A DNA stretch of 64,000 nucleotides from Acidimicrobiaceae bacterium. GTDB taxonomy: Bacteria; Actinomycetota; Acidimicrobiia; Acidimicrobiales; RAAP-2. Every line of letters starts with the position of its first letter. The first letter of the stretch is position 1. The notes beneath the pieces were generated by a model. That model was given only the letters and a program-made list of their open reading frames with translations. It did no database searches and was not told the DNA's origin. Shown in pieces: positions 1-64,000 of this stretch. The stretch lies in the NCBI GenBank assembly GCA_003133685.1, contig PKYQ01000018.1, positions 79,105 to 143,104 of the forward strand. Reading direction: 5' to 3'. Both the position numbers and the translations under genes were made by a program.

Positions 1-34
1 CCTAGGCTGAGGGCGATTCGATCAAGGAGCACGA

Positions 35-859
35 GTGGAGTTTTCGTCCGATGTATTGACCTTCGAAGTCGACGGTCATGTCGCCACGTTGTGGCTGGAC
101 CGCGAAGAGGCCCGCAACGCCATGGGCAGCGCCCTGTGGCGCGACCTGCCCCTCGCCGCGGCGGCGCTCGCGAATGAGCGAGACGTACGAGTACTGATCA
201 TCGCGGCGAAGGGACCGCACTTCAGCGTCGGGCTTGACTTAAAAGAGTTTGGCGGCGGCTTCGTGGCGGGTGCGTCATCGTCGTCCAAGGCCGCGTCGAA
301 CGCGCAGACCTTTGCGGCCGTGCGCTCGATGCAGGCGTCGGTGACCTCAATCGCCGATCTCGCGGTGCCGGTGATCGCCGCCATTCACGGGTACTGCATC
401 GGCGGCGGCGTCGATCTCGTCAGCGCCTGTGACGTGCGCCTGTGTGCGAATGACACCAAGTTCTCGGTGCGCGAAACGAAGGTTGCGATCGTCGCGGACC
501 TCGGCTCGTTGCAGCGACTACCGAAGATCATTAACGCCGGACACTTGGCCGAGCTGGCCTACACCGGCAAGGACATCGACGCGCAGCGCGCGCTCGCCAT
601 CGGCCTCGTGAACGCGGTGTACGGAGATAGTGATGAGGTGCTGGCCGGTGCTCGCGCACTCGCGAACGAGATCGCCCAGAACTCACCGCTCGCCGTTCAA
701 GGCACGAAGGCGGTGCTCGCGGCGAACGACGGACGGAGTGTCGACGAGGGTCTGGAATTCGTCGCCCGCTGGAACACGATGTATCTACAGAGCAACGACC
801 TGCGCGAGGCGATGATGGCCTTCATGGAGAAACGACCACCGGTCTTTCACGGCGACTAA
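35..859 (+). CDS. Crotonase-family delta3,5-delta2,4-dienoyl-CoA isomerase-like protein
   Basis: Crotonase fold, 274 aa, probably acting in beta-oxidation of fatty acids with odd-position double bonds. The oxyanion-hole segments are FSVGLDLKEF (residues 63-72) and IHGYCIGGGVD (117-127). Asp127, Glu147 and Asp155 reproduce the spacing (20 and 8 residues) of the Asp/Glu/Asp triad known in mammalian ECH1 dienoyl-CoA isomerase, and VADLGSLQRLPK is close to the ECH1 signature. The GTG start at 35 is chosen because AAGGAG lies five bases upstream. The generic alternative is enoyl-CoA hydratase, but the triad makes the isomerase more likely. The window edge hides what lies upstream. Confidence 0.85.
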   Translation: MEFSSDVLTFEVDGHVATLWLDREEARNAMGSALWRDLPLAAAALANERDVRVLIIAAKGPHFSVGLDLKEFGGGFVAGASSSSKAASNAQTFAAVRSMQASVTSIADLAVPVIAAIHGYCIGGGVDLVSACDVRLCANDTKFSVRETKVAIVADLGSLQRLPKIINAGHLAELAYTGKDIDAQRALAIGLVNAVYGDSDEVLAGARALANEIAQNSPLAVQGTKAVLAANDGRSVDEGLEFVARWNTMYLQSNDLREAMMAFMEKRPPVFHGD

Positions 860-1200
860 CGTTTCCAGAACTTCCAGCCGCGCTGCTTGCGCTCCATCTC
901 GTCGAGTTCCTTGCGCCGCTCTTCGTACATCTCGGGCGCGACGTTGTTGACGATCTCACTGGCCATGTCGAGCAGTTCTCGCCGCTCGTCCACAGAGGCG
1001 CTCGTCTCGGGCGCCTTTTCGACCGGCCGATCGACAAGCGATCCGTGGGACCAGCCGACGTCGGCCAGTCGCCGCTCGTAGGTGACACAGTTCTCCGGAC
1101 AGGACCAGGGCTGATCGGGGGCGTTGCCGATCACGCAGAAGCGCGCAACCTCCCCGGACTTGTAGGTCCGGCTCTGAAAGTGCTTGCACTCTTCGCGCAT
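856..1200 (-). CDS. Small conserved-type protein with four cysteines, unknown function
   Basis: I do not recognise this 114-aa protein. The track ORF starts far upstream (1389), inside the GNAT gene; the ATG at 1200 is preferred because AGGGGA precedes it, and the cysteine-rich part begins there. Four cysteines fall in ECKHF, ARFC and SCPENC, so a metal site is possible. The C-terminal half is charged and helical, ending in a basic WKFWKR tail. It converges with the crotonase gene, overlapping by four bases, and is divergent from the acetyltransferase gene. Confidence 0.6.
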   Translation of the reverse strand: MREECKHFQSRTYKSGEVARFCVIGNAPDQPWSCPENCVTYERRLADVGWSHGSLVDRPVEKAPETSASVDERRELLDMASEIVNNVAPEMYEERRKELDEMERKQRGWKFWKR

Positions 1201-1253
1201 TCCCATTCCCCTATTCTTCCACGTCGAGACGGCAAATTTGGTAAGAATTACGA

Positions 1254-1877
1254 ATGCCGCAACGCCGAATCGATGAAAGGCCGCTGGTCGGAGCCGATTT
1301 GTCAGCCGTCGTCGAGTTGTCCAGTCGCGCCTTCTTCGACGATCCGTTTTTCTCGTACCTGCTCCCCGACGACGCGATGCGACGATCACGACTCCCGTTC
1401 TTTTTCCGCGCCGTCTACACCCACATGGGCGAACACGGTCGGATCGTCACCGTGCGCAACGACACCGGCGAAGCGTTGGGGGTCGCGGCGTGGTTGACGA
1501 CCGGCGGCTACCCGCTGCCGATCAAAGTGCAACTGAGTCAGGTGCCGTCATCGCTGCGGGCCTTCTATCGACGGCCCCGGGCCATCATGGCGGGCAATCG
1601 ATACATGGCGGCGTTGGTGCGCGCGCATCGCAAGGATCCGCAGTGGTACTTGATGGTGCTCTGCGCCGATCCACCGGCGCAGAGGAGCGGCGTGGGCACG
1701 ATGCTGCTCGAGCACGCCTTCGCGCAGGTTGACACCGAAGGGGTCGGCAGTCACCTCGAGACGCCACGCCTGGACAACGTCGCCTACTACCAACGCTTCG
1801 GCTACGAACTGATCGAGACCTTGACCCCGGTCGAGGGCGCACCACCGTATTACACGATGTGGCGCGCGCCTCGTTAG
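1254..1877 (+). CDS. GNAT-family N-acetyltransferase
   Basis: A 207-aa acetyl-CoA-dependent acetyltransferase; the substrate cannot be inferred. The acetyl-CoA binding motif A is visible as [20 protein letters not shown], followed by the family's C-terminal [19 protein letters not shown] segment. A -10-like AAGAAT lies five bases before the ATG, with no Shine-Dalgarno, so the transcript may be leaderless. The last four bases overlap the end of sufB on the other strand. Confidence 0.88.
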
Positions 1878-3274
1878 CCGATCGAGCCTTCCATCTGCAG
1901 TTCGATCAATCGCGACCACTCGACGGCGTACTCCATCGGCAACGTTCGCGTCACGGGCTCGATGAAACCGTTCACGATCATGCCCATCGCCTGGCTCTCG
2001 GTGAGGCCGCGACTCATGAGATAGAACAGTTGGTCGTCGCCGATCTTCGACACCGTCGCCTCGTGACCGATCGACGCGTCTTGCTCGCCGACCTCCATGT
2101 AGGGCTTGGTCTCAGAGACTGACTGTTCGTCCAAGATCAACGCGTCGCAGCGAACGAAGCTCTTGGCGCCAGTCGCGCCCTCTTCGACCTTCACGAGGCC
2201 GCGGTAAGTCGTCTGGCCACCGTCTTTTGAAATCGACTTCGAGATGATCGTCGAAGTCGTCTCCGGCGCGCAGTGGATCATCTTGGCGCCCGCGTCTTGG
2301 ACCTGACCGGGTCCGGCGTAGGCGACCGAAAGAACTTCGCCCGAGGCCTTGGGACCCATCAGGTAGACCGACGGGTACTTCATTGTGAGTCGCGAACCGA
2401 TGTTCCCGTCGATCCACTCGACGTGCGCCTCGGCTTCGGCGCGAGCGCGCTTGGTCACGAGGTTGTAGACGTTGTTCGACCAGTTCTGGATTGTCGTGTA
2501 GGTGATGCGGGCACCGGGCAAGGCGACGAGTTCAACGACGGCGGAGTGCAACGAGTCGGTCGAATAGACCGGCGCCGAGCAGCCCTCCACGTAGTGGACC
2601 TGCGAACCCTCATCGGCGATGATGAGCGTGCGTTCGAACTGACCCATGTTCTCGGTGTTGATGCGAAAGTACGCCTGGAGCGGCTGGTCGACGTTGACGC
2701 CGGGCGGCACGTAGACGAACGATCCCCCACTCCACACGGCGGAATTGAGCGCGGCGAATTTGTTGTCGTTCGGCGGAATCAAGGTGCCGAAATACTTGCG
2801 AACCAGATCGGGGTATTCGCGCACGGCGGTGTCCATGTCACAGAACAGGACGCCGAGACGCTCGAGGTCCTCGCGGTTTCTGTGAAATACCACCTCGGAC
2901 TCGTACTGCGCGGTGACGCCCGCTAAGTACTTGCGCTCGGCCTCGGGGATGCCCAAGCGTTCGTACGTGTTCTTAATGTCGTCGGGGAGGTCCTCCCATC
3001 GGTCAACCTGGTTCTCGGTGGGCTTGATGTAGTAGTAGATGTCGTTGAAATCGAGGTCCGGCATGCGGTCCGCGAACCACGGCACCATCGGCTTCTTCTC
3101 GAATTTCTTGAGCGCATTGAGGCGGAAGTCGAGCATCCACTTTTCTTCGTTCTTGATGCCCGACATCTCGCGGACGATCGCTTCGTTGATGCCCTTCTTG
3201 GGCTTGAAGACCGGAATCTGATCGTCAGACCAGCCCAGTTGGTACCTGCTGAAATCCAGATTGTCGACTGACAT
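1874..3274 (-). CDS. sufB: Fe-S cluster assembly scaffold SufB
   Basis: A 466-aa SufB of normal length; with SufC and SufD it forms the cytosolic scaffold on which Fe-S clusters are built. The beta-helix core is recognisable ([59 protein letters not shown]), as is the C-terminal [17 protein letters not shown] motif. The ATG start has AGGGAG upstream. No sufC, sufD, sufS or sufU gene accompanies it; both neighbours are unrelated. The rest of the machinery must be encoded elsewhere. Confidence 0.95.
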
Positions 3275-3303
3275 CGCGCTCCCTTGGGATAATCCCTACG
3301 TCC

Positions 3304-3334
3304 ATAGTACTAACTCAGAATCGGGACATGTCAA
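3304..3334 (-). promoter_or_regulatory. Predicted sufB promoter
   Basis: In the 81-base divergent gap between sufB and the peptidase gene, the minus strand carries a perfect TTGACA -35 box (3329-3334). It is followed after 16 bases by TAGTAC (3307-3312), or after 19 bases by TACTAT. The transcript would carry a leader of about 30 bases with its own ribosome binding site. I see no clear iron-regulator operator in it. Confidence 0.5.
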
Positions 3335-3355
3335 CAAATAAGGCAAAGTAGAGCG

Positions 3356-5518
3356 GTGCCCAGTCCCCCAACCGTCCCGCAACACCCCTTTTCGATCACG
3401 CGCCACGGCGACGTCCGCGACGACCCTTACTACTGGTTGATGGACCGCGAGGACAAGGCGGTCCTCGCCCACTTGCGAGCCGAGAACGAATTCCTGAGCC
3501 AGAGCTTCGCCGAGTTGAAGCCACTCGAGGACGAACTGTTCGAAGAGATCAAGAGTCGCATCGAAGAGACCGATATCTCCGTGCCCGTTCGCAAAGGGGC
3601 GTGGTGGTACTTCGAACGAACGCGTGAAGGACTGAACTATCCGCTCAGCTGTCGCGTGGTCGCCATCGGCGACGATCTGACGCCGCCGGAGATCGATCCG
3701 TTGACGACGCTCGCCGGCGAGCAGGTGATCCTCGACGAAAACGCAGAAGCCGGCGATAGTGACTACTTCTCGGTCGGAGTTCTCGCCTTGAGCCCCGACG
3801 ACGACTGGGTCTGCGTCGGAACGGACTTCGACGGCGACGAACTCCACCACGTCACGGTGCGTCCGCTCGCCGGACAGCCTTCCGTTGACGATGAACTTGA
3901 CGACGTCCACTACGGCTTCGCCTGGGCCATGGACAGTCGACATTTTTTCTATACGCGCGTTGATGACGCCAAGCGACCGTTTCAACTCTGGCGCCACGAA
4001 CTCGGGACCGACACCAGTACCGACGTGCTGATCTTTCAAGAGGACGACGCCCAGTTCAACCTGGCAGTCGGTCGCAGTCGCGACGACGCCGTCATCTACG
4101 TGCACCTCGGTTCATCCATGACGACCGAGGTGCACTTTCTCGACGCCCACGATCCAACCGGAGCGTTGACATTGCTCGAGGCGCGCCGACACGGCGTCGA
4201 ATACGGCGTCGAACACTTCGTCGACGAAAACGGCGTCGCGTGGTGGCTGAAAGTCACCAACGAAGGGGCGAGGGACTTTCGGTTGCTGGCGCGCGAAGTC
4301 GACGGCGGTGAATGGCGCGAGGTGATCCCCGAGCGACCGGGCTCTCGACTCGACGGCGTCGACGCCTTTAAATCGTTCCTCGCGATCAGCGAACGGCACG
4401 ACGGCGGTGCGGCAGTTCGACTCGTGTCGATGTTGAGCGGCGCGGATCCCTTCGGCGATGACCTCCTCGAACGCTCACGCATGGTTGAGGGCCCGGCGAG
4501 TCCGAGCACCGTGTCGCTCTCGGCGAACCCCAACTTCGATACGGCGCAGTTACGGGTGTCGGTCACCTCACTCGTCACTCCCCGGTTGGTCGGTGACATC
4601 GTCATCGCCACTGGAGAGATGATCGTACGCAAGCAACAAATCGTTCTTGGCGGTTACGACGCCGATCAGTACGCGACGGGACGTCTGTGGGTGACGGCCA
4701 GCGACGGAGTGCGAATACCAGTCTCGGTCGTGGCGCGCGCCGACCTCGTTGAGGTGGGCGCTGACGGCGACCTCCGCGCATTGGTGCCCTCCCCCGTCGT
4801 GCTCTACGGCTACGGCAGTTATGAGATCTCGATCGACCCCGCGTTCTCGTCGCTGCGGCTGTCGTTGCTCGAGCGCGGTGTCATCTTCGCGATCGCCCAC
4901 GTCAGAGGCGGAGGCGAGATGGGCCGCTCCTGGTACGAGACGGGGAAACTCGCCCAAAAGCCCACGACCTTCAGCGACTTCGTCGCCGTCGCTCGAGAGC
5001 TGATTGCGCGTGGTTGGACGACGAGTGAGCAGCTGGCGATTCGTGGCGGGTCGGCCGGCGGCCTTCTCATGGGGGCCGTCATGAACCTGGCCCCCGAGCT
5101 CTTTCGCTGCGTGGTGGCCGACGTGCCCTTCGTCGATGCCCTCACGACGATGCTCGACGCGTCGCTCCCGCTCACCGTTGGTGAGTGGGAAGAATGGGGC
5201 AACCCCGACGCGAGCGCGATGGCCTATCGCACGATGAAGAGCTACTCCCCCTACGACAATGTCGTCGCGACGAACGCCGACGGGACGCCGCGTACGTACC
5301 CGCATCTCTTCGCGTCGGGCGGACTCAATGACCCGCGCGTCGGATTTTGGGAGCCGACCAAGTGGGTTCTGAAGATCCGCGACGCCAACGCTGAGAACGT
5401 CGCCTACTTGAAGACCGAGATGGGCGCGGGCCACGGTGGTCCGTCGGGGCGTTACGACGCGTGGCGCGACGAAGCCCAAGTCCTCGCGTGGACGCTGAAG
5501 GAGATCGGCGCGCTATGA
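3356..5518 (+). CDS. Prolyl oligopeptidase family (S9A) peptidase, oligopeptidase B-like
   Basis: A 720-aa serine peptidase with an N-terminal beta-propeller (about residues 1-430) and a C-terminal alpha/beta hydrolase domain. The catalytic triad is visible: Ser566 in GGSAGG, Asp659 in GGLNDPRVGFWEP and His693 in GAGHGG. The PYYWLMDRED start and GGDELHHV-like propeller repeats fit oligopeptidase B (protease II), which trims peptides after basic residues in the cytosol; there is no signal peptide. The GTG start at 3356 is the first in frame. The stop abuts the stop of the next, convergent gene. Confidence 0.9.
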   Translation: MPSPPTVPQHPFSITRHGDVRDDPYYWLMDREDKAVLAHLRAENEFLSQSFAELKPLEDELFEEIKSRIEETDISVPVRKGAWWYFERTREGLNYPLSCRVVAIGDDLTPPEIDPLTTLAGEQVILDENAEAGDSDYFSVGVLALSPDDDWVCVGTDFDGDELHHVTVRPLAGQPSVDDELDDVHYGFAWAMDSRHFFYTRVDDAKRPFQLWRHELGTDTSTDVLIFQEDDAQFNLAVGRSRDDAVIYVHLGSSMTTEVHFLDAHDPTGALTLLEARRHGVEYGVEHFVDENGVAWWLKVTNEGARDFRLLAREVDGGEWREVIPERPGSRLDGVDAFKSFLAISERHDGGAAVRLVSMLSGADPFGDDLLERSRMVEGPASPSTVSLSANPNFDTAQLRVSVTSLVTPRLVGDIVIATGEMIVRKQQIVLGGYDADQYATGRLWVTASDGVRIPVSVVARADLVEVGADGDLRALVPSPVVLYGYGSYEISIDPAFSSLRLSLLERGVIFAIAHVRGGGEMGRSWYETGKLAQKPTTFSDFVAVARELIARGWTTSEQLAIRGGSAGGLLMGAVMNLAPELFRCVVADVPFVDALTTMLDASLPLTVGEWEEWGNPDASAMAYRTMKSYSPYDNVVATNADGTPRTYPHLFASGGLNDPRVGFWEPTKWVLKIRDANAENVAYLKTEMGAGHGGPSGRYDAWRDEAQVLAWTLKEIGAL

Positions 5519-6337
5519 CGAGACGAAGGACAACACCAGCGTCGTCGGCAGCGGCGACGGGAAGACTACGGTTTTCCCTTCGACCGTGACGCTCGCGCTC
5601 TTGGGCGCACCGATCGTGATCTGCGAATCCCCAATCATCTGAAGTGACTCGACGGCTCCTTGCTTGACGGTGCCCTGCCATTCGAGTGTGCTCCGAGGAC
5701 CCATTTTGTACGCGGCCCACGTCGGCCCGAGTGCACCGTGCACGACGACGGCGTAGTTCTTGAGGGGCACGCGATAGGTCGCGGTCTCGCCACTCGTGGA
5801 CGTCGCGACGAACGACGAGGGTAGAGCCAGCGCGGTTGTGGTCGTCGTCGAATGTGGCCTGGTGGTTGTCGTAGTTGTCGACGTCGTGGGGACGGCCTTC
5901 GAGCGATGCTGGAGGTAGAGACCGATCCCACCGACGATTACGACGATGATCAACGCAGTGACGCCGACGCGCATTCCCGTGAACGACACCGAATGTCGCG
6001 CGGACTTCGACAATGCCCACTGCTCATTGTGGCGAAGATGTGACGGGATCACCTCACCGTCGCCGGGCATTTGCGTTTCACTGAAGACGTACGCTCGATC
6101 GGTTTCGAGTCGGGGCCGAAGGGGCTCGGGACGGCGGGTCGCGTCGAGTGGCCCGTCGAGAAGTCGGAATCCCTTGGACGGCGCGTACGGTGACGGCGGT
6201 GGTGACATGAGGCGACGTTCGACCGGTTGTGAGAGTTCTCGAATTTCGTCTCGCCGGAGCTTGCGAATCCGCAGGGCGGCGACCCCGACGACCAGAATGA
6301 CCACGACAACGATGATGATCTTGAGAGCGAGCGTCAT
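5513..6337 (-). CDS. Two-TM protein with Thr-rich linker and possible RodZ-like (DUF4115) C-terminus
   Basis: The ATG at 6337 (GAGG upstream) gives a 274-aa protein; the track ORF starts 16 codons earlier. An N-terminal TM helix (LALKIIIVVVVILVVGVAAL) is followed by a Pro/Arg-rich cytosolic stretch, a second TM (about residues 122-140), a low-complexity TTTTTT linker, and a beta-rich C-terminal domain. That domain (QMIGDSQITIGAPKSASVTVEG) resembles the C-terminal domain of RodZ. Topology would put it outside the membrane. Function is unknown; a cell-shape or envelope role is only a guess. Confidence 0.65.
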   Translation of the reverse strand: MTLALKIIIVVVVILVVGVAALRIRKLRRDEIRELSQPVERRLMSPPPSPYAPSKGFRLLDGPLDATRRPEPLRPRLETDRAYVFSETQMPGDGEVIPSHLRHNEQWALSKSARHSVSFTGMRVGVTALIIVVIVGGIGLYLQHRSKAVPTTSTTTTTTRPHSTTTTTALALPSSFVATSTSGETATYRVPLKNYAVVVHGALGPTWAAYKMGPRSTLEWQGTVKQGAVESLQMIGDSQITIGAPKSASVTVEGKTVVFPSPLPTTLVLSFVSS

Positions 6338-6409
6338 CAGCGCCTCGTTCGAACACCAACGGGACTGACGAGTGCCATCACGCAACGAAGCGTAGTGAAA
6401 TCTTTCGAA

Positions 6410-6922
6410 TCAATCGAAGCCGCGAAAACCGCCCCGGTAGAAAACCAGCGGCGCGCCGTGGTGGCTGACGACGTACTCCGCCGCTACTACGACAATGTCG
6501 TGGTCACCTTGGGTCGTGACGAACTCGATTCGGCCCTCCAAATGAGCGAGCGCTCCGTCAATCATCGGCGCGCCACTCGGCCCGGGTGACCAGCCAATAC
6601 CGGCGAACTTAGCGTTGCCCGGCTTGCCAAAGACCCGGGCGACCGCCTCTTGCTCGGAGGAGAGAATGTTCACGCCCACCACGCCAACTTCACGAGCCCG
6701 TGGCCACGAATTGCTGGCCGACACGGCTGAGAACGAAATCAGGGAGGGTTCGAGTGAAAGAGCGCCGAAGGTCTGACAGGTAAATCCGACCGGTCCCTCG
6801 GGCGTGTCGGCGGTGACGACGGCGATTCCCGTGACGAAATGTCCGAGGACCTCCCTGAATCGTGCAACGTCGATAGAACTCACGAAGTCGAGATTATCGA
6901 GGGCCGAGCACGCCCCGAGCAC
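6410..6922 (-). CDS. Flavin reductase family protein
   Basis: A 170-aa FMN-binding split-barrel protein of the HpaC/flavin-reductase-like family, which supplies reduced flavin to a monooxygenase or acts as an oxidoreductase itself. The signature is ALGHFVTGIAVVT-like at the N-terminus, then GPVGFTCQTFGALSLEPSLISFS (flavin site) and GGRIEFVTTQGDHDIVVVAAE-like sequence with the conserved GDHDI. It starts 10 bases after the mutY stop with TAAGGA as ribosome binding site, so it is probably the last gene of a hydratase-mutY-flavin reductase operon. No partner monooxygenase is nearby. Confidence 0.85.
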   Translation of the reverse strand: MLGACSALDNLDFVSSIDVARFREVLGHFVTGIAVVTADTPEGPVGFTCQTFGALSLEPSLISFSAVSASNSWPRAREVGVVGVNILSSEQEAVARVFGKPGNAKFAGIGWSPGPSGAPMIDGALAHLEGRIEFVTTQGDHDIVVVAAEYVVSHHGAPLVFYRGGFRGFD

Positions 6923-6932
6923 ATTGAGTTCC

Positions 6933-7817
6933 TTACTCGTCGCCGCTCAGGCGCACGCGTTGTCCATGTTTTTCGATGAGACCATCGGCAATCAATGCGG
7001 CGACAAGAGTCGCACTTCGTTGGGGGTCATTGTCGTCGACGCACGTCACGAGGTGTTGCACGGAGCGCGGCCGCTCCCGAAGTGCCGCCAGTACTCGCCC
7101 CCGAGCCTGACGATCCGATCCCTGGAATCTCGGCTGCGGCCGCGACACGCCCGCGCTTCGCGGCGCCGGGTCCGGGCCGCCTTCCCGGTTCCATTGGCAG
7201 ACGCGAGCTACGGGACACGACTGACAGCGCGGCGTCGACGTGCAGTATTGCGCCCCGAGGTCCAACATGGACTGGTTGAACGACGCCGCGTCCTTTCGGG
7301 GCAGGAGTTCGTTCGCGGTGGACCGTGCGTCGCCGACGCTGAGGGTCTGATTCGCAATGGCGCGCGCGAGAACTCGACCGACGTTGGTGTCAACGACGGC
7401 GACGCTTTGGCCGAAGGCGAACGAAGCAACGGCGTTCGCCGTGTACTCACCGACGCCGGGAAGTCGTCGCAGGTCCACCACGGCACCGGGCACCGCACCA
7501 TCGAACACGTCGCGAATCATCGTCGCCGCGTCGTGCAGGGCCTTGGCCCGACGGTGGTAGCCGAGTCCACTCCAGAGCCGTAGTACCTCGGACAATGGTG
7601 CGTTGGCGCACGAGGTTGGCGTCGGGAAGGCGTTGACGAACTTCGTCCACGGAGCAATGACCCGCGACGTTTGCGTCTGTTGGAGCATGACTTCGCTCAC
7701 CAACACCGCCCAGGGATCGGCGTGCTCTATCCAGGGCAGATCGCGCGCCAGTTGCGTCGCGTTTCGACGCAGGACTCGTCGAAACGCCGCGTGGTCGTTA
7801 CGCCCAGACGTCGCCAC
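6933..7817 (-). CDS. mutY: A/G-specific adenine glycosylase MutY
   Basis: Removes adenine mispaired with 8-oxoguanine. Visible are the catalytic-Glu segment VSEVMLQQTQT, the helix-hairpin-helix LPGVGEYTANAV, the catalytic Asp in AVVDTNVGRVLAR and a [4Fe-4S] loop with cysteines in YCTSTPRCQSCPVARVC. The loop spacing is C-X5-C-X2-C-X5-C, one residue shorter than the common X6 in the first interval. At 294 aa the C-terminal NUDIX-like 8-oxoG recognition domain is reduced or absent, as in many actinobacterial MutY. The GTG start overlaps the end of the upstream hydratase gene by 20 bases. Confidence 0.92.
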   Translation of the reverse strand: MATSGRNDHAAFRRVLRRNATQLARDLPWIEHADPWAVLVSEVMLQQTQTSRVIAPWTKFVNAFPTPTSCANAPLSEVLRLWSGLGYHRRAKALHDAATMIRDVFDGAVPGAVVDLRRLPGVGEYTANAVASFAFGQSVAVVDTNVGRVLARAIANQTLSVGDARSTANELLPRKDAASFNQSMLDLGAQYCTSTPRCQSCPVARVCQWNREGGPDPAPRSAGVSRPQPRFQGSDRQARGRVLAALRERPRSVQHLVTCVDDNDPQRSATLVAALIADGLIEKHGQRVRLSGDE

Positions 7818-8310
7818 TGTACGGACGCTGCCGCTCCGGAGCGAATGCTCGCTTCCAGACCATTACCTTGCGTCGGAAGTAACAGACTTCGAGGCCGTCT
7901 TGATTGAAGCCCTTCGTCTCGACGATGACGATGCCCCGGTCGTTCTTCGACGTCGAAGGGATCTTCTCGAGCACGTGCGTCTCGGCGTAAATCGTGTCGC
8001 CGTGAAACGTCGGGTTTCGATGTACCAATGTCTCGACTTCGAGATTCGCGATCGCCGAGCCCGAGACGTCGGGGACGCTCATTCCCAGGACCAGGGAATA
8101 GACGAGGTTTCCGACGACGACGTTCTTGTGGTGCACGGTCTCGTGTTCGGCGAACCACGCGTTGGTGTGCAACGGATGATGGTTCATCGTGATCATGCAA
8201 AAGAGATGGTCGTCGGCCTCAGTGATCGTCTTACCGGGCCAGTGTTTGTAGACGTCGCCGACCTCGAACTCTTCGAAGTAGCGCCCGAAGGGACGTTCAA
8301 ATGAACTCAC
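7798..8310 (-). CDS. mch: MaoC-family dehydratase, probable mesaconyl-CoA hydratase
   Basis: A 170-aa single hot-dog hydratase. The motif TMNHHPLHTNAWFAE matches the N-x-x-P-L-H variant I associate with actinobacterial mesaconyl-CoA hydratases. These hydrate mesaconyl-C1-CoA to beta-methylmalyl-CoA in the ethylmalonyl-CoA pathway. The assignment rests on the methylsuccinyl-CoA dehydrogenase and malyl-CoA lyase genes nearby, which provide the preceding and following steps. The GTG at 8310 is preferred over 8328 because AGAGGA lies seven bases upstream. The 3' end overlaps mutY. The generic name MaoC dehydratase is certain; the exact substrate is inferred. Confidence 0.75.
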   Translation of the reverse strand: MSSFERPFGRYFEEFEVGDVYKHWPGKTITEADDHLFCMITMNHHPLHTNAWFAEHETVHHKNVVVGNLVYSLVLGMSVPDVSGSAIANLEVETLVHRNPTFHGDTIYAETHVLEKIPSTSKNDRGIVIVETKGFNQDGLEVCYFRRKVMVWKRAFAPERQRPYSGDVWA

Positions 8311-8345
8311 GGGTCCATCCTCTCGCACGCCGCGATCACTTCGAC

Positions 8346-8786
8346 TTACTCTTCGTCGACACTCGGTAGTGACGGGCGCGTCGTGAAGGCAACGGTGGCG
8401 CCGGGCAACGAGTCACCGTCGATCACCATGCGCCAGGTAAATCGAGAGCCCTCTTGCAGGGGAATCGGTCCGAAGTTGACCGCAATCGGCACGTCAACGG
8501 GCGTGCCGACCGGCACGCCTTCGGGCGCCACGGCCGAGAAATCACCGCGCACCTCAATCGGCTGGGGACCGTCGGGCGTATCGAGACGCACCGGCTGGCC
8601 GTCGGCGTCTTCGAGGAACAGTTCCCAGTGATGGCTGGCATTGAATTCGTGCCAATCGACCATGACCTTTATGGCGACGGCCGACGGCGTGGGATTCGGT
8701 CCGGTGACCGACCAGCCACCACCCAGGATGTAGAGCTTTCCGTCGGCCACTTGGGCCGAATCGGCGAGGAGCATTGTCACATTCAC
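8346..8786 (-). CDS. DUF6941-like conserved protein
   Basis: A 146-aa cytosolic beta-rich protein whose N-terminus (MLLADSAQVADGKLYILGGG) matches what I remember of the DUF6941 family in actinobacteria. Function is unknown. It has no signal peptide or TM helix. It lies between the mesaconyl-CoA hydratase gene (same strand, 35 bases downstream) and the divergent methylsuccinyl-CoA dehydrogenase gene. Confidence 0.7.
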   Translation of the reverse strand: MNVTMLLADSAQVADGKLYILGGGWSVTGPNPTPSAVAIKVMVDWHEFNASHHWELFLEDADGQPVRLDTPDGPQPIEVRGDFSAVAPEGVPVGTPVDVPIAVNFGPIPLQEGSRFTWRMVIDGDSLPGATVAFTTRPSLPSVDEE

Positions 8787-8839
8787 GCTTAGGAGCCTAG
8801 GTCTCAGGGACCGCTTGCTCCACCCGTTAAATTTCTGGA

Positions 8840-10447
8840 GTGACCGTTCCCCCGCTCGATCTCGTCAACGCCGCGGAACTCGTCGAGCGCGCGCAGTCAG
8901 TAATTGGCGGCGCACTGATTTCGCTGAAGCGCGGTGGTGGCGTCGACGCCCACCAGAGCCTCGCTTACGACGTCGCGCACGCCGCGAGCGCCCTCGCCAC
9001 GGCGCGCGCGTCGCTCACCTACGCCGCCCAGGGCGAGGTCGAGTCGAATCTGGTCGCCGCGTTCCTCGCGATTGCACTGAGTGACCTCGCATCGCGGATT
9101 CTCGGACGAGAAGTTCTCTGGGCGGTCGAGGACGATTGGTACCGGCCCTACGCCGCGTTCGTGAGCACCTACCGCGATCCGCAGTTCGTCGCCAGCCTCG
9201 CCGAAAGCCCCGGACCGCGTCACCTGGGTGAGGACTTCGAGATGGTGGCCGACACCTTTCACCGATTCGCCCTCGAGCAGGTGCGCCCGCACGCCGAACA
9301 CGTGCACCGGGCGAACGCCGACATTCCCGAATCCGTTATCTCGGGACTCGCCGCACTTGGCGGATTCGGTCTTTCGGTACCCGAAGAGTTCGGCGGCTTC
9401 GCCTCCGGCGGCGAATCGGAGTACCTCGGAATGGTGGTGGCGACCGAGGAACTCTCCTGGGGTGCTCTCGGCGTCGGCGGATCGCTGATCACGCGTCCGG
9501 AGATTTTGACGCGCGCGCTCGTGAACGGCGGCACGCAAGAGCAGAAGGAACGATGGCTGCCCCGACTCGCCTCCGGCGACGTCCTCGCCGCGGTGGCGGT
9601 GACCGAACCGGACTTCGGGAGCGACGTCGCGGGCGTGACGACGAGTGCGACGAAGACCGAGGGCGGCTGGCTCATCAACGGCACGAAAACGTGGTGCACG
9701 TTCGCGGCGCGCGCTGACGTCTTGATGCTGCTCGCGCGCACCGACGCAGATCGCAGTGCAACGCATCGGGGACTGTCCCTATTCCTCGTCGAGAAGCACC
9801 AGGCCGAAAGCGAAGGTTTCGTGCTCACCGAGGGCGCGCACGTCGGCCCGGGCCACGGCCAGGGCCGCCTCGAAGGACGTCCCATCGACACGATCGGTTA
9901 TCGCGGCATGCACTCGTACGAACTGAGCTTCGACCACTGGTTCGTTCCCGACCGCGACCTGGTCGGTGGCGAGGAGGGACTCGGGCGTGGTTTCTACTTC
10001 CAAATGTCCGGATTCGAGAACGGCCGAATCCAGACCGCGGCACGCGCCATTGGCGTGATGCAGGCCGCGTACGAAGCGGCACTCGAATACGCGCGCAATC
10101 GCGTGGTCTTCGGTCAACCAATTTTGAACTACGAACTGACCCGTGTGAAGTTGGGCACCATGGCTGCGATCATCCAGTGTTCGCGCCAGTTCGCCCTCGA
10201 GGTCGCGCGACAGATGGGTCGAGGTGACGGTGGGCTCGAAGCCTCGATGGCCAAGGCCTACGTCTGTCGGGCCGCGGAGTGGGTGACCCGTGAGGCCATG
10301 CAGATACACGGTGGGATGGGCTACGCCGAGGAGTTTCCGGTCAGTCGCTACTACGTTGACGCACGAGTGCTGTCTATCTTCGAGGGCGCCGACGAGACAC
10401 TCTGCTTGAAAGTGATAGCGCGTCGACTGCTCGAAGACGCGAAGTAG
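8840..10447 (+). CDS. Acyl-CoA dehydrogenase, probable (2S)-methylsuccinyl-CoA dehydrogenase
   Basis: A 535-aa flavoprotein. An N-terminal extension of about 140 residues precedes a normal acyl-CoA dehydrogenase core (ALGGFGLSVPEEFGG, AVTEPDFGSDVAG, INGTKTWCTFA, QIHGGMGYAEEFPVSRYY). That long extension and total length are typical of methylsuccinyl-CoA dehydrogenase of the ethylmalonyl-CoA pathway, which oxidises methylsuccinyl-CoA to mesaconyl-CoA. Genes for the next two steps lie on either side. The GTG start is preceded by TAAATT and six bases, suggesting a leaderless mRNA. It converges with the Ni/Co permease, leaving two bases between the stops. Confidence 0.82.
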   Translation: MTVPPLDLVNAAELVERAQSVIGGALISLKRGGGVDAHQSLAYDVAHAASALATARASLTYAAQGEVESNLVAAFLAIALSDLASRILGREVLWAVEDDWYRPYAAFVSTYRDPQFVASLAESPGPRHLGEDFEMVADTFHRFALEQVRPHAEHVHRANADIPESVISGLAALGGFGLSVPEEFGGFASGGESEYLGMVVATEELSWGALGVGGSLITRPEILTRALVNGGTQEQKERWLPRLASGDVLAAVAVTEPDFGSDVAGVTTSATKTEGGWLINGTKTWCTFAARADVLMLLARTDADRSATHRGLSLFLVEKHQAESEGFVLTEGAHVGPGHGQGRLEGRPIDTIGYRGMHSYELSFDHWFVPDRDLVGGEEGLGRGFYFQMSGFENGRIQTAARAIGVMQAAYEAALEYARNRVVFGQPILNYELTRVKLGTMAAIIQCSRQFALEVARQMGRGDGGLEASMAKAYVCRAAEWVTREAMQIHGGMGYAEEFPVSRYYVDARVLSIFEGADETLCLKVIARRLLEDAK

Positions 10448-10449
10448 CT

Positions 10450-11649
10450 CTACTCGGCGTCGATGGTGAAGGGCTTGTGGACCTTACCGAGCGTGATGCC
10501 GGCCGAGTGCAAGTCCAACTTCTCGCCGCGAGCCTGTTGGGCCTTTAGGGCAGCGCGCTCCCAGCGCTCTTCCACGTGGCCGTACTTCCAATAGAGCAGA
10601 GCGAACGTCCAGGTCGCAACGAAGATACCGACGATGACGAAGCCGGCCCCGTTAATGGAGAACCCGGCCGCGTAGTTCCAAATGCCACCGTGAAGTTTCA
10701 ACTGGCTCTGGAGAACCTGCAAGAGTTCGAGCGTCCCGATGTAGAACGCGACGAAGACGCTCAGACCGGTGATCGCAATGTTGTAATAGACCTTGCGCAC
10801 CGGCTTGGAGAAGGCCCAGCCGTAGGCAAAATTCATGAACGAGCCGTCGATTGTGTCGAGAAGACTCATGCCCGCCGCGAAGAGGATCGGTAAACTCAGC
10901 ACCGCCCAGAACGGCAGTCCGCCCGCGACGACCGTGCCAGTCAGCACCAGAAACGCGACCTCGGTGGCGGTATCGAAACCAAGACCGAAGAGCACGCCCA
11001 ACGGGTACATCTTCCAGGGTTCATCGATCGAGCGAGCGAGTGGTCCAAAGAATCGCATCATGAAACCGCGTGAGTTGAGGTGCTTCTCCAACTCCGAGTC
11101 ATCAAAGCGCCCTTGGCGCATCTGCATGAACAGTCGGACAATGCCCCAGAGGATGATGAGGTTCAAGATCGCGATCAGGTAGAGGAAGCTTCCTGAGACG
11201 ACGGTGCCAATCAGCGTGCCGTAGTGGTGCAGCGGCGAGTTGTTGTTGCGCACCTGGGATCCAAGCGCTCGTGCCCCGAGTCCCAACAGGACCGTGAGGC
11301 AGACAACGATCGTCGAGTGACCGAGCGAGAAGAAGAAGCCGACGGACATCGGACGCTTTCCCTCGGCCATGAACTTTCTCGTGGTGTTGTCAATCGCGGC
11401 GATGTGGTCGGCGTCAAAAGCGTGGCGCATGCCGAGCGAATACGCGAGGACCCCGGTGCCGACGCCGAGCGCGCCCTTGGTGCCGATGCTGTAGTGGTGC
11501 GTCGAGGCGAGTATGAGCAGCGTCCAGCCGACCACGTGCAGGAGGGCAATGAAGCCAAACATGGCGTAGAGGCGACGCCATTCACTGGGTGAGAACGAGG
11601 CGCGGACTCGACTGCGTCTGGTGGAGCCCGGCGCGAGGGCGGTGGCCAT
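10450..11649 (-). CDS. High-affinity nickel/cobalt permease (NiCoT family)
   Basis: An eight-TM secondary transporter of about 399 aa in the HoxN/NixA/NhlF family. The diagnostic metal-binding helix RHAFDADHIAAIDNTTRK is intact, as are FFSLGHSTIV and LGFDTATEVAFL. It imports Ni2+ or Co2+; the motifs do not separate the two. Cobalt fits the context, since the ethylmalonyl-CoA pathway uses two B12-dependent mutases. The track start is GTG 11655, but ATG 11649 is preferred because TAAAGT sits exactly six bases before it. The promoter overlaps a long palindrome (11657-11683), so metal-responsive repression is likely. Confidence 0.92.
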   Translation of the reverse strand: MATALAPGSTRRSRVRASFSPSEWRRLYAMFGFIALLHVVGWTLLILASTHHYSIGTKGALGVGTGVLAYSLGMRHAFDADHIAAIDNTTRKFMAEGKRPMSVGFFFSLGHSTIVVCLTVLLGLGARALGSQVRNNNSPLHHYGTLIGTVVSGSFLYLIAILNLIILWGIVRLFMQMRQGRFDDSELEKHLNSRGFMMRFFGPLARSIDEPWKMYPLGVLFGLGFDTATEVAFLVLTGTVVAGGLPFWAVLSLPILFAAGMSLLDTIDGSFMNFAYGWAFSKPVRKVYYNIAITGLSVFVAFYIGTLELLQVLQSQLKLHGGIWNYAAGFSINGAGFVIVGIFVATWTFALLYWKYGHVEERWERAALKAQQARGEKLDLHSAGITLGKVHKPFTIDAE

Positions 11650-11656
11650 GACCACA

Positions 11657-11683
11657 CTTTAATAGGAATGAGTCCTATTAAAG
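11657..11683. promoter_or_regulatory. Palindromic operator over the Ni/Co permease promoter
   Basis: Perfect inverted repeat with 11-base arms CTTTAATAGGA and TCCTATTAAAG around a five-base spacer, in the 33-base gap between the malyl-CoA lyase stop and the permease start. On the minus strand the inner arm contains the -10 box TAAAGT (11656-11661), six bases from the ATG, and the other arm falls where the -35 box would be. There is no T-run after it and the arms are AT-rich, so a repressor operator fits better than a terminator. The regulator (DtxR, Fur/Nur or ArsR type) cannot be told from the sequence. Confidence 0.75.
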
Positions 11684-11688
11684 ATCTT

Positions 11689-12627
11689 TTATTGCGCGGT
11701 GCGCTTCATCCCTGATCGCGCTCCGCGAGCGACGAACGAGTTCGCGATTTTGGCCGAGGCCTCGTCGATCATCTCGTCTCCGAACATGACCGCGCCGGTG
11801 TGGTCCTTCTCCGTGGCGACGCGGTAGGCGTCAAGGATGTCGAAGGATTTGTCAAAGAGTTCCTGGCTCGGCGAGTAGACCTCGTTGAGCACGACCGCCT
11901 GGTCGGGGGTGAGCGCCCACTTGCCGTCGAAACCGTACGAGGCCGAGATCCGCGCCGCGTAGCGCAGCGCTTCGAGGTCACGAACCTTGAGGAACGGTCC
12001 GTCGATCACGTGCAGACCGTTGGCCCGTCCGGCCATCAAGATCTTGGCGAAGACGTAGCTGAAGGGATTCGACGGGCCGTGATGAATCGTCTCGTCGATC
12101 GTCGTCACGGGCATGCCGATCGAGGCTGCGAAGTCGGCCGGACCGAACACGATTGACTCCAGCCGAGGTGACGACGCGCAGATTTCTTCCACGTTGATGA
12201 GGCCTTCAGCCGTTTCGATCTGGGCCTCGATGCCGATATGGCCGGGCTCGAGGCCGGCGTTTCGCTCCACCTGGGAGAGCAGGAGATCAAGCGCAACAAC
12301 GTCCGAGGCCCGTTGCACCTTGGGGAGCATGACCTCGTCCAAGCGCGGCCCCGCGCTCGAGACGACGTCGATCACGTCGCCGTAGGTCCAGGGCGTGTCC
12401 CACGCATTCACTCGCACGCACAGCACGCGGTCGTCCCAGTCGAGAGTGCGTATCGCCTGGGCAACCTTGGCGCGCGCGGCGACCTTCTCGTTCGGAGCGA
12501 CGGAGTCCTCGAGGTCGAGGAAGGAGAAGTCCGTCGTGGCGATCGGCGCCTTCGCGAGGAAGCGCTCGGACGAGCCCGGCGTCGAGAGACAGGAACGACG
12601 CGGTAACGCGCGAGAACGATTCGACAT
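11689..12627 (-). CDS. mcl: HpcH/HpaI-family malyl-CoA/beta-methylmalyl-CoA lyase
   Basis: A 312-aa CitE-like TIM-barrel lyase that splits beta-methylmalyl-CoA into glyoxylate and propionyl-CoA, and makes or cleaves malyl-CoA. Diagnostic segments are FLDLEDSVAP, RVNAWDTPWTYGDVIDVV, LPKVQRASDV, GIEAQIETAEGLINVEEI, VFGPADFAASIGMP and the C-terminal FGDEMIDEASAKIA. These match actinobacterial Mcl of the ethylmalonyl-CoA pathway much better than citrate lyase beta. It is followed after 33 bases by the Ni/Co permease on the same strand. Confidence 0.88.
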   Translation of the reverse strand: MSNRSRALPRRSCLSTPGSSERFLAKAPIATTDFSFLDLEDSVAPNEKVAARAKVAQAIRTLDWDDRVLCVRVNAWDTPWTYGDVIDVVSSAGPRLDEVMLPKVQRASDVVALDLLLSQVERNAGLEPGHIGIEAQIETAEGLINVEEICASSPRLESIVFGPADFAASIGMPVTTIDETIHHGPSNPFSYVFAKILMAGRANGLHVIDGPFLKVRDLEALRYAARISASYGFDGKWALTPDQAVVLNEVYSPSQELFDKSFDILDAYRVATEKDHTGAVMFGDEMIDEASAKIANSFVARGARSGMKRTAQ

Positions 12628-12779
12628 GCGCCGAGCCTATTCTCAGGCAACAAACTGTCCGATCACACCTCAGAATTACTATGAATACTGAAGCGATTCA
12701 CCCGTATTGATCAGGTCTTAGAGAACTTCTTACTCAATCGGGCCTGCACGGGAACGGCCACAACCGGTAACCTTGTCGC

Positions 12780-13883
12780 GTGACTGACGTCGTGCGCTTT
12801 GCGCCCCCGACGCTACGGCCAGCAAGGGAACTCAGGCGCTTCCGATGGATGTTTTCCATTTTGGCTGTGGTCGCAGTGTGTCTTGGCACTGTGACCTCCT
12901 CTTCGCATCTCGCGTCGGCCTCGACCCTCAGCACGGACCGTGCGAGAGCGAACCAACTCCTCAAGCAGATCAATCGAATCAGCGCGCACGTCGACTACCT
13001 CGGACAGAAGTACGACCTCGCCAAGATCAAGTTGGACAAGATCGCCAACGAGATCACGAACACCAAGGCTGACGTCAAGGTGATCAAGAAGAACGTCGCC
13101 AAGGGCGACTCGCAGCTGCGCGCCGAAGCCGTCTTCGCCTACGTGACCAACGGGTCGGCCGCGAGCAACAATCCCCTCTTCTCCAACAGCGCCTCGAAGA
13201 TCGGCGCGACCAACGTCTACAACCAGTTGGCCCAGGGCAACGTCGCCGCGACCCTCTCGAACCTGAAGAACTACAAGATCGAACTGACCCAGGAGCGCAA
13301 CATCCTGGCGAGTGAGGTGGGCCGGGCGGCCAGTCTTACTCGGGCGGCGGCGAAGTCGTTCCATTCAGCGAACGAGTACCAATCGTCGCTCAACCATGCA
13401 TTGTCGCAGGTGAAGGGCAACATCGCCACCTTCATCGCCCAGGCCCAGGCGGCCGCGTCGGCCAAGGTAGTGACGTCGTTCAACTCGCAGTCCCTCGCCG
13501 ACGGCATCACAAATCCCCCACCGGACTCGCGGGCCAACATCGCGATCCGCGCGGCGATGGGGTACATCGGCACCTGGTACGTCTGGGGTGGGGCGAGTAA
13601 ATCCGGCGTCGACTGCTCGGGACTGATCATGCTGGCCTACGAAGCCGCGGGCATTGACTTCCCGCATTACTCCGGGGCGCAGTACGAGGACACCCTGCGC
13701 GTACCGCTCGTCGACATCGAGCCCGGTGACCTCCTCTTCTACGGTTATGGCGGCGACGAGCACGTGGCAATGTACGTCGGTGACGGCAAGATGATTGAAG
13801 CTGAGATGACCGGCACGCAGGTGCACGTCGTGCCGGTTCGCCTCGGCTACGGATTCTTTGGTCTTGGTCGCCCGCGGGCCTAG
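12780..13883 (+). CDS. Secreted NlpC/P60 peptidoglycan endopeptidase with coiled-coil N-terminus
   Basis: A 367-aa RipA-like cell-wall hydrolase. A signal peptide (FRWMFSILAVVAVCLGTVTSS, cleavage near ASA-ST) is followed by a coiled-coil region (about residues 55-215) and an NlpC/P60 domain (about 245-365). The catalytic Cys is in GVDCSGLIML and the His in DEHVAMYVGDG. It would cut stem peptides during wall remodelling. The GTG start has TAACCT six bases upstream and no Shine-Dalgarno, so a leaderless mRNA is likely. The stop is two bases before the lgt start, so the two genes form an operon. Confidence 0.9.
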   Translation: MTDVVRFAPPTLRPARELRRFRWMFSILAVVAVCLGTVTSSSHLASASTLSTDRARANQLLKQINRISAHVDYLGQKYDLAKIKLDKIANEITNTKADVKVIKKNVAKGDSQLRAEAVFAYVTNGSAASNNPLFSNSASKIGATNVYNQLAQGNVAATLSNLKNYKIELTQERNILASEVGRAASLTRAAAKSFHSANEYQSSLNHALSQVKGNIATFIAQAQAAASAKVVTSFNSQSLADGITNPPPDSRANIAIRAAMGYIGTWYVWGGASKSGVDCSGLIMLAYEAAGIDFPHYSGAQYEDTLRVPLVDIEPGDLLFYGYGGDEHVAMYVGDGKMIEAEMTGTQVHVVPVRLGYGFFGLGRPRA

Positions 13884-13885
13884 CC

Positions 13886-14686
13886 GTGTCGGGCGTTCCC
13901 ACTTCGTTTCACCTCGGCCCTCTTAACTTTCACACCTACGGCTTCGGTCTCGCGATCGCGGCCTACGTCTGTTTCCTCTACGCTCGCAGGCGACTCTCTA
14001 AGTCTGACTTCGACGTCGCGCCGTTTGGCAAGTACGCGTTCTCCCTCATCGTGGCTGGTTTACTCGGTGCGCGCCTCGCCAACATCGCGACCAATTGGGG
14101 CTACTACTCCGATCGCCCCGCGCGATGGATCGCCGTCTGGCAGGGCGGTCTCGCGAGCTTCGGGGGCATCGCACTGGCCCTGCCCGTCGGTCTCTACCTC
14201 CAGCGTCGGTGGTGGCCCGAGAGTTCACTGGCGCGTTTCACCGACGCGCTCGTGCCGGCACTCATCGCCGGATGGGCGCTCGGACGCGTGCTCGGTCCCC
14301 AGTTCATGGTCAACGGCGGAGGCCACCTCACCCACCAATGGTTCGGCATCCATTACGCCGGTCAAGTCGGCAAACGAGTCCCGGTGCCGCTCATCCAGGG
14401 TGCGGAAGACGGCCTCTTGTGGCTCGCACTACTCGCGATCGAGCACCTTCGCGTCAACCGTCGCGTCGGCGTCCTCACTGGCGTGGCGTTGATCGTCTGG
14501 GGCGTCGTACGCTCGCTCGACGAGCGGTTACTCCTCGGTCAAGAGTCCCATAGCGGTTCCCTCGGCGTTCAAATTGCCGGTCTCGTCCTGGCGCTCTCGG
14601 GCGTCGTGCTGCTCCTGCGCCAGATCAGAGTTGGGCGTTCCACTCCATATCCGTCAGTCGACCCACGCGCTCCAGTGACTCATTAG
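13886..14686 (+). CDS. lgt: Prolipoprotein diacylglyceryl transferase
   Basis: A 266-aa polytopic membrane enzyme that transfers diacylglycerol from phosphatidylglycerol to the lipobox Cys of pre-lipoproteins. The HTYGFGLAIA start, GLLGARLANIATNW, WQGGLASFGGIA and GWALGRVLGPQFMVNGGG follow the Lgt order, although the usual GRIGNFINGE signature is diverged here. The GTG start follows the NlpC/P60 stop by two bases. The last 62 bases overlap the 3' end of the convergent PemK-like gene. Confidence 0.88.
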   Translation: MSGVPTSFHLGPLNFHTYGFGLAIAAYVCFLYARRRLSKSDFDVAPFGKYAFSLIVAGLLGARLANIATNWGYYSDRPARWIAVWQGGLASFGGIALALPVGLYLQRRWWPESSLARFTDALVPALIAGWALGRVLGPQFMVNGGGHLTHQWFGIHYAGQVGKRVPVPLIQGAEDGLLWLALLAIEHLRVNRRVGVLTGVALIVWGVVRSLDERLLLGQESHSGSLGVQIAGLVLALSGVVLLLRQIRVGRSTPYPSVDPRAPVTH

Positions 14687-15641
14687 GAGCGACGTTGAGA
14701 ACAACACGAATGTCATCGACATAACAGACGTGATCGAGACCGAGTCGACGCCACGCCCGTAGGACGTTCCTCGTCGAGGCGCCACTGGAATAGATAGGAC
14801 GTACCAGCACCGCGTCGGCGCTGGCCGCGACCACGAGGGCCGGGCGTTCTTTCGATTTCTGTTCGGGGACGGAGGGATCAGTGGCGCCGAACGGTACCTC
14901 GGCGATGACGACCGTACCCACCAGGGCGTGCTCGGGATCGAAGCGATCGAGCTCCGCCGGTGTGAAGATCATCGGTCGGCGACGTTCGCCCGACTCATCG
15001 ACGACGCTCCGTGTCTCACTTTGCGTCGGGCGCACTTTCGGAGACGGTTTGATCTTGGTCGGTCGCGGGGGGCGCTGCGACGTCGGCCCTCGTTTTCGTT
15101 TCTTCTCTTCCTCGCGACGCCGTCGTCGCTGTTCCTTGATTTCGGGGGCGGTCTCTTTCGGGACGAGCAGCGTTGACGTAACGACGACGTCGGGCAAATC
15201 GGGTAGCCCCAATTCCGCGCGTTCGTCGAGCAGTCGGCGACAATGCGGCGCGGCCGGGAACTCTTCGGCGATGGCGAAGGTGAGCACCGCGACGACGTCG
15301 TCGATCGTCGCCCCGTCGCGACTCACGGTGTCGATGGCCTCGCTGAGCTGTTCGAAGTTCGGCGTGTCCGCGTGTTCGCCCAGTGCGGCAATGACTCTTT
15401 CCAGAGGAGCCATGGCGAGCACCTCGAGCATTGCGGTGACGGCGGCAATGGGCGCGGTGGCCGCGAAGGTGGCAACCTCGCGTCGTTGCTGCAGGTTTCG
15501 AAGCGGTATACCCACGACGGCACTGATCTTGGCGTGGCCACGGAGATCGAGTCCGTCAACGGCGGTGAGGATCGTCGACTCACTGATCTTGAGCAATCCC
15601 CGTCGCGACGTCTCGGCGGCGTTACCCGTGGTCGGGGCCAT
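14625..15641 (-). CDS. Protein with helical N-terminal domain, basic linker and PemK/MazF-like C-terminal domain
   Basis: A 338-aa protein of unknown role. Residues 1-165 look like an all-helical domain. A strongly basic, Pro-rich linker (about 170-210, EQRRRRREEEKKRKRG) follows. The last 115 residues (VGTVVIAEVPFG, KERPALVVAASADAVLVRPIYSS) resemble the SH3-like PemK/MazF fold. Fusion of such a fold to a long N-terminal region, with no separate antitoxin gene, argues against an ordinary toxin-antitoxin pair. The 3' end overlaps lgt by 62 bases. AAGAAGAGAG upstream supports the ATG. Confidence 0.6.
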   Translation of the reverse strand: MAPTTGNAAETSRRGLLKISESTILTAVDGLDLRGHAKISAVVGIPLRNLQQRREVATFAATAPIAAVTAMLEVLAMAPLERVIAALGEHADTPNFEQLSEAIDTVSRDGATIDDVVAVLTFAIAEEFPAAPHCRRLLDERAELGLPDLPDVVVTSTLLVPKETAPEIKEQRRRRREEEKKRKRGPTSQRPPRPTKIKPSPKVRPTQSETRSVVDESGERRRPMIFTPAELDRFDPEHALVGTVVIAEVPFGATDPSVPEQKSKERPALVVAASADAVLVRPIYSSGASTRNVLRAWRRLGLDHVCYVDDIRVVLNVAPNESLERVGRLTDMEWNAQL

Positions 15642-16028
15642 AGTTAACTCTCTTCTTGGCGGTGGCCGCGACTAATTCGTGGTCCTGGCCCAACCGTTCC
15701 TGGCCCCAAGAGGTGTGGTCGTACCTCGTAGATTGAAAGAACGGCGGGGGGACCATTTCGGCCCGATGACGAGAGGACATAGTCCACGCTATCGCGGTCG
15801 AACTCGGTTCGGCTCCAACAAAACCGGTATCAACCAACGCCACATTGAAGATTACGGAAAACTCACTTTGATTTCTTCGAGCCCTTGGGAAGGTCGAGCA
15901 TCGTGTTGTTGCTGCGAGAAATGTACTCAGGACGCAGATTGGGGAGAGTCTGATGGTGTCGCGGCCTGGGGCGATGGATCTGGCTGGCGTCCCGTGCTGT
16001 CACGGCGTCGCTGATCGCTGAGACGACT
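15642..16028. other. 387-base intergenic region, nothing recognised
   Basis: Lies between the divergent PemK-like and GT87 genes and presumably holds both promoters. ORFs of 73 and 111 codons cross it, but their residue composition (for example SCCCCEKC) and lack of start signals make them unconvincing. A GGTTCGGCTCC stretch resembles a tRNA T-arm but has no pairing partners. I see no terminator or riboswitch. Confidence 0.5.
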
Positions 16029-17288
16029 TTGACGCTTCTCGATCGACCTCGACGCGTGACGCCGTTAGGAATCGGCGCTGTCGTCCTCGGACTTCTCGCG
16101 ACACTCGTCATGTCGATACTCGTAGCACGGACGCACGGCTTTCACCCGTGGACCTTCGCGGGCCGCTATACCTACGTGTTCCGAGACCTCAAGGGTCGTG
16201 TCACCAACCTTCAGACGCTGCGACGCACCGGCAACATTTACGTTCCCTTCGGAGTCGAGGCGTTCACCTACCCGCCGGGGGCGATTTTCTTGTTCTGGCC
16301 CCTGGTCTGGCTGCCGACGTCGACCATTCCCTTCCTGTGGTCGTGGTTGAGCATTCTCTGTCTTGCGGTGTCGCTCGCGGTCTGTCTCAACCGACTGACG
16401 CCTCGACACTGGACGACCTCGCTCGCTATAGGTTGTTGGTTCGCTCTCGCGTCCATTGTGCTCATGCCGGTCGAGGTCGAATGCCTCATCTGGGGACAGA
16501 CGGCGACGATTTTGCTGCTGATCGTGGTCCTCGACTCGCTCGTCGTGAAGGGCCGCGGTCGCGGAATATTGGTGGGACTCGCCACGGCCTTCAAGATCTA
16601 CCCGGTCGTGTTCATCATCATGTGGTTCTGGCGTCGACAGTTCCGTGAAGCGATCACGGCATTGGTCACGACCGCCGTCGCGACGTCGATCGCGTGGATC
16701 CTCTGGCCGACGAGTTTCTCGACCTTCGTGCGGGTCCTCATCGTCGGTCACAAAGAGTTCGGACGATTCGCCAACGGCGGAGCCGCGACGTACGCGAGCT
16801 CGAGTATCACCTCGTTCTTCATGCGCGCGCCGTTCCACATCGGACTACTCAATTGGGCCTGGGACGGAGTATTTTCGGTCCTGGTCATCGCCCTGGGTCT
16901 CTGCGCTTCCCAGAAACTGTGGAAGATGGACTGCGAGATCTCCGCGATGGTCTGTGTCCTCTACGCCAGCGTCCTCGGCTCCCCAGTGGCGTGGGACCAC
17001 TACTTCGCCTTCGCGCCATTGCTGGTGCTCGTCATCCGAGAGGTCGGGTTACGTAGCTGGCTCGGTCGAGCGTGCGTACTCGCGCTCGCGAATTTTCTCA
17101 TTCCCTGGCTCTTCATCCACAATTCACTCGAGACGTCTACGTACCTCGCGATACGTGATTTCGTTGCTCGAAACGCAATCCTCTTGACGTCACTGACGCT
17201 CCTTGGGTCAGTCTTCGCCACGTCGCGACAGTCAGTCCCAGAACGCTTGGGCCAGGGCGAGCGATGGCGCTGGAAGGCGCTTCGCTAA
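16029..17288 (+). CDS. GT87-family (DUF2029) polyprenol-phosphate-dependent mannosyltransferase-like protein
   Basis: A 419-aa integral membrane GT-C type glycosyltransferase with roughly ten TM helices. Family features are FTYPPGAIFLFWPL near residue 80 and GQTATILLLIVVLDSL followed by GRGILVGLATAFKIYPVVFI. GT87 enzymes use polyprenyl-phosphate sugars on the outer face of the membrane to build envelope glycans or lipoglycans; the acceptor is unknown. The TTG start at 16029 is the track choice and is not well supported by a ribosome binding site. No other glycan genes are adjacent. Confidence 0.8.
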   Translation: MTLLDRPRRVTPLGIGAVVLGLLATLVMSILVARTHGFHPWTFAGRYTYVFRDLKGRVTNLQTLRRTGNIYVPFGVEAFTYPPGAIFLFWPLVWLPTSTIPFLWSWLSILCLAVSLAVCLNRLTPRHWTTSLAIGCWFALASIVLMPVEVECLIWGQTATILLLIVVLDSLVVKGRGRGILVGLATAFKIYPVVFIIMWFWRRQFREAITALVTTAVATSIAWILWPTSFSTFVRVLIVGHKEFGRFANGGAATYASSSITSFFMRAPFHIGLLNWAWDGVFSVLVIALGLCASQKLWKMDCEISAMVCVLYASVLGSPVAWDHYFAFAPLLVLVIREVGLRSWLGRACVLALANFLIPWLFIHNSLETSTYLAIRDFVARNAILLTSLTLLGSVFATSRQSVPERLGQGERWRWKALR

Positions 17289-17372
17289 TCGCGAAGCAAA
17301 AAAACAAGTCCGCTCCCATTTTGGTGCTGAGGTGTCCGTGCAAAACGAACGTCTTCCATCCGTAGGAGAAAC

Positions 17373-18197
17373 TCAGTTTGGCACCGAGATGCCAACAACC
17401 ACCTGCTGGCGCGCATGAACGGTGGCCCCACCTCGCGGCGAAGTCCAAACGATGTGTCCTAGCGGAACCGAAGTGCTATGGACGTCCTGTATGACCACTC
17501 CGACTCCGAGCCCGGAGAGCTCGCCGACCGCAGTGGGTGTCACCATGCCCACAACATTCGGGAGAACGAGCGTCGTCGAAGGACACGGAATCGTGGTAAT
17601 GGTTTGCCCACCGCCCGCGGTCTCGGAATACACGCTCTCAGGCTTGCAAGAAAGTGCCCAAGGCGACGTGCCAAGCCGCACAAAGCCAATTCCCGGATAT
17701 TCGTGTCCGAGAAGCGTCGTCAGGTTGCTGGCGAAGACGGGTGCAATCCGACCGTCCAGAGAATCATTGGAGGAGCCATCGGGCGCGGCGAGGTAGGCCT
17801 TTGGTGTGTATCCGACTTTATTTGGCCCGATGTAGACCGAAAGGTAGTCGGGAATTTTGTTGTAAGGAACGATTTTGTTTTGGCTGTACGGCATCCCACC
17901 CTTCGTCGGACCCGATACGGACAAAAGTCCGAAGCCATTCGTGGCGAAACCGATCACCGCAATGAGTACGACGAGTGGTGCACTGCTTGAAACGAGCAGT
18001 CGCCGATACGAAGTTCGAGATTGTTCGGACCGGACTCGCAGTGCGTTCATGACGATGTTGAGTGATCGACCCGGCCAGAATGGTCGATCCACCATTGAAT
18101 CTTCGAGCAGTACGACAAACTCCTCTTCGTGGGTCTCGCGCCACCAACGCGGATACCAGCGCAGCAAACGGCGGGCGCGTCGTTCCACAGAATTCAT
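17373..18197 (-). CDS. Single-TM protein with C-terminal PASTA-like domain
   Basis: A 274-aa protein starting at ATG 18197, which overlaps the padR stop as ATGA; the track's earlier start is unlikely. The N-terminal cytosolic part (RRARRLLRWYPRWWRETHEEEF) is typical of small membrane proteins paired with PadR regulators. One TM helix follows at about residues 68-92, then an extracellular region and a C-terminal repeat (VLPNVVGMVTPTAVGELSG, then a YTSP-like VWTSPRGGATV) resembling a PASTA domain. The extracellular part may bind wall material. Translational coupling to padR suggests joint control. Confidence 0.75.
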   Translation of the reverse strand: MNSVERRARRLLRWYPRWWRETHEEEFVVLLEDSMVDRPFWPGRSLNIVMNALRVRSEQSRTSYRRLLVSSSAPLVVLIAVIGFATNGFGLLSVSGPTKGGMPYSQNKIVPYNKIPDYLSVYIGPNKVGYTPKAYLAAPDGSSNDSLDGRIAPVFASNLTTLLGHEYPGIGFVRLGTSPWALSCKPESVYSETAGGGQTITTIPCPSTTLVLPNVVGMVTPTAVGELSGLGVGVVIQDVHSTSVPLGHIVWTSPRGGATVHARQQVVVGISVPN

Positions 18198-18523
18198 GGC
18201 GTCCCCCACTCACCGGAGAGACGACCAAGACCCGTTTCGGTTACGCGACGCTGTGCTTGCAAGTGCGCCATGAGAGCGGTCGCTCCCACGGCAGTGATCT
18301 TGTATGGGCGTCGCCTTCCGACGGCCTCGAGTCCTTCAATGAGACCGTGGTCAACGAGCCGATCGAGAGCTGCGTACAAAGTCCCCGGCGCGAGGTGAAC
18401 GCCAGCGAAGTGCTCAATGTCCTTGGTCAGGGCATAGCCGTGCTTGGGCCCGTCGGCGAGACTCGATAGTACGAGGGTGGCGGGACCCGTGTAGCGGCCA
18501 AGAGCGGATAACTCGCCTGTCAT
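18194..18523 (-). CDS. PadR-family transcriptional regulator
   Basis: A 109-aa winged-helix repressor of the short PadR-s2 type. The HTH is readable as LVLSSLADGPKHGYALTKDIEHFAGVHLAPGTLYAALDRL, with the wing at GLIEGLEAVGRRRPYKIT. It heads a two-gene operon with the PASTA-like membrane protein, stop and start overlapping as ATGA. The ATG has TAAATT six bases upstream, indicating a leaderless mRNA. Autoregulation through the palindrome at its promoter is probable. Confidence 0.92.
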   Translation of the reverse strand: MTGELSALGRYTGPATLVLSSLADGPKHGYALTKDIEHFAGVHLAPGTLYAALDRLVDHGLIEGLEAVGRRRPYKITAVGATALMAHLQAQRRVTETGLGRLSGEWGTP

Positions 18524-18529
18524 GTCTCA

Positions 18530-18571
18530 AATTTACTCCGTACCACGGTATACAGTCAACATGAGTGACTG
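18530..18571 (-). promoter_or_regulatory. padR promoter with inverted repeat at the -35 box
   Basis: The minus strand has TTGACT (18554-18559), an 18-base spacer and TAAATT (18530-18535), with the ATG six bases further on. The inverted repeat CAGTCA-N7-TGACTG (18553-18571) overlaps the -35 box, and TACC/GGTA half-sites sit inside the spacer. PadR proteins usually repress their own operon from such sites, so this is a plausible operator; binding is inferred. Confidence 0.5.
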
Positions 18572-18679
18572 ATCCGCAATATCGGAGGCCTCGACGTGCC
18601 ATGAATGCCACATTGCATTGAGGACTGAACTCCGTAACGAAATCAAGCTAAGAAGAAAATGGAGAGAAGAGGACTTCTA

Positions 18680-19909
18680 ATGTCAGCAGCAATACCCAGT
18701 GGCGAGAAGAGGGTAACCGGTCGCACGTGGATGCGTCCATTCACCTTCGCCGCTTCCTTTGGACTGCTTTGCAGTATGTCGATCGCTCTGTGGTCGGCTC
18801 AGCCTGCGTCGTCAGCCGCGTCGACTACCACGACAGCGCCGCCGGGATTTGCACTTTCAATGGAGTCGTTCGATTTCGCCAACTCGTCGTCCGGGTTCGG
18901 CGTGTTTACTAGAGAGTCTCCCAGTGGAAAGGTGTGCTCGGACCTCGTGGGGAAGTCAACGGACGGTGGTGAAATCTTCAAATCGCTGGTTGATGTAATG
19001 ACGTGGGACTGCGCCAACAGTGATTTCAGTTCCTCGCTTACGACTGACGGATACGGTGACGCATTCTTATACGGTCCGCAGCTTTTCGTAAGCCACGACA
19101 ACGCTAAGACGTGGACCAGGAGTCCTCAATCGGGATTTGTTCTGGACGTAAAGGCAATTGGACGCTCGGTCTGGATCGTCGTTGCCACGTGCACGCGCGC
19201 TGAGACGGCTTCCGATGTGGCGTGTCCAGTGCAACTTCGTGAGTCAAACAATGGGGGGCGCACCTGGGAGTCTTCTTTGGTGGGTCCGAAAGGTCACAGC
19301 GGAGGGATCTCATATGGTGCGCACGGACAGAGTTACTTGATTCGCATCAATCGATTGAGCGCGTATTTGATGTTGGCGCCAACCGTCAGCACTAATGGCG
19401 GCCCGAGCGTCGTTCCTCTTTGGTTTACCTCTACCGGCGGAAGGTCCTGGTCAAGTCGCCAAGTGCCATGTCACATTGGCGCCCTGTCAGCGGTTCTCTC
19501 GGCGGCGCCGAACGGAACACTGATGACGGTGTGCGCCTCGGGACCCAGCACCGGTAGTCAGATTAAGTCAGTGCTCGAATCGAGTGACGGTGGTCGCACA
19601 TGGGAACTGAAGACCGATTCAAACATTGATTTCGGGTATCTCGGGGCCATCGATTTGGTCACTAAACAGGAGGCTTTCTTGGTAGGGGGTCGGAGTTCGC
19701 TATTGGTCACGCACGATGGCGGTGCCCTTTGGGAACCTGTGCGGCCCCTGCTTGGTGGATCAGACGGAGGTACCTCTGAGGTCGTGTTTTTCAACGTTGA
19801 TCACGGCATTGTGTTGGGCAATGAAGAGAATAACAATGAGAAATTGACTCTTTGGAGTACGGCTGACGGCGGAAAGCACTGGATCTCGAAACCGCCGCGG
19901 GTCGAATGA
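18680..19909 (+). CDS. Secreted protein with Asp-box (BNR/sialidase-like) repeats
   Basis: About 409 aa from ATG 18680, chosen over 18659 because AGAGG lies seven bases upstream. A signal peptide (FTFAASFGLLCSMSIALWSA) and a short Ser/Thr-rich stretch precede a predicted beta-propeller. Repeated Asp-box-like motifs are visible: STDGGEIF, SHDNAKTW, NNGGRTWE, STGGRSW, SDGGRTWE, THDGGALWE and TADGGKHW. The sialidase catalytic residues are not evident, so it is more likely a binding or structural propeller of the YCF48/photosystem-assembly-like class than a glycosidase. It is divergent from padR; base use is more AT-rich than its neighbours. Confidence 0.75.
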   Translation: MSAAIPSGEKRVTGRTWMRPFTFAASFGLLCSMSIALWSAQPASSAASTTTTAPPGFALSMESFDFANSSSGFGVFTRESPSGKVCSDLVGKSTDGGEIFKSLVDVMTWDCANSDFSSSLTTDGYGDAFLYGPQLFVSHDNAKTWTRSPQSGFVLDVKAIGRSVWIVVATCTRAETASDVACPVQLRESNNGGRTWESSLVGPKGHSGGISYGAHGQSYLIRINRLSAYLMLAPTVSTNGGPSVVPLWFTSTGGRSWSSRQVPCHIGALSAVLSAAPNGTLMTVCASGPSTGSQIKSVLESSDGGRTWELKTDSNIDFGYLGAIDLVTKQEAFLVGGRSSLLVTHDGGALWEPVRPLLGGSDGGTSEVVFFNVDHGIVLGNEENNNEKLTLWSTADGGKHWISKPPRVE

Positions 19910-19963
19910 GTACTTGAAAGACGTAATGGCAAGTTACACATAAGCACCTCGAAGTTGCGTATA

Positions 19964-21109
19964 TCAATTCTTGAGCAGGTGTTTTGCGATGACTACGCGC
20001 TGGATCTGATTGGTACCCTCGTAGATTTGCGTGATCTTCGCGTCGCGCATAAAACGTTCGACCGGGAACTCCTTCGTGAAGCCGTAACCACCGAGGAGTT
20101 GAACGGCGTCAGTGGTGACGCTCATCGCGGTGTCGGAGGCGAAAGACTTCGCGGCTGCTCCCAGGTACGAGAGGTTGCCATCGGGATCGCCAGCGTCGAT
20201 TGTCGCGCATGCCTGATAGACCAACGCGCGCGCCGCTTCGGTACGAATCGCCATATCGGCCAGCATGAATCGCAGTCCCTGCAGGTCGGCAATCGGTCGA
20301 CCGAAGGCCTTGCGACCCTTCATGTAGTGAGCGGCGAAGTCAATCGCCGCCTGGGCAATGCCGACAGCTTGGGCGCCGATCGTCGGGCGGGACCGGTCCA
20401 GCGTGTGCATCGCCATGAGGAACCCTTCACCCTCGTTGCCGATCCGATGCGACGCCGGGACACGAACGTCGTGAAAGACGACCTCGCCGGTCGGCGAGGC
20501 TCGGAGTCCCATCTTGTCTTCGTGCTTGGGAAATTCGACGCCGGGGCCCTTCTCGACGAGGAAACACGTAATGCCGTGGGTGCGCGCTGTCGGGTCGGTC
20601 GTCGCGAACACGGTGTAGGTGTCCGAGACCCCGGCGTTGGTGATCCAATACTTCGAACCGTTCAAGACGTAGTCGTCGCCGTCGCGTACCGCGCGACAGC
20701 GCATGGCCGCGACGTCGGATCCGGCGTCGGCTTCCGAGAGGCAGTAGCTCCCCTGGATCTCACCCGACGCAATACGCGGCAGGTAGGCCTGCTTGATCTC
20801 TTCGGAGGCGAAGTTCATGATGGGCAGCATCGCCAGTTTGGAGATCAGGATCGTGACCGACGTCGATGCACATCCACGCGCCAACTGTTCGACCATGATT
20901 GCTTGGGTCACCATGTCCGCCCCGACGCCGCCGTAAGCGGCAGGGACCTGCATCGCGGGCAGGTCCATCTTCACGCAGGCGTCGAAACTCTCTTGGGGAT
21001 AGGTCTGATCGCGGTCGTGCTCGGCGGCGTAGGGGGCGACCTGTTCGTCGACGAAACTGCGCATCACGTCGCGAAAAGCCCGTTGTTCTTCGGTGAGGAC
21101 GAAACTCAT
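19964..21109 (-). CDS. Acyl-CoA dehydrogenase
   Basis: A 381-aa FAD-dependent short/branched-chain-type acyl-CoA dehydrogenase. Core motifs are CLSEADAGSDVAAM, YVLNGSKYWITNAG, GRKAFGRPIADLQGLRF and QLLGGYGFTKEFPVERFMRDAKITQIYEGTNQIQ, with the catalytic Glu in YEGT. AAAGGAG lies just before the ATG. It is the last gene of a leuB-ilvE-hypothetical-acyl-CoA dehydrogenase run on one strand, so a branched-chain acyl-CoA substrate is conceivable but unproven. Confidence 0.92.
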   Translation of the reverse strand: MSFVLTEEQRAFRDVMRSFVDEQVAPYAAEHDRDQTYPQESFDACVKMDLPAMQVPAAYGGVGADMVTQAIMVEQLARGCASTSVTILISKLAMLPIMNFASEEIKQAYLPRIASGEIQGSYCLSEADAGSDVAAMRCRAVRDGDDYVLNGSKYWITNAGVSDTYTVFATTDPTARTHGITCFLVEKGPGVEFPKHEDKMGLRASPTGEVVFHDVRVPASHRIGNEGEGFLMAMHTLDRSRPTIGAQAVGIAQAAIDFAAHYMKGRKAFGRPIADLQGLRFMLADMAIRTEAARALVYQACATIDAGDPDGNLSYLGAAAKSFASDTAMSVTTDAVQLLGGYGFTKEFPVERFMRDAKITQIYEGTNQIQRVVIAKHLLKN

Positions 21110-21132
21110 GTCACTCCTTTACGAGTTGAGAA

Positions 21133-21603
21133 CTAAAGAGAAGTTGGGGCACCCGTCGCGACAAGTTCATCGCCGTCGACGGCGTCGACGAACCGGCGCT
21201 GAAGGACGTAACTGTGCGCCAGACCACGAAACGGTTCGCTCAACTGGTGATCGATCGACGGCGCGTCACGCAGTCCGTAAAGGTCCATCGCGACCTTGAC
21301 GTCGCCCAACTGCGGACCGCGTCCGATGAGGCTGGCGCGCTTGGCGGCGACCAGTCCGATGCCGAGGGCGACGTCGTGACGGTCGTGCTCGTGATCGAAG
21401 ATCAGTTTCGCGCACTCACGAGCGGCGATGGTCAACGCAAATCCTTCACCGGGCGCCTGGGTGCCGCGACCCGCTTGACCGGCGGCGGGCACGGCGTGCA
21501 ACAGCCCGGCCTTGGGCGTCCGAGAGATCTGGGCGATTCCCGTCTCCATGGTGGGGCGAACTTGGCCCGTCGCTGAAACTGGGGAAAACGTTGGTTGGGT
21601 CAC
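21133..21603 (-). CDS. Hypothetical protein, unknown function
   Basis: I do not recognise this 156-aa soluble protein. It has a conserved-looking core (ECAKLIFDHEHDRHDVALGIGLVAAKRASLIGRG) rich in acidic residues and histidines, and a Ser/Ala/Pro-rich N-terminus. It lies between ilvE and the acyl-CoA dehydrogenase gene on the same strand. The GTG start has TAGTCT six bases upstream and no ribosome binding site, so it may be transcribed from its own leaderless promoter as well as by readthrough. Confidence 0.6.
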   Translation of the reverse strand: MTQPTFSPVSATGQVRPTMETGIAQISRTPKAGLLHAVPAAGQAGRGTQAPGEGFALTIAARECAKLIFDHEHDRHDVALGIGLVAAKRASLIGRGPQLGDVKVAMDLYGLRDAPSIDHQLSEPFRGLAHSYVLQRRFVDAVDGDELVATGAPTSL

Positions 21604-21627
21604 TTCTTGAGACTACAACGAGGTCCT

Positions 21628-22554
21628 TTAGACCTTGGTCAGCCAACTCTCGTAGGCCGGTCGCGCACCGCGCACGGCCTGGAAATACGTCGACTGGATC
21701 TCCATGGTTATCGGACCGGGTTTTCCGGCGCCAACGACGCGGTCATCGACCGAGTCGATCGGGACGACCTCGGCGGCCGTACCGGTGAGGAACGCTTCGT
21801 CGGCGAGGTAGAGGTCGTCGCGTCGCAGCGCCTCGAAGCTCACGGCGTGACCAAGGTCGTTCGCGATCTTCACGATGCTCGACTGAGTGATTCCGCGCAG
21901 CGCCCCGGCTTCGGACGGCGGCGGGCTGATGATCAGTCCGTCGCGCACGATGAACAGGTTCTCACCAGTGCACTCACTGACGAGGCCGTCCGTACCCAGC
22001 ATGATCGCTTCGTCGTAGCCGGCCTTCACCGCTTCGAGTTTGGCGAGGCACGAATTGACGTAGCCGCCAACGGTCTTAGACGCCGTCGGCATCGAGTTCG
22101 GATGGTGTCGGGCCCAGGACGAGATCTTCATCCGCACGCCCTTTTCGAGGCTGTCGGCGCCCAGGTACGCGCCCCACGGCCATACGCCGATGATGACATT
22201 GATCGGGGCCCCCATCGGGTTCACGCCCATCTCGCCGTAGCCGAGGTAAACGAGCGGTCGAATGTAGCAACCGTCGTTCATCTCGTTCACCCGCACCGTT
22301 TCGACCGCGGCGTCGCACAGTTCATCGAGCGTGTAGGGCACGTCGATCATCAAGATCTTGCAACTGCGCAGCAGTCGTTCCATGTGCTCGCGCAAACGGA
22401 AGATCGCCACGCCTTGGGGTGTCTTGTAGGCGCGTATGCCTTCGAAGGCGCCCATCCCGTAGTGCAGCGTGTGACTGAGTACGTGGGTGGTCGCGTTCTC
22501 CCAGTCGACCAGCGCTCCGTCCGTCCAGATCTTCTTCGTGGGGGTTAAAGCCAT
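21628..22554 (-). CDS. ilvE: Branched-chain amino acid aminotransferase
   Basis: A 308-aa fold-type IV PLP enzyme that catalyses the last step of leucine, isoleucine and valine synthesis. It shows the family's HTLHYGMGAFEGIRAY start, the PLP-lysine region ASKTVGGYVNSCLAK and the ECTGENLFIVRDG phosphate-binding segment, and ends in LTGTAAEVVPIDSVD. GGAAGG precedes the ATG. Its start codon directly follows the leuB stop (TAA then ATG), so the two are co-translated. Confidence 0.95.
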   Translation of the reverse strand: MALTPTKKIWTDGALVDWENATTHVLSHTLHYGMGAFEGIRAYKTPQGVAIFRLREHMERLLRSCKILMIDVPYTLDELCDAAVETVRVNEMNDGCYIRPLVYLGYGEMGVNPMGAPINVIIGVWPWGAYLGADSLEKGVRMKISSWARHHPNSMPTASKTVGGYVNSCLAKLEAVKAGYDEAIMLGTDGLVSECTGENLFIVRDGLIISPPPSEAGALRGITQSSIVKIANDLGHAVSFEALRRDDLYLADEAFLTGTAAEVVPIDSVDDRVVGAGKPGPITMEIQSTYFQAVRGARPAYESWLTKV

Positions 22555-23577
22555 TTACAACCTTCCAATTAGATTTTTCGCGACACCGTCCGTACCCAGT
22601 ACGGCAACGTCACCATCAAAGTCTGCCACCGCCCGAGCAATACGTCGTGCGGCCGCCACTTCTTCCAGGTGCTCGAGCATGAGAACGGCCGACGACACCG
22701 CGGCCAAGGGATTGGCCTTACCGGTGCCCACGATGTCGTGCGCCGCGCCGTGGACCGGCTCGAAGAGCGAGGCGCCGGTGCGCGCGGGGTTCAGATTCGC
22801 GCTCGCGGCGAACCCGATGCCGCCCGTGACGGCACCGGCTAAGTCCGAGAGGATGTCGCCGAACAGATTGTCGGTCACGATGACGCCGTAGCGCTGCGGA
22901 CTCTCGACCAGATAGATGCACGCGGCGTCGACGTGGTTGTAGTCGACCGCGACGTCGGGGAACTCTGCGCCCACTTCGCTCACGACACGCGACCAGAGGT
23001 CGCCAGCGAAGGTGAGCACGTTGGTCTTGTGCACGAGCGTCAATCGAGGGGACTCGAGCGACGCAGTTCGACCAAAGGCGTAACGCACGCAACGCTCGAC
23101 GCCGAAGCGCGTGTTGACCGATCCCTGGGTCGCCACTTCGTGCGGGGTACCGCGCCGAAGGATCCCTCCCTCGCCGGCGTAGGGCCCTTCAGTGTTCTCG
23201 CGCACGATGGCGAACTCACATCCTTGCGCGATCGAACCGGCCACGCCACGAAACGGTCGGTAGTTGATGTAGAGGTCGAGTCCGAAGCGCAATCGAAGCA
23301 GTAACCCGCGTTCGAGTACTCCCCCGGGAATTCGAGTGTCGCCAATTGCCGGTCCGACCGCGCCCAGCATGATGGCGTCGTAGCCCCGAAGTTCTTCCAA
23401 CGTGGCGTCATCGAGGACGAAGCCGTCCTTCAGATACCGAGCGGCGCCGAGTTCATAGGACGTGGTCGCGAGAGTGACACCGGCGGCTCGAACGACGTCA
23501 AGCGCTGCGCCCGTGACCTCGGGGCCGATGCCGTCGCCACCGATCACCGCCACGCGGTGGGTGCGTTCGTTGCTCAC
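22555..23577 (-). CDS. leuB: 3-isopropylmalate dehydrogenase
   Basis: A 340-aa NAD-dependent beta-decarboxylating dehydrogenase, the third step of leucine synthesis. Visible are GGDGIGPEV at the N-terminus, the substrate-binding [13 protein letters not shown] loop, KTNVLTF, the metal-binding [20 protein letters not shown], and the NAD-binding [20 protein letters not shown]. The GTG start has GAAGGAG seven bases upstream. It is divergent from greA-leuC-leuD, so the two halves of the leucine genes share one intergenic region. A homologous tartrate or isocitrate dehydrogenase is less likely given the context. Confidence 0.93.
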
Positions 23578-23660
23578 GGGCCGTCTCCTTCTTTGGTCTA
23601 TTTTGCTCGCCCGCCCGTGTGCGTAGCAAACCCGTCGGAGGCCTCGTCAGATCCGGACGG

Positions 23661-23666
23661 TAGAAT
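23661..23666 (+). promoter_or_regulatory. Predicted -10 box for greA-leuC-leuD
   Basis: TAGAAT, the same hexamer as at the leuA leader promoter, lies 28 bases before the greA ATG. No good -35 box is visible at 16-18 bases upstream. The short leader would contain only the ribosome binding site, with no attenuator for leuC and leuD. Confidence 0.4.
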
Positions 23667-23694
23667 TGCGCTCTCTCCCCTAGAAGAGAAGGCT

Positions 23695-24171
23695 ATGGCC
23701 GGCGAAATCCACCGCATCACCCAAGAGACACTCGACAAGCTTCAGGCCGAGTACGACGAACTCACGACCGTGGGTCGTACCGAGATCGCTCGGGTCATCG
23801 AGTCCGCCCGACTCCTCGGCGACCTCTCGGAGAACGGGGACTACCACGCCGCCAAGGACAGCCAAGGCAAGATGGAGTCGCGAATCCGCCAGATCGACAA
23901 CGTGATCCGAAATCACGAAATCGTCGAGCGCGACGAGAATTCCAACACGGTCGAACACGCCACCATCGTCCAGATCGTCTACGAGGGCGACGATGACGAT
24001 GACCGCCAGGAGTTCTTCATCGGGTCGATCGAAGAAAAGCCCGACGGTGTACTCGTGGCCTCCCCCACATCACCGTTGGGCAGCGCGCTGCTCGGTCACG
24101 CCGTGGGCGACGCAGTCGAATACGAAGCGCCGTCAGGTGTCCTGCGTCTCAAGATCGTGGGAATTCGCTAA
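23695..24171 (+). CDS. greA: Transcription elongation factor GreA
   Basis: A 158-aa factor that rescues backtracked RNA polymerase by stimulating transcript cleavage. The N-terminal coiled coil carries GDLSENGDYHAAKDSQG with the acidic tip, and the C-terminal FKBP-like domain ends SPLGSALLGHAVGDAVEYEAP. The start at 23695 (MAGEIHR) replaces the longer track ORF; GAGAAGG lies just upstream. The stop codon TAA is immediately followed by the GTG of leuC, an unusual and tight linkage of a transcription factor to a biosynthetic gene. Confidence 0.95.
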   Translation: MAGEIHRITQETLDKLQAEYDELTTVGRTEIARVIESARLLGDLSENGDYHAAKDSQGKMESRIRQIDNVIRNHEIVERDENSNTVEHATIVQIVYEGDDDDDRQEFFIGSIEEKPDGVLVASPTSPLGSALLGHAVGDAVEYEAPSGVLRLKIVGIR

Positions 24172-25575
24172 GTGCCGACTGGCCGGACCCTCTTCGAGAA
24201 GATCTGGGAAGAGCACGCCATCGAGGCGTCCGGCGAACAGACACTGCTCTATATCGATTTGCACCTCGTACACGAAGTGACGAGCCCCCAGGCCTTCGAG
24301 AGTTTGCGACTGAACGGGCGAGGCGTGCGACGACCCGAGCGCACCTTGGCCACGGCCGATCACAACGTTCCGACCGATCCGATCTCGACGCCGGTGAGCG
24401 ACCCGGTGTCACGACGCCAGCTCGAGGCGCTCGAAGAGAACTGTGAGGAGTTCGGTATCACCGTCTTCCCGCGGGGACATGAGAATCAGGGGATCGTCCA
24501 CGTGATCGGTCCGGAACTTGGCGTGACCCAGCCGGGCATGACCATCGTCTGCGGTGATTCGCACACTTCGACCCACGGTGCCTTCGGCGCACTGGCCTTC
24601 GGCATCGGCACCAGCGAAGTGGAGCACGTGCTCGCGACACAAACGCTCCCCCAACAAAAGGCCAAGTCGATGGCCGTCACGCTCGAGGGCAGCCTGCGGC
24701 CGGGTGTCTCGGCCAAGGACATCGCGCTCGCCATCGTCTCGACGCTCGGCACCGGTGGCGGCGCCGGCCACGTCATCGAGTATCGGGGCGACGCGATTCG
24801 CGACCTCTCGATGGAAGGTCGAATGACAGTCTGCAACATGAGCATCGAAGCGGGCGCCCGTGCCGGACTGGTTGCCGTGGACGACACGACGATCGAGTAT
24901 TTACGCTCGCGACCGAGCGTCCCGAAGGGCGACGAGTTCGAGACCGCCGCCGAGCGCTGGCGGACGTTCGTAAGTGACGACGACGCCACGTTCGACGACG
25001 AGGTCGTCCTGCGCGCCGAGGACATCGTGCCATCGATCACGTGGGGCACGAACCCCGCGCAGGTCGTCTCACTCGACGGCGTCATACCGTCGCCCGAAGG
25101 GATCGTCGATCCCGACGAGAGGTCGACGACCGAGCGCTCCCTCGCCTACATGGGGCTCACGCCGGGCACACCGGTTCGCTCGATACCGATTGACGTCGTT
25201 TTCATCGGTTCGTGCACGAACTCACGTATCGAGGACCTGCGCGTCGCGGCCTCGCTCGCGCAAGGTCACCGCGTCGCCGAGGGCGTTCGAGCCCTGGTCG
25301 TACCGGGCTCGCACCGCGTGAAACGCCAGGCCGAAGCCGAGGGTTTGGACCAGATATTTCTCGACGCCGGTTTCGAGTGGCGCGAGCCCGGTTGCTCGAT
25401 GTGTTTGGGCATGAACCCGGATCAACTCGGCGCCGAGAAGCGCTGCGCGTCGACGTCGAATCGAAACTTCGAGGGTCGCCAGGGCCGCGGCGGCCGTACA
25501 CACCTCGTCTCACCAGCGGTCGCGGCGGCGAGCGCAATCATGGGTCGATTCGCGTCGCCCGAGGAGTTGTCATGA
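24172..25575 (+). CDS. leuC: 3-isopropylmalate dehydratase large subunit
   Basis: A 467-aa aconitase-family subunit carrying the [4Fe-4S] cluster; with LeuD it isomerises 2- to 3-isopropylmalate. The cluster cysteines are in [14 protein letters not shown] and [22 protein letters not shown] and [32 protein letters not shown] are characteristic. The GTG start directly abuts the greA stop, and the leuC stop overlaps leuD as ATGA. Assembly needs Fe-S proteins such as the orphan sufB product in this window. Confidence 0.96.
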
Positions 25576-26189
25576 AACCCGTTCGTGTCGTCGAGGGTCG
25601 CGCCGTCCCGCTCGAGCGCTCGGACGTCGACACCGACCAGATCATTCCCTCGGACTGGTTGAAACGAGTTGAGCGCACGGGTTTCGGCCGAGGACTCTTC
25701 AGTGAGTGGCGCGACGACCCCGATTTCGTTCTCAATCGGCCCGACTTCGTGGGTGCGAGCGTCCTCGTAGCCGGTCCGCGCTTCGGCATCGGATCCTCAC
25801 GCGAACACGCGGTCTGGGCACTCATGGACTACGGGTTCGAAGCCGTGATCGCGCCGTCCTTCGGCGACATCTTCGTCAACAACTCCTCGAAACAGGGTCT
25901 CGTCATCGTGGTGCTCGCCCTCGCCGACGTCGAAGAGCTGTCGAAACTCATCAAGGACGATCCGAGTCGACTCGTCGTGGTCGACGTCGATCGACAACTC
26001 GTGGAGGTTCCCGAGGCCGGTTTCCAACGCCACTTCGAGATCGATCCGATGACGCGCGAGCGACTGCTCAACGGATGGGACGACATCGGTCTCACGCTGT
26101 TACGCGAGCCCGCCATTACTGCCTTCGAAGCGACCGAACAGGCACCGAGTCTCGAAGGAATCTTCGACGACGCCGGTCACGTGCGCTAA
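25572..26189 (+). CDS. leuD: 3-isopropylmalate dehydratase small subunit
   Basis: A 205-aa swivel-domain partner of LeuC. It begins [24 protein letters not shown] and contains the substrate-recognition segment [14 protein letters not shown] and a later [18 protein letters not shown]. The ATG at 25572 overlaps the leuC stop (ATGA); the track ORF that starts at 25212 is an out-of-frame extension through leuC. It ends 63 bases before the PLP lyase gene start. Confidence 0.95.
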
Positions 26190-26252
26190 ACGCGCACTTC
26201 GGCATCAGATCGTTTCGGTCTACCATTTTTGAAGCCACCGATAGGAGACGCT

Positions 26253-27632
26253 GTGAGTCGATTCCCTTACCTCGACGAGTACGACGTTCATCGCACGATG
26301 CCCGATGAGGGAACCGCGCGCGAGGAGATCCTCGCCATGATGAACGACATGGCCGTACGCGAGAACGTCGTGTGGGAAGACGGGCAGTGCTCGGGCACGA
26401 TGTACTGCGGTGACCATGACCACTACGACTTCTTGAACGCGGCGTTCTCGAACTTCTCGTACGTGAACACGCTGCAGCGCGACATGTGTCCGAGCGCCAC
26501 CAAGTTCGAAGCCGAGATCATCGCCATGACGCTCGACATGCTTCGCGTTGGATCGTTGGAGGGGAAGAATCCGGGCGGTCTCGTGACCTCGGGCGGCTCA
26601 GGGTCAATCGCCCACGCCGTGCTCGCCTACCGAGAAGGCAATCCGAGCGTTGCGCGCGCCAACATGATCAAACCCGAGACCGCGCACCCGGCCTTCGCCA
26701 AGGCCGGGCATCTCTTCGGCGTCGACATGAAGATCGCGCCCGTCGATCCGGTGACACTTCAGGTCGACCTCGAATGGGTGCGAGCGAACATTGACGACAA
26801 CACGGTGGCGCTCGTCGGTTCAGCGCCGAACTACGGCTACGGCACGGTCGATCCGATCACCGAACTCGGGGCGCTCGCGCTGGAACACGGGATCGGACTT
26901 CACGTCGACGGGTGCCTCGGCGGTTTCCTCCTGCCCTTCGGCCGCGAGTTGGGCTACGACATCCCGGCGTTCGATTTCACGGTGCCCGGGGTCACGACCA
27001 TTTCGGCGGACACCCATAAGTACGGATATGCGTTGAAGGGCACGAGTGTGCTCGCCTTCGCCGACCAGTCGCTTCGTAATTCGCAGTACTTCTACCTGAC
27101 GGACTGGTCCGGGGGGAAGTACTGTTCACCGGGAATGGACGGGTCGCGTTCCGGCGGACTCTTGGCGGCCACGTGGGCGGCGATGGTGAGTCTCGGTCGA
27201 GCGGGCTACCTGCGGTACGCGAAGGCGATCTTCGAGACCTCGGCGGCGATGCAGGACGCGATTCGCAGCCACCCTTCACTGCGCGTCATGGGTAAACCAA
27301 GTTTTCTGTTCTCGTTCACTTCGGACGAATTCGACATCTATCTCGTCAACGATTTCTTGCGCACCAAGGGATGGCGAATGAACGGCCAGCAGTACCCCAA
27401 CGCCATTCACATGGCGGTCACTCGTCCCCAGACGCAGCCGGGCGTAGTGGAACGATGGACGAGCGACCTCGCCGAAGCCGTTGCGTACGCCAAAGCCCAC
27501 CGCGACGAACCGGCCAAGTCCGGCGCCATCTACGGCGGCGTCGCCGGCGGCATGAGCGACGAGGCCGACGAATTCATCCGGGCCGTGATGGCCGACATGA
27601 TGGACCAACAGGCCTCAATTCCTCCTGCATGA
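26253..27632 (+). CDS. PLP-dependent lyase of the sphingosine-1-phosphate lyase type
   Basis: A 459-aa group II decarboxylase-fold enzyme. ISADTHKYGYALKGTSVLAF, with the PLP lysine, and the following LTDWSGGKYCSPGMDGSRSGG closely track eukaryotic sphingosine-1-phosphate lyase. Such enzymes cleave a phosphorylated amino alcohol to an aldehyde and phosphoethanolamine. No N-terminal TM helix is present, so it would be soluble. The GTG at 26253 is favoured (TAGGAGA four bases upstream) over TTG 26229. The stop overlaps the FGGY kinase start as ATGA. The real substrate is unknown. Confidence 0.82.
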   Translation: MSRFPYLDEYDVHRTMPDEGTAREEILAMMNDMAVRENVVWEDGQCSGTMYCGDHDHYDFLNAAFSNFSYVNTLQRDMCPSATKFEAEIIAMTLDMLRVGSLEGKNPGGLVTSGGSGSIAHAVLAYREGNPSVARANMIKPETAHPAFAKAGHLFGVDMKIAPVDPVTLQVDLEWVRANIDDNTVALVGSAPNYGYGTVDPITELGALALEHGIGLHVDGCLGGFLLPFGRELGYDIPAFDFTVPGVTTISADTHKYGYALKGTSVLAFADQSLRNSQYFYLTDWSGGKYCSPGMDGSRSGGLLAATWAAMVSLGRAGYLRYAKAIFETSAAMQDAIRSHPSLRVMGKPSFLFSFTSDEFDIYLVNDFLRTKGWRMNGQQYPNAIHMAVTRPQTQPGVVERWTSDLAEAVAYAKAHRDEPAKSGAIYGGVAGGMSDEADEFIRAVMADMMDQQASIPPA

Positions 27633-29167
27633 GCGACGAAGTCTGTCTCAGCATCGACCTGGGAACGGGCGGCCCGAAGATCGGCCTCGTCAGCCTCGAC
27701 GGCGAAGTTCTTGACCACGAACTCCACGCGGTTGAGACGACGTACACGGGTGACGGGGGCGCGACGCAGGATCCAGCGCTGTGGTGGACACTCATTTGCG
27801 ACACGGCACGACGACTCATGGGCAGAGCGGACGTCACTAGGGATCGCGTGAAGGCCGTCGCCGTCACCGGTCAATACGCGTCGACGGTGCCGGTCGACGC
27901 GAACGGCATTCCGACTGGTCCTTGTTCGATGTGGCTCGACACGCGCGGACGCGAATTCTCGCGCCGGGCCATCGGCGGACCAATCGAGGGCTACAACCCG
28001 CGAAAGATCCTGCCCTTCGTGCGAAAGTCGGGCGGCGGGCCCTCGCCCTCTGGTGCCGACCCGATCGGGCAGATCTTGTATTTGATGAACCGCGAACCCG
28101 AAATCATGAGCGCGACGCGCTGGATGATGGAGCCGGTTGACTATCTCACGATGCGATTCACGGGCGTGGCGTCAGCGACACACGCGTCGCGACTGGCGAG
28201 TTGGCTGACGGACAATCGCGTGCTCACGCGATACGAATACGACGAGCAGCTCCTCAAAATTGTCGGCCTCGACCGACGACTTCTCCCGCCATTACAACCA
28301 ATTGGCAGCGTCGTGGGAACGGTCACGCGTGACGTCGCCGAAAGTCTCGGACTCGCGACGGACACCATCGTGATCACGGGCATTCCGGACCTTCACGCCG
28401 CGGCGATCGGGTCAGGTGGCACTGGCTTGTACGAAACACACGTCGCACTTTCCACCACTTCGTGGATTAGCTGCCCGGTGCCCAAGAAGAAGACTGACGC
28501 CATCCACTCAATCGCCGCGATTCCGGGACTCACGAACGATTCATATTTGATCATCGACAATCAAGAAACGGGTGCCAAGTCACTCGAGTGGCTGCGGACT
28601 CTCCTGGCGGGCACGGGAACACCGATGCGTTATGACGAGATGACCGCGCTCGCGGCGACGTCGTCGCCGGGCGCGAACGGCGTGCTCTTCACGCCGTGGC
28701 TGGCCGGTGAACGATCGCCCATTGGCAATAAGCACCTGCGAGGCGGCTTCACGAACCTCGCGCTCACCACCGCGACGGCCGATCTCATTCGCGCCGTGCT
28801 CGAAGGCGTCGCCGCGAACAGCGCGTGGTTGCTGAGCTACGTCGAAAAGTTCGCCGGGCGGGAGCTGACGCCACTACGACTCCTCGGCGGTGGTGCGCAG
28901 TCGAGCGAATGGTGCCAGATCTACGCCGATTCCCTCGGACGGGCCGTCGAACAGGTTCCCGATCCGATGGTCGCGCAACTTCGCGGTGCCGCGCTCTTGG
29001 CGGCGATCAACCGGGGCCGACATCACCTCGATGACGTCGCCGGACTTCGCCCCCGTGGCCGCACGTTCACGCCCAATGAGGACGTCGCCGAGCTCTACCG
29101 CGTCCGACGACAGCAGTTTCCGACTCTCTATACCCGCGACAAGAAATGGTCGCGCCGGGTCAGCTGA
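27629..29167 (+). CDS. FGGY-family carbohydrate kinase
   Basis: A 512-aa sugar or polyol kinase, xylulokinase-like. The N-terminal phosphate loop is SIDLGTGGPKIGLV, the catalytic Asp region is TGIPDLHAAAIGSGG, and the C-terminal domain has LLGGGAQSSEWCQIYADSLG and AQLRGAALLAAINRG. The ATG overlaps the lyase stop, so both proteins are made from one message in a coupled way. That coupling suggests a pathway in which the kinase and the lyase act on related phosphorylated intermediates. No transporter or sugar regulator is adjacent. Confidence 0.88.
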   Translation: MSDEVCLSIDLGTGGPKIGLVSLDGEVLDHELHAVETTYTGDGGATQDPALWWTLICDTARRLMGRADVTRDRVKAVAVTGQYASTVPVDANGIPTGPCSMWLDTRGREFSRRAIGGPIEGYNPRKILPFVRKSGGGPSPSGADPIGQILYLMNREPEIMSATRWMMEPVDYLTMRFTGVASATHASRLASWLTDNRVLTRYEYDEQLLKIVGLDRRLLPPLQPIGSVVGTVTRDVAESLGLATDTIVITGIPDLHAAAIGSGGTGLYETHVALSTTSWISCPVPKKKTDAIHSIAAIPGLTNDSYLIIDNQETGAKSLEWLRTLLAGTGTPMRYDEMTALAATSSPGANGVLFTPWLAGERSPIGNKHLRGGFTNLALTTATADLIRAVLEGVAANSAWLLSYVEKFAGRELTPLRLLGGGAQSSEWCQIYADSLGRAVEQVPDPMVAQLRGAALLAAINRGRHHLDDVAGLRPRGRTFTPNEDVAELYRVRRQQFPTLYTRDKKWSRRVS

Positions 29168-29227
29168 CGCGTCGATGGAGTTCGCGAGGAAGCTCAGATA
29201 TCGCTCGCCACTTGGTACGGTTCTCCC

Positions 29228-29791
29228 ATGCGATGTTCGTGGGCCGAAGGTGAAGAGATGCGCACCTACCACGACGAAGAGTGCGGCGTGCCCCTGCACG
29301 ACGACGCGAAACTCTTCGAACTGCTCACCCTCGAAGGAGCGCAGGCCGGTCTCAGTTGGCTGACGATACTGAAGCGCCGTCCCGGCTACGTGAAGGCCTT
29401 CAAGAAGTTCAACCCGAAGGCCGTCGCGGCCTTCAACGACGCCGACGTCGAGCGACTGCTGGAGAACGTCGACATCATTCGCCACCGCGGCAAGATCGAA
29501 TCAACCATTAACAATGCCGGTGCCGTTCTCAATCTTCAAAAGAACGGCTCGAGCCTCGATGAACTTCTGTGGTCCTTCGTCGACAACAAACCGCTACAAC
29601 GTAATTGGACTCGTGACCCAAATGTTCCGGCCTCGACTCCTCGGGCCACGCTTATGAGCAAGGAGTTGAAGAAGCGCGGTTTCCGCTTCGTCGGCCCCAC
29701 GACCTGCTATTCGCTCATGCAGGCCGCCGGCCTCGTCAACGACCACAGTCCCCAGTGCCGCCGCTACGCCGAAGTTCGCCCCCGGCGCTAG
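29228..29791 (+). CDS. tag: DNA-3-methyladenine glycosylase I (Tag)
   Basis: A 187-aa helix-hairpin-helix-superfamily glycosylase that excises 3-methyladenine. It has the Tag start (RCSWAEGEE, TYHDEECGVPLHDDAKLFELL), the active-site segment LEGAQAGLSWLTILKRRPGYVKAF, and the zinc-binding Cys and His near both ends (C-terminal DHSPQCRRY). TACGGT lies six bases before the ATG, suggesting a leaderless mRNA. It converges with an unrelated alkyladenine glycosylase and overlaps it by four bases. Confidence 0.93.
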   Translation: MRCSWAEGEEMRTYHDEECGVPLHDDAKLFELLTLEGAQAGLSWLTILKRRPGYVKAFKKFNPKAVAAFNDADVERLLENVDIIRHRGKIESTINNAGAVLNLQKNGSSLDELLWSFVDNKPLQRNWTRDPNVPASTPRATLMSKELKKRGFRFVGPTTCYSLMQAAGLVNDHSPQCRRYAEVRPRR

Positions 29792-30432
29792 CCCGGAGAC
29801 TTTCGAATTCGTCCTGAACGTTTCGCCGTCGAAGGGTTCGTGAGCAGTTTCGACACGGCGACGTGACCATCCAGGAAATATCTCGAAGGACGATCGATCT
29901 CTCGAGTGATGCCGATGCGTTTCGACTGTCTCGTCGGCAAATCGTTCGCGCCACGACGCGCCCGATGGAACGTGAGATGTCGACCTTCGCCGCCGCAGCA
30001 ATCGAGCCCGTTGTCAGCTCCGGTGATGCCGAGGCCTCTAGTCAGATTTCCGGGACCGCGAAGCGCCACCGATTCTTCGTTGCCGTCGGGCTTAGGAACG
30101 ATGAGTTCGGCCGCGCGCAGTAACACCGCGGTGGCCGTGCCTTCCGGCTCGGTCACGACATTCATGCACCAATGCATGCCGTAGATCAAGTACACGTAGA
30201 GGAACCCCGCGGGTCCGAACATGATCGCGCTGCGCTTGGTTGGTCCTCGAAAGGCGTGTGACGCCGGATCGTCGCTCCCGCCGTAGGCCTCGGTTTCGAC
30301 GATGAGCGCGCGACGTTCATGATGCGCGTCGTGGAGGACGAGCCACGATCCAACCAAGTCGTAGGCGACGTCATCGGGAGGTCGCTCGAAGAAGCGCCGA
30401 GCCACCGGCGCGGACAGTTTCACGTTGCTCAT
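29788..30432 (-). CDS. Alkyladenine DNA glycosylase (AAG/MPG family)
   Basis: A 214-aa glycosylase of the mammalian MPG type, removing 3-methyladenine, hypoxanthine and ethenoadenine. LVETEAYGG-like sequence (ALIVETEAYGGSDDPASHAFRG) contains the catalytic Glu, and GPAGFLYVYLIYGMHWCMNVV and ALRGPGNLTRGLGI complete the signature. GAGGA precedes the ATG. Its unusual setting, tail to tail with tag, puts two analogous repair enzymes side by side. Confidence 0.93.
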   Translation of the reverse strand: MSNVKLSAPVARRFFERPPDDVAYDLVGSWLVLHDAHHERRALIVETEAYGGSDDPASHAFRGPTKRSAIMFGPAGFLYVYLIYGMHWCMNVVTEPEGTATAVLLRAAELIVPKPDGNEESVALRGPGNLTRGLGITGADNGLDCCGGEGRHLTFHRARRGANDLPTRQSKRIGITREIDRPSRYFLDGHVAVSKLLTNPSTAKRSGRIRKSPG

Positions 30433-30480
30433 TCTTCCTCGTCACTGGGCTCGATGACGCCCATTGACCATCGACCGCGC

Positions 30481-32922
30481 TTACGAAGTCGAAATGTACG
30501 ACGACGCTATCTCGTCGGTCGTGACGCCGGCGCGAGCGGACAGGCTTTCTTGTTGAAAGGACAGTTTGTGTGCGGGCATGGGTCGACTGATGTAGTAACC
30601 CTGGGCGACGTCACAGCCGAGTTCACTCAAGAGATCCAGCGTGGCGACGTCCTCAATCCCTTCGGCCACCACTCGTAGTTCCATATCGTGACCCAATTGG
30701 ATGGTGGCGCGAACCAACTCGAGATCGCGTTCCTTCCCTTCGCCGCCGAGTCCGGTGATGAACTCCCGGTCGAGCTTCAGCTCGCCCACCGCCAGAGAAC
30801 TGAGGTAGGCCAAAGACGTGAAGCCCGCACCAAAGTCGTCAATCGACACGACGATGCCCATTTCCTTCAACGATTCGATCACCGCCTTGGAGCGAGCGAA
30901 GTCAGTGATGATGCTGGTCTCCGTGATCTCGATGATGAGCGCACTGCCGGGCAAGTTGTGTTGAAGAAGGAGTTGCGTGACGAGTTCGCTGAACCCCTCT
31001 TCTAAGAGGTTCGTCGTCGTGATGTTGACCGACATCGTCAAGTTGCGACCGGAATCGCGCCACGTCGCGCATTGGGCCAACGCCTCGGAGAGCACCCAAT
31101 GCGTCAGTTCTTGCATAAGACCGGCGTCTTCAGCCAATGGCAAGAATTTCAATGGTGGAACCAGTCCGAGGGTGTCGTGGGGCCAGCGGATTAGAGCCTC
31201 GACGGCAAGGATTTCGCCCGTGCGCAGATTCAATTGCGGTTGATAGTGGAGGACAAAGTTGCCTTCGTCGACCGCAATGCGTAGCTCTTCGGCCAGATTG
31301 AGCTTCTGCTCGCCCCCGTCGATCTCCTGGTCGTAGAACACGTAAGGGATACGGCCCAATTTGGCGCGGTACATCGCGGTGTCCGCACACCACGTCAGTC
31401 CAATCGCTTCGGCGGCGTCGGACGGCGCGAGGGCGATGCCGATACTGGCGCCGACGCTGGCCTTCATCTTTTGGAGGACGAACGGTTCGCAGATCACTTT
31501 CAAGATCTCCTCGGCGGCGGCTCCGGCGGCGGCTCCGTCGGCGTCAACCAACACCACCGCGAGTTCGTCGCCCCCTAGGCGAAACACCGAACCGGTCGCG
31601 GGCACCACCCGGTTGAGTCGCGGGCCGAGTTGGCGCAGCAACTCGTCTCCCGCCGGGTGTCCGAAGGAGTCGTTGATCTCTTTGAATCGATTGAGGTCGA
31701 TGAAGAGGAAGGCCAAATTGCGCGACGTCGTCCACGGATTGGCGTAGTCCGCGAAGAACGTCTCCAGGACGTGGAAGAGATAGCGGCGGTTGCCGAGGCC
31801 GGTCAGTTCATCAGTTTGGGCCTGTCGATGGCGCTCTTCGGTCAGGATGCGAAGGTCGCGCGCCGAGAGGGTCAATCGCAGTCCGGCGGCCAACAGCGTC
31901 GCCGTCGCCAGCCACAACGCCACCCACGTCACCGTGTGCACGTAGCCGATCAAAAGAATGGCCAGACCGCCAATGGCGGCCGCACTCGGCAGGGCTACGC
32001 CGGCGACGCGTTGGGCCCGTAGCGGATCGAGCGTTCGCGGTTTCAGCCACACGGACATTGACATGAGCAGAATCGAGGCCGGCCAGGCAACGGCGTTGAA
32101 ATCGGAGCCGAGTTTCGACGCGAAGATCGTCGACGACGAAAAGAGATTTGCGGTGTCGCCGATGACGTTGAGTGAGATTCCCGCCGCGAGCAAGAACCAC
32201 GGCCACGTTGAACGGCCGGCGAGGAGCACCGTGCCGCCAATGACTAACGAAAGTAACAAGAGGTCCCCGATTGGGTACGCCAGGTTGGTCGCCGCCGTGG
32301 CCACGCTGCCACCCGCGGCGTGCAAAACGCTATGGAACGCGAAGGCCGCGCAAATGGCGGCCGCACCGAACCCCGCCACGACGCCGTCGAGCCAGTTGGG
32401 CCGCGAAAGACGACCCAACGCGGTGCGCAGCAACTGCACCGTGGCGACGTAGGCCAAGGGATAGAACCCGATGTAGAAGACGTCGGCGAGCGACGGCACC
32501 GAGGGGGTCTTCCCGCCGAGCGACTCAATGGTCAAGAAGACGTCGCCCAGTGACCACGACAAGAGGCCCACTCCCAGAGCGAGAGGGGCGATTCGGCCCG
32601 AATTCTTATCGAGGCCGCGAACGATGCAAATCAGTGACGCAGCCACTTCGATGGCGCACACGACCCAGCCATCGAGCCACGTCCAGTTTGAATTGTGACT
32701 GCGCACCAGCAGCGAGATCAGATAAACGACGACCATGACGCCGAGGATGCCGAACGTCGTCCACGCGTAGGGTGAGAGATCCTGGATTCGCGACGAGAAC
32801 TCCGGCGCCTCGCCGACGTGAGGTTGAAGGGGTACGACTGACGCAGCCGACGACACTGCGTCGTTTCGACGCACGTAACGGAAATGACTCGGGCGGATAT
32901 CCTCTTCGGTGTCGTCAATCAT
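30481..32922 (-). CDS. Membrane GGDEF-EAL cyclic di-GMP protein
   Basis: An 813-aa protein from ATG 32922 (GGAGG seven bases upstream; the track start is 28 codons earlier). About nine TM helices (residues 45-340) are followed by GGDEF and EAL domains. The GGDEF site reads RLGGDEL and no RxxD inhibitory site precedes it at the usual spacing. The EAL domain keeps EALIRW, the metal-binding VNITTTNL, EITET, DDFGAGFTSL, LKLDREFI and AQGYYISRPM, so phosphodiesterase activity is likely. The membrane part has no obvious ligand domain. Confidence 0.88.
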   Translation of the reverse strand: MIDDTEEDIRPSHFRYVRRNDAVSSAASVVPLQPHVGEAPEFSSRIQDLSPYAWTTFGILGVMVVVYLISLLVRSHNSNWTWLDGWVVCAIEVAASLICIVRGLDKNSGRIAPLALGVGLLSWSLGDVFLTIESLGGKTPSVPSLADVFYIGFYPLAYVATVQLLRTALGRLSRPNWLDGVVAGFGAAAICAAFAFHSVLHAAGGSVATAATNLAYPIGDLLLLSLVIGGTVLLAGRSTWPWFLLAAGISLNVIGDTANLFSSSTIFASKLGSDFNAVAWPASILLMSMSVWLKPRTLDPLRAQRVAGVALPSAAAIGGLAILLIGYVHTVTWVALWLATATLLAAGLRLTLSARDLRILTEERHRQAQTDELTGLGNRRYLFHVLETFFADYANPWTTSRNLAFLFIDLNRFKEINDSFGHPAGDELLRQLGPRLNRVVPATGSVFRLGGDELAVVLVDADGAAAGAAAEEILKVICEPFVLQKMKASVGASIGIALAPSDAAEAIGLTWCADTAMYRAKLGRIPYVFYDQEIDGGEQKLNLAEELRIAVDEGNFVLHYQPQLNLRTGEILAVEALIRWPHDTLGLVPPLKFLPLAEDAGLMQELTHWVLSEALAQCATWRDSGRNLTMSVNITTTNLLEEGFSELVTQLLLQHNLPGSALIIEITETSIITDFARSKAVIESLKEMGIVVSIDDFGAGFTSLAYLSSLAVGELKLDREFITGLGGEGKERDLELVRATIQLGHDMELRVVAEGIEDVATLDLLSELGCDVAQGYYISRPMPAHKLSFQQESLSARAGVTTDEIASSYISTS

Positions 32923-33093
32923 TTCCCGACCTCCTGACGGTCTTCGTTCGGAAGAACCGTGCCAACACTCTGCGATGGGCGCGAATCGACACCAACGTTT
33001 TTTCAACGGTAGTGCGTGATTTGTGAAATTGTGGACATCCTCAAGCGCAGATGTCGCAGAGGTTTCTCAGCCAAGCGAGTCGACGAACGTCCG

Positions 33094-33432
33094 TCAAAGT
33101 CGGTACGCGCAACCGTCCCAATACGCGACCAGATGAGGTCGCAATCGCCCACGCACTTCTACGTTCACTTTCGTCGGTAGGACCGAGCCGAGGTGAAGGA
33201 GACGAACTTTGGGATTCTCTCCGTTCACCTTTTCATACCGGTCGCCGTCTCGGTGCGCGCTCGTGGCGGCGTCGAGAAAGGTCAGCCCACCGGAGCAGCA
33301 TCGATTGTGTCGCACGCGCAAAAACAGGGTTCCGCCGCGCGTCGCCACGTAATCGCGCGCCTGGTCGCTCAATTCGATGTCCGTAACTTCAATCCTACGG
33401 AGCTCGCTGCGAGCACGTACCGCAGAACTCAA
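33094..33432 (-). CDS. Small protein with CCSGG motif, unknown function
   Basis: A 112-aa or slightly shorter protein; the TTG start at 33432 is uncertain. The core reads TLFLRVRHNRCCSGGLTFLDA and ends HLVAYWDGCAYRL. The adjacent cysteines and a distal cysteine suggest metal binding or redox chemistry. I recall similar short actinobacterial proteins without assigned function. It is divergent from the ACC deaminase gene. Confidence 0.55.
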   Translation of the reverse strand: MSSAVRARSELRRIEVTDIELSDQARDYVATRGGTLFLRVRHNRCCSGGLTFLDAATSAHRDGDRYEKVNGENPKVRLLHLGSVLPTKVNVEVRGRLRPHLVAYWDGCAYRL

Positions 33433-33499
33433 CCTCGACCGACGAGTGATCGGTGGGGTTGCGATAACTTCAAAAGTGCGAATGAACTAAGGAGGCGCC

Positions 33500-34507
33500 A
33501 TGTCGTTGGAATCGTTTCCGCGTTACCCGCTCATGTTCGGCCCGTCGCCGATTCATCGGCTTGATCGACTGACCGAATACCTCGAAGGCGCCACCGTGTG
33601 GGCCAAGCGTGATGACGTCAACTCGGCACTCGCCTTCGGTGGCAACAAGACCCGAAAACTCGAATATCTCGTCGCCGACGCGTTGGCGAGCGGCTGTGAC
33701 ACGCTCGTGTCAATCGGAGGCGTGCAATCGAACCACACGCGACAGGTGGCCGCGGCGGCGGCCAAGACCGGGATGAAGTGCGTCCTCATCCAAGAGAGTT
33801 GGGTGGAGTGGCCCGACGTGACCTACGACCGCGTGGGCAACATCCTGCTCAGTCGCTTGATGGGGGCTGACGTTCGTGTCGTGGACGCGGGCTTCGGCAT
33901 CGGATTCAAAGAGAGCTGGGAAAAGGCGATCCTCGAGATCGAAGACCGTGGGGGCAAGCCCTACGCCATCCCGGCGGGCGCGTCGGACCATCCCCTCGGC
34001 GGCCTCGGCTTTGCCGGATGGGCGCAAGAGGTCGAGCAACAAGAGGTCGAGCTCGGCGTTACCTTCGACTACGTCTTCGTGTGTTCGGTGACCGGTGGCA
34101 CGCAGGCCGGCATGGTCGCCGGTTTTGCCCTGCGCGACGATGCACATACCGTCATCGGCATCGACGCGTCGGCCAAACCCGATGCGACCTGGAAACAGAT
34201 TGCTCGTATCGCGCGTGCCACCGCAAGGCTCATCGGCGTCGAACGAGAGATCCCCGACGAGGAGATCATCCTCGACGAACGCTTTCACGCGGGTACCTAC
34301 GGTATCCCCGATGACCGCACGCTCGACGCCATGCGACTCGGGGCCTCCTTGGAAGCGATGATCACCGACCCGGTCTACGAGGGCAAATCACTCGCCGGTT
34401 TGATTCATATGGTCCAGGACCGCGAGATCGCGCCCGACGCCAACGTGCTCTTCGCCCACTTGGGGGGCCAGCCGGCTCTCAACGCCTACGCCAGTCTCTT
34501 CAAGTAA
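33500..34507 (+). CDS. acdS: 1-aminocyclopropane-1-carboxylate deaminase
   Basis: A 335-aa fold-type II PLP enzyme that converts ACC, the plant ethylene precursor, to 2-oxobutanoate and ammonia. The N-terminus [22 protein letters not shown] Lys50 in [12 protein letters not shown] and Ser77 in [10 protein letters not shown] match AcdS. The residues said to separate true ACC deaminase from D-cysteine desulfhydrase, Tyr-Glu in DPVYEGKS and Leu in AHLGG, are also present. AAGGAGG lies four bases before the ATG. It shares an operon with a hydroxyacid dehydrogenase six bases downstream. Confidence 0.92.
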
Positions 34508-34513
34508 GCACCC

Positions 34514-35434
34514 GTGGACACCTTCATCGTCACCGTTCCGAATGCATTGGTGCGCGCGACACTCGGCGAGTTGCCGAGCAACGTGGAAGTCGTGGAGTGG
34601 GATATGTCGGGACCGGCGCCATTCGCGCGCGCCGACATGGTGATCCCGCCGTACCTGGAATCACCCGAGGGCCTCAAGAATCTCGAGGGCCTCGACGTCG
34701 CACTCGTGCAGGGTCTCTCGCTCGGCTACGACGGCGTCGCCGACGTCCTGCCGGCGCACATGACGTTCGCCAATGCCGCGTCGGTACACGAGACGTCGAC
34801 CGCCGAAATGACGTTGGCCCTGATCCTCGCGTCGCAGCGAGCGATACCGGAGTTCGTGCGAGCGGCGCAAGCGGGTACCTGGTCGCCCTCGTGGCACCAG
34901 AGCTTGGCCGATCGCACGGTGCTGCTCGTCGGCTACGGCGGCGTAGGTCGCGCCATCGAATCGCGACTGGTGCCCTTCGAAACGACGGTGGTGCGACTCG
35001 CCCACCACGAACGAAACGACGACCGCGGCCGCGTCTACGGTCGCGAGTCGTTATTCGAACTTCTCCCGTTCGCCGACATCGTGGTGGTCGCGGTGCCACT
35101 CGATGAGCACACGCATCATCTCGTCGACGCCGACTTTCTGGCCCGGATGCCCGACGGCGGCCTCCTCGTCAACGTCTCGCGCGGCGCCGTCGCTGACACT
35201 TCGGCGTTGCTCGCCGAAGCCCAGAGCGGGCGACTTCGCCTCGCTCTTGACGTGACGGATCCCGAACCGCTCCCGGACGGCCACCCGCTCTTCGCGCTCG
35301 AAAACGTTCTCATCTCGCCCCACGTCGGCGGGATGAGTTCGGCGGCGATACCGAGGATTGCTCGACTCGTTCACCAACAGATCGAACGAATGCAACGAGG
35401 CGAGGAACCCTTGAACGTAGTGCTGCGAACCTAA
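34514..35434 (+). CDS. D-isomer-specific 2-hydroxyacid dehydrogenase
   Basis: A 306-aa NAD(P)-dependent reductase of 2-oxoacids. The nucleotide-binding loop is VLLVGYGGVGRAIESRL; the active-site Arg is in LVNVSRGAVADTSAL, Glu is near DPEPLPDGHPLF and His is in ISPHVGG. The GTG start follows acdS by six bases, so 2-oxobutanoate from ACC could be its substrate. Alternatively, the glycerate kinase gene just downstream on the other strand points to hydroxypyruvate or glyoxylate. Substrate specificity is open. Confidence 0.88.
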   Translation: MDTFIVTVPNALVRATLGELPSNVEVVEWDMSGPAPFARADMVIPPYLESPEGLKNLEGLDVALVQGLSLGYDGVADVLPAHMTFANAASVHETSTAEMTLALILASQRAIPEFVRAAQAGTWSPSWHQSLADRTVLLVGYGGVGRAIESRLVPFETTVVRLAHHERNDDRGRVYGRESLFELLPFADIVVVAVPLDEHTHHLVDADFLARMPDGGLLVNVSRGAVADTSALLAEAQSGRLRLALDVTDPEPLPDGHPLFALENVLISPHVGGMSSAAIPRIARLVHQQIERMQRGEEPLNVVLRT

Positions 35435-35435
35435 T

Positions 35436-36719
35436 TCACGCTTCGCCCACGACGGCGAGATACACGTCGCATAGATTCCAACCGGTCCGACCACCGGTGA
35501 TGAGTTGTCCCAACTCGTTCAGTGCGGAATAACTATCACTCTCTTCAACAACGCTCGACCAATCGATGCCGCGCTCACGAGCGCGACGCGCCGTCGTCTC
35601 GTCGACCCAACCACCAGCAATGCCCTTCACGAAGTCTCGCCCATCAGTGGCCCGCGCCGCGACCACCACGTTGCGCTCGAAACCGTCGAGCAATTCGGCC
35701 ATCCGCCACGCGAACTCTTGACATCGGCCGCCGGTGCCCGAACCCCGAACCCGCAGGGTCACCTCCCCCACTCCCATGACGCAGAAAGGGCCATCCTCAA
35801 CGGATCCCGCCGACAGTTGCTCGCCCATCAGTGCAACGACGTCTTGGACGTCGCCGTGCAAGGAGCCGCCCAGGTCGATGACGCGATAGCCGCGTCGGGT
35901 CGCTTCCTGGGCCACCGCGGCCAGCACTCCAGCTGGTTCGGCGATCACTCGATTGTCGAGGGCGCTCGTGACCGGACGACCCATCACTTCACCACGCCGA
36001 TTCCGGGCTTCGAGAATCTTCGCTGCCAACGGTCCCGTGTCGCGGCCGATTTTCTGGAGCAAGGATTCAACGTCGTCACTCTTCGGCTCGTAGTCATACG
36101 TCAGGGCCGACGCCACCCAGCGCTCCCCCGACACCACGTTGTCGACCATGATCAGAGCGAGCGTGTGCGGTGTGTGAACAAGGCGAAGAACCGCGCCGCC
36201 GGCGATCCTCGAGCTCGCCGCGCGCAGTTGGTTGAGCGTCGTGATGTCGGTTCCCGATTCGAGAGCGGCCGCGAATAGTTCGTGCAGATCGTCGAGTTCC
36301 ATGGGCGACTGCGGCAATGCGCAGAGGCTCGACGCTCCCCCGGACACCAAGAAGATCGTGCACTCGACGTCCGTCGAGGTCTCGAGAAACTCGACCAGTC
36401 GTTCGCCGGCCATCAGACTGCCCAGACCGGGCAACGGGTGCTCGCCGATGACGAACTCGACGTCGGAGTCCATAGAGAATGCTGGCCCTTCATCAACGAT
36501 GATGAGTTGACGGCGCACGTGTGCTCCGAGAAGGTCGCGAGTGGCCAACGCCATCTCGCGCGCGGCCTTACCAACTGCGACGACGTCGACCGAGTGACTC
36601 ATAACGCCGGACGCCCGTAGCTCGGTGTCGATCAGTTCTCGAAGGTCAAGCTCGCTCGACCACGCGTCACTGATCGCCAGGGCATCGTTCAGGAGTTCAT
36701 TCGTCACGCGAACCTGCAA
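35436..36719 (-). CDS. Glycerate 2-kinase (GckA/TtuD, MOFRL family)
   Basis: A 427-aa DUF4147-MOFRL kinase that phosphorylates D-glycerate to 2-phosphoglycerate. AVGKAAREMA, GEHPLPGLGSLMAGERL, FLVSGGASSLCALP and GTGGRCQEFAWRMAELL are characteristic; the Gly-rich SGGASS loop binds nucleotide. The TTG start at 36719 is weak, and GTG four codons later is an alternative. It is convergent with the hydroxyacid dehydrogenase gene, with a single base between their stops; together they could feed glyoxylate or hydroxypyruvate carbon into glycolysis. Confidence 0.88.
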   Translation of the reverse strand: MQVRVTNELLNDALAISDAWSSELDLRELIDTELRASGVMSHSVDVVAVGKAAREMALATRDLLGAHVRRQLIIVDEGPAFSMDSDVEFVIGEHPLPGLGSLMAGERLVEFLETSTDVECTIFLVSGGASSLCALPQSPMELDDLHELFAAALESGTDITTLNQLRAASSRIAGGAVLRLVHTPHTLALIMVDNVVSGERWVASALTYDYEPKSDDVESLLQKIGRDTGPLAAKILEARNRRGEVMGRPVTSALDNRVIAEPAGVLAAVAQEATRRGYRVIDLGGSLHGDVQDVVALMGEQLSAGSVEDGPFCVMGVGEVTLRVRGSGTGGRCQEFAWRMAELLDGFERNVVVAARATDGRDFVKGIAGGWVDETTARRARERGIDWSSVVEESDSYSALNELGQLITGGRTGWNLCDVYLAVVGEA

Positions 36720-36792
36720 TCACGGCCGGGCGTCTCTTCGGCTTCAGCGAATCCTACGGAAGTTTTCCCGCGTCGAGAGACGCCGTCGATCC

Positions 36793-37419
36793 CTACGTCG
36801 AGTGAGCGAACACCTCGCGCGCGATCATGTCTTGGCGGGACTGGCTGTGACGCCACGTCGCGAGCAACGCAATAGCGAGATTGGCGAGTCCGGCGAAGGC
36901 CGTCGCGGTGAGCGCCGCCCACAGGTGCACACCGGTGTAGTACAGAATCCAGAGTGTGCACCCGATCGCTCCGACGAACCACGAAGTCGCGGACACGCCC
37001 GTCGCGTCGGGGTGGCGCACCAACTCAATGAGTTGCGGGGCGCGGTTGATCGTCATGGCCACGCCCGTGCCGAAGACACCACCAGCCCAACCCCAGAGCA
37101 GTGTCGGCATCACACAACACACCACGAAGTAGCCCAGCGCCCTCGCGGGTACGGCCCACCGGCGCCAGGGAGCCATTCGAAAAAGGATCGAAAGTTGGAT
37201 CGGTAAAATCAACGCACTGCCGAGGACGACCTCGGCCGAGTGGGCCGCAAAGCCATAAGTGATCCAGAAACAGCCCATATACACAAAGAGAACCCAGGTC
37301 GCCAGCGAGACCCCCTCGATACCCAACGCGCGCACGCGACGCAGTTGGTACGAGGTCCCGACGACACCGCTCGCCACGGCCAGCCACCCCATCAACGTCG
37401 TGATGGAGTGCCAATTCAT
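36793..37419 (-). CDS. Tandem PQ-loop/SemiSWEET-type membrane protein (SWEET-like)
   Basis: A 208-aa protein with about seven TM helices. Two three-helix PQ-loop units are visible: YQLRRVRALGIEGVSLATWV with following helices (about residues 25-75), and NRAPQLIELVRHPDATGVSA with its helices (about 125-185), joined by a linker helix. This arrangement resembles eukaryotic SWEET sugar facilitators rather than the usual 90-aa bacterial SemiSWEET. Sugar export or import is possible. TAAACT lies exactly six bases before the ATG, so the mRNA is probably leaderless. Confidence 0.7.
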   Translation of the reverse strand: MNWHSITTLMGWLAVASGVVGTSYQLRRVRALGIEGVSLATWVLFVYMGCFWITYGFAAHSAEVVLGSALILPIQLSILFRMAPWRRWAVPARALGYFVVCCVMPTLLWGWAGGVFGTGVAMTINRAPQLIELVRHPDATGVSATSWFVGAIGCTLWILYYTGVHLWAALTATAFAGLANLAIALLATWRHSQSRQDMIAREVFAHST

Positions 37420-37444
37420 CAGTCCAGTTTAGTTGCGACGATTT

Positions 37445-39236
<1,792 letters not shown>

Positions 39237-39242
39237 TCCCGC

Positions 39243-39270
39243 ATTCTACCCCAACGGGCGTAAATGTCCA
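39243..39270 (-). promoter_or_regulatory. leuA leader promoter
   Basis: Minus-strand -35 box TGGACA (39265-39270), 16-base spacer and -10 box TAGAAT (39243-39248), six bases before the leader GTG. It lies within 60 bases of the start of the divergent small membrane protein gene. Confidence 0.75.
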
Positions 39271-39298
39271 GAGAAACTCGCCGCTAAACTCAAGGGTC

Positions 39299-39454
39299 AT
39301 GGGCGCACTCAAAACAGTTCTCAAACTCATGTTCGTTCTGGTCGTCGCGGCGAGCATCGCCGGCGTCGTCACGCTGGTGAAGCGGCCCAGGGACGCAGGT
39401 CCCGTCTCCTTTGACGAGTGGCCCGACGTACCGCGCAATCCCGATTCTGAATAG
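39299..39454 (+). CDS. Small single-TM membrane protein
   Basis: A 51-aa ORF below the confidence of most gene finders; the track shows it only inside a longer out-of-context ORF. A basic N-terminus precedes one TM helix ([19 protein letters not shown]) and a short hydrophilic tail ending in [15 protein letters not shown] lies just before the ATG. It is divergent from the leuA leader and 32 bases before the aldo/keto reductase gene. Function unknown. Confidence 0.6.
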
Positions 39455-39486
39455 ACGTCCCCAACACCCCAGCGCAAGGAGAAACC

Positions 39487-40467
39487 ATGACTGACATGCA
39501 ATATCGCCGACTCGGCCGTTCCGGTCTCAAAGTAAGCCTGCTGTCCCTTGGCAGTTGGGTCACCTTCGCCAACGCCGACCAGATCGAGACCGGTAAGCAG
39601 GCGGCCGAGTGCTTGCACGCCGCCAAAGAGGCCGGCGTCAACTTCTTCGACAACGCCGAGGCCTACGCCGCCGGCGAGTCCGAGCGCGTCATGGGCGAAG
39701 CCTTTCGCGAGCTCGGCTGGAAGCGCCACGAGTACGTCGTCTCCACCAAGCTCTTCTGGGGGCTGCACAACGTGCCGAACATGCGTAACACTCTGAATCG
39801 TAAGTACCTCACCCAGGCCATCGACGGTTCGCTCGAACGCTTCGGCCTCGACTTCGTCGACCTGGTCTTCTGTCACCGTCCCGACGCCGAGACGCCGATC
39901 GAAGAGACGGTCTGGGCGATGAGCGACATGATCACCCAGGGCAAGGCCCTCTACTGGGGCACGTCGGAGTGGAGCGCCGACGAGATCCGCGCGGCCTACG
40001 ACATCGCCGATCGCCACCATCTCCACAAGCCGCTGATGGAGCAACCCGAGTACAACATCCTTCACCGCGACAAAGTGGACAAGGAATTCCTGCGTCTCTA
40101 CGAGGACATCGGACTCGGCATTACCACGTGGTCACCACTCGCCTCGGGCCTCTTGACCGGCAAGTACCTCAATGGCGTGCCGGAAGGTTCGCGCGCGTCA
40201 CTACCGGGATATGAGTGGCTGAAGGGCACGCTCACCGACGAAGGGCGCAACAAGAAGGTCGCCGACCTCAAGGTCATCGCCGATGAACTCGACGTCTCGC
40301 TCACTCAATTCGCCCTGGCATGGTGCGCGATGAACCCGCACGTGTCGACGGTCATGACGGGCGCCTCGAACGCCGCGCAGGTTCGAGAGAACATGACGGC
40401 CCTCGACGTGATGCCACTGCTCACGCCCGAGATCATGGAACGCGTCGATCTCATCAGTTACTTCTAG
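39487..40467 (+). CDS. Aldo/keto reductase, voltage-gated K+ channel beta-subunit family (AKR6-like)
   Basis: A 326-aa NADPH-dependent TIM-barrel reductase. The catalytic tetrad is visible: Asp and Tyr in FFDNAEAYA, Lys in STKLFWG and His in [20 protein letters not shown] and [17 protein letters not shown] are typical of Kv-beta-like reductases. AAGGAG precedes the ATG. It likely forms an operon with the racemase-like gene nine bases downstream. Physiological substrate unknown; no link to the Kdp genes can be shown. Confidence 0.9.
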
Positions 40468-40476
40468 ACGTCGTCG

Positions 40477-41157
40477 ATGAGTGAAACACGTATCGGGATC
40501 ATCGGCGGTCTCTCCTGGGAGTCCACGGCCTCGTACTATCGCTTTTTCAACGAACTCTTTGTCGGTGCCAATGCGTGGTCGCAGCCGCAACTCCTGATCG
40601 ACTCGGTCGATTTCGGGGCGATCGTGCCACTGCAGCGAGAGTGCAACTGGGAAGCGACCGGAGAGATCCTGGCCGCCTCGGCACAACGTCTCGAGTGCGC
40701 GGGCGCGACGGTGCTCGGCATCGGCGCCAACACGATGCACGTCAACTTCGCCCGAGTGCAAGACGCCGTCGCCATACCAGTGGTTGACGTGCGCGACGCC
40801 GTCGCCAAGGAGTCGCTCGGCAGCGGTCACCACACCATGGGGCTGCTCGGAACAAAGTACCTCGTCGAGGGCGAGTTCTATTCGGATCGTTTGCTCGAAT
40901 TAGGCGTCACGTCGATCAAACCGACCGAAGAACAAACCGAACGACTGCAGTTCATCATCTTCTCGGAGTTGACTGGTGGCATCGTCACCAAAGGTTCACG
41001 CGCCTACCTGCGTGAAGTCGCGTCGTCATGTCTCGAGCGCGGCGCGAGCATCGTCGGACTCTGTTGCACCGAATTCGGGATGCTCATGAGCGAAGAGGAG
41101 TCCTTCCCGGTGATCGATTCGACCAGGGCCCACGTACGAGCGTTGCTCGCGGCCTGA
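40477..41157 (+). CDS. Aspartate/glutamate racemase superfamily protein lacking the first catalytic Cys
   Basis: A 226-aa protein aligning with the YgeA-type aspartate racemase family from GIIGGLSWESTASYYRFFNE to the end. Racemases of this fold need two cysteines. The second is present in GLCCTEFGML, but the first, normally in CTNTMH, is Gly: the sequence reads GIGANTMH, and the codon is clearly GGC. Arylmalonate decarboxylase has the same Gly/Cys arrangement, so a one-cysteine decarboxylase or isomerase chemistry is possible. Probably co-transcribed with the aldo/keto reductase. Confidence 0.8.
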   Translation: MSETRIGIIGGLSWESTASYYRFFNELFVGANAWSQPQLLIDSVDFGAIVPLQRECNWEATGEILAASAQRLECAGATVLGIGANTMHVNFARVQDAVAIPVVDVRDAVAKESLGSGHHTMGLLGTKYLVEGEFYSDRLLELGVTSIKPTEEQTERLQFIIFSELTGGIVTKGSRAYLREVASSCLERGASIVGLCCTEFGMLMSEEESFPVIDSTRAHVRALLAA

Positions 41158-41176
41158 GTGCCGTGTCGCCACACTC

Positions 41177-42859
41177 TTAATGGTCCGGGTCGGTCGAGCT
41201 CTCGAAGAGTTCGACAGTGTGATCGTCGATCTCGTCGATGTACGTATTCAATTGTGCGAGGTACGGGGCACCCGACTCGTGGAATAGATGCGGTTCGATG
41301 CCGGCAAGCTTAATCGCGCTGCGCGCCGTGGTCACCGATCGAAAGGCGTTGCGACGAAGCGAATGACGGGTGACGGGATCGCTCGTCGAAGACGTCCGCC
41401 TATAGTTCTCCACGGCCACGCCGACCTGTTCGAGCTGCTGACGGGGCCGTAGCGACGGGGCGTGCAGCCACATCACGTAGTCGATTGCCAAGACGATCGA
41501 GGCACCGATCGCGGTGTCAACTATCCGAGGTCCAAACAGGTTTTGGTCGGGACCGAGCACGCCCACGAAGACGAAAATGATCGGCGTGAAGACCATGACG
41601 GTGAGCGCGTGGCTTCGTTGGGCCGCCCACGGTACCGCCGCGGCCATGGCGCAACACAGAATGATGAGCGAGACCTGTTGATTGCCCGCGATCGCCACGA
41701 GAGCGGCGATGCCGACGCCGGCGAGCGTCCCAATGACTCGTGACATTGCTCGACGCATCACCGGACCCAAATCCGGACGGAAGACGAACGCCACCGTCAT
41801 CGGCAACCAGTAGCCTCTTGGGCCGTCCAGCGCGTGCGCGATGATCGTCGCGACGACGACCGCACCGGCGAACAACAGCGCGAATCGCAATCGGTCGATC
41901 ATCGGTAACCGTTGGATGGTCGAACGAAAGGGCATCTCGCTCACGAGCGTCGTGCGCTCGGGGCAACGAAATGAGTCGGCGACGAGCCGACGGGACCGAG
42001 ACGCGAGCGTCATAGCGAACGTTGCGGCCAAGCCGTTCAACTGCGCAACCGCGTCCACGCACGAGCGCTCTCGAATCGTCACCGCTACCTCGCGCAGAGC
42101 CTCGGACACGACGACGTCCACGGCTTCCACCTTGCTCGTCAAGTACGAGACGAGTTCACCGATCTGCAGAACCACGACGAACACTTGGTGGATCGCCACG
42201 CCCTCTTCGTCCTTCGGCAGTTTCCTCGCGCCGACCACGTCTTGGGCGGCGTCCAGGATCACGACGGCGCGGCTGCGCGCGTGATTCAGTGCCTCGGTGC
42301 CGACAGCGTCCAGGAGTTGAGCGAGCGCCTGCATCGAATTCTCGAGACAGAGACGTTGGTCGGCTCGTCTGCTGCGACGATCGGTCAGGCTGGCGACCGA
42401 GTACACGAAGAGTCCGCCCACCATGAGACAGAACGCCGACTGCCAGACCCGTCCGGCAAAACCCAGTCCCCCGCCGAGGATGGCGCCCAACAAGAGGTAC
42501 ATACCCTGGGTCGCCCAGAGTGACGCCTCAATGAGTCCGGCGACAAAGGCGACGACGCCGAAGAGCACGACGAGTGACCACGGGGCGCTGACGTGATTGA
42601 CGAACAGCGCACCGAGGGCGAGCCCCGGACCTCCCGCAAGAGCGACGCCGAGCATTCTCGGAGATCGGTTGCGCCAGCGATCCGAACCGTCTTGACTGAC
42701 GCCCCAGAGTGCCCCGATGGCCACGAGCGTCCCGTACGCTCGCTGGCCGGTGATCAGGCCCACGACCAGGGGTGTCGCCAGACATAGGGCCGCTCGAGCG
42801 GAGAGTCGGGTTTGCGACGAGAGTTGCCAGCGTCGCATCGAACGGGCCGTGTGGTTCAC
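41177..42859 (-). CDS. FUSC-family membrane protein
   Basis: A 560-aa protein with two blocks of about five to six TM helices (residues 25-165 and 335-470) separated by a cytosolic helical region, the layout of FUSC/aromatic-acid-exporter-like proteins such as YccS and AaeB. GPRGYWLPMTVAFVFRPDLG and RVIGTLAGVGIAAL are the best family segments. It may export organic acids; the substrate is unknown. It lies 84 bases downstream of the KdpD-like gene. TAACCT seven bases before the GTG start suggests its own promoter. Confidence 0.8.
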   Translation of the reverse strand: MNHTARSMRRWQLSSQTRLSARAALCLATPLVVGLITGQRAYGTLVAIGALWGVSQDGSDRWRNRSPRMLGVALAGGPGLALGALFVNHVSAPWSLVVLFGVVAFVAGLIEASLWATQGMYLLLGAILGGGLGFAGRVWQSAFCLMVGGLFVYSVASLTDRRSRRADQRLCLENSMQALAQLLDAVGTEALNHARSRAVVILDAAQDVVGARKLPKDEEGVAIHQVFVVVLQIGELVSYLTSKVEAVDVVVSEALREVAVTIRERSCVDAVAQLNGLAATFAMTLASRSRRLVADSFRCPERTTLVSEMPFRSTIQRLPMIDRLRFALLFAGAVVVATIIAHALDGPRGYWLPMTVAFVFRPDLGPVMRRAMSRVIGTLAGVGIAALVAIAGNQQVSLIILCCAMAAAVPWAAQRSHALTVMVFTPIIFVFVGVLGPDQNLFGPRIVDTAIGASIVLAIDYVMWLHAPSLRPRQQLEQVGVAVENYRRTSSTSDPVTRHSLRRNAFRSVTTARSAIKLAGIEPHLFHESGAPYLAQLNTYIDEIDDHTVELFESSTDPDH

Positions 42860-42943
42860 GCTGACGAGGTTAACGGCGTCCGTGATCCTCGCTGTGGTGT
42901 CGGCTCGAAGCGACCGATCATCGACGCGAGTATGTCGGCCCGA

Positions 42944-45424
42944 TTACGACTGAGCCGTCATTGGGAGATCGACCGCGACGGTCAAACCCCCGCCCGGTGT
43001 GTCCTCAAAGAGGAGCCGCCCGCCCAACAGTTGAATGAATCCGGAGGCGACGGTCAAGTTGAGTCCCGCGTTGAGTTGAGCCCCCCGCAGTCGGTCAAAT
43101 GGTGCGAGTACGGCGTCACGCAGCGCGACCGGCATGCCCGGTCCTCGGTCCACCACGAGCAGTTGAACGTAGTCGCCGACGACGCCCACTTTGATGGTGA
43201 CCGGCTTATCGGCCGGTCCGAATCGACAAGCGTTGCTCACAATGTTGCCGATGACGCGCTGCAACAATATCGAGTCAGTGCGCAACGCCGGCAGATCACT
43301 CGGTACGTCGCACTCCACCATTCGGCCCCGGGTGTCAATGTTGTTGACCACGTTCGTCAATGCCGCATTCAGCAACACGGACTCCGGATGAACCGACACT
43401 TCGCCCGCCTCGAGGCGCCCGGCGTCAATGAGGTTGACCACGAGACGCGTGACTTGTCGCACTTGGGAATCGATGCCCGCGAGTAGGGCGTTCCTCTCGT
43501 CAAGCGAGCGGCGCTCATGGCTCCCGGCGAGCAAAGAGATATTGGCCCTCACCTTCTCAAGCGGTCCGAGTAGTTCCTTCGAAGCGGTTCTGAACAGGGC
43601 CAGTCGTAGTGACTCGGCTTCGGCGATCTCTTGGAGTTGCGTCGCGTCACGCGCGATGATCTGGCTCCGGAGTCCGGCGGCGACTCGGCGCGCGAAGGCG
43701 CTGACCAGTTGATTGTCCTGATCGCTCAGCGTCGCCCCAATCACGTACAGACGATGCTCGTCATCGATTTCGAATAATGAACCGGTCTCGAACACGTCGA
43801 TCGCTTCGCCACTCACGAGGTCACTGACCCACTGTCCATCTCGTTCGACAACCAGCGCCACACTCGAGGCCGCGAAGACGGTTCGCAGGGATTCGAGCAG
43901 CGGCTGGAGGTCTTCGTGCGAAGAGGCGACACTGGCAGCGACTCCAGCAAGAATTTGGGCCTCGGAGCGGGCGCGGTCGGCCTCGTGGGTACTCTGCGCG
44001 AAACGATTCACGATCACGCTCGCTGCCACCGCGAAGAGCAAGAATGCGACAATGGCGACGACGTCATCGGGGCGGGCGACCTCTAGCGTGTGCAACGGCT
44101 TCACGAAGTAGTAGTTCTCTAATCCCGAAGCGAAAATGGCGCTAAGCACACCGACGATCACACCGGCCCACGTGCCGAGGGCGAGGATCGCGACGAGGTA
44201 CACCAGGAACACCGTGGACGGGGAGAGGCTCGAGCGAATCTGACTCATGACGATCGTGAGTACCGGCAGAACCAGCGACATGACGATGGTCGCCAATATC
44301 TGGCGCGGCCACGTCACGCGCTTGGTCTGTCTTCTCTGGTGAACGTGGGGCGGCCGTTCTCCCCCCACGGCGATGATGTGCACGTCGAGGTCTCGTGCGC
44401 GACGAAGAACCTTTTCCACAACTCCATTCGCCGGTCGCCAGAAGGGACGTGGTCGACTCGCGCCGAGGACGATCTGGGTCCCGCGCTCACTACGGGCGAA
44501 GGAGACCAGTGCGGTGGCAATGTCGTCATCGACCACCTCTTGGAACTTGCCTTCGAACTCTTCGACGAGTTCGCGGGCCTCGGAGGTGTCTGTCGGGAGG
44601 TGATGCATCTCATCGGATTTCACGATGTGTACAGCGAAGAGCTCCGCCCCGGTCCGCGACGCGATGCGGGCGGCACGGCGTAGCAGGTCCGCGTCCGTGG
44701 CGGTGCCGGTGATCCCGACGATGAGCCGTTCCCGGGTCTCCCAGGTCTGATCAATCGCGTGATCGTCGAGGTAGCGCTGCAGCGAGTCTTCGACGCGATC
44801 GGCCAACCACAGCAGTGCCAACTCGCGAAGCGCGCTGAGGTTACCGACGCGGAAATAGTTTGACAACGAGGCGTCGATCTTGTCCGCGGCGTAGATGTTG
44901 CCGTGCGCCATCCGGCGACGAAGCGCCTCGGGCGTGACGTCGACGATCTCGATCTGTTCGGCTCGACGGACGATGGCGTCGGGAATGGTCTCTTGTTGGT
45001 GAATACCGGTGATCTTCTCGACCACGTCGTTCACCGACTCCAGATGTTGAATGTTGACGGTTGTGATCACGTCGATGCCGGCGTCGAGCAGGACGTCGAC
45101 GTCCTGCCAGCGTTTCTCGTGCGTGCTGCCGGTGACGTTGGTGTGCGCTAACTCATCGACCAATGCGACGGCCGGGTGACGCGCTAATACCGCGTCGAGG
45201 TCCATCTCTTCCAACATCGCGCCACGGTATTCACGTCTCGCGCGCGGAATCACTTCGAGGTCCCTGAGTTGGGCGTCGGTGAGTGCGCGACCGTGCGTCT
45301 CCACGTAGGCGACCACCACGTCGGTACCACGTTCTCGACGACGCCAACCTTCATCGAGCATGCGAAAGGTCTTGCCGACCCCGGGCGCCGACCCCAGATA
45401 GACCCGTAGGACTCCTCGCTGCAT
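42944..45424 (-). CDS. kdpD: KdpD-like sensor with degenerate H-box (putative pseudokinase)
   Basis: An 826-aa full-length KdpD: N-terminal KdpD domain with Walker A GSAPGVGKT (residues 10-18) and the VDELAHTN segment, USP domain (about 230-360), DUF4118 TM block (about 385-490), GAF-like region, and DHp and ATPase domains. The H-box that normally reads SHDLRTPL is SKELLGPL, with Lys616 instead of the phospho-accepting His; the codon is AAG in an uninterrupted frame. The ATPase part keeps an N-box (NIVSNACRFGP) and DRGPGMP but has a weak G2 (NAGLNL). ATG 45424 follows GATACT by six bases. It cannot autophosphorylate conventionally. Confidence 0.9.
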   Translation of the reverse strand: MQRGVLRVYLGSAPGVGKTFRMLDEGWRRRERGTDVVVAYVETHGRALTDAQLRDLEVIPRARREYRGAMLEEMDLDAVLARHPAVALVDELAHTNVTGSTHEKRWQDVDVLLDAGIDVITTVNIQHLESVNDVVEKITGIHQQETIPDAIVRRAEQIEIVDVTPEALRRRMAHGNIYAADKIDASLSNYFRVGNLSALRELALLWLADRVEDSLQRYLDDHAIDQTWETRERLIVGITGTATDADLLRRAARIASRTGAELFAVHIVKSDEMHHLPTDTSEARELVEEFEGKFQEVVDDDIATALVSFARSERGTQIVLGASRPRPFWRPANGVVEKVLRRARDLDVHIIAVGGERPPHVHQRRQTKRVTWPRQILATIVMSLVLPVLTIVMSQIRSSLSPSTVFLVYLVAILALGTWAGVIVGVLSAIFASGLENYYFVKPLHTLEVARPDDVVAIVAFLLFAVAASVIVNRFAQSTHEADRARSEAQILAGVAASVASSHEDLQPLLESLRTVFAASSVALVVERDGQWVSDLVSGEAIDVFETGSLFEIDDEHRLYVIGATLSDQDNQLVSAFARRVAAGLRSQIIARDATQLQEIAEAESLRLALFRTASKELLGPLEKVRANISLLAGSHERRSLDERNALLAGIDSQVRQVTRLVVNLIDAGRLEAGEVSVHPESVLLNAALTNVVNNIDTRGRMVECDVPSDLPALRTDSILLQRVIGNIVSNACRFGPADKPVTIKVGVVGDYVQLLVVDRGPGMPVALRDAVLAPFDRLRGAQLNAGLNLTVASGFIQLLGGRLLFEDTPGGGLTVAVDLPMTAQS

Positions 45425-45547
45425 TGAACCAGTATCCCTTATCGACGTTCGATTTCGACGATTTGACGTCGGGGCCAAATCGTGCGCGACACCCCATCGC
45501 AATTCATCGAATGAAGGCGCCCGTTCGGACCATTGATTGCCCTCGAT

Positions 45548-46297
45548 TTACATCGCATGCAACTCGCCGACGAGGTACGCGGCGGCGACGTCGACCAGGG
45601 CCACGGCCACGATTCGCTGCTCCAACGTGACCGCCGCGCCCCGCGTTGGGGTCATCACGAATCGACCGACAACGCGGCTGCGCCATTTCGCCAGGATTTC
45701 CGCCTCGGGACCGGGAATGCCGATCTCCTTGGCGGGCCAACGCATTCCGACCAGTTCCACATCGCCGTTGGATTGGATTCGGGCGAGCGGCGGATCCGAA
45801 AGCACTCGGTCGAACCGACACGCGCGCAGCGACAGCAGTCGAATGAGTGAATCAGTCGTCTGGCTGATGATCTCCGTGACCGGCGCCGAGTTCGACGCGA
45901 GCACGGCCACGCCGTGAATCATCGCGACGTACGCCGTGGCGCTGTTCGCCTCCTGCCAATGACGGCGGCTGCGGGCCGCGAGCTCGGTCACGAGCACCCC
46001 GACGACGAAGATCGCGATGGTGGTCTCGAGGTCCGGTCGATGACTTACCGCAAATCGGTCGTAGGGACTGGTGAGAAAGAAATCGAACCAGAGCGCTGCC
46101 GACGCACTGGCCACGATGCCCGCGAGTCGAGGACCGATCACGGCAACGGCGGTGATGACGATCACCATCGTGAGGGCTGCCGCGGTGTTCGCGAAGGTGC
46201 CGCGGAAGGGAACGAGCACCGCCGCAACAACGATGGGCGCGAGGACCGCGGCGGCGACCGCCAGTCGATTGCGATAGAGAAGAACACGGCGTGTCAT
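45548..46297 (-). CDS. Kinase-less DUF4118 membrane protein in the kdp operon
   Basis: A 249-aa protein from ATG 46297 (GGGGG five bases upstream; the track start is four codons earlier). Four TM helices form a DUF4118 block as in KdpD, with ALWFDFFLTSPYDRFAV matching the conserved loop. A GAF-like soluble region follows (about residues 125-245), then the protein stops, with no DHp or ATPase domain. It sits between kdpC and the KdpD-like gene on the same strand. It could be a K+ or turgor sensing subunit that works with one of the two kinases. Confidence 0.8.
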   Translation of the reverse strand: MTRRVLLYRNRLAVAAAVLAPIVVAAVLVPFRGTFANTAAALTMVIVITAVAVIGPRLAGIVASASAALWFDFFLTSPYDRFAVSHRPDLETTIAIFVVGVLVTELAARSRRHWQEANSATAYVAMIHGVAVLASNSAPVTEIISQTTDSLIRLLSLRACRFDRVLSDPPLARIQSNGDVELVGMRWPAKEIGIPGPEAEILAKWRSRVVGRFVMTPTRGAAVTLEQRIVAVALVDVAAAYLVGELHAM

Positions 46298-46393
46298 GGC
46301 GGCCCCCATTTCACGTTGCCGCCGTCAGAGTGTGAATTTCAACACCGGAACCGAAATCTGTCGTCGGGCAGACTTCGGACCTCACCACGTCGT

Positions 46394-47020
46394 TCACTTC
46401 TCTAGTTTCGCGAGGCCCTCGTTCAATTGCAACACGTCGATGTAACTGGAACCCAAGAATCCCCACTGCGCCGGGTGCGTCTGTTGCCTGATGAGCGTAC
46501 GCAGTCGGGCCGGCGAGATCCCGGTGGCCTTGGACACCATCGGAATCTGAACCGTCGCGTCCAGCGCCGAGATATCGGGGTCGATGCCGCTGCCCGAGGT
46601 GGTCACCAGATCCGGCGTGGGGTCGACACCGAGCTTGTGCCAGTACGCAACGAGCGCCTTGGTGTCGGCGAGCAGGACCTTGGAACGGGGACCGAGGTTA
46701 GTCGCCCCGGACTCACCACTGACGCCATTGGCGACGAGGGGATTGTCTCCACCGGACACGTTGTCTTTGGGGTTGGCGGCGTAGGGTCCGGTGTCATCGG
46801 GGCGACCGTTGAAGACGCAACTACCCAGAGGGTTTCCCGGGCACTTGGTAGCGGCCCAGTTCTGGCCAATAAGCGTCGATCCGTTGGCCGTCAGTGAACC
46901 GTCGGCTTGGTGCTTGAACAGCAACTGAGACACGCCGATACCCGCGAAGGCGTAGACGAACCCGAAGAACACGAGACAGATGACTGCCAGAACGAGAGAG
47001 CGGCGAAGATGTACGAGCAT
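46394..47020 (-). CDS. kdpC: K+-transporting ATPase subunit KdpC
   Basis: A 208-aa single-TM subunit of the KdpFABC pump. The N-terminal helix (SLVLAVICLVFFGFVYAFAG) is followed by a periplasmic-type domain with GSTLIGQNW, SGSGIDPDISALDATVQIP and ARLRTLIRQQT. A near-perfect AAAGGAGG lies six bases before the ATG, which starts 13 bases after the kdpB stop. Confidence 0.95.
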   Translation of the reverse strand: MLVHLRRSLVLAVICLVFFGFVYAFAGIGVSQLLFKHQADGSLTANGSTLIGQNWAATKCPGNPLGSCVFNGRPDDTGPYAANPKDNVSGGDNPLVANGVSGESGATNLGPRSKVLLADTKALVAYWHKLGVDPTPDLVTTSGSGIDPDISALDATVQIPMVSKATGISPARLRTLIRQQTHPAQWGFLGSSYIDVLQLNEGLAKLEK

Positions 47021-47033
47021 GACGAACCTCCTT

Positions 47034-49094
47034 TTAGTAGGCGTGCAGCGCGACGAGCACGAGATCGATGAGCTTGATGAAGATGAACGGGATAATGATG
47101 CCGCCCACCCCGTAGATCAAGACGTTGCGCCTGAGAATCGCCGCCGAATTGGTGGCACGGAACTTGACTCCTCGAAGCGCCAAGGGGATGAGTGCCACGA
47201 TCACCAGGGCGTTGAAGATCACGGCCGATAGCACGGCGCTCTCGGGACTGTGCAGTCGCATGATGTTGAGCGAGTGCAGCTGGGGATAGGCCACGACGAA
47301 GAGCGCGGGAATGATCGCGAAGTACTTGGCGATGTCGTTGGCAATCGAGAAGGTCGTCAGTGACCCTCTGGTGATAAGCAGCTGCTTGCCAATCTCGACG
47401 ATGTCGAGCAGTTTCGTGGGGTTTGAATCCAGGTCCACCATGTTGCCCGCCTCTTTGGCGGCCGTCGTGCCGGTGTTCATGGCGACGCCGACGTCGGCCT
47501 GGGCCAGCGCCGGAGCGTCGTTGGTGCCGTCACCGGTCATGGCCACCAACTTGCCGCCCTCTTGCTCCTTCTTGATGAGCGCCATCTTGGCTTCGGGCGT
47601 GGCTTCGGCGAGGAAGTCGTCCACACCCGCCTCCTGCGCGATCGCGGCCGCGGTCAACGGGTTGTCGCCGGTGATCATGACGGTGCGAATACCCAACTGG
47701 CGCATCTCGTCGAACTTTTCGCGGATGCCCTGCTTCACGACGTCCTTCAATTCGATGACGCCCAGGATGACCGTGCCGTCGGCCACGACCAGCGGGGTCG
47801 ATCCGGCGCGCGACACCCGCTCGACGATCTCATCAAGATCGCTCGGCGGCGTGCCGCCCTGTTCACTTACCCAGCTCTTCACCGATTCACCCGCGCCCTT
47901 GCGGATCTGTCGCTCGCCCATGTCAAGCCCCGACATGCGGGTCGTTGCGGTGAAGGGCACGAAGACGTGATCGGCCTCGAGCGAACGCCCTCGGATGTCG
48001 AAGAGCTCCTTCGCGAGCACCACGATGGAGCGACCCTCGGGAGTCTCGTCCGCCAGCGACGCGAGCTGGGCCACGTCCGCGACCTCTTGCTCGCTGTGTC
48101 CACCCACCGGGTAGAAGTTGGACGCCATGCGGTTGCCCAACGTGATCGTGCCGGTCTTGTCCAGCAGCAGCGTCTGCACGTCCCCGGCCGCTTCGACGGC
48201 CCGTCCGCTCATTGCAAGCACGTTGCGCTGGACGAGACGGTCCATGCCCGCGATGCCGATGGCTGACAACAACGCGCCGATCGTCGTAGGGATGAGGCAG
48301 ACCAGGAGGGCCACCAGCACGACGACCGACACGGAACCGTGGGCGAAGTTGGCGAAGGGTACCAGAGTGACCACAACCGGGATGAAGACGATGGTCAGCA
48401 CGACGAGCAATATCGTGAGGGCGATCTCGTTGGGGGTCTTCTGGCGGTTGGCGCCCTCGACGAGCGAGATCATCCGGTCGATGAAGGTGTGGCCGCGCTC
48501 GGCCGTGATGCGCACCACGATTCGGTCCGACAGCACCTTCGTGCCCCCGGTGACGGCCGATCGGTCGCCTCCGGACTCGCGGATCACGGGCGCCGATTCG
48601 CCGGTTATCGCTGATTCGTCCACCGACGCGATCCCTTCGATGATGTCGCCATCGGAGGGAATGACATCGTTCGCCTCGCAGACCACCAGGTCACCCTTGG
48701 AGAGGGACGCGGCGGGAACCAGTTCTTCCGTGCCGTCCGGTCGCAGGCGACGCGCCTCGGTCTCCGAACGCATTTTGCGCAAGGTCTCCGCCTGCGCCTT
48801 GCCCCGGCCCTCGGCCATGGCCTCGGCGAAATTAGCGAAGATCACCGTCAGGAAGAGCCAGATTGTGATGGACCAAGTGAAAGTGCTGGGGTGGGCAAAC
48901 GCCTCGAAGAGTGAGATGACCGAGCCGACCAGCACGACGAACATCACGGGATTCTTGACCTGCAACCTCGGATCGAGCTTGGTGAGCGAGTCCTTCAACG
49001 CCTGGCGCAGGATCGGCCCGTCAAAGAGTCCCCGGGCCTGGGCCACGCCGTGGGCGCCCGGCTCAGCGGTTGGCTGATTCATAACAGTGGTCAT
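47034..49094 (-). CDS. kdpB: K+-transporting P-type ATPase subunit KdpB
   Basis: The 686-aa catalytic subunit. The phosphorylation motif is [12 protein letters not shown], the actuator loop is AITGESAPV with the Ser known to be inhibitory when phosphorylated, and the hinge is [25 protein letters not shown]. Its start overlaps the kdpA stop by one base (TAATG), so translation is coupled. Length is normal. Confidence 0.97.
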
Positions 49095-50782
49095 TAGAAG
49101 AACCTCAAGTGGCTAAGTTGCTCGACGATTGGGCCGAGGGAGACGGCGGGGAAGAACGTCAGTCCGCCGATGATCAGGATCACACCGATCGTGAGACCGA
49201 CGAACATCCCGTTATCGGTACGGAACGTACCGAGGCTCTCGGGCACAACATCCTTCGCCGCCAGGACCCCACCCAGCGCGAGCGCCGGAATCATGATGCC
49301 GAAGCGACCTATCAACATGTCAATTCCGCCGATAATGTTGTAGAAGGGCGTGTTACCGGTGAGGCCGGCCATGGCCGAGCCATTGTTGTTTCCCTGAGAG
49401 GTGAGGCCGTAGAGGATCTCGCTAAAACCATGGGGCCCGGCATTGAGAGGTCCCGCGCGCCCTTCGGCCAGAGAGACCGCCAGCGCCGTGAGCACGAGCA
49501 CTGTAATGGGCATAACGAGGGCCCCAAGGCCCGCGAGTTTGATCTCTCTCGCCTGGATCTTCTTACCCAGAAACTCAGGCGTGCGCCCGATCATCAATCC
49601 GCCGATGAACACGGCGATGATCGCGTAAATGAGAAGTGTATAGAGCCCCGAGCCCGTGCCACCCGGCGTCACTTCGCCGAGCATCATGCCCGTCAAGGGG
49701 CCGAAGCCGCCCATCGGGTTGTACGAATCGGTTGCACTGTCGACGGCACCATCGGAGGTCTGAGTCATAGACACGTTGAACAGGGCGCTGGTGGTGTCGC
49801 CGAAGCGAACCTCTTTGCCCTCCATGTTGCCCACGGGCGAGTACACGTGCGCCGCGGCGACGGCCGAGTTGTTCTGGTGCTCAGCGTTGGCGCTGAAGCC
49901 CACCCACACCCCGAAAATGATCACCATGACCGCCAGCAGAGCAACACCATGGCGGATACTCCCCACCATCTTGCCGAAGGTGTAGGTGAGGGCGAACGGG
50001 ATGGACAGGGTGAGCCAGATGTAGAGCAGGTTGGTCAACCCTGTTGGGTTCTCCAAGGGGTGGGCCAAATCGACGTTGAAGAACCCGCCGCCGTTGGTTC
50101 CCAGCTGCATTATGGAGCCCATAAATCCGGCCGGGCCACGGGCGATGGTCTGAGTGACGCCGTTCAAAGCGTCGTGGAAAGTCGTGGTTCCAGCTAGGGT
50201 GTCCACCGCGCCCTGGCCGACGAGCACGATGCCGGCGACGAAGGAGATCGGTAACAAGACGTAGAACAGGCAGCGCGTTATGTCGACCCAGAAGTTGCCG
50301 ATGGTGGGCGACTTACGACGCGAGAAGCCTCGAACCAGCACCATGGCGGCCGAGATACCCACAGCCGCACTGACGAACTGCTGGACGGTGAGGGCCCCCA
50401 TCTGGGAGAAGTACGACATCGACGTCTCGCCGCCGTAGTTCTGCCAGTTGGTATTGGTCACGAAAGACGTCGCCGTGTTGAAACTCAACGCCGGTCCGAC
50501 AGCGCCCAAGTGCTGTGGATTCAAGGGCAACGAGCCCTGAATCCGAAGAATCACGTAGGTGAAGGCGATCGACACGGCCGAGAAAATGATCATCGCACCG
50601 GCGTAGCGCTTCCACGTCTGTTCTTGTTCGGGGCTCGTGCCGAGCATTCGGTAGATCGGGCGCTCGATGAAGCCGAGGAAATGCACGCGGCCTTCGAAGA
50701 CGGCCGCCATGTACGAGCCGAGGTAGCGCCAGGCCAGGCCCAGCGTCACCACGAGGGCGAGGATGGTGAGGAAGAAACCCAT
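49094..50782 (-). CDS. kdpA: K+-transporting ATPase channel-like subunit KdpA
   Basis: A 562-aa ten-TM subunit of the superfamily of K+ transporters that binds and conducts K+. Selectivity-filter regions are present, for example [32 protein letters not shown] and [15 protein letters not shown]. It starts directly after the kdpF stop (TAA then ATG). Confidence 0.97.
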
Positions 50783-50872
50783 TTAGAACTTCTCCGGCTT
50801 GAACATGGCGTAGCCGACGTAAACGAACATCACGACGGCGACGCAAAAGAGAATGATCTGGGAAAAACTCAT
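50783..50872 (-). CDS. kdpF: K+-transporting ATPase stabilising subunit KdpF
   Basis: A 29-aa single-TM protein missed by the ORF track. It reads as a hydrophobic helix (IILFCVAVVMFVYVGYAMF) ending in the KdpF-typical KPEKF. The stop abuts the kdpA start and its own ATG overlaps the stop of an upstream micro-ORF (ATGA). KdpF stabilises the KdpABC complex in the membrane. Confidence 0.9.
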   Translation of the reverse strand: MSFSQIILFCVAVVMFVYVGYAMFKPEKF

Positions 50873-50952
50873 ACGCGGTCCAACGCCCAAATGAGTCCGA
50901 GCATCGCCGCGGTGAACCCAATAACGCCTAATGCTGTGAATAGATCTGCCAT
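50869..50952 (-). CDS. Unannotated 27-residue membrane microprotein upstream of kdpF
   Basis: An ORF of 27 codons beginning MADLFTALGVIGFTAAM and ending WALDRV. It is a single predicted TM helix with an acidic N-terminus and a charged C-terminus. GGAG precedes the ATG, and the stop overlaps the kdpF start as ATGA, so it is the first gene of the operon and translationally coupled to kdpF. It is not KdpF itself, which follows. I recall similar short ORFs in other actinobacterial kdp operons but cannot confirm this. A second small pump subunit or regulator is plausible. Confidence 0.7.
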   Translation of the reverse strand: MADLFTALGVIGFTAAMLGLIWALDRV

Positions 50953-51068
50953 GACTCCAGTGTCATCGGCGCGTCCTTAATCCAATCTTAAAAACGAACT
51001 TGGCGTCTTAATAATCTCTTTATTTTGCCTCGCAAAAGGCGAATCGGGCGCTGGACAATACTGAGACG
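50953..51068. promoter_or_regulatory. Divergent kdp control region with TTAAG direct repeats
   Basis: The 116-base gap between the kdp operon and the histidine kinase gene is AT-rich. The minus strand has three similar elements, ATTAAGAC, TTTAAGAT and ATTAAGGA, whose TTAA cores start at 51008, 50988 and 50977 (spacings 20 and 11, about whole helical turns). OmpR-class regulators such as KdpE bind direct repeats of this kind, so these are candidate KdpE sites. For the kinase gene, AATACT lies six bases before the ATG. Confidence 0.45.
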
Positions 51069-52538
51069 ATGCGCAAACATCTCGTCGGATCGGTCGTCGG
51101 AGTGGCGAGTGTCCTCATACTCGGATTCGCGATGCTGCCCCTTCGTTCGCACATCAGCGTGTCGACCGCGGCGCTGATCCTCGTCGTACCGGTCGTGGTC
51201 GGATCCGCTATCGGGGGAATACGAGCCGGAATTGCCAGCGTGATCGCCGGGTTCCTCGTCTACGACTACGGCTACATACCGCCCTACAAGACACTCGATG
51301 TCGGCACGCCACAGAACTGGACCGCCCTCGCCGTCTACGTCATCGTCATGTTGGCGATCGCGAGCGTCGTGGCGAGCCTGGATTCATCGAGAATCGAGGC
51401 GAAGCGCGGCGCCGAGGCGGCGCACCGCCTCTCAGAACTCTCCGAACACTTGGTCGGCGATCGCCCCGTCGACGACCTGCTCGAGACCATCGTGTCGGCG
51501 GTCCACGTCGTCTTCGAGATCCCCGGTGTCTCGCTTCTGGTCCTCGACGAGGGGCTCTTGAAGGTTGTGGCTTCCGCGGGCGATCCGCTCTCCGAAGAGG
51601 AACTCGCACAACTCGGACCACACTCGGGACAGCCAATCAGCGTTGGCACGGACACCGAATCGTCCGGAGAACTACGCACAATCGCGCTTTCGGCGTCCGG
51701 TCACGCGGTCGGTATCCTGGCGCTTCGCGGTCTACCAACCTCAAAGAACGATCGCGCCGTCCTCACCACGTTTGCCAACGACGCGGCGTTGGCGTTAGAG
51801 CGCGCGCAACTACGCGAGCAAGCTCTGCGCTCGAAACTCCTTGAAGAGGTTGACCGCTTTCGCCAGAGTTTGATGGGCGCAGTGTCCCACGACCTTCGAA
51901 CTCCTCTCGCGACCATCAAAGTCGCCTCTTCGACACTGGCGAACCGGTCCGCCTCGCTCTCGAGGGAGGAACTGGCCGAGCTCTACAGGCTCATCGAGGT
52001 CGAGTCGGATCGTCTCACGCGATTGGTTTCAAATCTCCTAGACATCACGCGCATCGAAGCCGGAGTCTTCACCGTCCACCCGACACCGACATCCATCCGA
52101 GAGTTGGTGCGCGAAGCGGTGAATGCAATGGAACCGACCTTGAGCACTCACCGCGTCGATTCGATCGTTCCGATGAACTTGCCAGCGGTGAACGTCGACC
52201 CGCTCTTGATCGGCCAAGTGTTGATCAATCTCCTCGACAACGCGATTCGACACTCGCCCGTTGACGGCGTCATCACCGTCGAAGCGCGACGAGATCGCAA
52301 CCAGACGATTCTCTCGGTCACCGATCAAGGACCTGGCATCGCGCCCAACAAGCGACAGAAGGTCTTCGAACGATTCGCACAACTCGACACCGGGGGCCGA
52401 GCGGGACTCGGCCTCACGATCGCCAAGACCTTCGTCGAAGCCCACGGAGAGGAGATTTGGTACGAGGATGCCCCGAACCACGGCGCACGATTCGTCTTCA
52501 CCCTCCCGGTGGCTGACGAGACCACGACGCTACGGTAA
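51069..52538 (+). CDS. Short KdpD-like histidine kinase (DUF4118-GAF-HisKA-HATPase)
   Basis: A 489-aa sensor kinase. Four TM helices make a DUF4118 block (VPVVVGSAIGGIRAGIASVIAG, with FLVYDYGYIPPYKT), followed by a GAF domain (about residues 125-245), DHp and HATPase domains. The H-box AVSHDLRTPLATIK is intact (His274), as are NLLDNAIRHSP, DQGPGIAP and GRAGLGLTIAK. It lacks the N-terminal KdpD and USP domains. It is divergent from the kdp operon and followed after five bases by kdpE, so it is the likely active kinase for KdpE. Confidence 0.9.
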   Translation: MRKHLVGSVVGVASVLILGFAMLPLRSHISVSTAALILVVPVVVGSAIGGIRAGIASVIAGFLVYDYGYIPPYKTLDVGTPQNWTALAVYVIVMLAIASVVASLDSSRIEAKRGAEAAHRLSELSEHLVGDRPVDDLLETIVSAVHVVFEIPGVSLLVLDEGLLKVVASAGDPLSEEELAQLGPHSGQPISVGTDTESSGELRTIALSASGHAVGILALRGLPTSKNDRAVLTTFANDAALALERAQLREQALRSKLLEEVDRFRQSLMGAVSHDLRTPLATIKVASSTLANRSASLSREELAELYRLIEVESDRLTRLVSNLLDITRIEAGVFTVHPTPTSIRELVREAVNAMEPTLSTHRVDSIVPMNLPAVNVDPLLIGQVLINLLDNAIRHSPVDGVITVEARRDRNQTILSVTDQGPGIAPNKRQKVFERFAQLDTGGRAGLGLTIAKTFVEAHGEEIWYEDAPNHGARFVFTLPVADETTTLR

Positions 52539-52543
52539 ACGTT

Positions 52544-53227
52544 ATGGCAAAGGTTCTGGTGATCGACGACGACCCATCACTCAATCGAGCGTTACGCCTG
52601 GGCCTTCAGGCCGGCGGCCACGACGTCACGACCGCCTCAACCGGCGAACACGGCATCTCCCAAACCGCGCTCACCGCGCCGGACGTGGTCGTATTGGACT
52701 TGGGACTGCCCGACATGGACGGTATCGAGGTGTGTCGCACTATTCGTGGGTGGAGCGACGTACCCATCATCATCCTCTCGGCGATCGGCGCCGAGAATCG
52801 CAAAATCACTGCGCTCGACGCCGGGGCGAACGACTACGTGACCAAGCCCTTCAGCATGCCCGAACTCGAGGCGCGGATACGGGTCGTCACTCGTGGTCGT
52901 GGCCTCGACCATGACGATCCCGCCGAGACCACCTTGACCTGTGGCACGCTCGAACTTGATCTAGTCCATCACGACGTGACGCGCGACGGTGTCAATGTCG
53001 CCCTGACCACCAAGGAGTTCGAGGTCCTGGCATTCCTCGCTCGCCACTCGGGAAAGACGTGCACGCATCAGATGATTCTCAGTGCCGTCTGGGGTAGCGG
53101 CTACGGTGCCGAAGCGCAGTACGTGCACGCCTACGTCCACCGGTTGCGCCAGAAGTTGAACGACGAGTCGGCCGAACTCATCAACACGATCACGGGCGTC
53201 GGCTATTCCCTCAACTGCGCCGACTGA
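52544..53227 (+). CDS. kdpE: OmpR-family response regulator KdpE
   Basis: A 227-aa regulator. The receiver domain has the acidic pocket VIDDDPS, phospho-acceptor Asp52 in VVLDLGLPDMDG and Lys in YVTKPFS. The winged-helix domain contains LTTKEFEVLAFLARHSGKTCTHQMIL and VHAYVHRLRQKLN. It lies five bases after the kinase gene. By synteny with kdpFABC it should activate that operon under low K+. Confidence 0.95.
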   Translation: MAKVLVIDDDPSLNRALRLGLQAGGHDVTTASTGEHGISQTALTAPDVVVLDLGLPDMDGIEVCRTIRGWSDVPIIILSAIGAENRKITALDAGANDYVTKPFSMPELEARIRVVTRGRGLDHDDPAETTLTCGTLELDLVHHDVTRDGVNVALTTKEFEVLAFLARHSGKTCTHQMILSAVWGSGYGAEAQYVHAYVHRLRQKLNDESAELINTITGVGYSLNCAD

Positions 53228-53242
53228 GTCGCCACATCGGCT

Positions 53243-54817
53243 CTAACGGAGCGTGATCAGGTGAATATCTTGGATGCCCTCGGTGTCGCGAAGGGCATCG
53301 ATGACGTCGGACGGCGTCGGAATCTGGGTCGAGAGCACCATCAACGCGGTCTTCGTGCGCTGGTCGGGACCGACGGCCATTGAACTGATCGAGACGCCGG
53401 CCTCGCCGAGCGCTACGCCGATTATGCCGATCATGCCCGGGCGGTCATCGTTGTGCACCACGAGCATCGAGGCCGCCGGAGGTATCTCGACGCTGTGGCC
53501 GTCGACGCCGACGATCCGCGTCTCGAGTCGCGTGCCTATCGTGACCAGCGTGCCCGAGACCGCGTGATCCCCCGAACGAACCGAGATCTGATTCACGTAT
53601 TCTGGTGATTCGACGGTCGAAATCTCGCTGTACGTGAGGTTGTGGTCCTCAGCCAGTTGCGGCGCGTTCACGAAGGAGACCCCTTCATGGCCCGTCGCCG
53701 TCAGGAGTCCCTTGAGAGCACAGAGGGTGAGAATTTTCGTCCCCGAGCCCGCGAGTTCACCTAAGTAAGTGACTTCCAGGTCGGCCGGTTTCCCGTCCAG
53801 GAGTCCGCCGATGAAACGACCGAGTACCTCAGCTAGACCCATGAAGGGGCGAACGGCGTTGGATACTTCGCCGGCGGCGACGTTGACGGCGTAGGGAACG
53901 AAATCTCCGGCGAGCGCCAACTGCACCTGCTCGGCGATCGTGATCCCGGCCTTGTCTTGCGCTTCGAAGGTTGAAGCGCCGAGGTGAGGGACCACGACGA
54001 CCGAGGGCAGTTCGAAGAGCGGCGACTCCGTCGTCGGTTCCTTTTCGAACACGTCGAGCGCCGCACCCTGCACGTGTCCGTCGCGAATGGCGTCGGCCAA
54101 ATCGGCTTCGTTGACGATGCCACCGCGAGCGACGTTGATGATGCGCACGCCCGGCTTGGTCTTGACCAGCGCGGCGGCGTCCAACAGGTTCGTCGTCTCC
54201 TTCGTCTTGGGAAGGTGAATCGTAATGAAGTCGCTCTGGGCGAGCAGCGTGTCGAAGTCGACTAACTCGACGCCCATGTGTCGCGCCCGATCCTCGGTGA
54301 TGAACGGGTCGAAAGCAATCAGTCTCATGCCGAAGGCCGACGCACGCTGGGCGACGAGCGCGCCAATCTTGCCCAGTCCCACGACACCGAGTGTCTTGCC
54401 GTAAAGTTCAACGCCCTCCCACTTACTGCGCTCCCATTTGCCGGCCTTCAACGCCGAGTGGGCTTGGGGAATGTTTCGCGCCTGCGCCAGCAACAGCGCC
54501 ATGGTCTGTTCCGCCGCGGAGAGAATATTCGAGACCGGCGCGTTGACGACCATTACTCCCAACTCGGTGGCCTTGGCGACGTCGACGTTGTCCAGTCCAA
54601 TTCCGGCGCGTCCGACGACGATGAGGTCCTTCGCCGCTTCGAGCGTCGCAGCGTCAACCTTGGTCGCCGAGCGAATGATGAGTGCGTGAGCACCCGCCAG
54701 AGCCTCAATCAATTCAGCCGGTGAAAGTCCCAATCGGATCTCCACGTCGTGCCCGGCGTCGCGCAACTCTTGAAGACCGGAGTCGGCAATCTCTTCGGTT
54801 ACCAATACACGAGCCAC
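53243..54817 (-). CDS. serA: D-3-phosphoglycerate dehydrogenase
   Basis: A 524-aa enzyme of the long actinobacterial type, first step of serine synthesis. The substrate domain is followed by the NAD loop GVVGLGKIGALVAQRA, the catalytic Arg in INVARGGIVNEADLA and His in VPHLGASTFEAQDKAG, an intervening domain (about residues 315-450) and a C-terminal ACT domain (MLVVHNDDRPGMIGIIG). Serine binding to ACT is known to inhibit such enzymes. AAGGTGA precedes the GTG start. It lies near serC. Confidence 0.95.
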   Translation of the reverse strand: MARVLVTEEIADSGLQELRDAGHDVEIRLGLSPAELIEALAGAHALIIRSATKVDAATLEAAKDLIVVGRAGIGLDNVDVAKATELGVMVVNAPVSNILSAAEQTMALLLAQARNIPQAHSALKAGKWERSKWEGVELYGKTLGVVGLGKIGALVAQRASAFGMRLIAFDPFITEDRARHMGVELVDFDTLLAQSDFITIHLPKTKETTNLLDAAALVKTKPGVRIINVARGGIVNEADLADAIRDGHVQGAALDVFEKEPTTESPLFELPSVVVVPHLGASTFEAQDKAGITIAEQVQLALAGDFVPYAVNVAAGEVSNAVRPFMGLAEVLGRFIGGLLDGKPADLEVTYLGELAGSGTKILTLCALKGLLTATGHEGVSFVNAPQLAEDHNLTYSEISTVESPEYVNQISVRSGDHAVSGTLVTIGTRLETRIVGVDGHSVEIPPAASMLVVHNDDRPGMIGIIGVALGEAGVSISSMAVGPDQRTKTALMVLSTQIPTPSDVIDALRDTEGIQDIHLITLR

Positions 54818-54867
54818 AAGGTCACCTTTCGTTGAGTCCTCTCAGACTAAGGGAAATCGAGTGAATA

Positions 54868-57224
<2,357 letters not shown>

Positions 57225-57571
57225 CGTCAGAGCGGTCCCCACGACGACACTCAATTGAGTGGACCGGTTTTGTGCCCTTGGCGGGGCGCTGCAGAGCACC
57301 TTGACCGATTCGACGTGTTTCGTCGTGCCATGGTTAGTGATTCCGGTTTCGCGCGGCGGTGCGCTTCTAGCTGTGGCGAGAACTTCGGAATGATCTCGGA
57401 AAACTAACGGGCCGGAATCTGCAGTTATTGAAATGTGGTGTCGGCGCCCCCGTAACGAGTGAATGTGACGTCATTAAGGAATTATGACGAGCCTCCGACG
57501 ATTTTTAAGGATCTATTTATCTCCGTGCCAACAGAATTGAAAGGTAATGAGACTTCCCGTAGGAGGGGACA
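57225..57571. other. 347-base intergenic region, no gene recognised
   Basis: Contains a 14-base palindrome CACTCAATTGAGTG (57248-57261) just after serC, without a T-run. It becomes AT-rich near 57480-57540, where the promoter of the next gene probably lies. No convincing ORF or RNA gene seen. Confidence 0.5.
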
Positions 57572-58177
57572 ATGAGTACTGAACGTACATCGGACACGAC
57601 GAAACATGATCGTTGGCACGTTTCGTCGAAGAACGCTCGTCACGGACGCCGAGTAGCGAAGAGAGATTTCCCGTTGCCGAACGAGAACCGGGGCGCGATC
57701 CCAACCCGCGCGCAGGTCGAGACAACGGTATTGGAAGGACCTCGCGCTGATCTTGTTCCCCTGCGCTTCATTTTTGGAGCCAGAATCCTCGGAATCTCTC
57801 TCGACGACAAACTCGCGGAAGGGAATTCTCCGGAGACCAGCCGATTACTAGCGACGCGGGCTCGATTGATCGTCACGATGGCTGAACGTCAGGCTTTGGC
57901 ACGGAACTGGCTGGACGTCATTGCGTGCGCACGTGCCCCGTATGCGCCTCTGAGCCCGAGCGTTCCGATCGTTCGCAACCGAGTGATCGAGGCACAGGAT
58001 CAAATTGAATCTTTGGCCGACGCCCTGATGGCTCCGCTGCCAACCGTACGCGGCGTGGCGATGGCCAGTTCACTACTAAGCGATGGCGCGGGCCCGATCT
58101 ACAACCGTGCGTGTCCAGTTGATCTCGGTTCAGCGATCGGTGAAGTAATAGCCCGGTTGGATCCGTTGAACGCATAA
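57572..58177 (+). CDS. Hypothetical soluble protein, unknown function
   Basis: A 201-aa protein I do not recognise. AGGAGGGG five bases before the ATG gives strong translational support. A basic, polar N-terminal 40 residues precede a mainly helical domain (LDDKLAEGNSPETSRLLATRARLIVT, then RQALARNWLDVIACA). There is no TM helix or signal peptide. It stands alone between two non-coding stretches. Confidence 0.65.
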   Translation: MSTERTSDTTKHDRWHVSSKNARHGRRVAKRDFPLPNENRGAIPTRAQVETTVLEGPRADLVPLRFIFGARILGISLDDKLAEGNSPETSRLLATRARLIVTMAERQALARNWLDVIACARAPYAPLSPSVPIVRNRVIEAQDQIESLADALMAPLPTVRGVAMASSLLSDGAGPIYNRACPVDLGSAIGEVIARLDPLNA

Positions 58178-58345
58178 AGAGTGTTGTCAGGTTTTCGACA
58201 CTTGCTGACGGGGCCGCACGACGCTCGATTTCAGTAGAGACAGTCGAATTTGTGAGTTCGACGGCTCCAACCAATCCATGTGGGTGGGTTCAGTTGGAGA
58301 TCATTGGACAGCGAAGGAGTAAGTGTCGTTCCTGCCCCTGCGACG

Positions 58346-59737
58346 TCATGTCCCGCTCGGACGATTTCGCGCCTCTATGCTTTCGACCAATCGATTGAAG
58401 TGCCACAAGATGTCATTCAGGTCATTCTGGTCGTTTACCGAATCTTGTGAACTCTTCATGATCATCTCACCTTGTCGTAGCAGCACTTCACGCTGAGACG
58501 CAGTTGTCGTGGCGTCGACCACTGCATTGAGTGAGTCGAGGATACGGATGATGACCGCCGGCATACCCCGAGCCGCTTGCCGTATCTTGTCGAACGCTCG
58601 GTTCACCATTTTTGGATAGGACCAGTCGGCGCCGATGAGGCGAATGCGACCTTCGTCATCTCGGTAAACCCGTTCGGTGAAGTCTCGTCCCGAGATTCGA
58701 CTCAGGCCCGAAGAGATCCAATCGAGGCACGTCAAGGCCGTGAAAGTGTCGTTCACCGCCGGCGAGAGCGCTCGAATTGCGATTTCCACCAGTTGGTCGA
58801 TGGCGAAAACGGGATCCTGCATGAGCGTGCGGTGGGGTCCGGTCACGTGCGCCTTGGCCAGCGCCTTTTCAACTTGCTGGGCTGCGCCTTGGGGAAAGAC
58901 CATGGCCACCGGTCGCCCCGCGACGATGAAATGGCCGGGTCGGTAGTCGAGGCGAATGACGGCGTCGACCAATTTGGCAATCTTGGCGAGTTGCGCGTAC
59001 CCAACGAATTGGAGATATCCACTCTTGGACGCGAGAACGGCGCCACCGCGATGCTCAATGGTCGCCAACAGCTCCGCCGGTTGTTCGTTCAGGACAAGTC
59101 TTGGATTGGCGCTCGAGCCAACTGAGATCTCTCGATTCATAGCCGGAAACTCGGTGTCGATTGCCGAATCGAGATCTCGAGCAATTCCCGCGATGACCTC
59201 AGGAAGTTGGATGGACGCGGCGATGTGATTGATGAAATATATGAGGACCGCCAAATCCACGAGAAGCAGGGCTTCTGCAACGGTGATGCTCAAGTGGGGC
59301 ACAAAATTACCGTGGGGGTATACGGTAATCGAACCGAGCGCCAGCACCGAGAAGACAAAAGTGGCAACGAAGACTCCCAGCGTGACTTGATTGCCAACGT
59401 CACGAACGAAATTTCGCATCATGCGAGGACCGAACTGCTGCGAGGCCAGGGTAAGTGCGAGGATCGTTATGGAAAAGACGACGCCGACCACCGTGATGAT
59501 CGCCGCGGCGGCGGCAATGAGCACTTCCCTGCCCGATTGTGAATTTCCGCTGCGAAGCCATGTCGGAAGTTGAATATGATCGAAGTGCGCTGCGACGTCA
59601 ATATTGAACGTAATTAAGAAGATCAATATCCCGAAGACGATGAGAATCGACGGTACGAACCACAAGGTGGTACGTAGTGCCTCCCATCGCCAATTTGGAA
59701 GCCTCTTGCTTCGGACCTTCATCGAGGTTCGATCCAT
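58346..59737 (-). CDS. DUF2254 membrane protein
   Basis: A 463-aa protein with four N-terminal TM helices (about residues 20-175) and a cytosolic C-terminal region. VVFSITILALTLASQQFGPRMMRNFVRD and SPAVNDTFTALTCLDWI are hallmarks of the DUF2254 family, whose function is unknown. AAGG precedes the ATG; a second ATG five codons on is possible. Confidence 0.85.
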   Translation of the reverse strand: MDRTSMKVRSKRLPNWRWEALRTTLWFVPSILIVFGILIFLITFNIDVAAHFDHIQLPTWLRSGNSQSGREVLIAAAAAIITVVGVVFSITILALTLASQQFGPRMMRNFVRDVGNQVTLGVFVATFVFSVLALGSITVYPHGNFVPHLSITVAEALLLVDLAVLIYFINHIAASIQLPEVIAGIARDLDSAIDTEFPAMNREISVGSSANPRLVLNEQPAELLATIEHRGGAVLASKSGYLQFVGYAQLAKIAKLVDAVIRLDYRPGHFIVAGRPVAMVFPQGAAQQVEKALAKAHVTGPHRTLMQDPVFAIDQLVEIAIRALSPAVNDTFTALTCLDWISSGLSRISGRDFTERVYRDDEGRIRLIGADWSYPKMVNRAFDKIRQAARGMPAVIIRILDSLNAVVDATTTASQREVLLRQGEMIMKSSQDSVNDQNDLNDILWHFNRLVESIEARNRPSGT

Positions 59738-60421
59738 AGGGACCTTGACATTGACCGCACCACACTTATTGGATTCCCATTGAAGTTGGCGTGTCGAGCC
59801 GCGTGACGGTTGGAACAGTCACCGTTATCAGCGGCTCCGTCTGCACAAGAGCGGCAACGACCATGGATGCGTCCGAAAATGCTGATCATTGACATGCTCC
59901 CTGCCGCCGACCAGTCTTCCCGGCACACCTTTGAGACGTGGACTGATATTAGCCCACGGCGTGTCAAGACTCGTCCCGGAGGAACTAGTCAACGCCCCGT
60001 TTCAACCAGGTGACAAACTCGTGCCATTCGCCGATTATTTCGATTTCGGACAATTCGGAGATTCAAAATTAACTATTCTCTAAATGCTCGGAGGGGCCGC
60101 GTCTTTCCAGTTTTGAGGACACTACGATTTGCCATTTTCACCCAGGGGCCGATTCACGAAAATCTTGTCCTTCAGTATTTCTTGGTTCGGTCGGAACCAA
60201 TTACGAGTTGCCGCGAATGGGAGCGTCGACTTCAGGAGCGTCTCGCCACTTTGTGCATGTATAGACCACATCGTCGGAAGCCTCCATCAGCGGATTGTGC
60301 ACTGTTCGCGTTCAGCGTGCGGGTTCACGTCGGGCCAGCGACATTGAGGTGATTGCACGGAGTTCATTACTAGCGATCTTGAAAAATCGTCTTCCAATAC
60401 CTCACAAGTAGCATCTCGTTC
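59738..60421. other. 684-base region without a convincing gene
   Basis: ORFs of 64 to 82 codons cross this stretch on both strands, but none has a ribosome binding site, family resemblance or actinobacterial codon pattern. Local composition is more AT-rich than the window in general. It may be decayed coding sequence; I cannot name an ancestor. TAGCAT at its right end, seven bases before the DUF998 ATG, may be a -10 box. Confidence 0.5.
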
Positions 60422-61119
60422 ATGTCACTAGTGCGGTCCCGACCAAGAGATTCTCTGTTGCTAACCGCCCTAGGGGCCATCGCAGGACCGCTCTTCGTGA
60501 CAGCGTTCACCGTGATCGGCGCAAAGCGAGCCGGATATGACTGGAAGCGTCATGCAGTGAGTTCGTTGGGAACAGAACGAAACGGGTGGACTCAGCGTCT
60601 CAATTTCGTGCTGACCGGAATCATGTATGTCTTCGCCGCATCAGGTCTTGCAAGAAGTTCCCGAAATGTCGTCGGATCGCGTCTCGTTCCGGCGTTGGTC
60701 GGAGCAGCTGGAGTGGGATTGATCGGCTCAGGGGTCTTCGTTACAGACCCAGTAGGTGGATTCCCGCCGCCTTCTACTGTTGACGATGAATCGGAGGTTG
60801 ACGCAATTACGATTCAGCACAGACTCGTTCCGGCCAATTACATAATCTTTTCGCCATCCCCATTTTCGTCGGAGTACCTCTGGCGGGCGCATTGTCGGCC
60901 GTGTCTTTTGGTAGGAGTCGAAACTATTGGTGGGCGGCATATTCGGCTGGTTCCAGCCTGCTCATGGTGGCTAGTTTCATTTTGTTTGGCGCGGCCTTCG
61001 GTGAAAAACCACATCTGGCCGGGAGGGGCGGCATCTTTCAACGGCTTTCTGTTGTCGCAGGCTTTGGCTGGATGAGTGCCATATCAATCCGCGCATTTTC
61101 TTCGCCTCTAGCGCGGTGA
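60422..61119 (+). pseudogene. DUF998-family membrane protein, frameshifted
   Basis: The N-terminal part (AIAGPLFVTAFTVIGAKRAGYDWKRHAVSSLGTERNGW, through GVFVTDPVGGFPPP) is a normal DUF998 start. The C-terminal part continues in another frame as QLHNLFAIPIFVGVPLAGA, then SAVSFGRSRNYWWAA to the stop at 61119. A single missing base between about 60795 and 60840 joins the two. No slippery heptamer is evident, so this is a pseudogene or a sequencing error, not programmed frameshifting. The intact protein would have about six TM helices. Confidence 0.8.
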
Positions 61120-61348
61120 TCTTATTCGTTCAAGTCTGATCCAAGACTGAATTCGCCATTAGATTGTTGACGTCGGCCCGCCGACTTGACAGTCATTAGG
61201 AGCATCAGCAGCAAGAAGCAAAAGTACTGGTCACGTCCTATTTCTGCGAGTCAGTATTTGGTTGTGTTGGTTTGGGCGTTACATGGGCGCTTAGCCTTCG
61301 CTTTTCTTGCCGTATGGGCCATAATGTGAACACTTCTAGGAGCCACGT

Positions 61349-62497
61349 ATGAAGCGCAAGATTGCCGTCAGTATCGCCAGCGTTGCACTCTGTCTCGGTG
61401 GGCTCGTTGTAGCTCAGGCGGGCGCAACGACGAGAACGGTTGGCGCCTCGGGTGGCTCGCTAACGTTCACTGCCACGGTGAGAAACGCCACGACCTGCGC
61501 CTGGTCATCGAGACCGACAATCACGGGATTCGCAAAGACCGTGAAGTGCAAGACCGGCACCGTCGCTCGCTCGGCCAGGTTCACGGCGAACACCTGGACC
61601 ACGGCGAAGTCCTACGAGGTCACACTGATCGTGCGCGGCAAGACCACAACGATTGATCGCTGGAAGGTCAATCAGGCCGGAGAGACACCACCGACCAAGA
61701 CTACGACCACGACAACAACAACGGTGCCACCTACTACAACCACAACGGCCTCCTCGATGTTCTACATCAGCCTCGGTGACTCCTATGCCGCAGGGTCCGA
61801 AGATGCCGGGGGATACACCACCAAGGTGGTCACCGACGTCGCTCCGACACACACGCTGATATTGCGCAACTTCGCGTGCGGTGGTGCGACGACGACGTCG
61901 ATGATGAGTGCTATCGGTTGTTCGGGCGTTCTCGCTTCGCCCGACGGCGTGGCCTACCCGACAACGACCCAGTTGGCGGCCGCAATAAGCTTCATCGATG
62001 CGCATCCCGGTCAAATTGGACTTATCACGATCACGATCGGCGGCAACGACCTCGGCGGCACTGCGGACAACGCATCGACGATAGCGACCAACATCGCCAA
62101 CATCTCGGCGCAGCTTCGCGCTGCGGCAGGTACATCGGTTCCCATCATCGGGCTCACCTATTTCGACGTTGATCTTGCTGATTGGCTTAGTGGCCCGAGC
62201 GGCGTAGCGATTGCCAAGGAGTCAGTCACCGCCGTTCAACAAGTTATCAATCCGGATTGGAAGACGGCTTACGCCTCGTCGAATGTTGCGTTCGTAGACG
62301 TCGACGCTGCGTCCGGTGCCTACACTCCCCTTACCCAGTTAGTGAATTACTCGACGTACGGTGAGATTCCTTACGCGGTGGCCCAGGTTTGCATTCTGAC
62401 AAATATGTGCAGTCAGAACGACGTCCACCCGACCGACGCTGGTTACACACTGATCGCCCAGCAGATAGTGCTCGCCTACCTCCAACTGGTCTCCTGA
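61349..62497 (+). CDS. Secreted SGNH/GDSL hydrolase with Thr-rich linker
   Basis: A 382-aa exported protein. A signal peptide (IAVSIASVALCLGGLVVAQA) is followed by a small beta-rich N-terminal domain with two cysteines (about residues 30-110), a TTTTTTTTVPPTTTTT linker and an SGNH hydrolase domain. Block I is SLGDSYAAG with the nucleophile Ser, block II NFACGGATTTS, block III GGNDLGG and block V DVHPTDAGY. Esterase or lipase activity outside the cell is expected. TAGGAG precedes the ATG. Confidence 0.88.
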   Translation: MKRKIAVSIASVALCLGGLVVAQAGATTRTVGASGGSLTFTATVRNATTCAWSSRPTITGFAKTVKCKTGTVARSARFTANTWTTAKSYEVTLIVRGKTTTIDRWKVNQAGETPPTKTTTTTTTTVPPTTTTTASSMFYISLGDSYAAGSEDAGGYTTKVVTDVAPTHTLILRNFACGGATTTSMMSAIGCSGVLASPDGVAYPTTTQLAAAISFIDAHPGQIGLITITIGGNDLGGTADNASTIATNIANISAQLRAAAGTSVPIIGLTYFDVDLADWLSGPSGVAIAKESVTAVQQVINPDWKTAYASSNVAFVDVDAASGAYTPLTQLVNYSTYGEIPYAVAQVCILTNMCSQNDVHPTDAGYTLIAQQIVLAYLQLVS

Positions 62498-62827
62498 TTC
62501 GTCAGCCCAATGTAAGTGGAGCTCCGTTCGGAGCTCAATGTAAGTGGAGCTCCGTTCGTTGAGTTGTCCTCCCACCGTCTTAGCAATGCCAGTGCTCGAA
62601 GGGACATCGAATTAACGACAGTGAGAGTGAACCTGGCGCATCAACACAACGAATTTCAACCGCGTTGAGACTCCGTCTGTGCTCGGCGTCTTCCGAATAC
62701 GGTCTCCGCAGGGCTTCCGAGAGCTGTCTGCGAATTTGTCCACTTGCCGTAGTACAACGGCGTCCGACCATTTCCAAGGAGGGCGGTCAGGCTAGTAATC
62801 GATGCCTCTATAAAGCAAATCGACGCG
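62498..62827. other. 330-base intergenic region flanking the IS remnant
   Basis: Holds the 23-base direct repeat described separately and otherwise no recognisable gene. A 65-codon minus-strand ORF (62580-62777) has no supporting signal. The right part probably includes the outer end of the degraded IS110 element. Confidence 0.45.
62508..62558. repeat. Two 23-base direct repeats with an internal hairpin
   Basis: CAATGTAAGTGGAGCTCCGTTCG occurs twice, at 62508 and 62536, separated by five bases. The junction forms the inverted repeat GAGCTCCG-TT-CGGAGCTC (62519-62536). There is no T-run, so it is not a classical terminator. It may be a duplication footprint linked to the nearby insertion sequences. 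Confidence 0.75.
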
Positions 62828-63203
62828 TCATGCCGCTTTAGCGATTGACAACCTTGCTCGATGGTCGGCCATGACGCGCTGAAAGATCTCGCGGGCGAGG
62901 TGTCGCTTGAGACAGCGAATGATGTCCTTTTTGGTCAGCCCCTCCTCGGTGCGCCGGCTCATGTAAGCAATGGTCGGTGCGTGATATTGCATTCGAACGA
63001 CGATGGCTCGATAGATTGCGGCGTTGGCTTGTCGGTGGCCACCGCGGTAGAGCCGGTGCTTGTTCGTGAGTCCCGACGAGGCCGGGATGGGACAGACGCC
63101 GCAGAGCTTTGCGAACGCCGCTTCGGAGTGGATTCGCTCGGGGTTGTCGCCGAAGACGATGAGCACCTCGGCGGCGACGTCGGGGCCAATGGAAAGATCC
63201 CTC
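62828..63203 (-). pseudogene. IS110-family transposase, C-terminal fragment
   Basis: About 125 residues of the Transposase_20 domain: SIGPDVAAEVLIVFGDNPER, KLCGVCPIPASSGLTNKHRL, RGGHRQANAAIYR and KKDIIRCLKRHLAREIF. The N-terminal RuvC-like DEDD domain is missing. The homology stops where the IS3 left end begins (about 63204), so the element was probably cut by that insertion. The first 27 residues of the track ORF come from IS3 DNA. Confidence 0.85.
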
Positions 63204-63262
63204 TGAACTGATCCACTAGTAATGCGAGTCCCGATGCTCCAAAATGGAGCGTGGAGGACAGC

Positions 63263-63541
63263 ATGAAACAGCGACGTCACTCACCCGAACAGGTGATCCG
63301 AAAGCTTGCCGAAGGCGAGAAGTTGTTCAACCAAGGCGAGGTCATCGCCGAGGTCTGTCGTCAACTCGAGATCACCGAGTCGACCTGGCACCGCTGGCGC
63401 AACCAATACGGCGGCATGAAGGCCAACGACGCGAAGCGACTGAAGGAACTCGAGAAGGAGAACACCCAGTTAAAGCGCATCGTCGCCAATCAGGCCCTCG
63501 ACATCGACGTGTTGAGGTTCGTCGCCGAGGGAAAATCCTGA
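63263..63541 (+). CDS. IS3-family transposase OrfA
   Basis: A 92-aa helix-turn-helix protein from ATG 63263 (GGAGG with a four-base spacing; the track start is four codons earlier). RHSPEQVIRKLAEGEKL and EITESTWHRWRNQYGGM form the HTH, and a leucine-zipper-like tail (LKELEKENTQLKRIVANQALD) follows. It binds the element ends. Confidence 0.92.
   Translation: MKQRRHSPEQVIRKLAEGEKLFNQGEVIAEVCRQLEITESTWHRWRNQYGGMKANDAKRLKELEKENTQLKRIVANQALDIDVLRFVAEGKS
63529..63535 (+). other. Candidate -1 frameshift site GGGAAAA
   Basis: The heptamer lies two codons before the orfA stop in the X XXY YYZ register (G GGA AAA). A -1 slip would join orfA to the orfB frame, reading on as ILTPNRRR. IS3 elements normally make the OrfAB transposase this way. 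I did not identify the downstream stimulatory structure. Confidence 0.65.
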
Positions 63542-64000
63542 CCCCGAACCGTCGGCGTCAAGTGGTCGTTGCACTTGAGCAGCAGTTCGGGGTGTCGGAA
63601 CGCCGAGCGTGCGTCGTGATTGGCCAGAGTCGATCTACGCAACGACTCACTCCGCCGAGTCCCTCGGCCGATGAGGAGAAGTTGCGCGCCTTCCTTCGAG
63701 CTTTCGCCACGCGCCATCCCCGTTGGGGCTGGCGCCGCGCCCACGACGCGGCACTCGCGGCCGGGTGGCACGTGAACCACAAGCGACTGCAGCGTTTATG
63801 GCGTGACGAGGGCCTCAAAGTCCCCTATCGCAAGAAGAAAAATCGACTCACCGGCATTGGCGTGCAGCTCGGCGCCATGCGTCCGATCGCCCCCAACGTC
63901 ATCTGGGCGATGGACTTTCAGTTCGACCAGACGAGCAACCTGCGCACCATCAAGATGCTCAACATCATCGATGAGTTCACTAGGTGCGCGGGTCAGAATC
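63541..64000 (+). CDS. IS3-family transposase OrfB, partial
   Basis: Open in the -1 frame relative to orfA and cut by the window end, so absent from the ORF track. It encodes FATRHPRWGWRRAHDAALAA and LQRLWRDEGLKVPYRKKKNR (the HTH_21 region), then the start of the DDE integrase core, VIWAMDFQFDQTSN with the first catalytic Asp, and NIIDEFTR. It is probably expressed as an OrfAB fusion; GTG 63562 could be an internal start. Confidence 0.9.

Follow-up and report, generated by a model that had tools for sequence, protein, structure and literature searches.

KdpFABC is the textbook K+ pump, and it is understood almost wholly from E. coli. In 1999, KdpF was reportedly found by Gassel to be part of the E. 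coli complex and to stabilise it in vitro. Small accessory membrane subunits also occur in other complexes (CydX and AcrZ), and MgrB, which acts on PhoQ, provides a model for membrane peptides with a regulatory role. In mycobacteria, KdpF itself has been described as a regulatory peptide (PMC3618439, PMC5401905). Moreover, the kdpFABC transcript made by M. smegmatis under K+ limitation was reported to start 120 nt before kdpF; this stretch was called a 5'-UTR, and the annotated MSMEG_5391 was rejected by the authors (Ali et al. 2017, PMC5401905).

In this current study, a 64,000-nt stretch of DNA from an Acidimicrobiaceae bacterium (the window) was analysed, in which an unannotated 27-residue membrane microprotein had been predicted at the head of a kdp operon. 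As listed in Table 1, the ORF was present as claimed, with an ATG start, one hydrophobic segment (one TM helix), an acidic N-terminus and the C-terminus D-R-V, and the predicted ATGA overlap with kdpF was also found. The order on the minus strand is microprotein ORF, kdpF, kdpA, kdpB, kdpC, and all four kdp genes are intact. KdpF, KdpA and KdpB pass the curated thresholds of Pfam or NCBIfam. A 253-aa protein encoded after kdpC (45548-46309, minus strand) resembles the membrane part of KdpD only (positions 404-501; weak, E=0.0075). Together with a kinase that lacks the KdpD N-terminal half, it makes the KdpD sensor of the window seem split or rearranged.

Table 1. Features of the kdp locus in the window.
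Feature	Position	Strand	Evidence
Microprotein ORF, ATG-started, 27 codons, MADLFTALGVIGFTAAMLGLIWALDRV	50869..50952	-	Sequence, homologues, frame-specific purifying selection
ATGA overlap (microprotein stop TGA and kdpF start ATG)	50869..50872	-	Sequence
kdpF, 29 aa, MSFSQIILFCVAVVMFVYVGYAMFKPEKF	50783..50872	-	Pfam PF09604, E=2.7e-6, exceeds curated cut-off
kdpA, 562 aa	49094..50782	-	PF03814, E=4e-213; TIGR00680
kdpB, 686 aa	47034..49094	-	TIGR01497, 1052 bits
kdpC, 208 aa	46394..47020	-	KdpC profiles, best E=5e-32, under curated cut-off
KdpD-like histidine kinase, divergent, without KdpD N-terminal half	51069..52538	+	Matches positions 396-883 of the 895-position KdpD profile
OmpR-family response regulator, likely KdpE	52544..53227	+	KdpE PRK10529 among best profile matches, E=1.3e-52, below cut-off
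-10-like hexamer GACACT, -12..-7 of microprotein ATG	50959..50964	-	xAxxxT in 21/21 related loci
Candidate KdpE (OmpR/PhoB-type) box, TTAAG direct repeats 11 bp apart, at -39 and -28	50976..50991	-	T/A enriched in same columns, 21 loci
Further candidate half-site TATTAAGA at -61	51006..51013	-	Sequence pattern

The microprotein had been predicted to be distinct from KdpF, and the family searches agreed. When the 27-mer was compared with Pfam and NCBIfam, no Pfam family was found at E<=10 and no NCBIfam family above noise; searching NCBIfam with 25 homologues gave a single weak KdpF match (E=0.099). Searches of the family against Pfam, NCBIfam and PDB returned only weak, unrelated single matches, the best being PetM (E=3e-4) in 1 of 25 members, and no solved structure of a relative was found in PDB. 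Paralogy with KdpF was considered and rejected, as hhalign of the two family alignments gave a probability of 0.8% over one aligned column. In the KdpF alignment, P26, E27 and F29 are nearly invariant, and the 27-mer family does not share the resulting P-E-[RK]-F end.

To follow the ORF beyond the window, kdpA was located in 104 of 397 genomes of the window's phylum, and the DNA before each kdpA was read for short ORFs. Directly before kdpF, a hydrophobic ORF of ~27 residues ending in a charged residue, R/K and L/V was recurrent. It was also present in nearly all of 80 loci added from named genomes, with carriers in Methylobacterium, Sphingomonas, Bradyrhizobium, Rhizobium, Myxococcus, Chloroflexota, Gemmatimonadota, Planctomycetota and Methylobacter. 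Further samples covered Pseudomonadota, Bacteroidota, Acidobacteriota and Chloroflexota loci, plus plasmids. By a broader model, which includes its own training sequences, 253 of 335 kdpF-bearing loci carried a homologous ~27-residue single-TM ORF beside kdpF, and no locus in the sample had the 27-mer without KdpF. Homologues were found in Actinomycetota, Pseudomonadota, Chloroflexota, Acidobacteriota, Deinococcota, Bacteroidota and other phyla.

For a cross-phylum test, every short ORF preceding kdpA was scored with profiles trained on Actinomycetota only or on Pseudomonadota only. Reverse-strand and shuffled ORFs served as controls, about 3,500 for each model, and reached at most 5.8 bits with the Actinomycetota model and 6.9 bits with the Pseudomonadota model. 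At a score of at least 8 bits, the Actinomycetota-only model detected the ORF in 56/89 Pseudomonadota, 19/25 Chloroflexota, 12/18 Acidobacteriota and 5/28 Bacteroidota loci, and the Pseudomonadota-only model detected it in 46/107 Actinomycetota loci. Genome-wide, strong family matches (E<=1e-3) occurred in 49 of the 104 kdpA-positive genomes versus none of the 293 kdpA-negative genomes (Fisher p=8e-34), a figure that includes some Actinomycetota sequences from the family alignment itself, whose match is built in. In 15 other genomes or plasmids, the placeable matches with E<1e-3 sit at kdp loci. Detectable copies were absent from E. coli, many Pseudomonas-like loci, Halobacterium, Lactiplantibacillus, several Actinomycetota families and part of the Bacteroidota; the pump can therefore work without the peptide. 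Strongly diverged candidates ending in F-E/D-x-I (some in F-E-K-I) precede kdpF in seven Bacteroidota loci (L241, L242, L244-L248) at the edge of detection, and may represent a Bacteroidota branch of the family.

The synonymous-site test that had been suggested as a check on the frame was also run. Over the ORF, uncorrected pN/pS was lowest in Bradyrhizobium-like (0.33) and Rhizobiaceae-like (0.35) loci, followed by the window's clade (0.41) and by Streptomyces-like (0.51) and Mycobacterium-like (0.54) loci, whereas shifted frames gave 0.93-1.43. In some clades the synonymous sites are close to saturated, so these values overstate the true ratios. With KdpF of the window's clade at 0.45 as the benchmark, the microprotein frame is under purifying selection like that of kdpF. 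Across 243 aligned members, the conserved residues are D3, F13-F14, often Y20 and C24, and E/D25-R/K26-L27 (the C-terminal residue mostly L/V/I). The mean net charge is -0.9 at the N-terminus and +0.5 at the C-terminus, a bias consistent with an N-out/C-in topology, and the peptide is thus likely a single-helix inner-membrane protein so oriented. We propose a Kdp-linked microprotein family defined by a 26-30 residue core, a single hydrophobic helix, D3, F13/14, a C-terminal E/D-R-L, and a gene adjacent to kdpF/kdpA. The window peptide has D3, F13 and D25-R26-V27 and scores with the family model; it belonged to the family seed, and Pseudomonadota-only models also detect its phylum. In five loci of Acidimicrobiia-like and other Actinomycetota (L014, L016, L028, L061 and L147), C-terminal tails of ~10-25 residues, often D/E/P-rich, follow C-D/E-R.

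The C-terminus of KdpF varied with the presence of the peptide. P-E-[RKW]-F was found in 209/253 loci with the peptide versus 34/82 without it (p=5e-12, pooled), and the association also held within Pseudomonadota and within Actinomycetota; it is confounded by phylogeny, and hints at a joint function. As for the C-terminal motif of the peptide, the D/E-R codons in ATGA loci double as an SD-like GGA(G) for kdpF, and some of the conservation there could thus lie at the DNA level. The motif was kept, however, even where kdpF lies 10-16 nt away, as in many alphaproteobacteria, which have such a gap in place of the overlap and still conserve C-E/D-R-L.

Start signals were then compared. The original prediction had assigned the ORF its own ribosome binding site, and here it found no support in the window: the sole Shine-Dalgarno-like string, GGAG at 50958..50955, lies too near the ATG, with just two bases between them. 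Nor was a shared Shine-Dalgarno site seen in 21 loci of the window's clade and its nearest relatives. All 21 have an xAxxxT hexamer at -12..-7 or -13..-8, ending 6-7 nt before the start codon, compared with 0-10 of the 21 loci for other 3-nt windows. Upstream of it, T/A-rich half-sites ~11 bp apart recur at -39 and -28, with another near -60. Leaderless genes are established in actinobacteria. With 6 nt between the -10 element and the start codon, transcription is expected to begin at the ATG itself, and a leaderless mRNA with its 5' end at or beside the microprotein ATG would be the better reading for the window's clade. The half-sites resemble OmpR/PhoB-family boxes, so that KdpE, acting at these candidate boxes, is the likely activator of the microprotein-kdpFABC promoter. 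In Streptomyces-like loci, by comparison, an invariant and well-placed GGAG was found at -10..-7 of the ORF's ATG in 19/19. Signals anchored on the microprotein start codon (GGAG in 19/19, xAxxxT in 21/21) count in favour of a real gene. For kdpF in the window's clade, there is at best a weak GGA(C/G) site within the last codons of the 27-mer, which makes re-initiation of ribosomes at the ATGA, coupling the 27-mer to kdpF, likely.

The published mycobacterial data can be read against these results. In nine mycobacterial-type loci, a 27-codon ORF starts 80 nt before kdpF; with the transcript starting at 120 nt, it would be transcribed whole, inside the "5'-UTR", as judged from these nine loci. 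Judged by the construct TTG-n120-GTG, MSMEG_5391 appears to be in the kdpF frame and not in that of the 27-mer. The published M. smegmatis KdpE box had no exact match in 298 genomes of the mycobacterial genus, and near-matches with 3-4 substitutions were present upstream of the ORF in several related loci. No name or description of the ORF was found in the openly available literature, and an earlier description elsewhere is possible; Rv1028A and candidate kdp gene names yielded nothing relevant in the literature, and the main texts of the sORFdb, Streptomyces smORF and Sinorhizobium Ribo-seq papers make no mention of kdp. Plasmid records of Rhizobium phaseoli, Azospirillum brasilense and Paracoccus list kdpF and no 27-mer gene, in a gene table that is incomplete by its own description.

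Additional copies were observed in two genomes. The window's own genome has, on contig C25, a second kdp cluster (L372:7289-11225) with its own 27-mer MADLLVVLGTVTFVGAMLALIWGLGRV and kdpF, whereas its kdpA and kdpB give only fragmentary matches that lack internal stretches and are either pseudogenes or an assembly fault. A third remnant on the same contig (L372:2685-2976) combines an intact kdpF with a 27-mer whose frame is broken and with no more than about 46 residues of KdpA. In genome G179, a second 27-mer-like ORF, MSDFAFTAVVLGFFALCVAYTLVCTRTVGTDRHDPSESNNGAKR (L373; G179:C17:530136-530213), overlaps the start of a DUF4118 gene by ATGA, and the usual 27-mer, kdpF and kdpA follow. A duplication is possible, and the position before the DUF4118 gene hints at a connection with the KdpD membrane domain.

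Whether the ORF encodes anything at all can be judged from these comparisons. An ORF that is short, unannotated and without a family match could be a chance product or an artefact of a GC-rich region; however, homologue profile scores reached 54 bits in independent phyla when none of about 3,500 control ORFs exceeded 6.9, kdp-negative genomes gave 0/293, and the start signals are conserved. The search of related kdp operons for short ORFs beside kdpF found the frame conserved at every level, from the clade through the phylum to other phyla, where a lack of conservation had been named as the outcome that would speak against the prediction. The cross-phylum conservation already refutes an origin by chance, to which we assign a negligible probability, and the microprotein ORF is almost certainly a real gene. 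A cis-acting leader, whose translation only loads ribosomes for kdpF or attenuates it while the peptide itself is inert, would account for the ATGA/GTGA coupling, for the first position in many operons, and for the fact that in the window's clade the ORF has the only obvious ribosome entry before kdpF. The amino acid sequence, however, is conserved between phyla under purifying selection at the protein level, and the coupling is not: the homologue lies -4 to +40 nt from kdpF in 245 of the 253 positive loci, and the 4-nt overlap occurs in 113 of the 253. The fixed 5' position of a leader peptide or attenuator was also not found, since the 27-mer directly follows the kdpB stop in G107 (kdpB-[27-mer]-kdpF-like-kdpA), and the order is kdpF-[27-mer]-kdpA in Allomeiothermus silvanus and two Pseudomonadota (L358, L362); in Deinococcus radiodurans, kdpB is upstream, the 27-mer overlaps kdpF, and kdpA follows directly. 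Such positions, internal to the operon or behind kdpF, exclude a mere leader and leave this account very improbable; judging from the sequences, it is the peptide, and not the coupling, that evolution keeps.

With regard to function, the best inference from linkage, co-translation and size is a small accessory protein like KdpF, which would serve the KdpA/KdpF part of the pump as a second such subunit or as an assembly partner; we estimate the probability of this reading at roughly 60%. A KdpE-type promoter would start a leaderless mRNA at the microprotein ATG, ribosomes would translate the microprotein first and then enter kdpF at the ATGA overlap, and the peptide, KdpF and the pump would thereby be made together, with the peptide binding the KdpA/KdpF part as accessory subunit or assembly partner. 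The original suggestion of a product made in step with the pump agrees with the ATGA coupling and with the anatomy of promoter and start. The same peptide could instead regulate, acting on KdpD, or inhibiting or tuning the pump, without being a stable subunit. Its size and topology class are those of known regulators, it would be co-expressed under KdpDE, KdpF itself is reported to be regulatory in mycobacteria (PMC3618439, PMC5401905), and the second ORF of G179 precedes a KdpD-membrane-domain-like gene. On the other hand, its position tracks kdpF-kdpA and not kdpD, it remains beside kdpF-kdpA in G107 and Allomeiothermus, and the kinase of the window is divergent. Linkage in differing gene orders would favour a subunit; linkage to kdpF-kdpA is also expected of a peptide regulating the pump or KdpD. 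We consider regulation unlikely, and the main rival if it is directed at KdpD. Less likely still is an assembly or insertion factor that acts transiently, for example in inserting or folding KdpA or KdpF, and then leaves the mature pump. Invariable translation next to KdpF and KdpA, a plain hydrophobic helix and dispensability in some lineages would suit such a factor; the sequence does not separate it from a stable subunit. On the boldest reading, the KdpFABC of most bacteria might be a five-subunit pump, with a conserved ~27-residue helix, absent from the E. coli model, stoichiometric at the KdpA/KdpF part and tuning assembly or transport, a tentative proposal to which we give somewhat less than even odds.

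Taken together, the sequence comparisons indicate that an unnamed microprotein family is linked to kdpF-kdpA across bacteria, one that was probably overlooked because the gene is missing from E. coli. Should the peptide prove to be a subunit, structures, annotation and genetic studies have left out a component of most bacterial Kdp pumps, and mycobacterial "kdpF promoter" constructs probably carried the 27-mer ORF unnoticed. The family can be tested in tractable hosts (Streptomyces, Sinorhizobium, Azospirillum and M. smegmatis), and a profile model would enable annotation pipelines to call the gene.

Among the known systems, the "120-bp 5'-UTR" of M. smegmatis (PMC5401905) was called untranslated, whereas a coding 27-codon ORF is proposed here. 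MgrB-type sensor-kinase regulators are likewise single-helix peptides co-regulated with a two-component system, but family searches revealed no resemblance, and the microprotein is linked to kdpF-kdpA rather than to kdpD. AcrZ/CydX-type subunits, too, are small proteins of one helix that are encoded with a larger membrane complex or act on it, and annotation often misses them; their partner complexes differ from the pump that the Kdp microprotein may bind. KdpF (PF09604 / TIGR02115) is similarly a single-TM peptide, of ~29 aa, encoded directly before kdpA and translated with it. The microprotein differs from KdpF in ending with (C)-E/D-R-L instead of P-E-R-F, in belonging to another sequence family, in being absent from E. 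coli, and in being additional to an intact KdpF.
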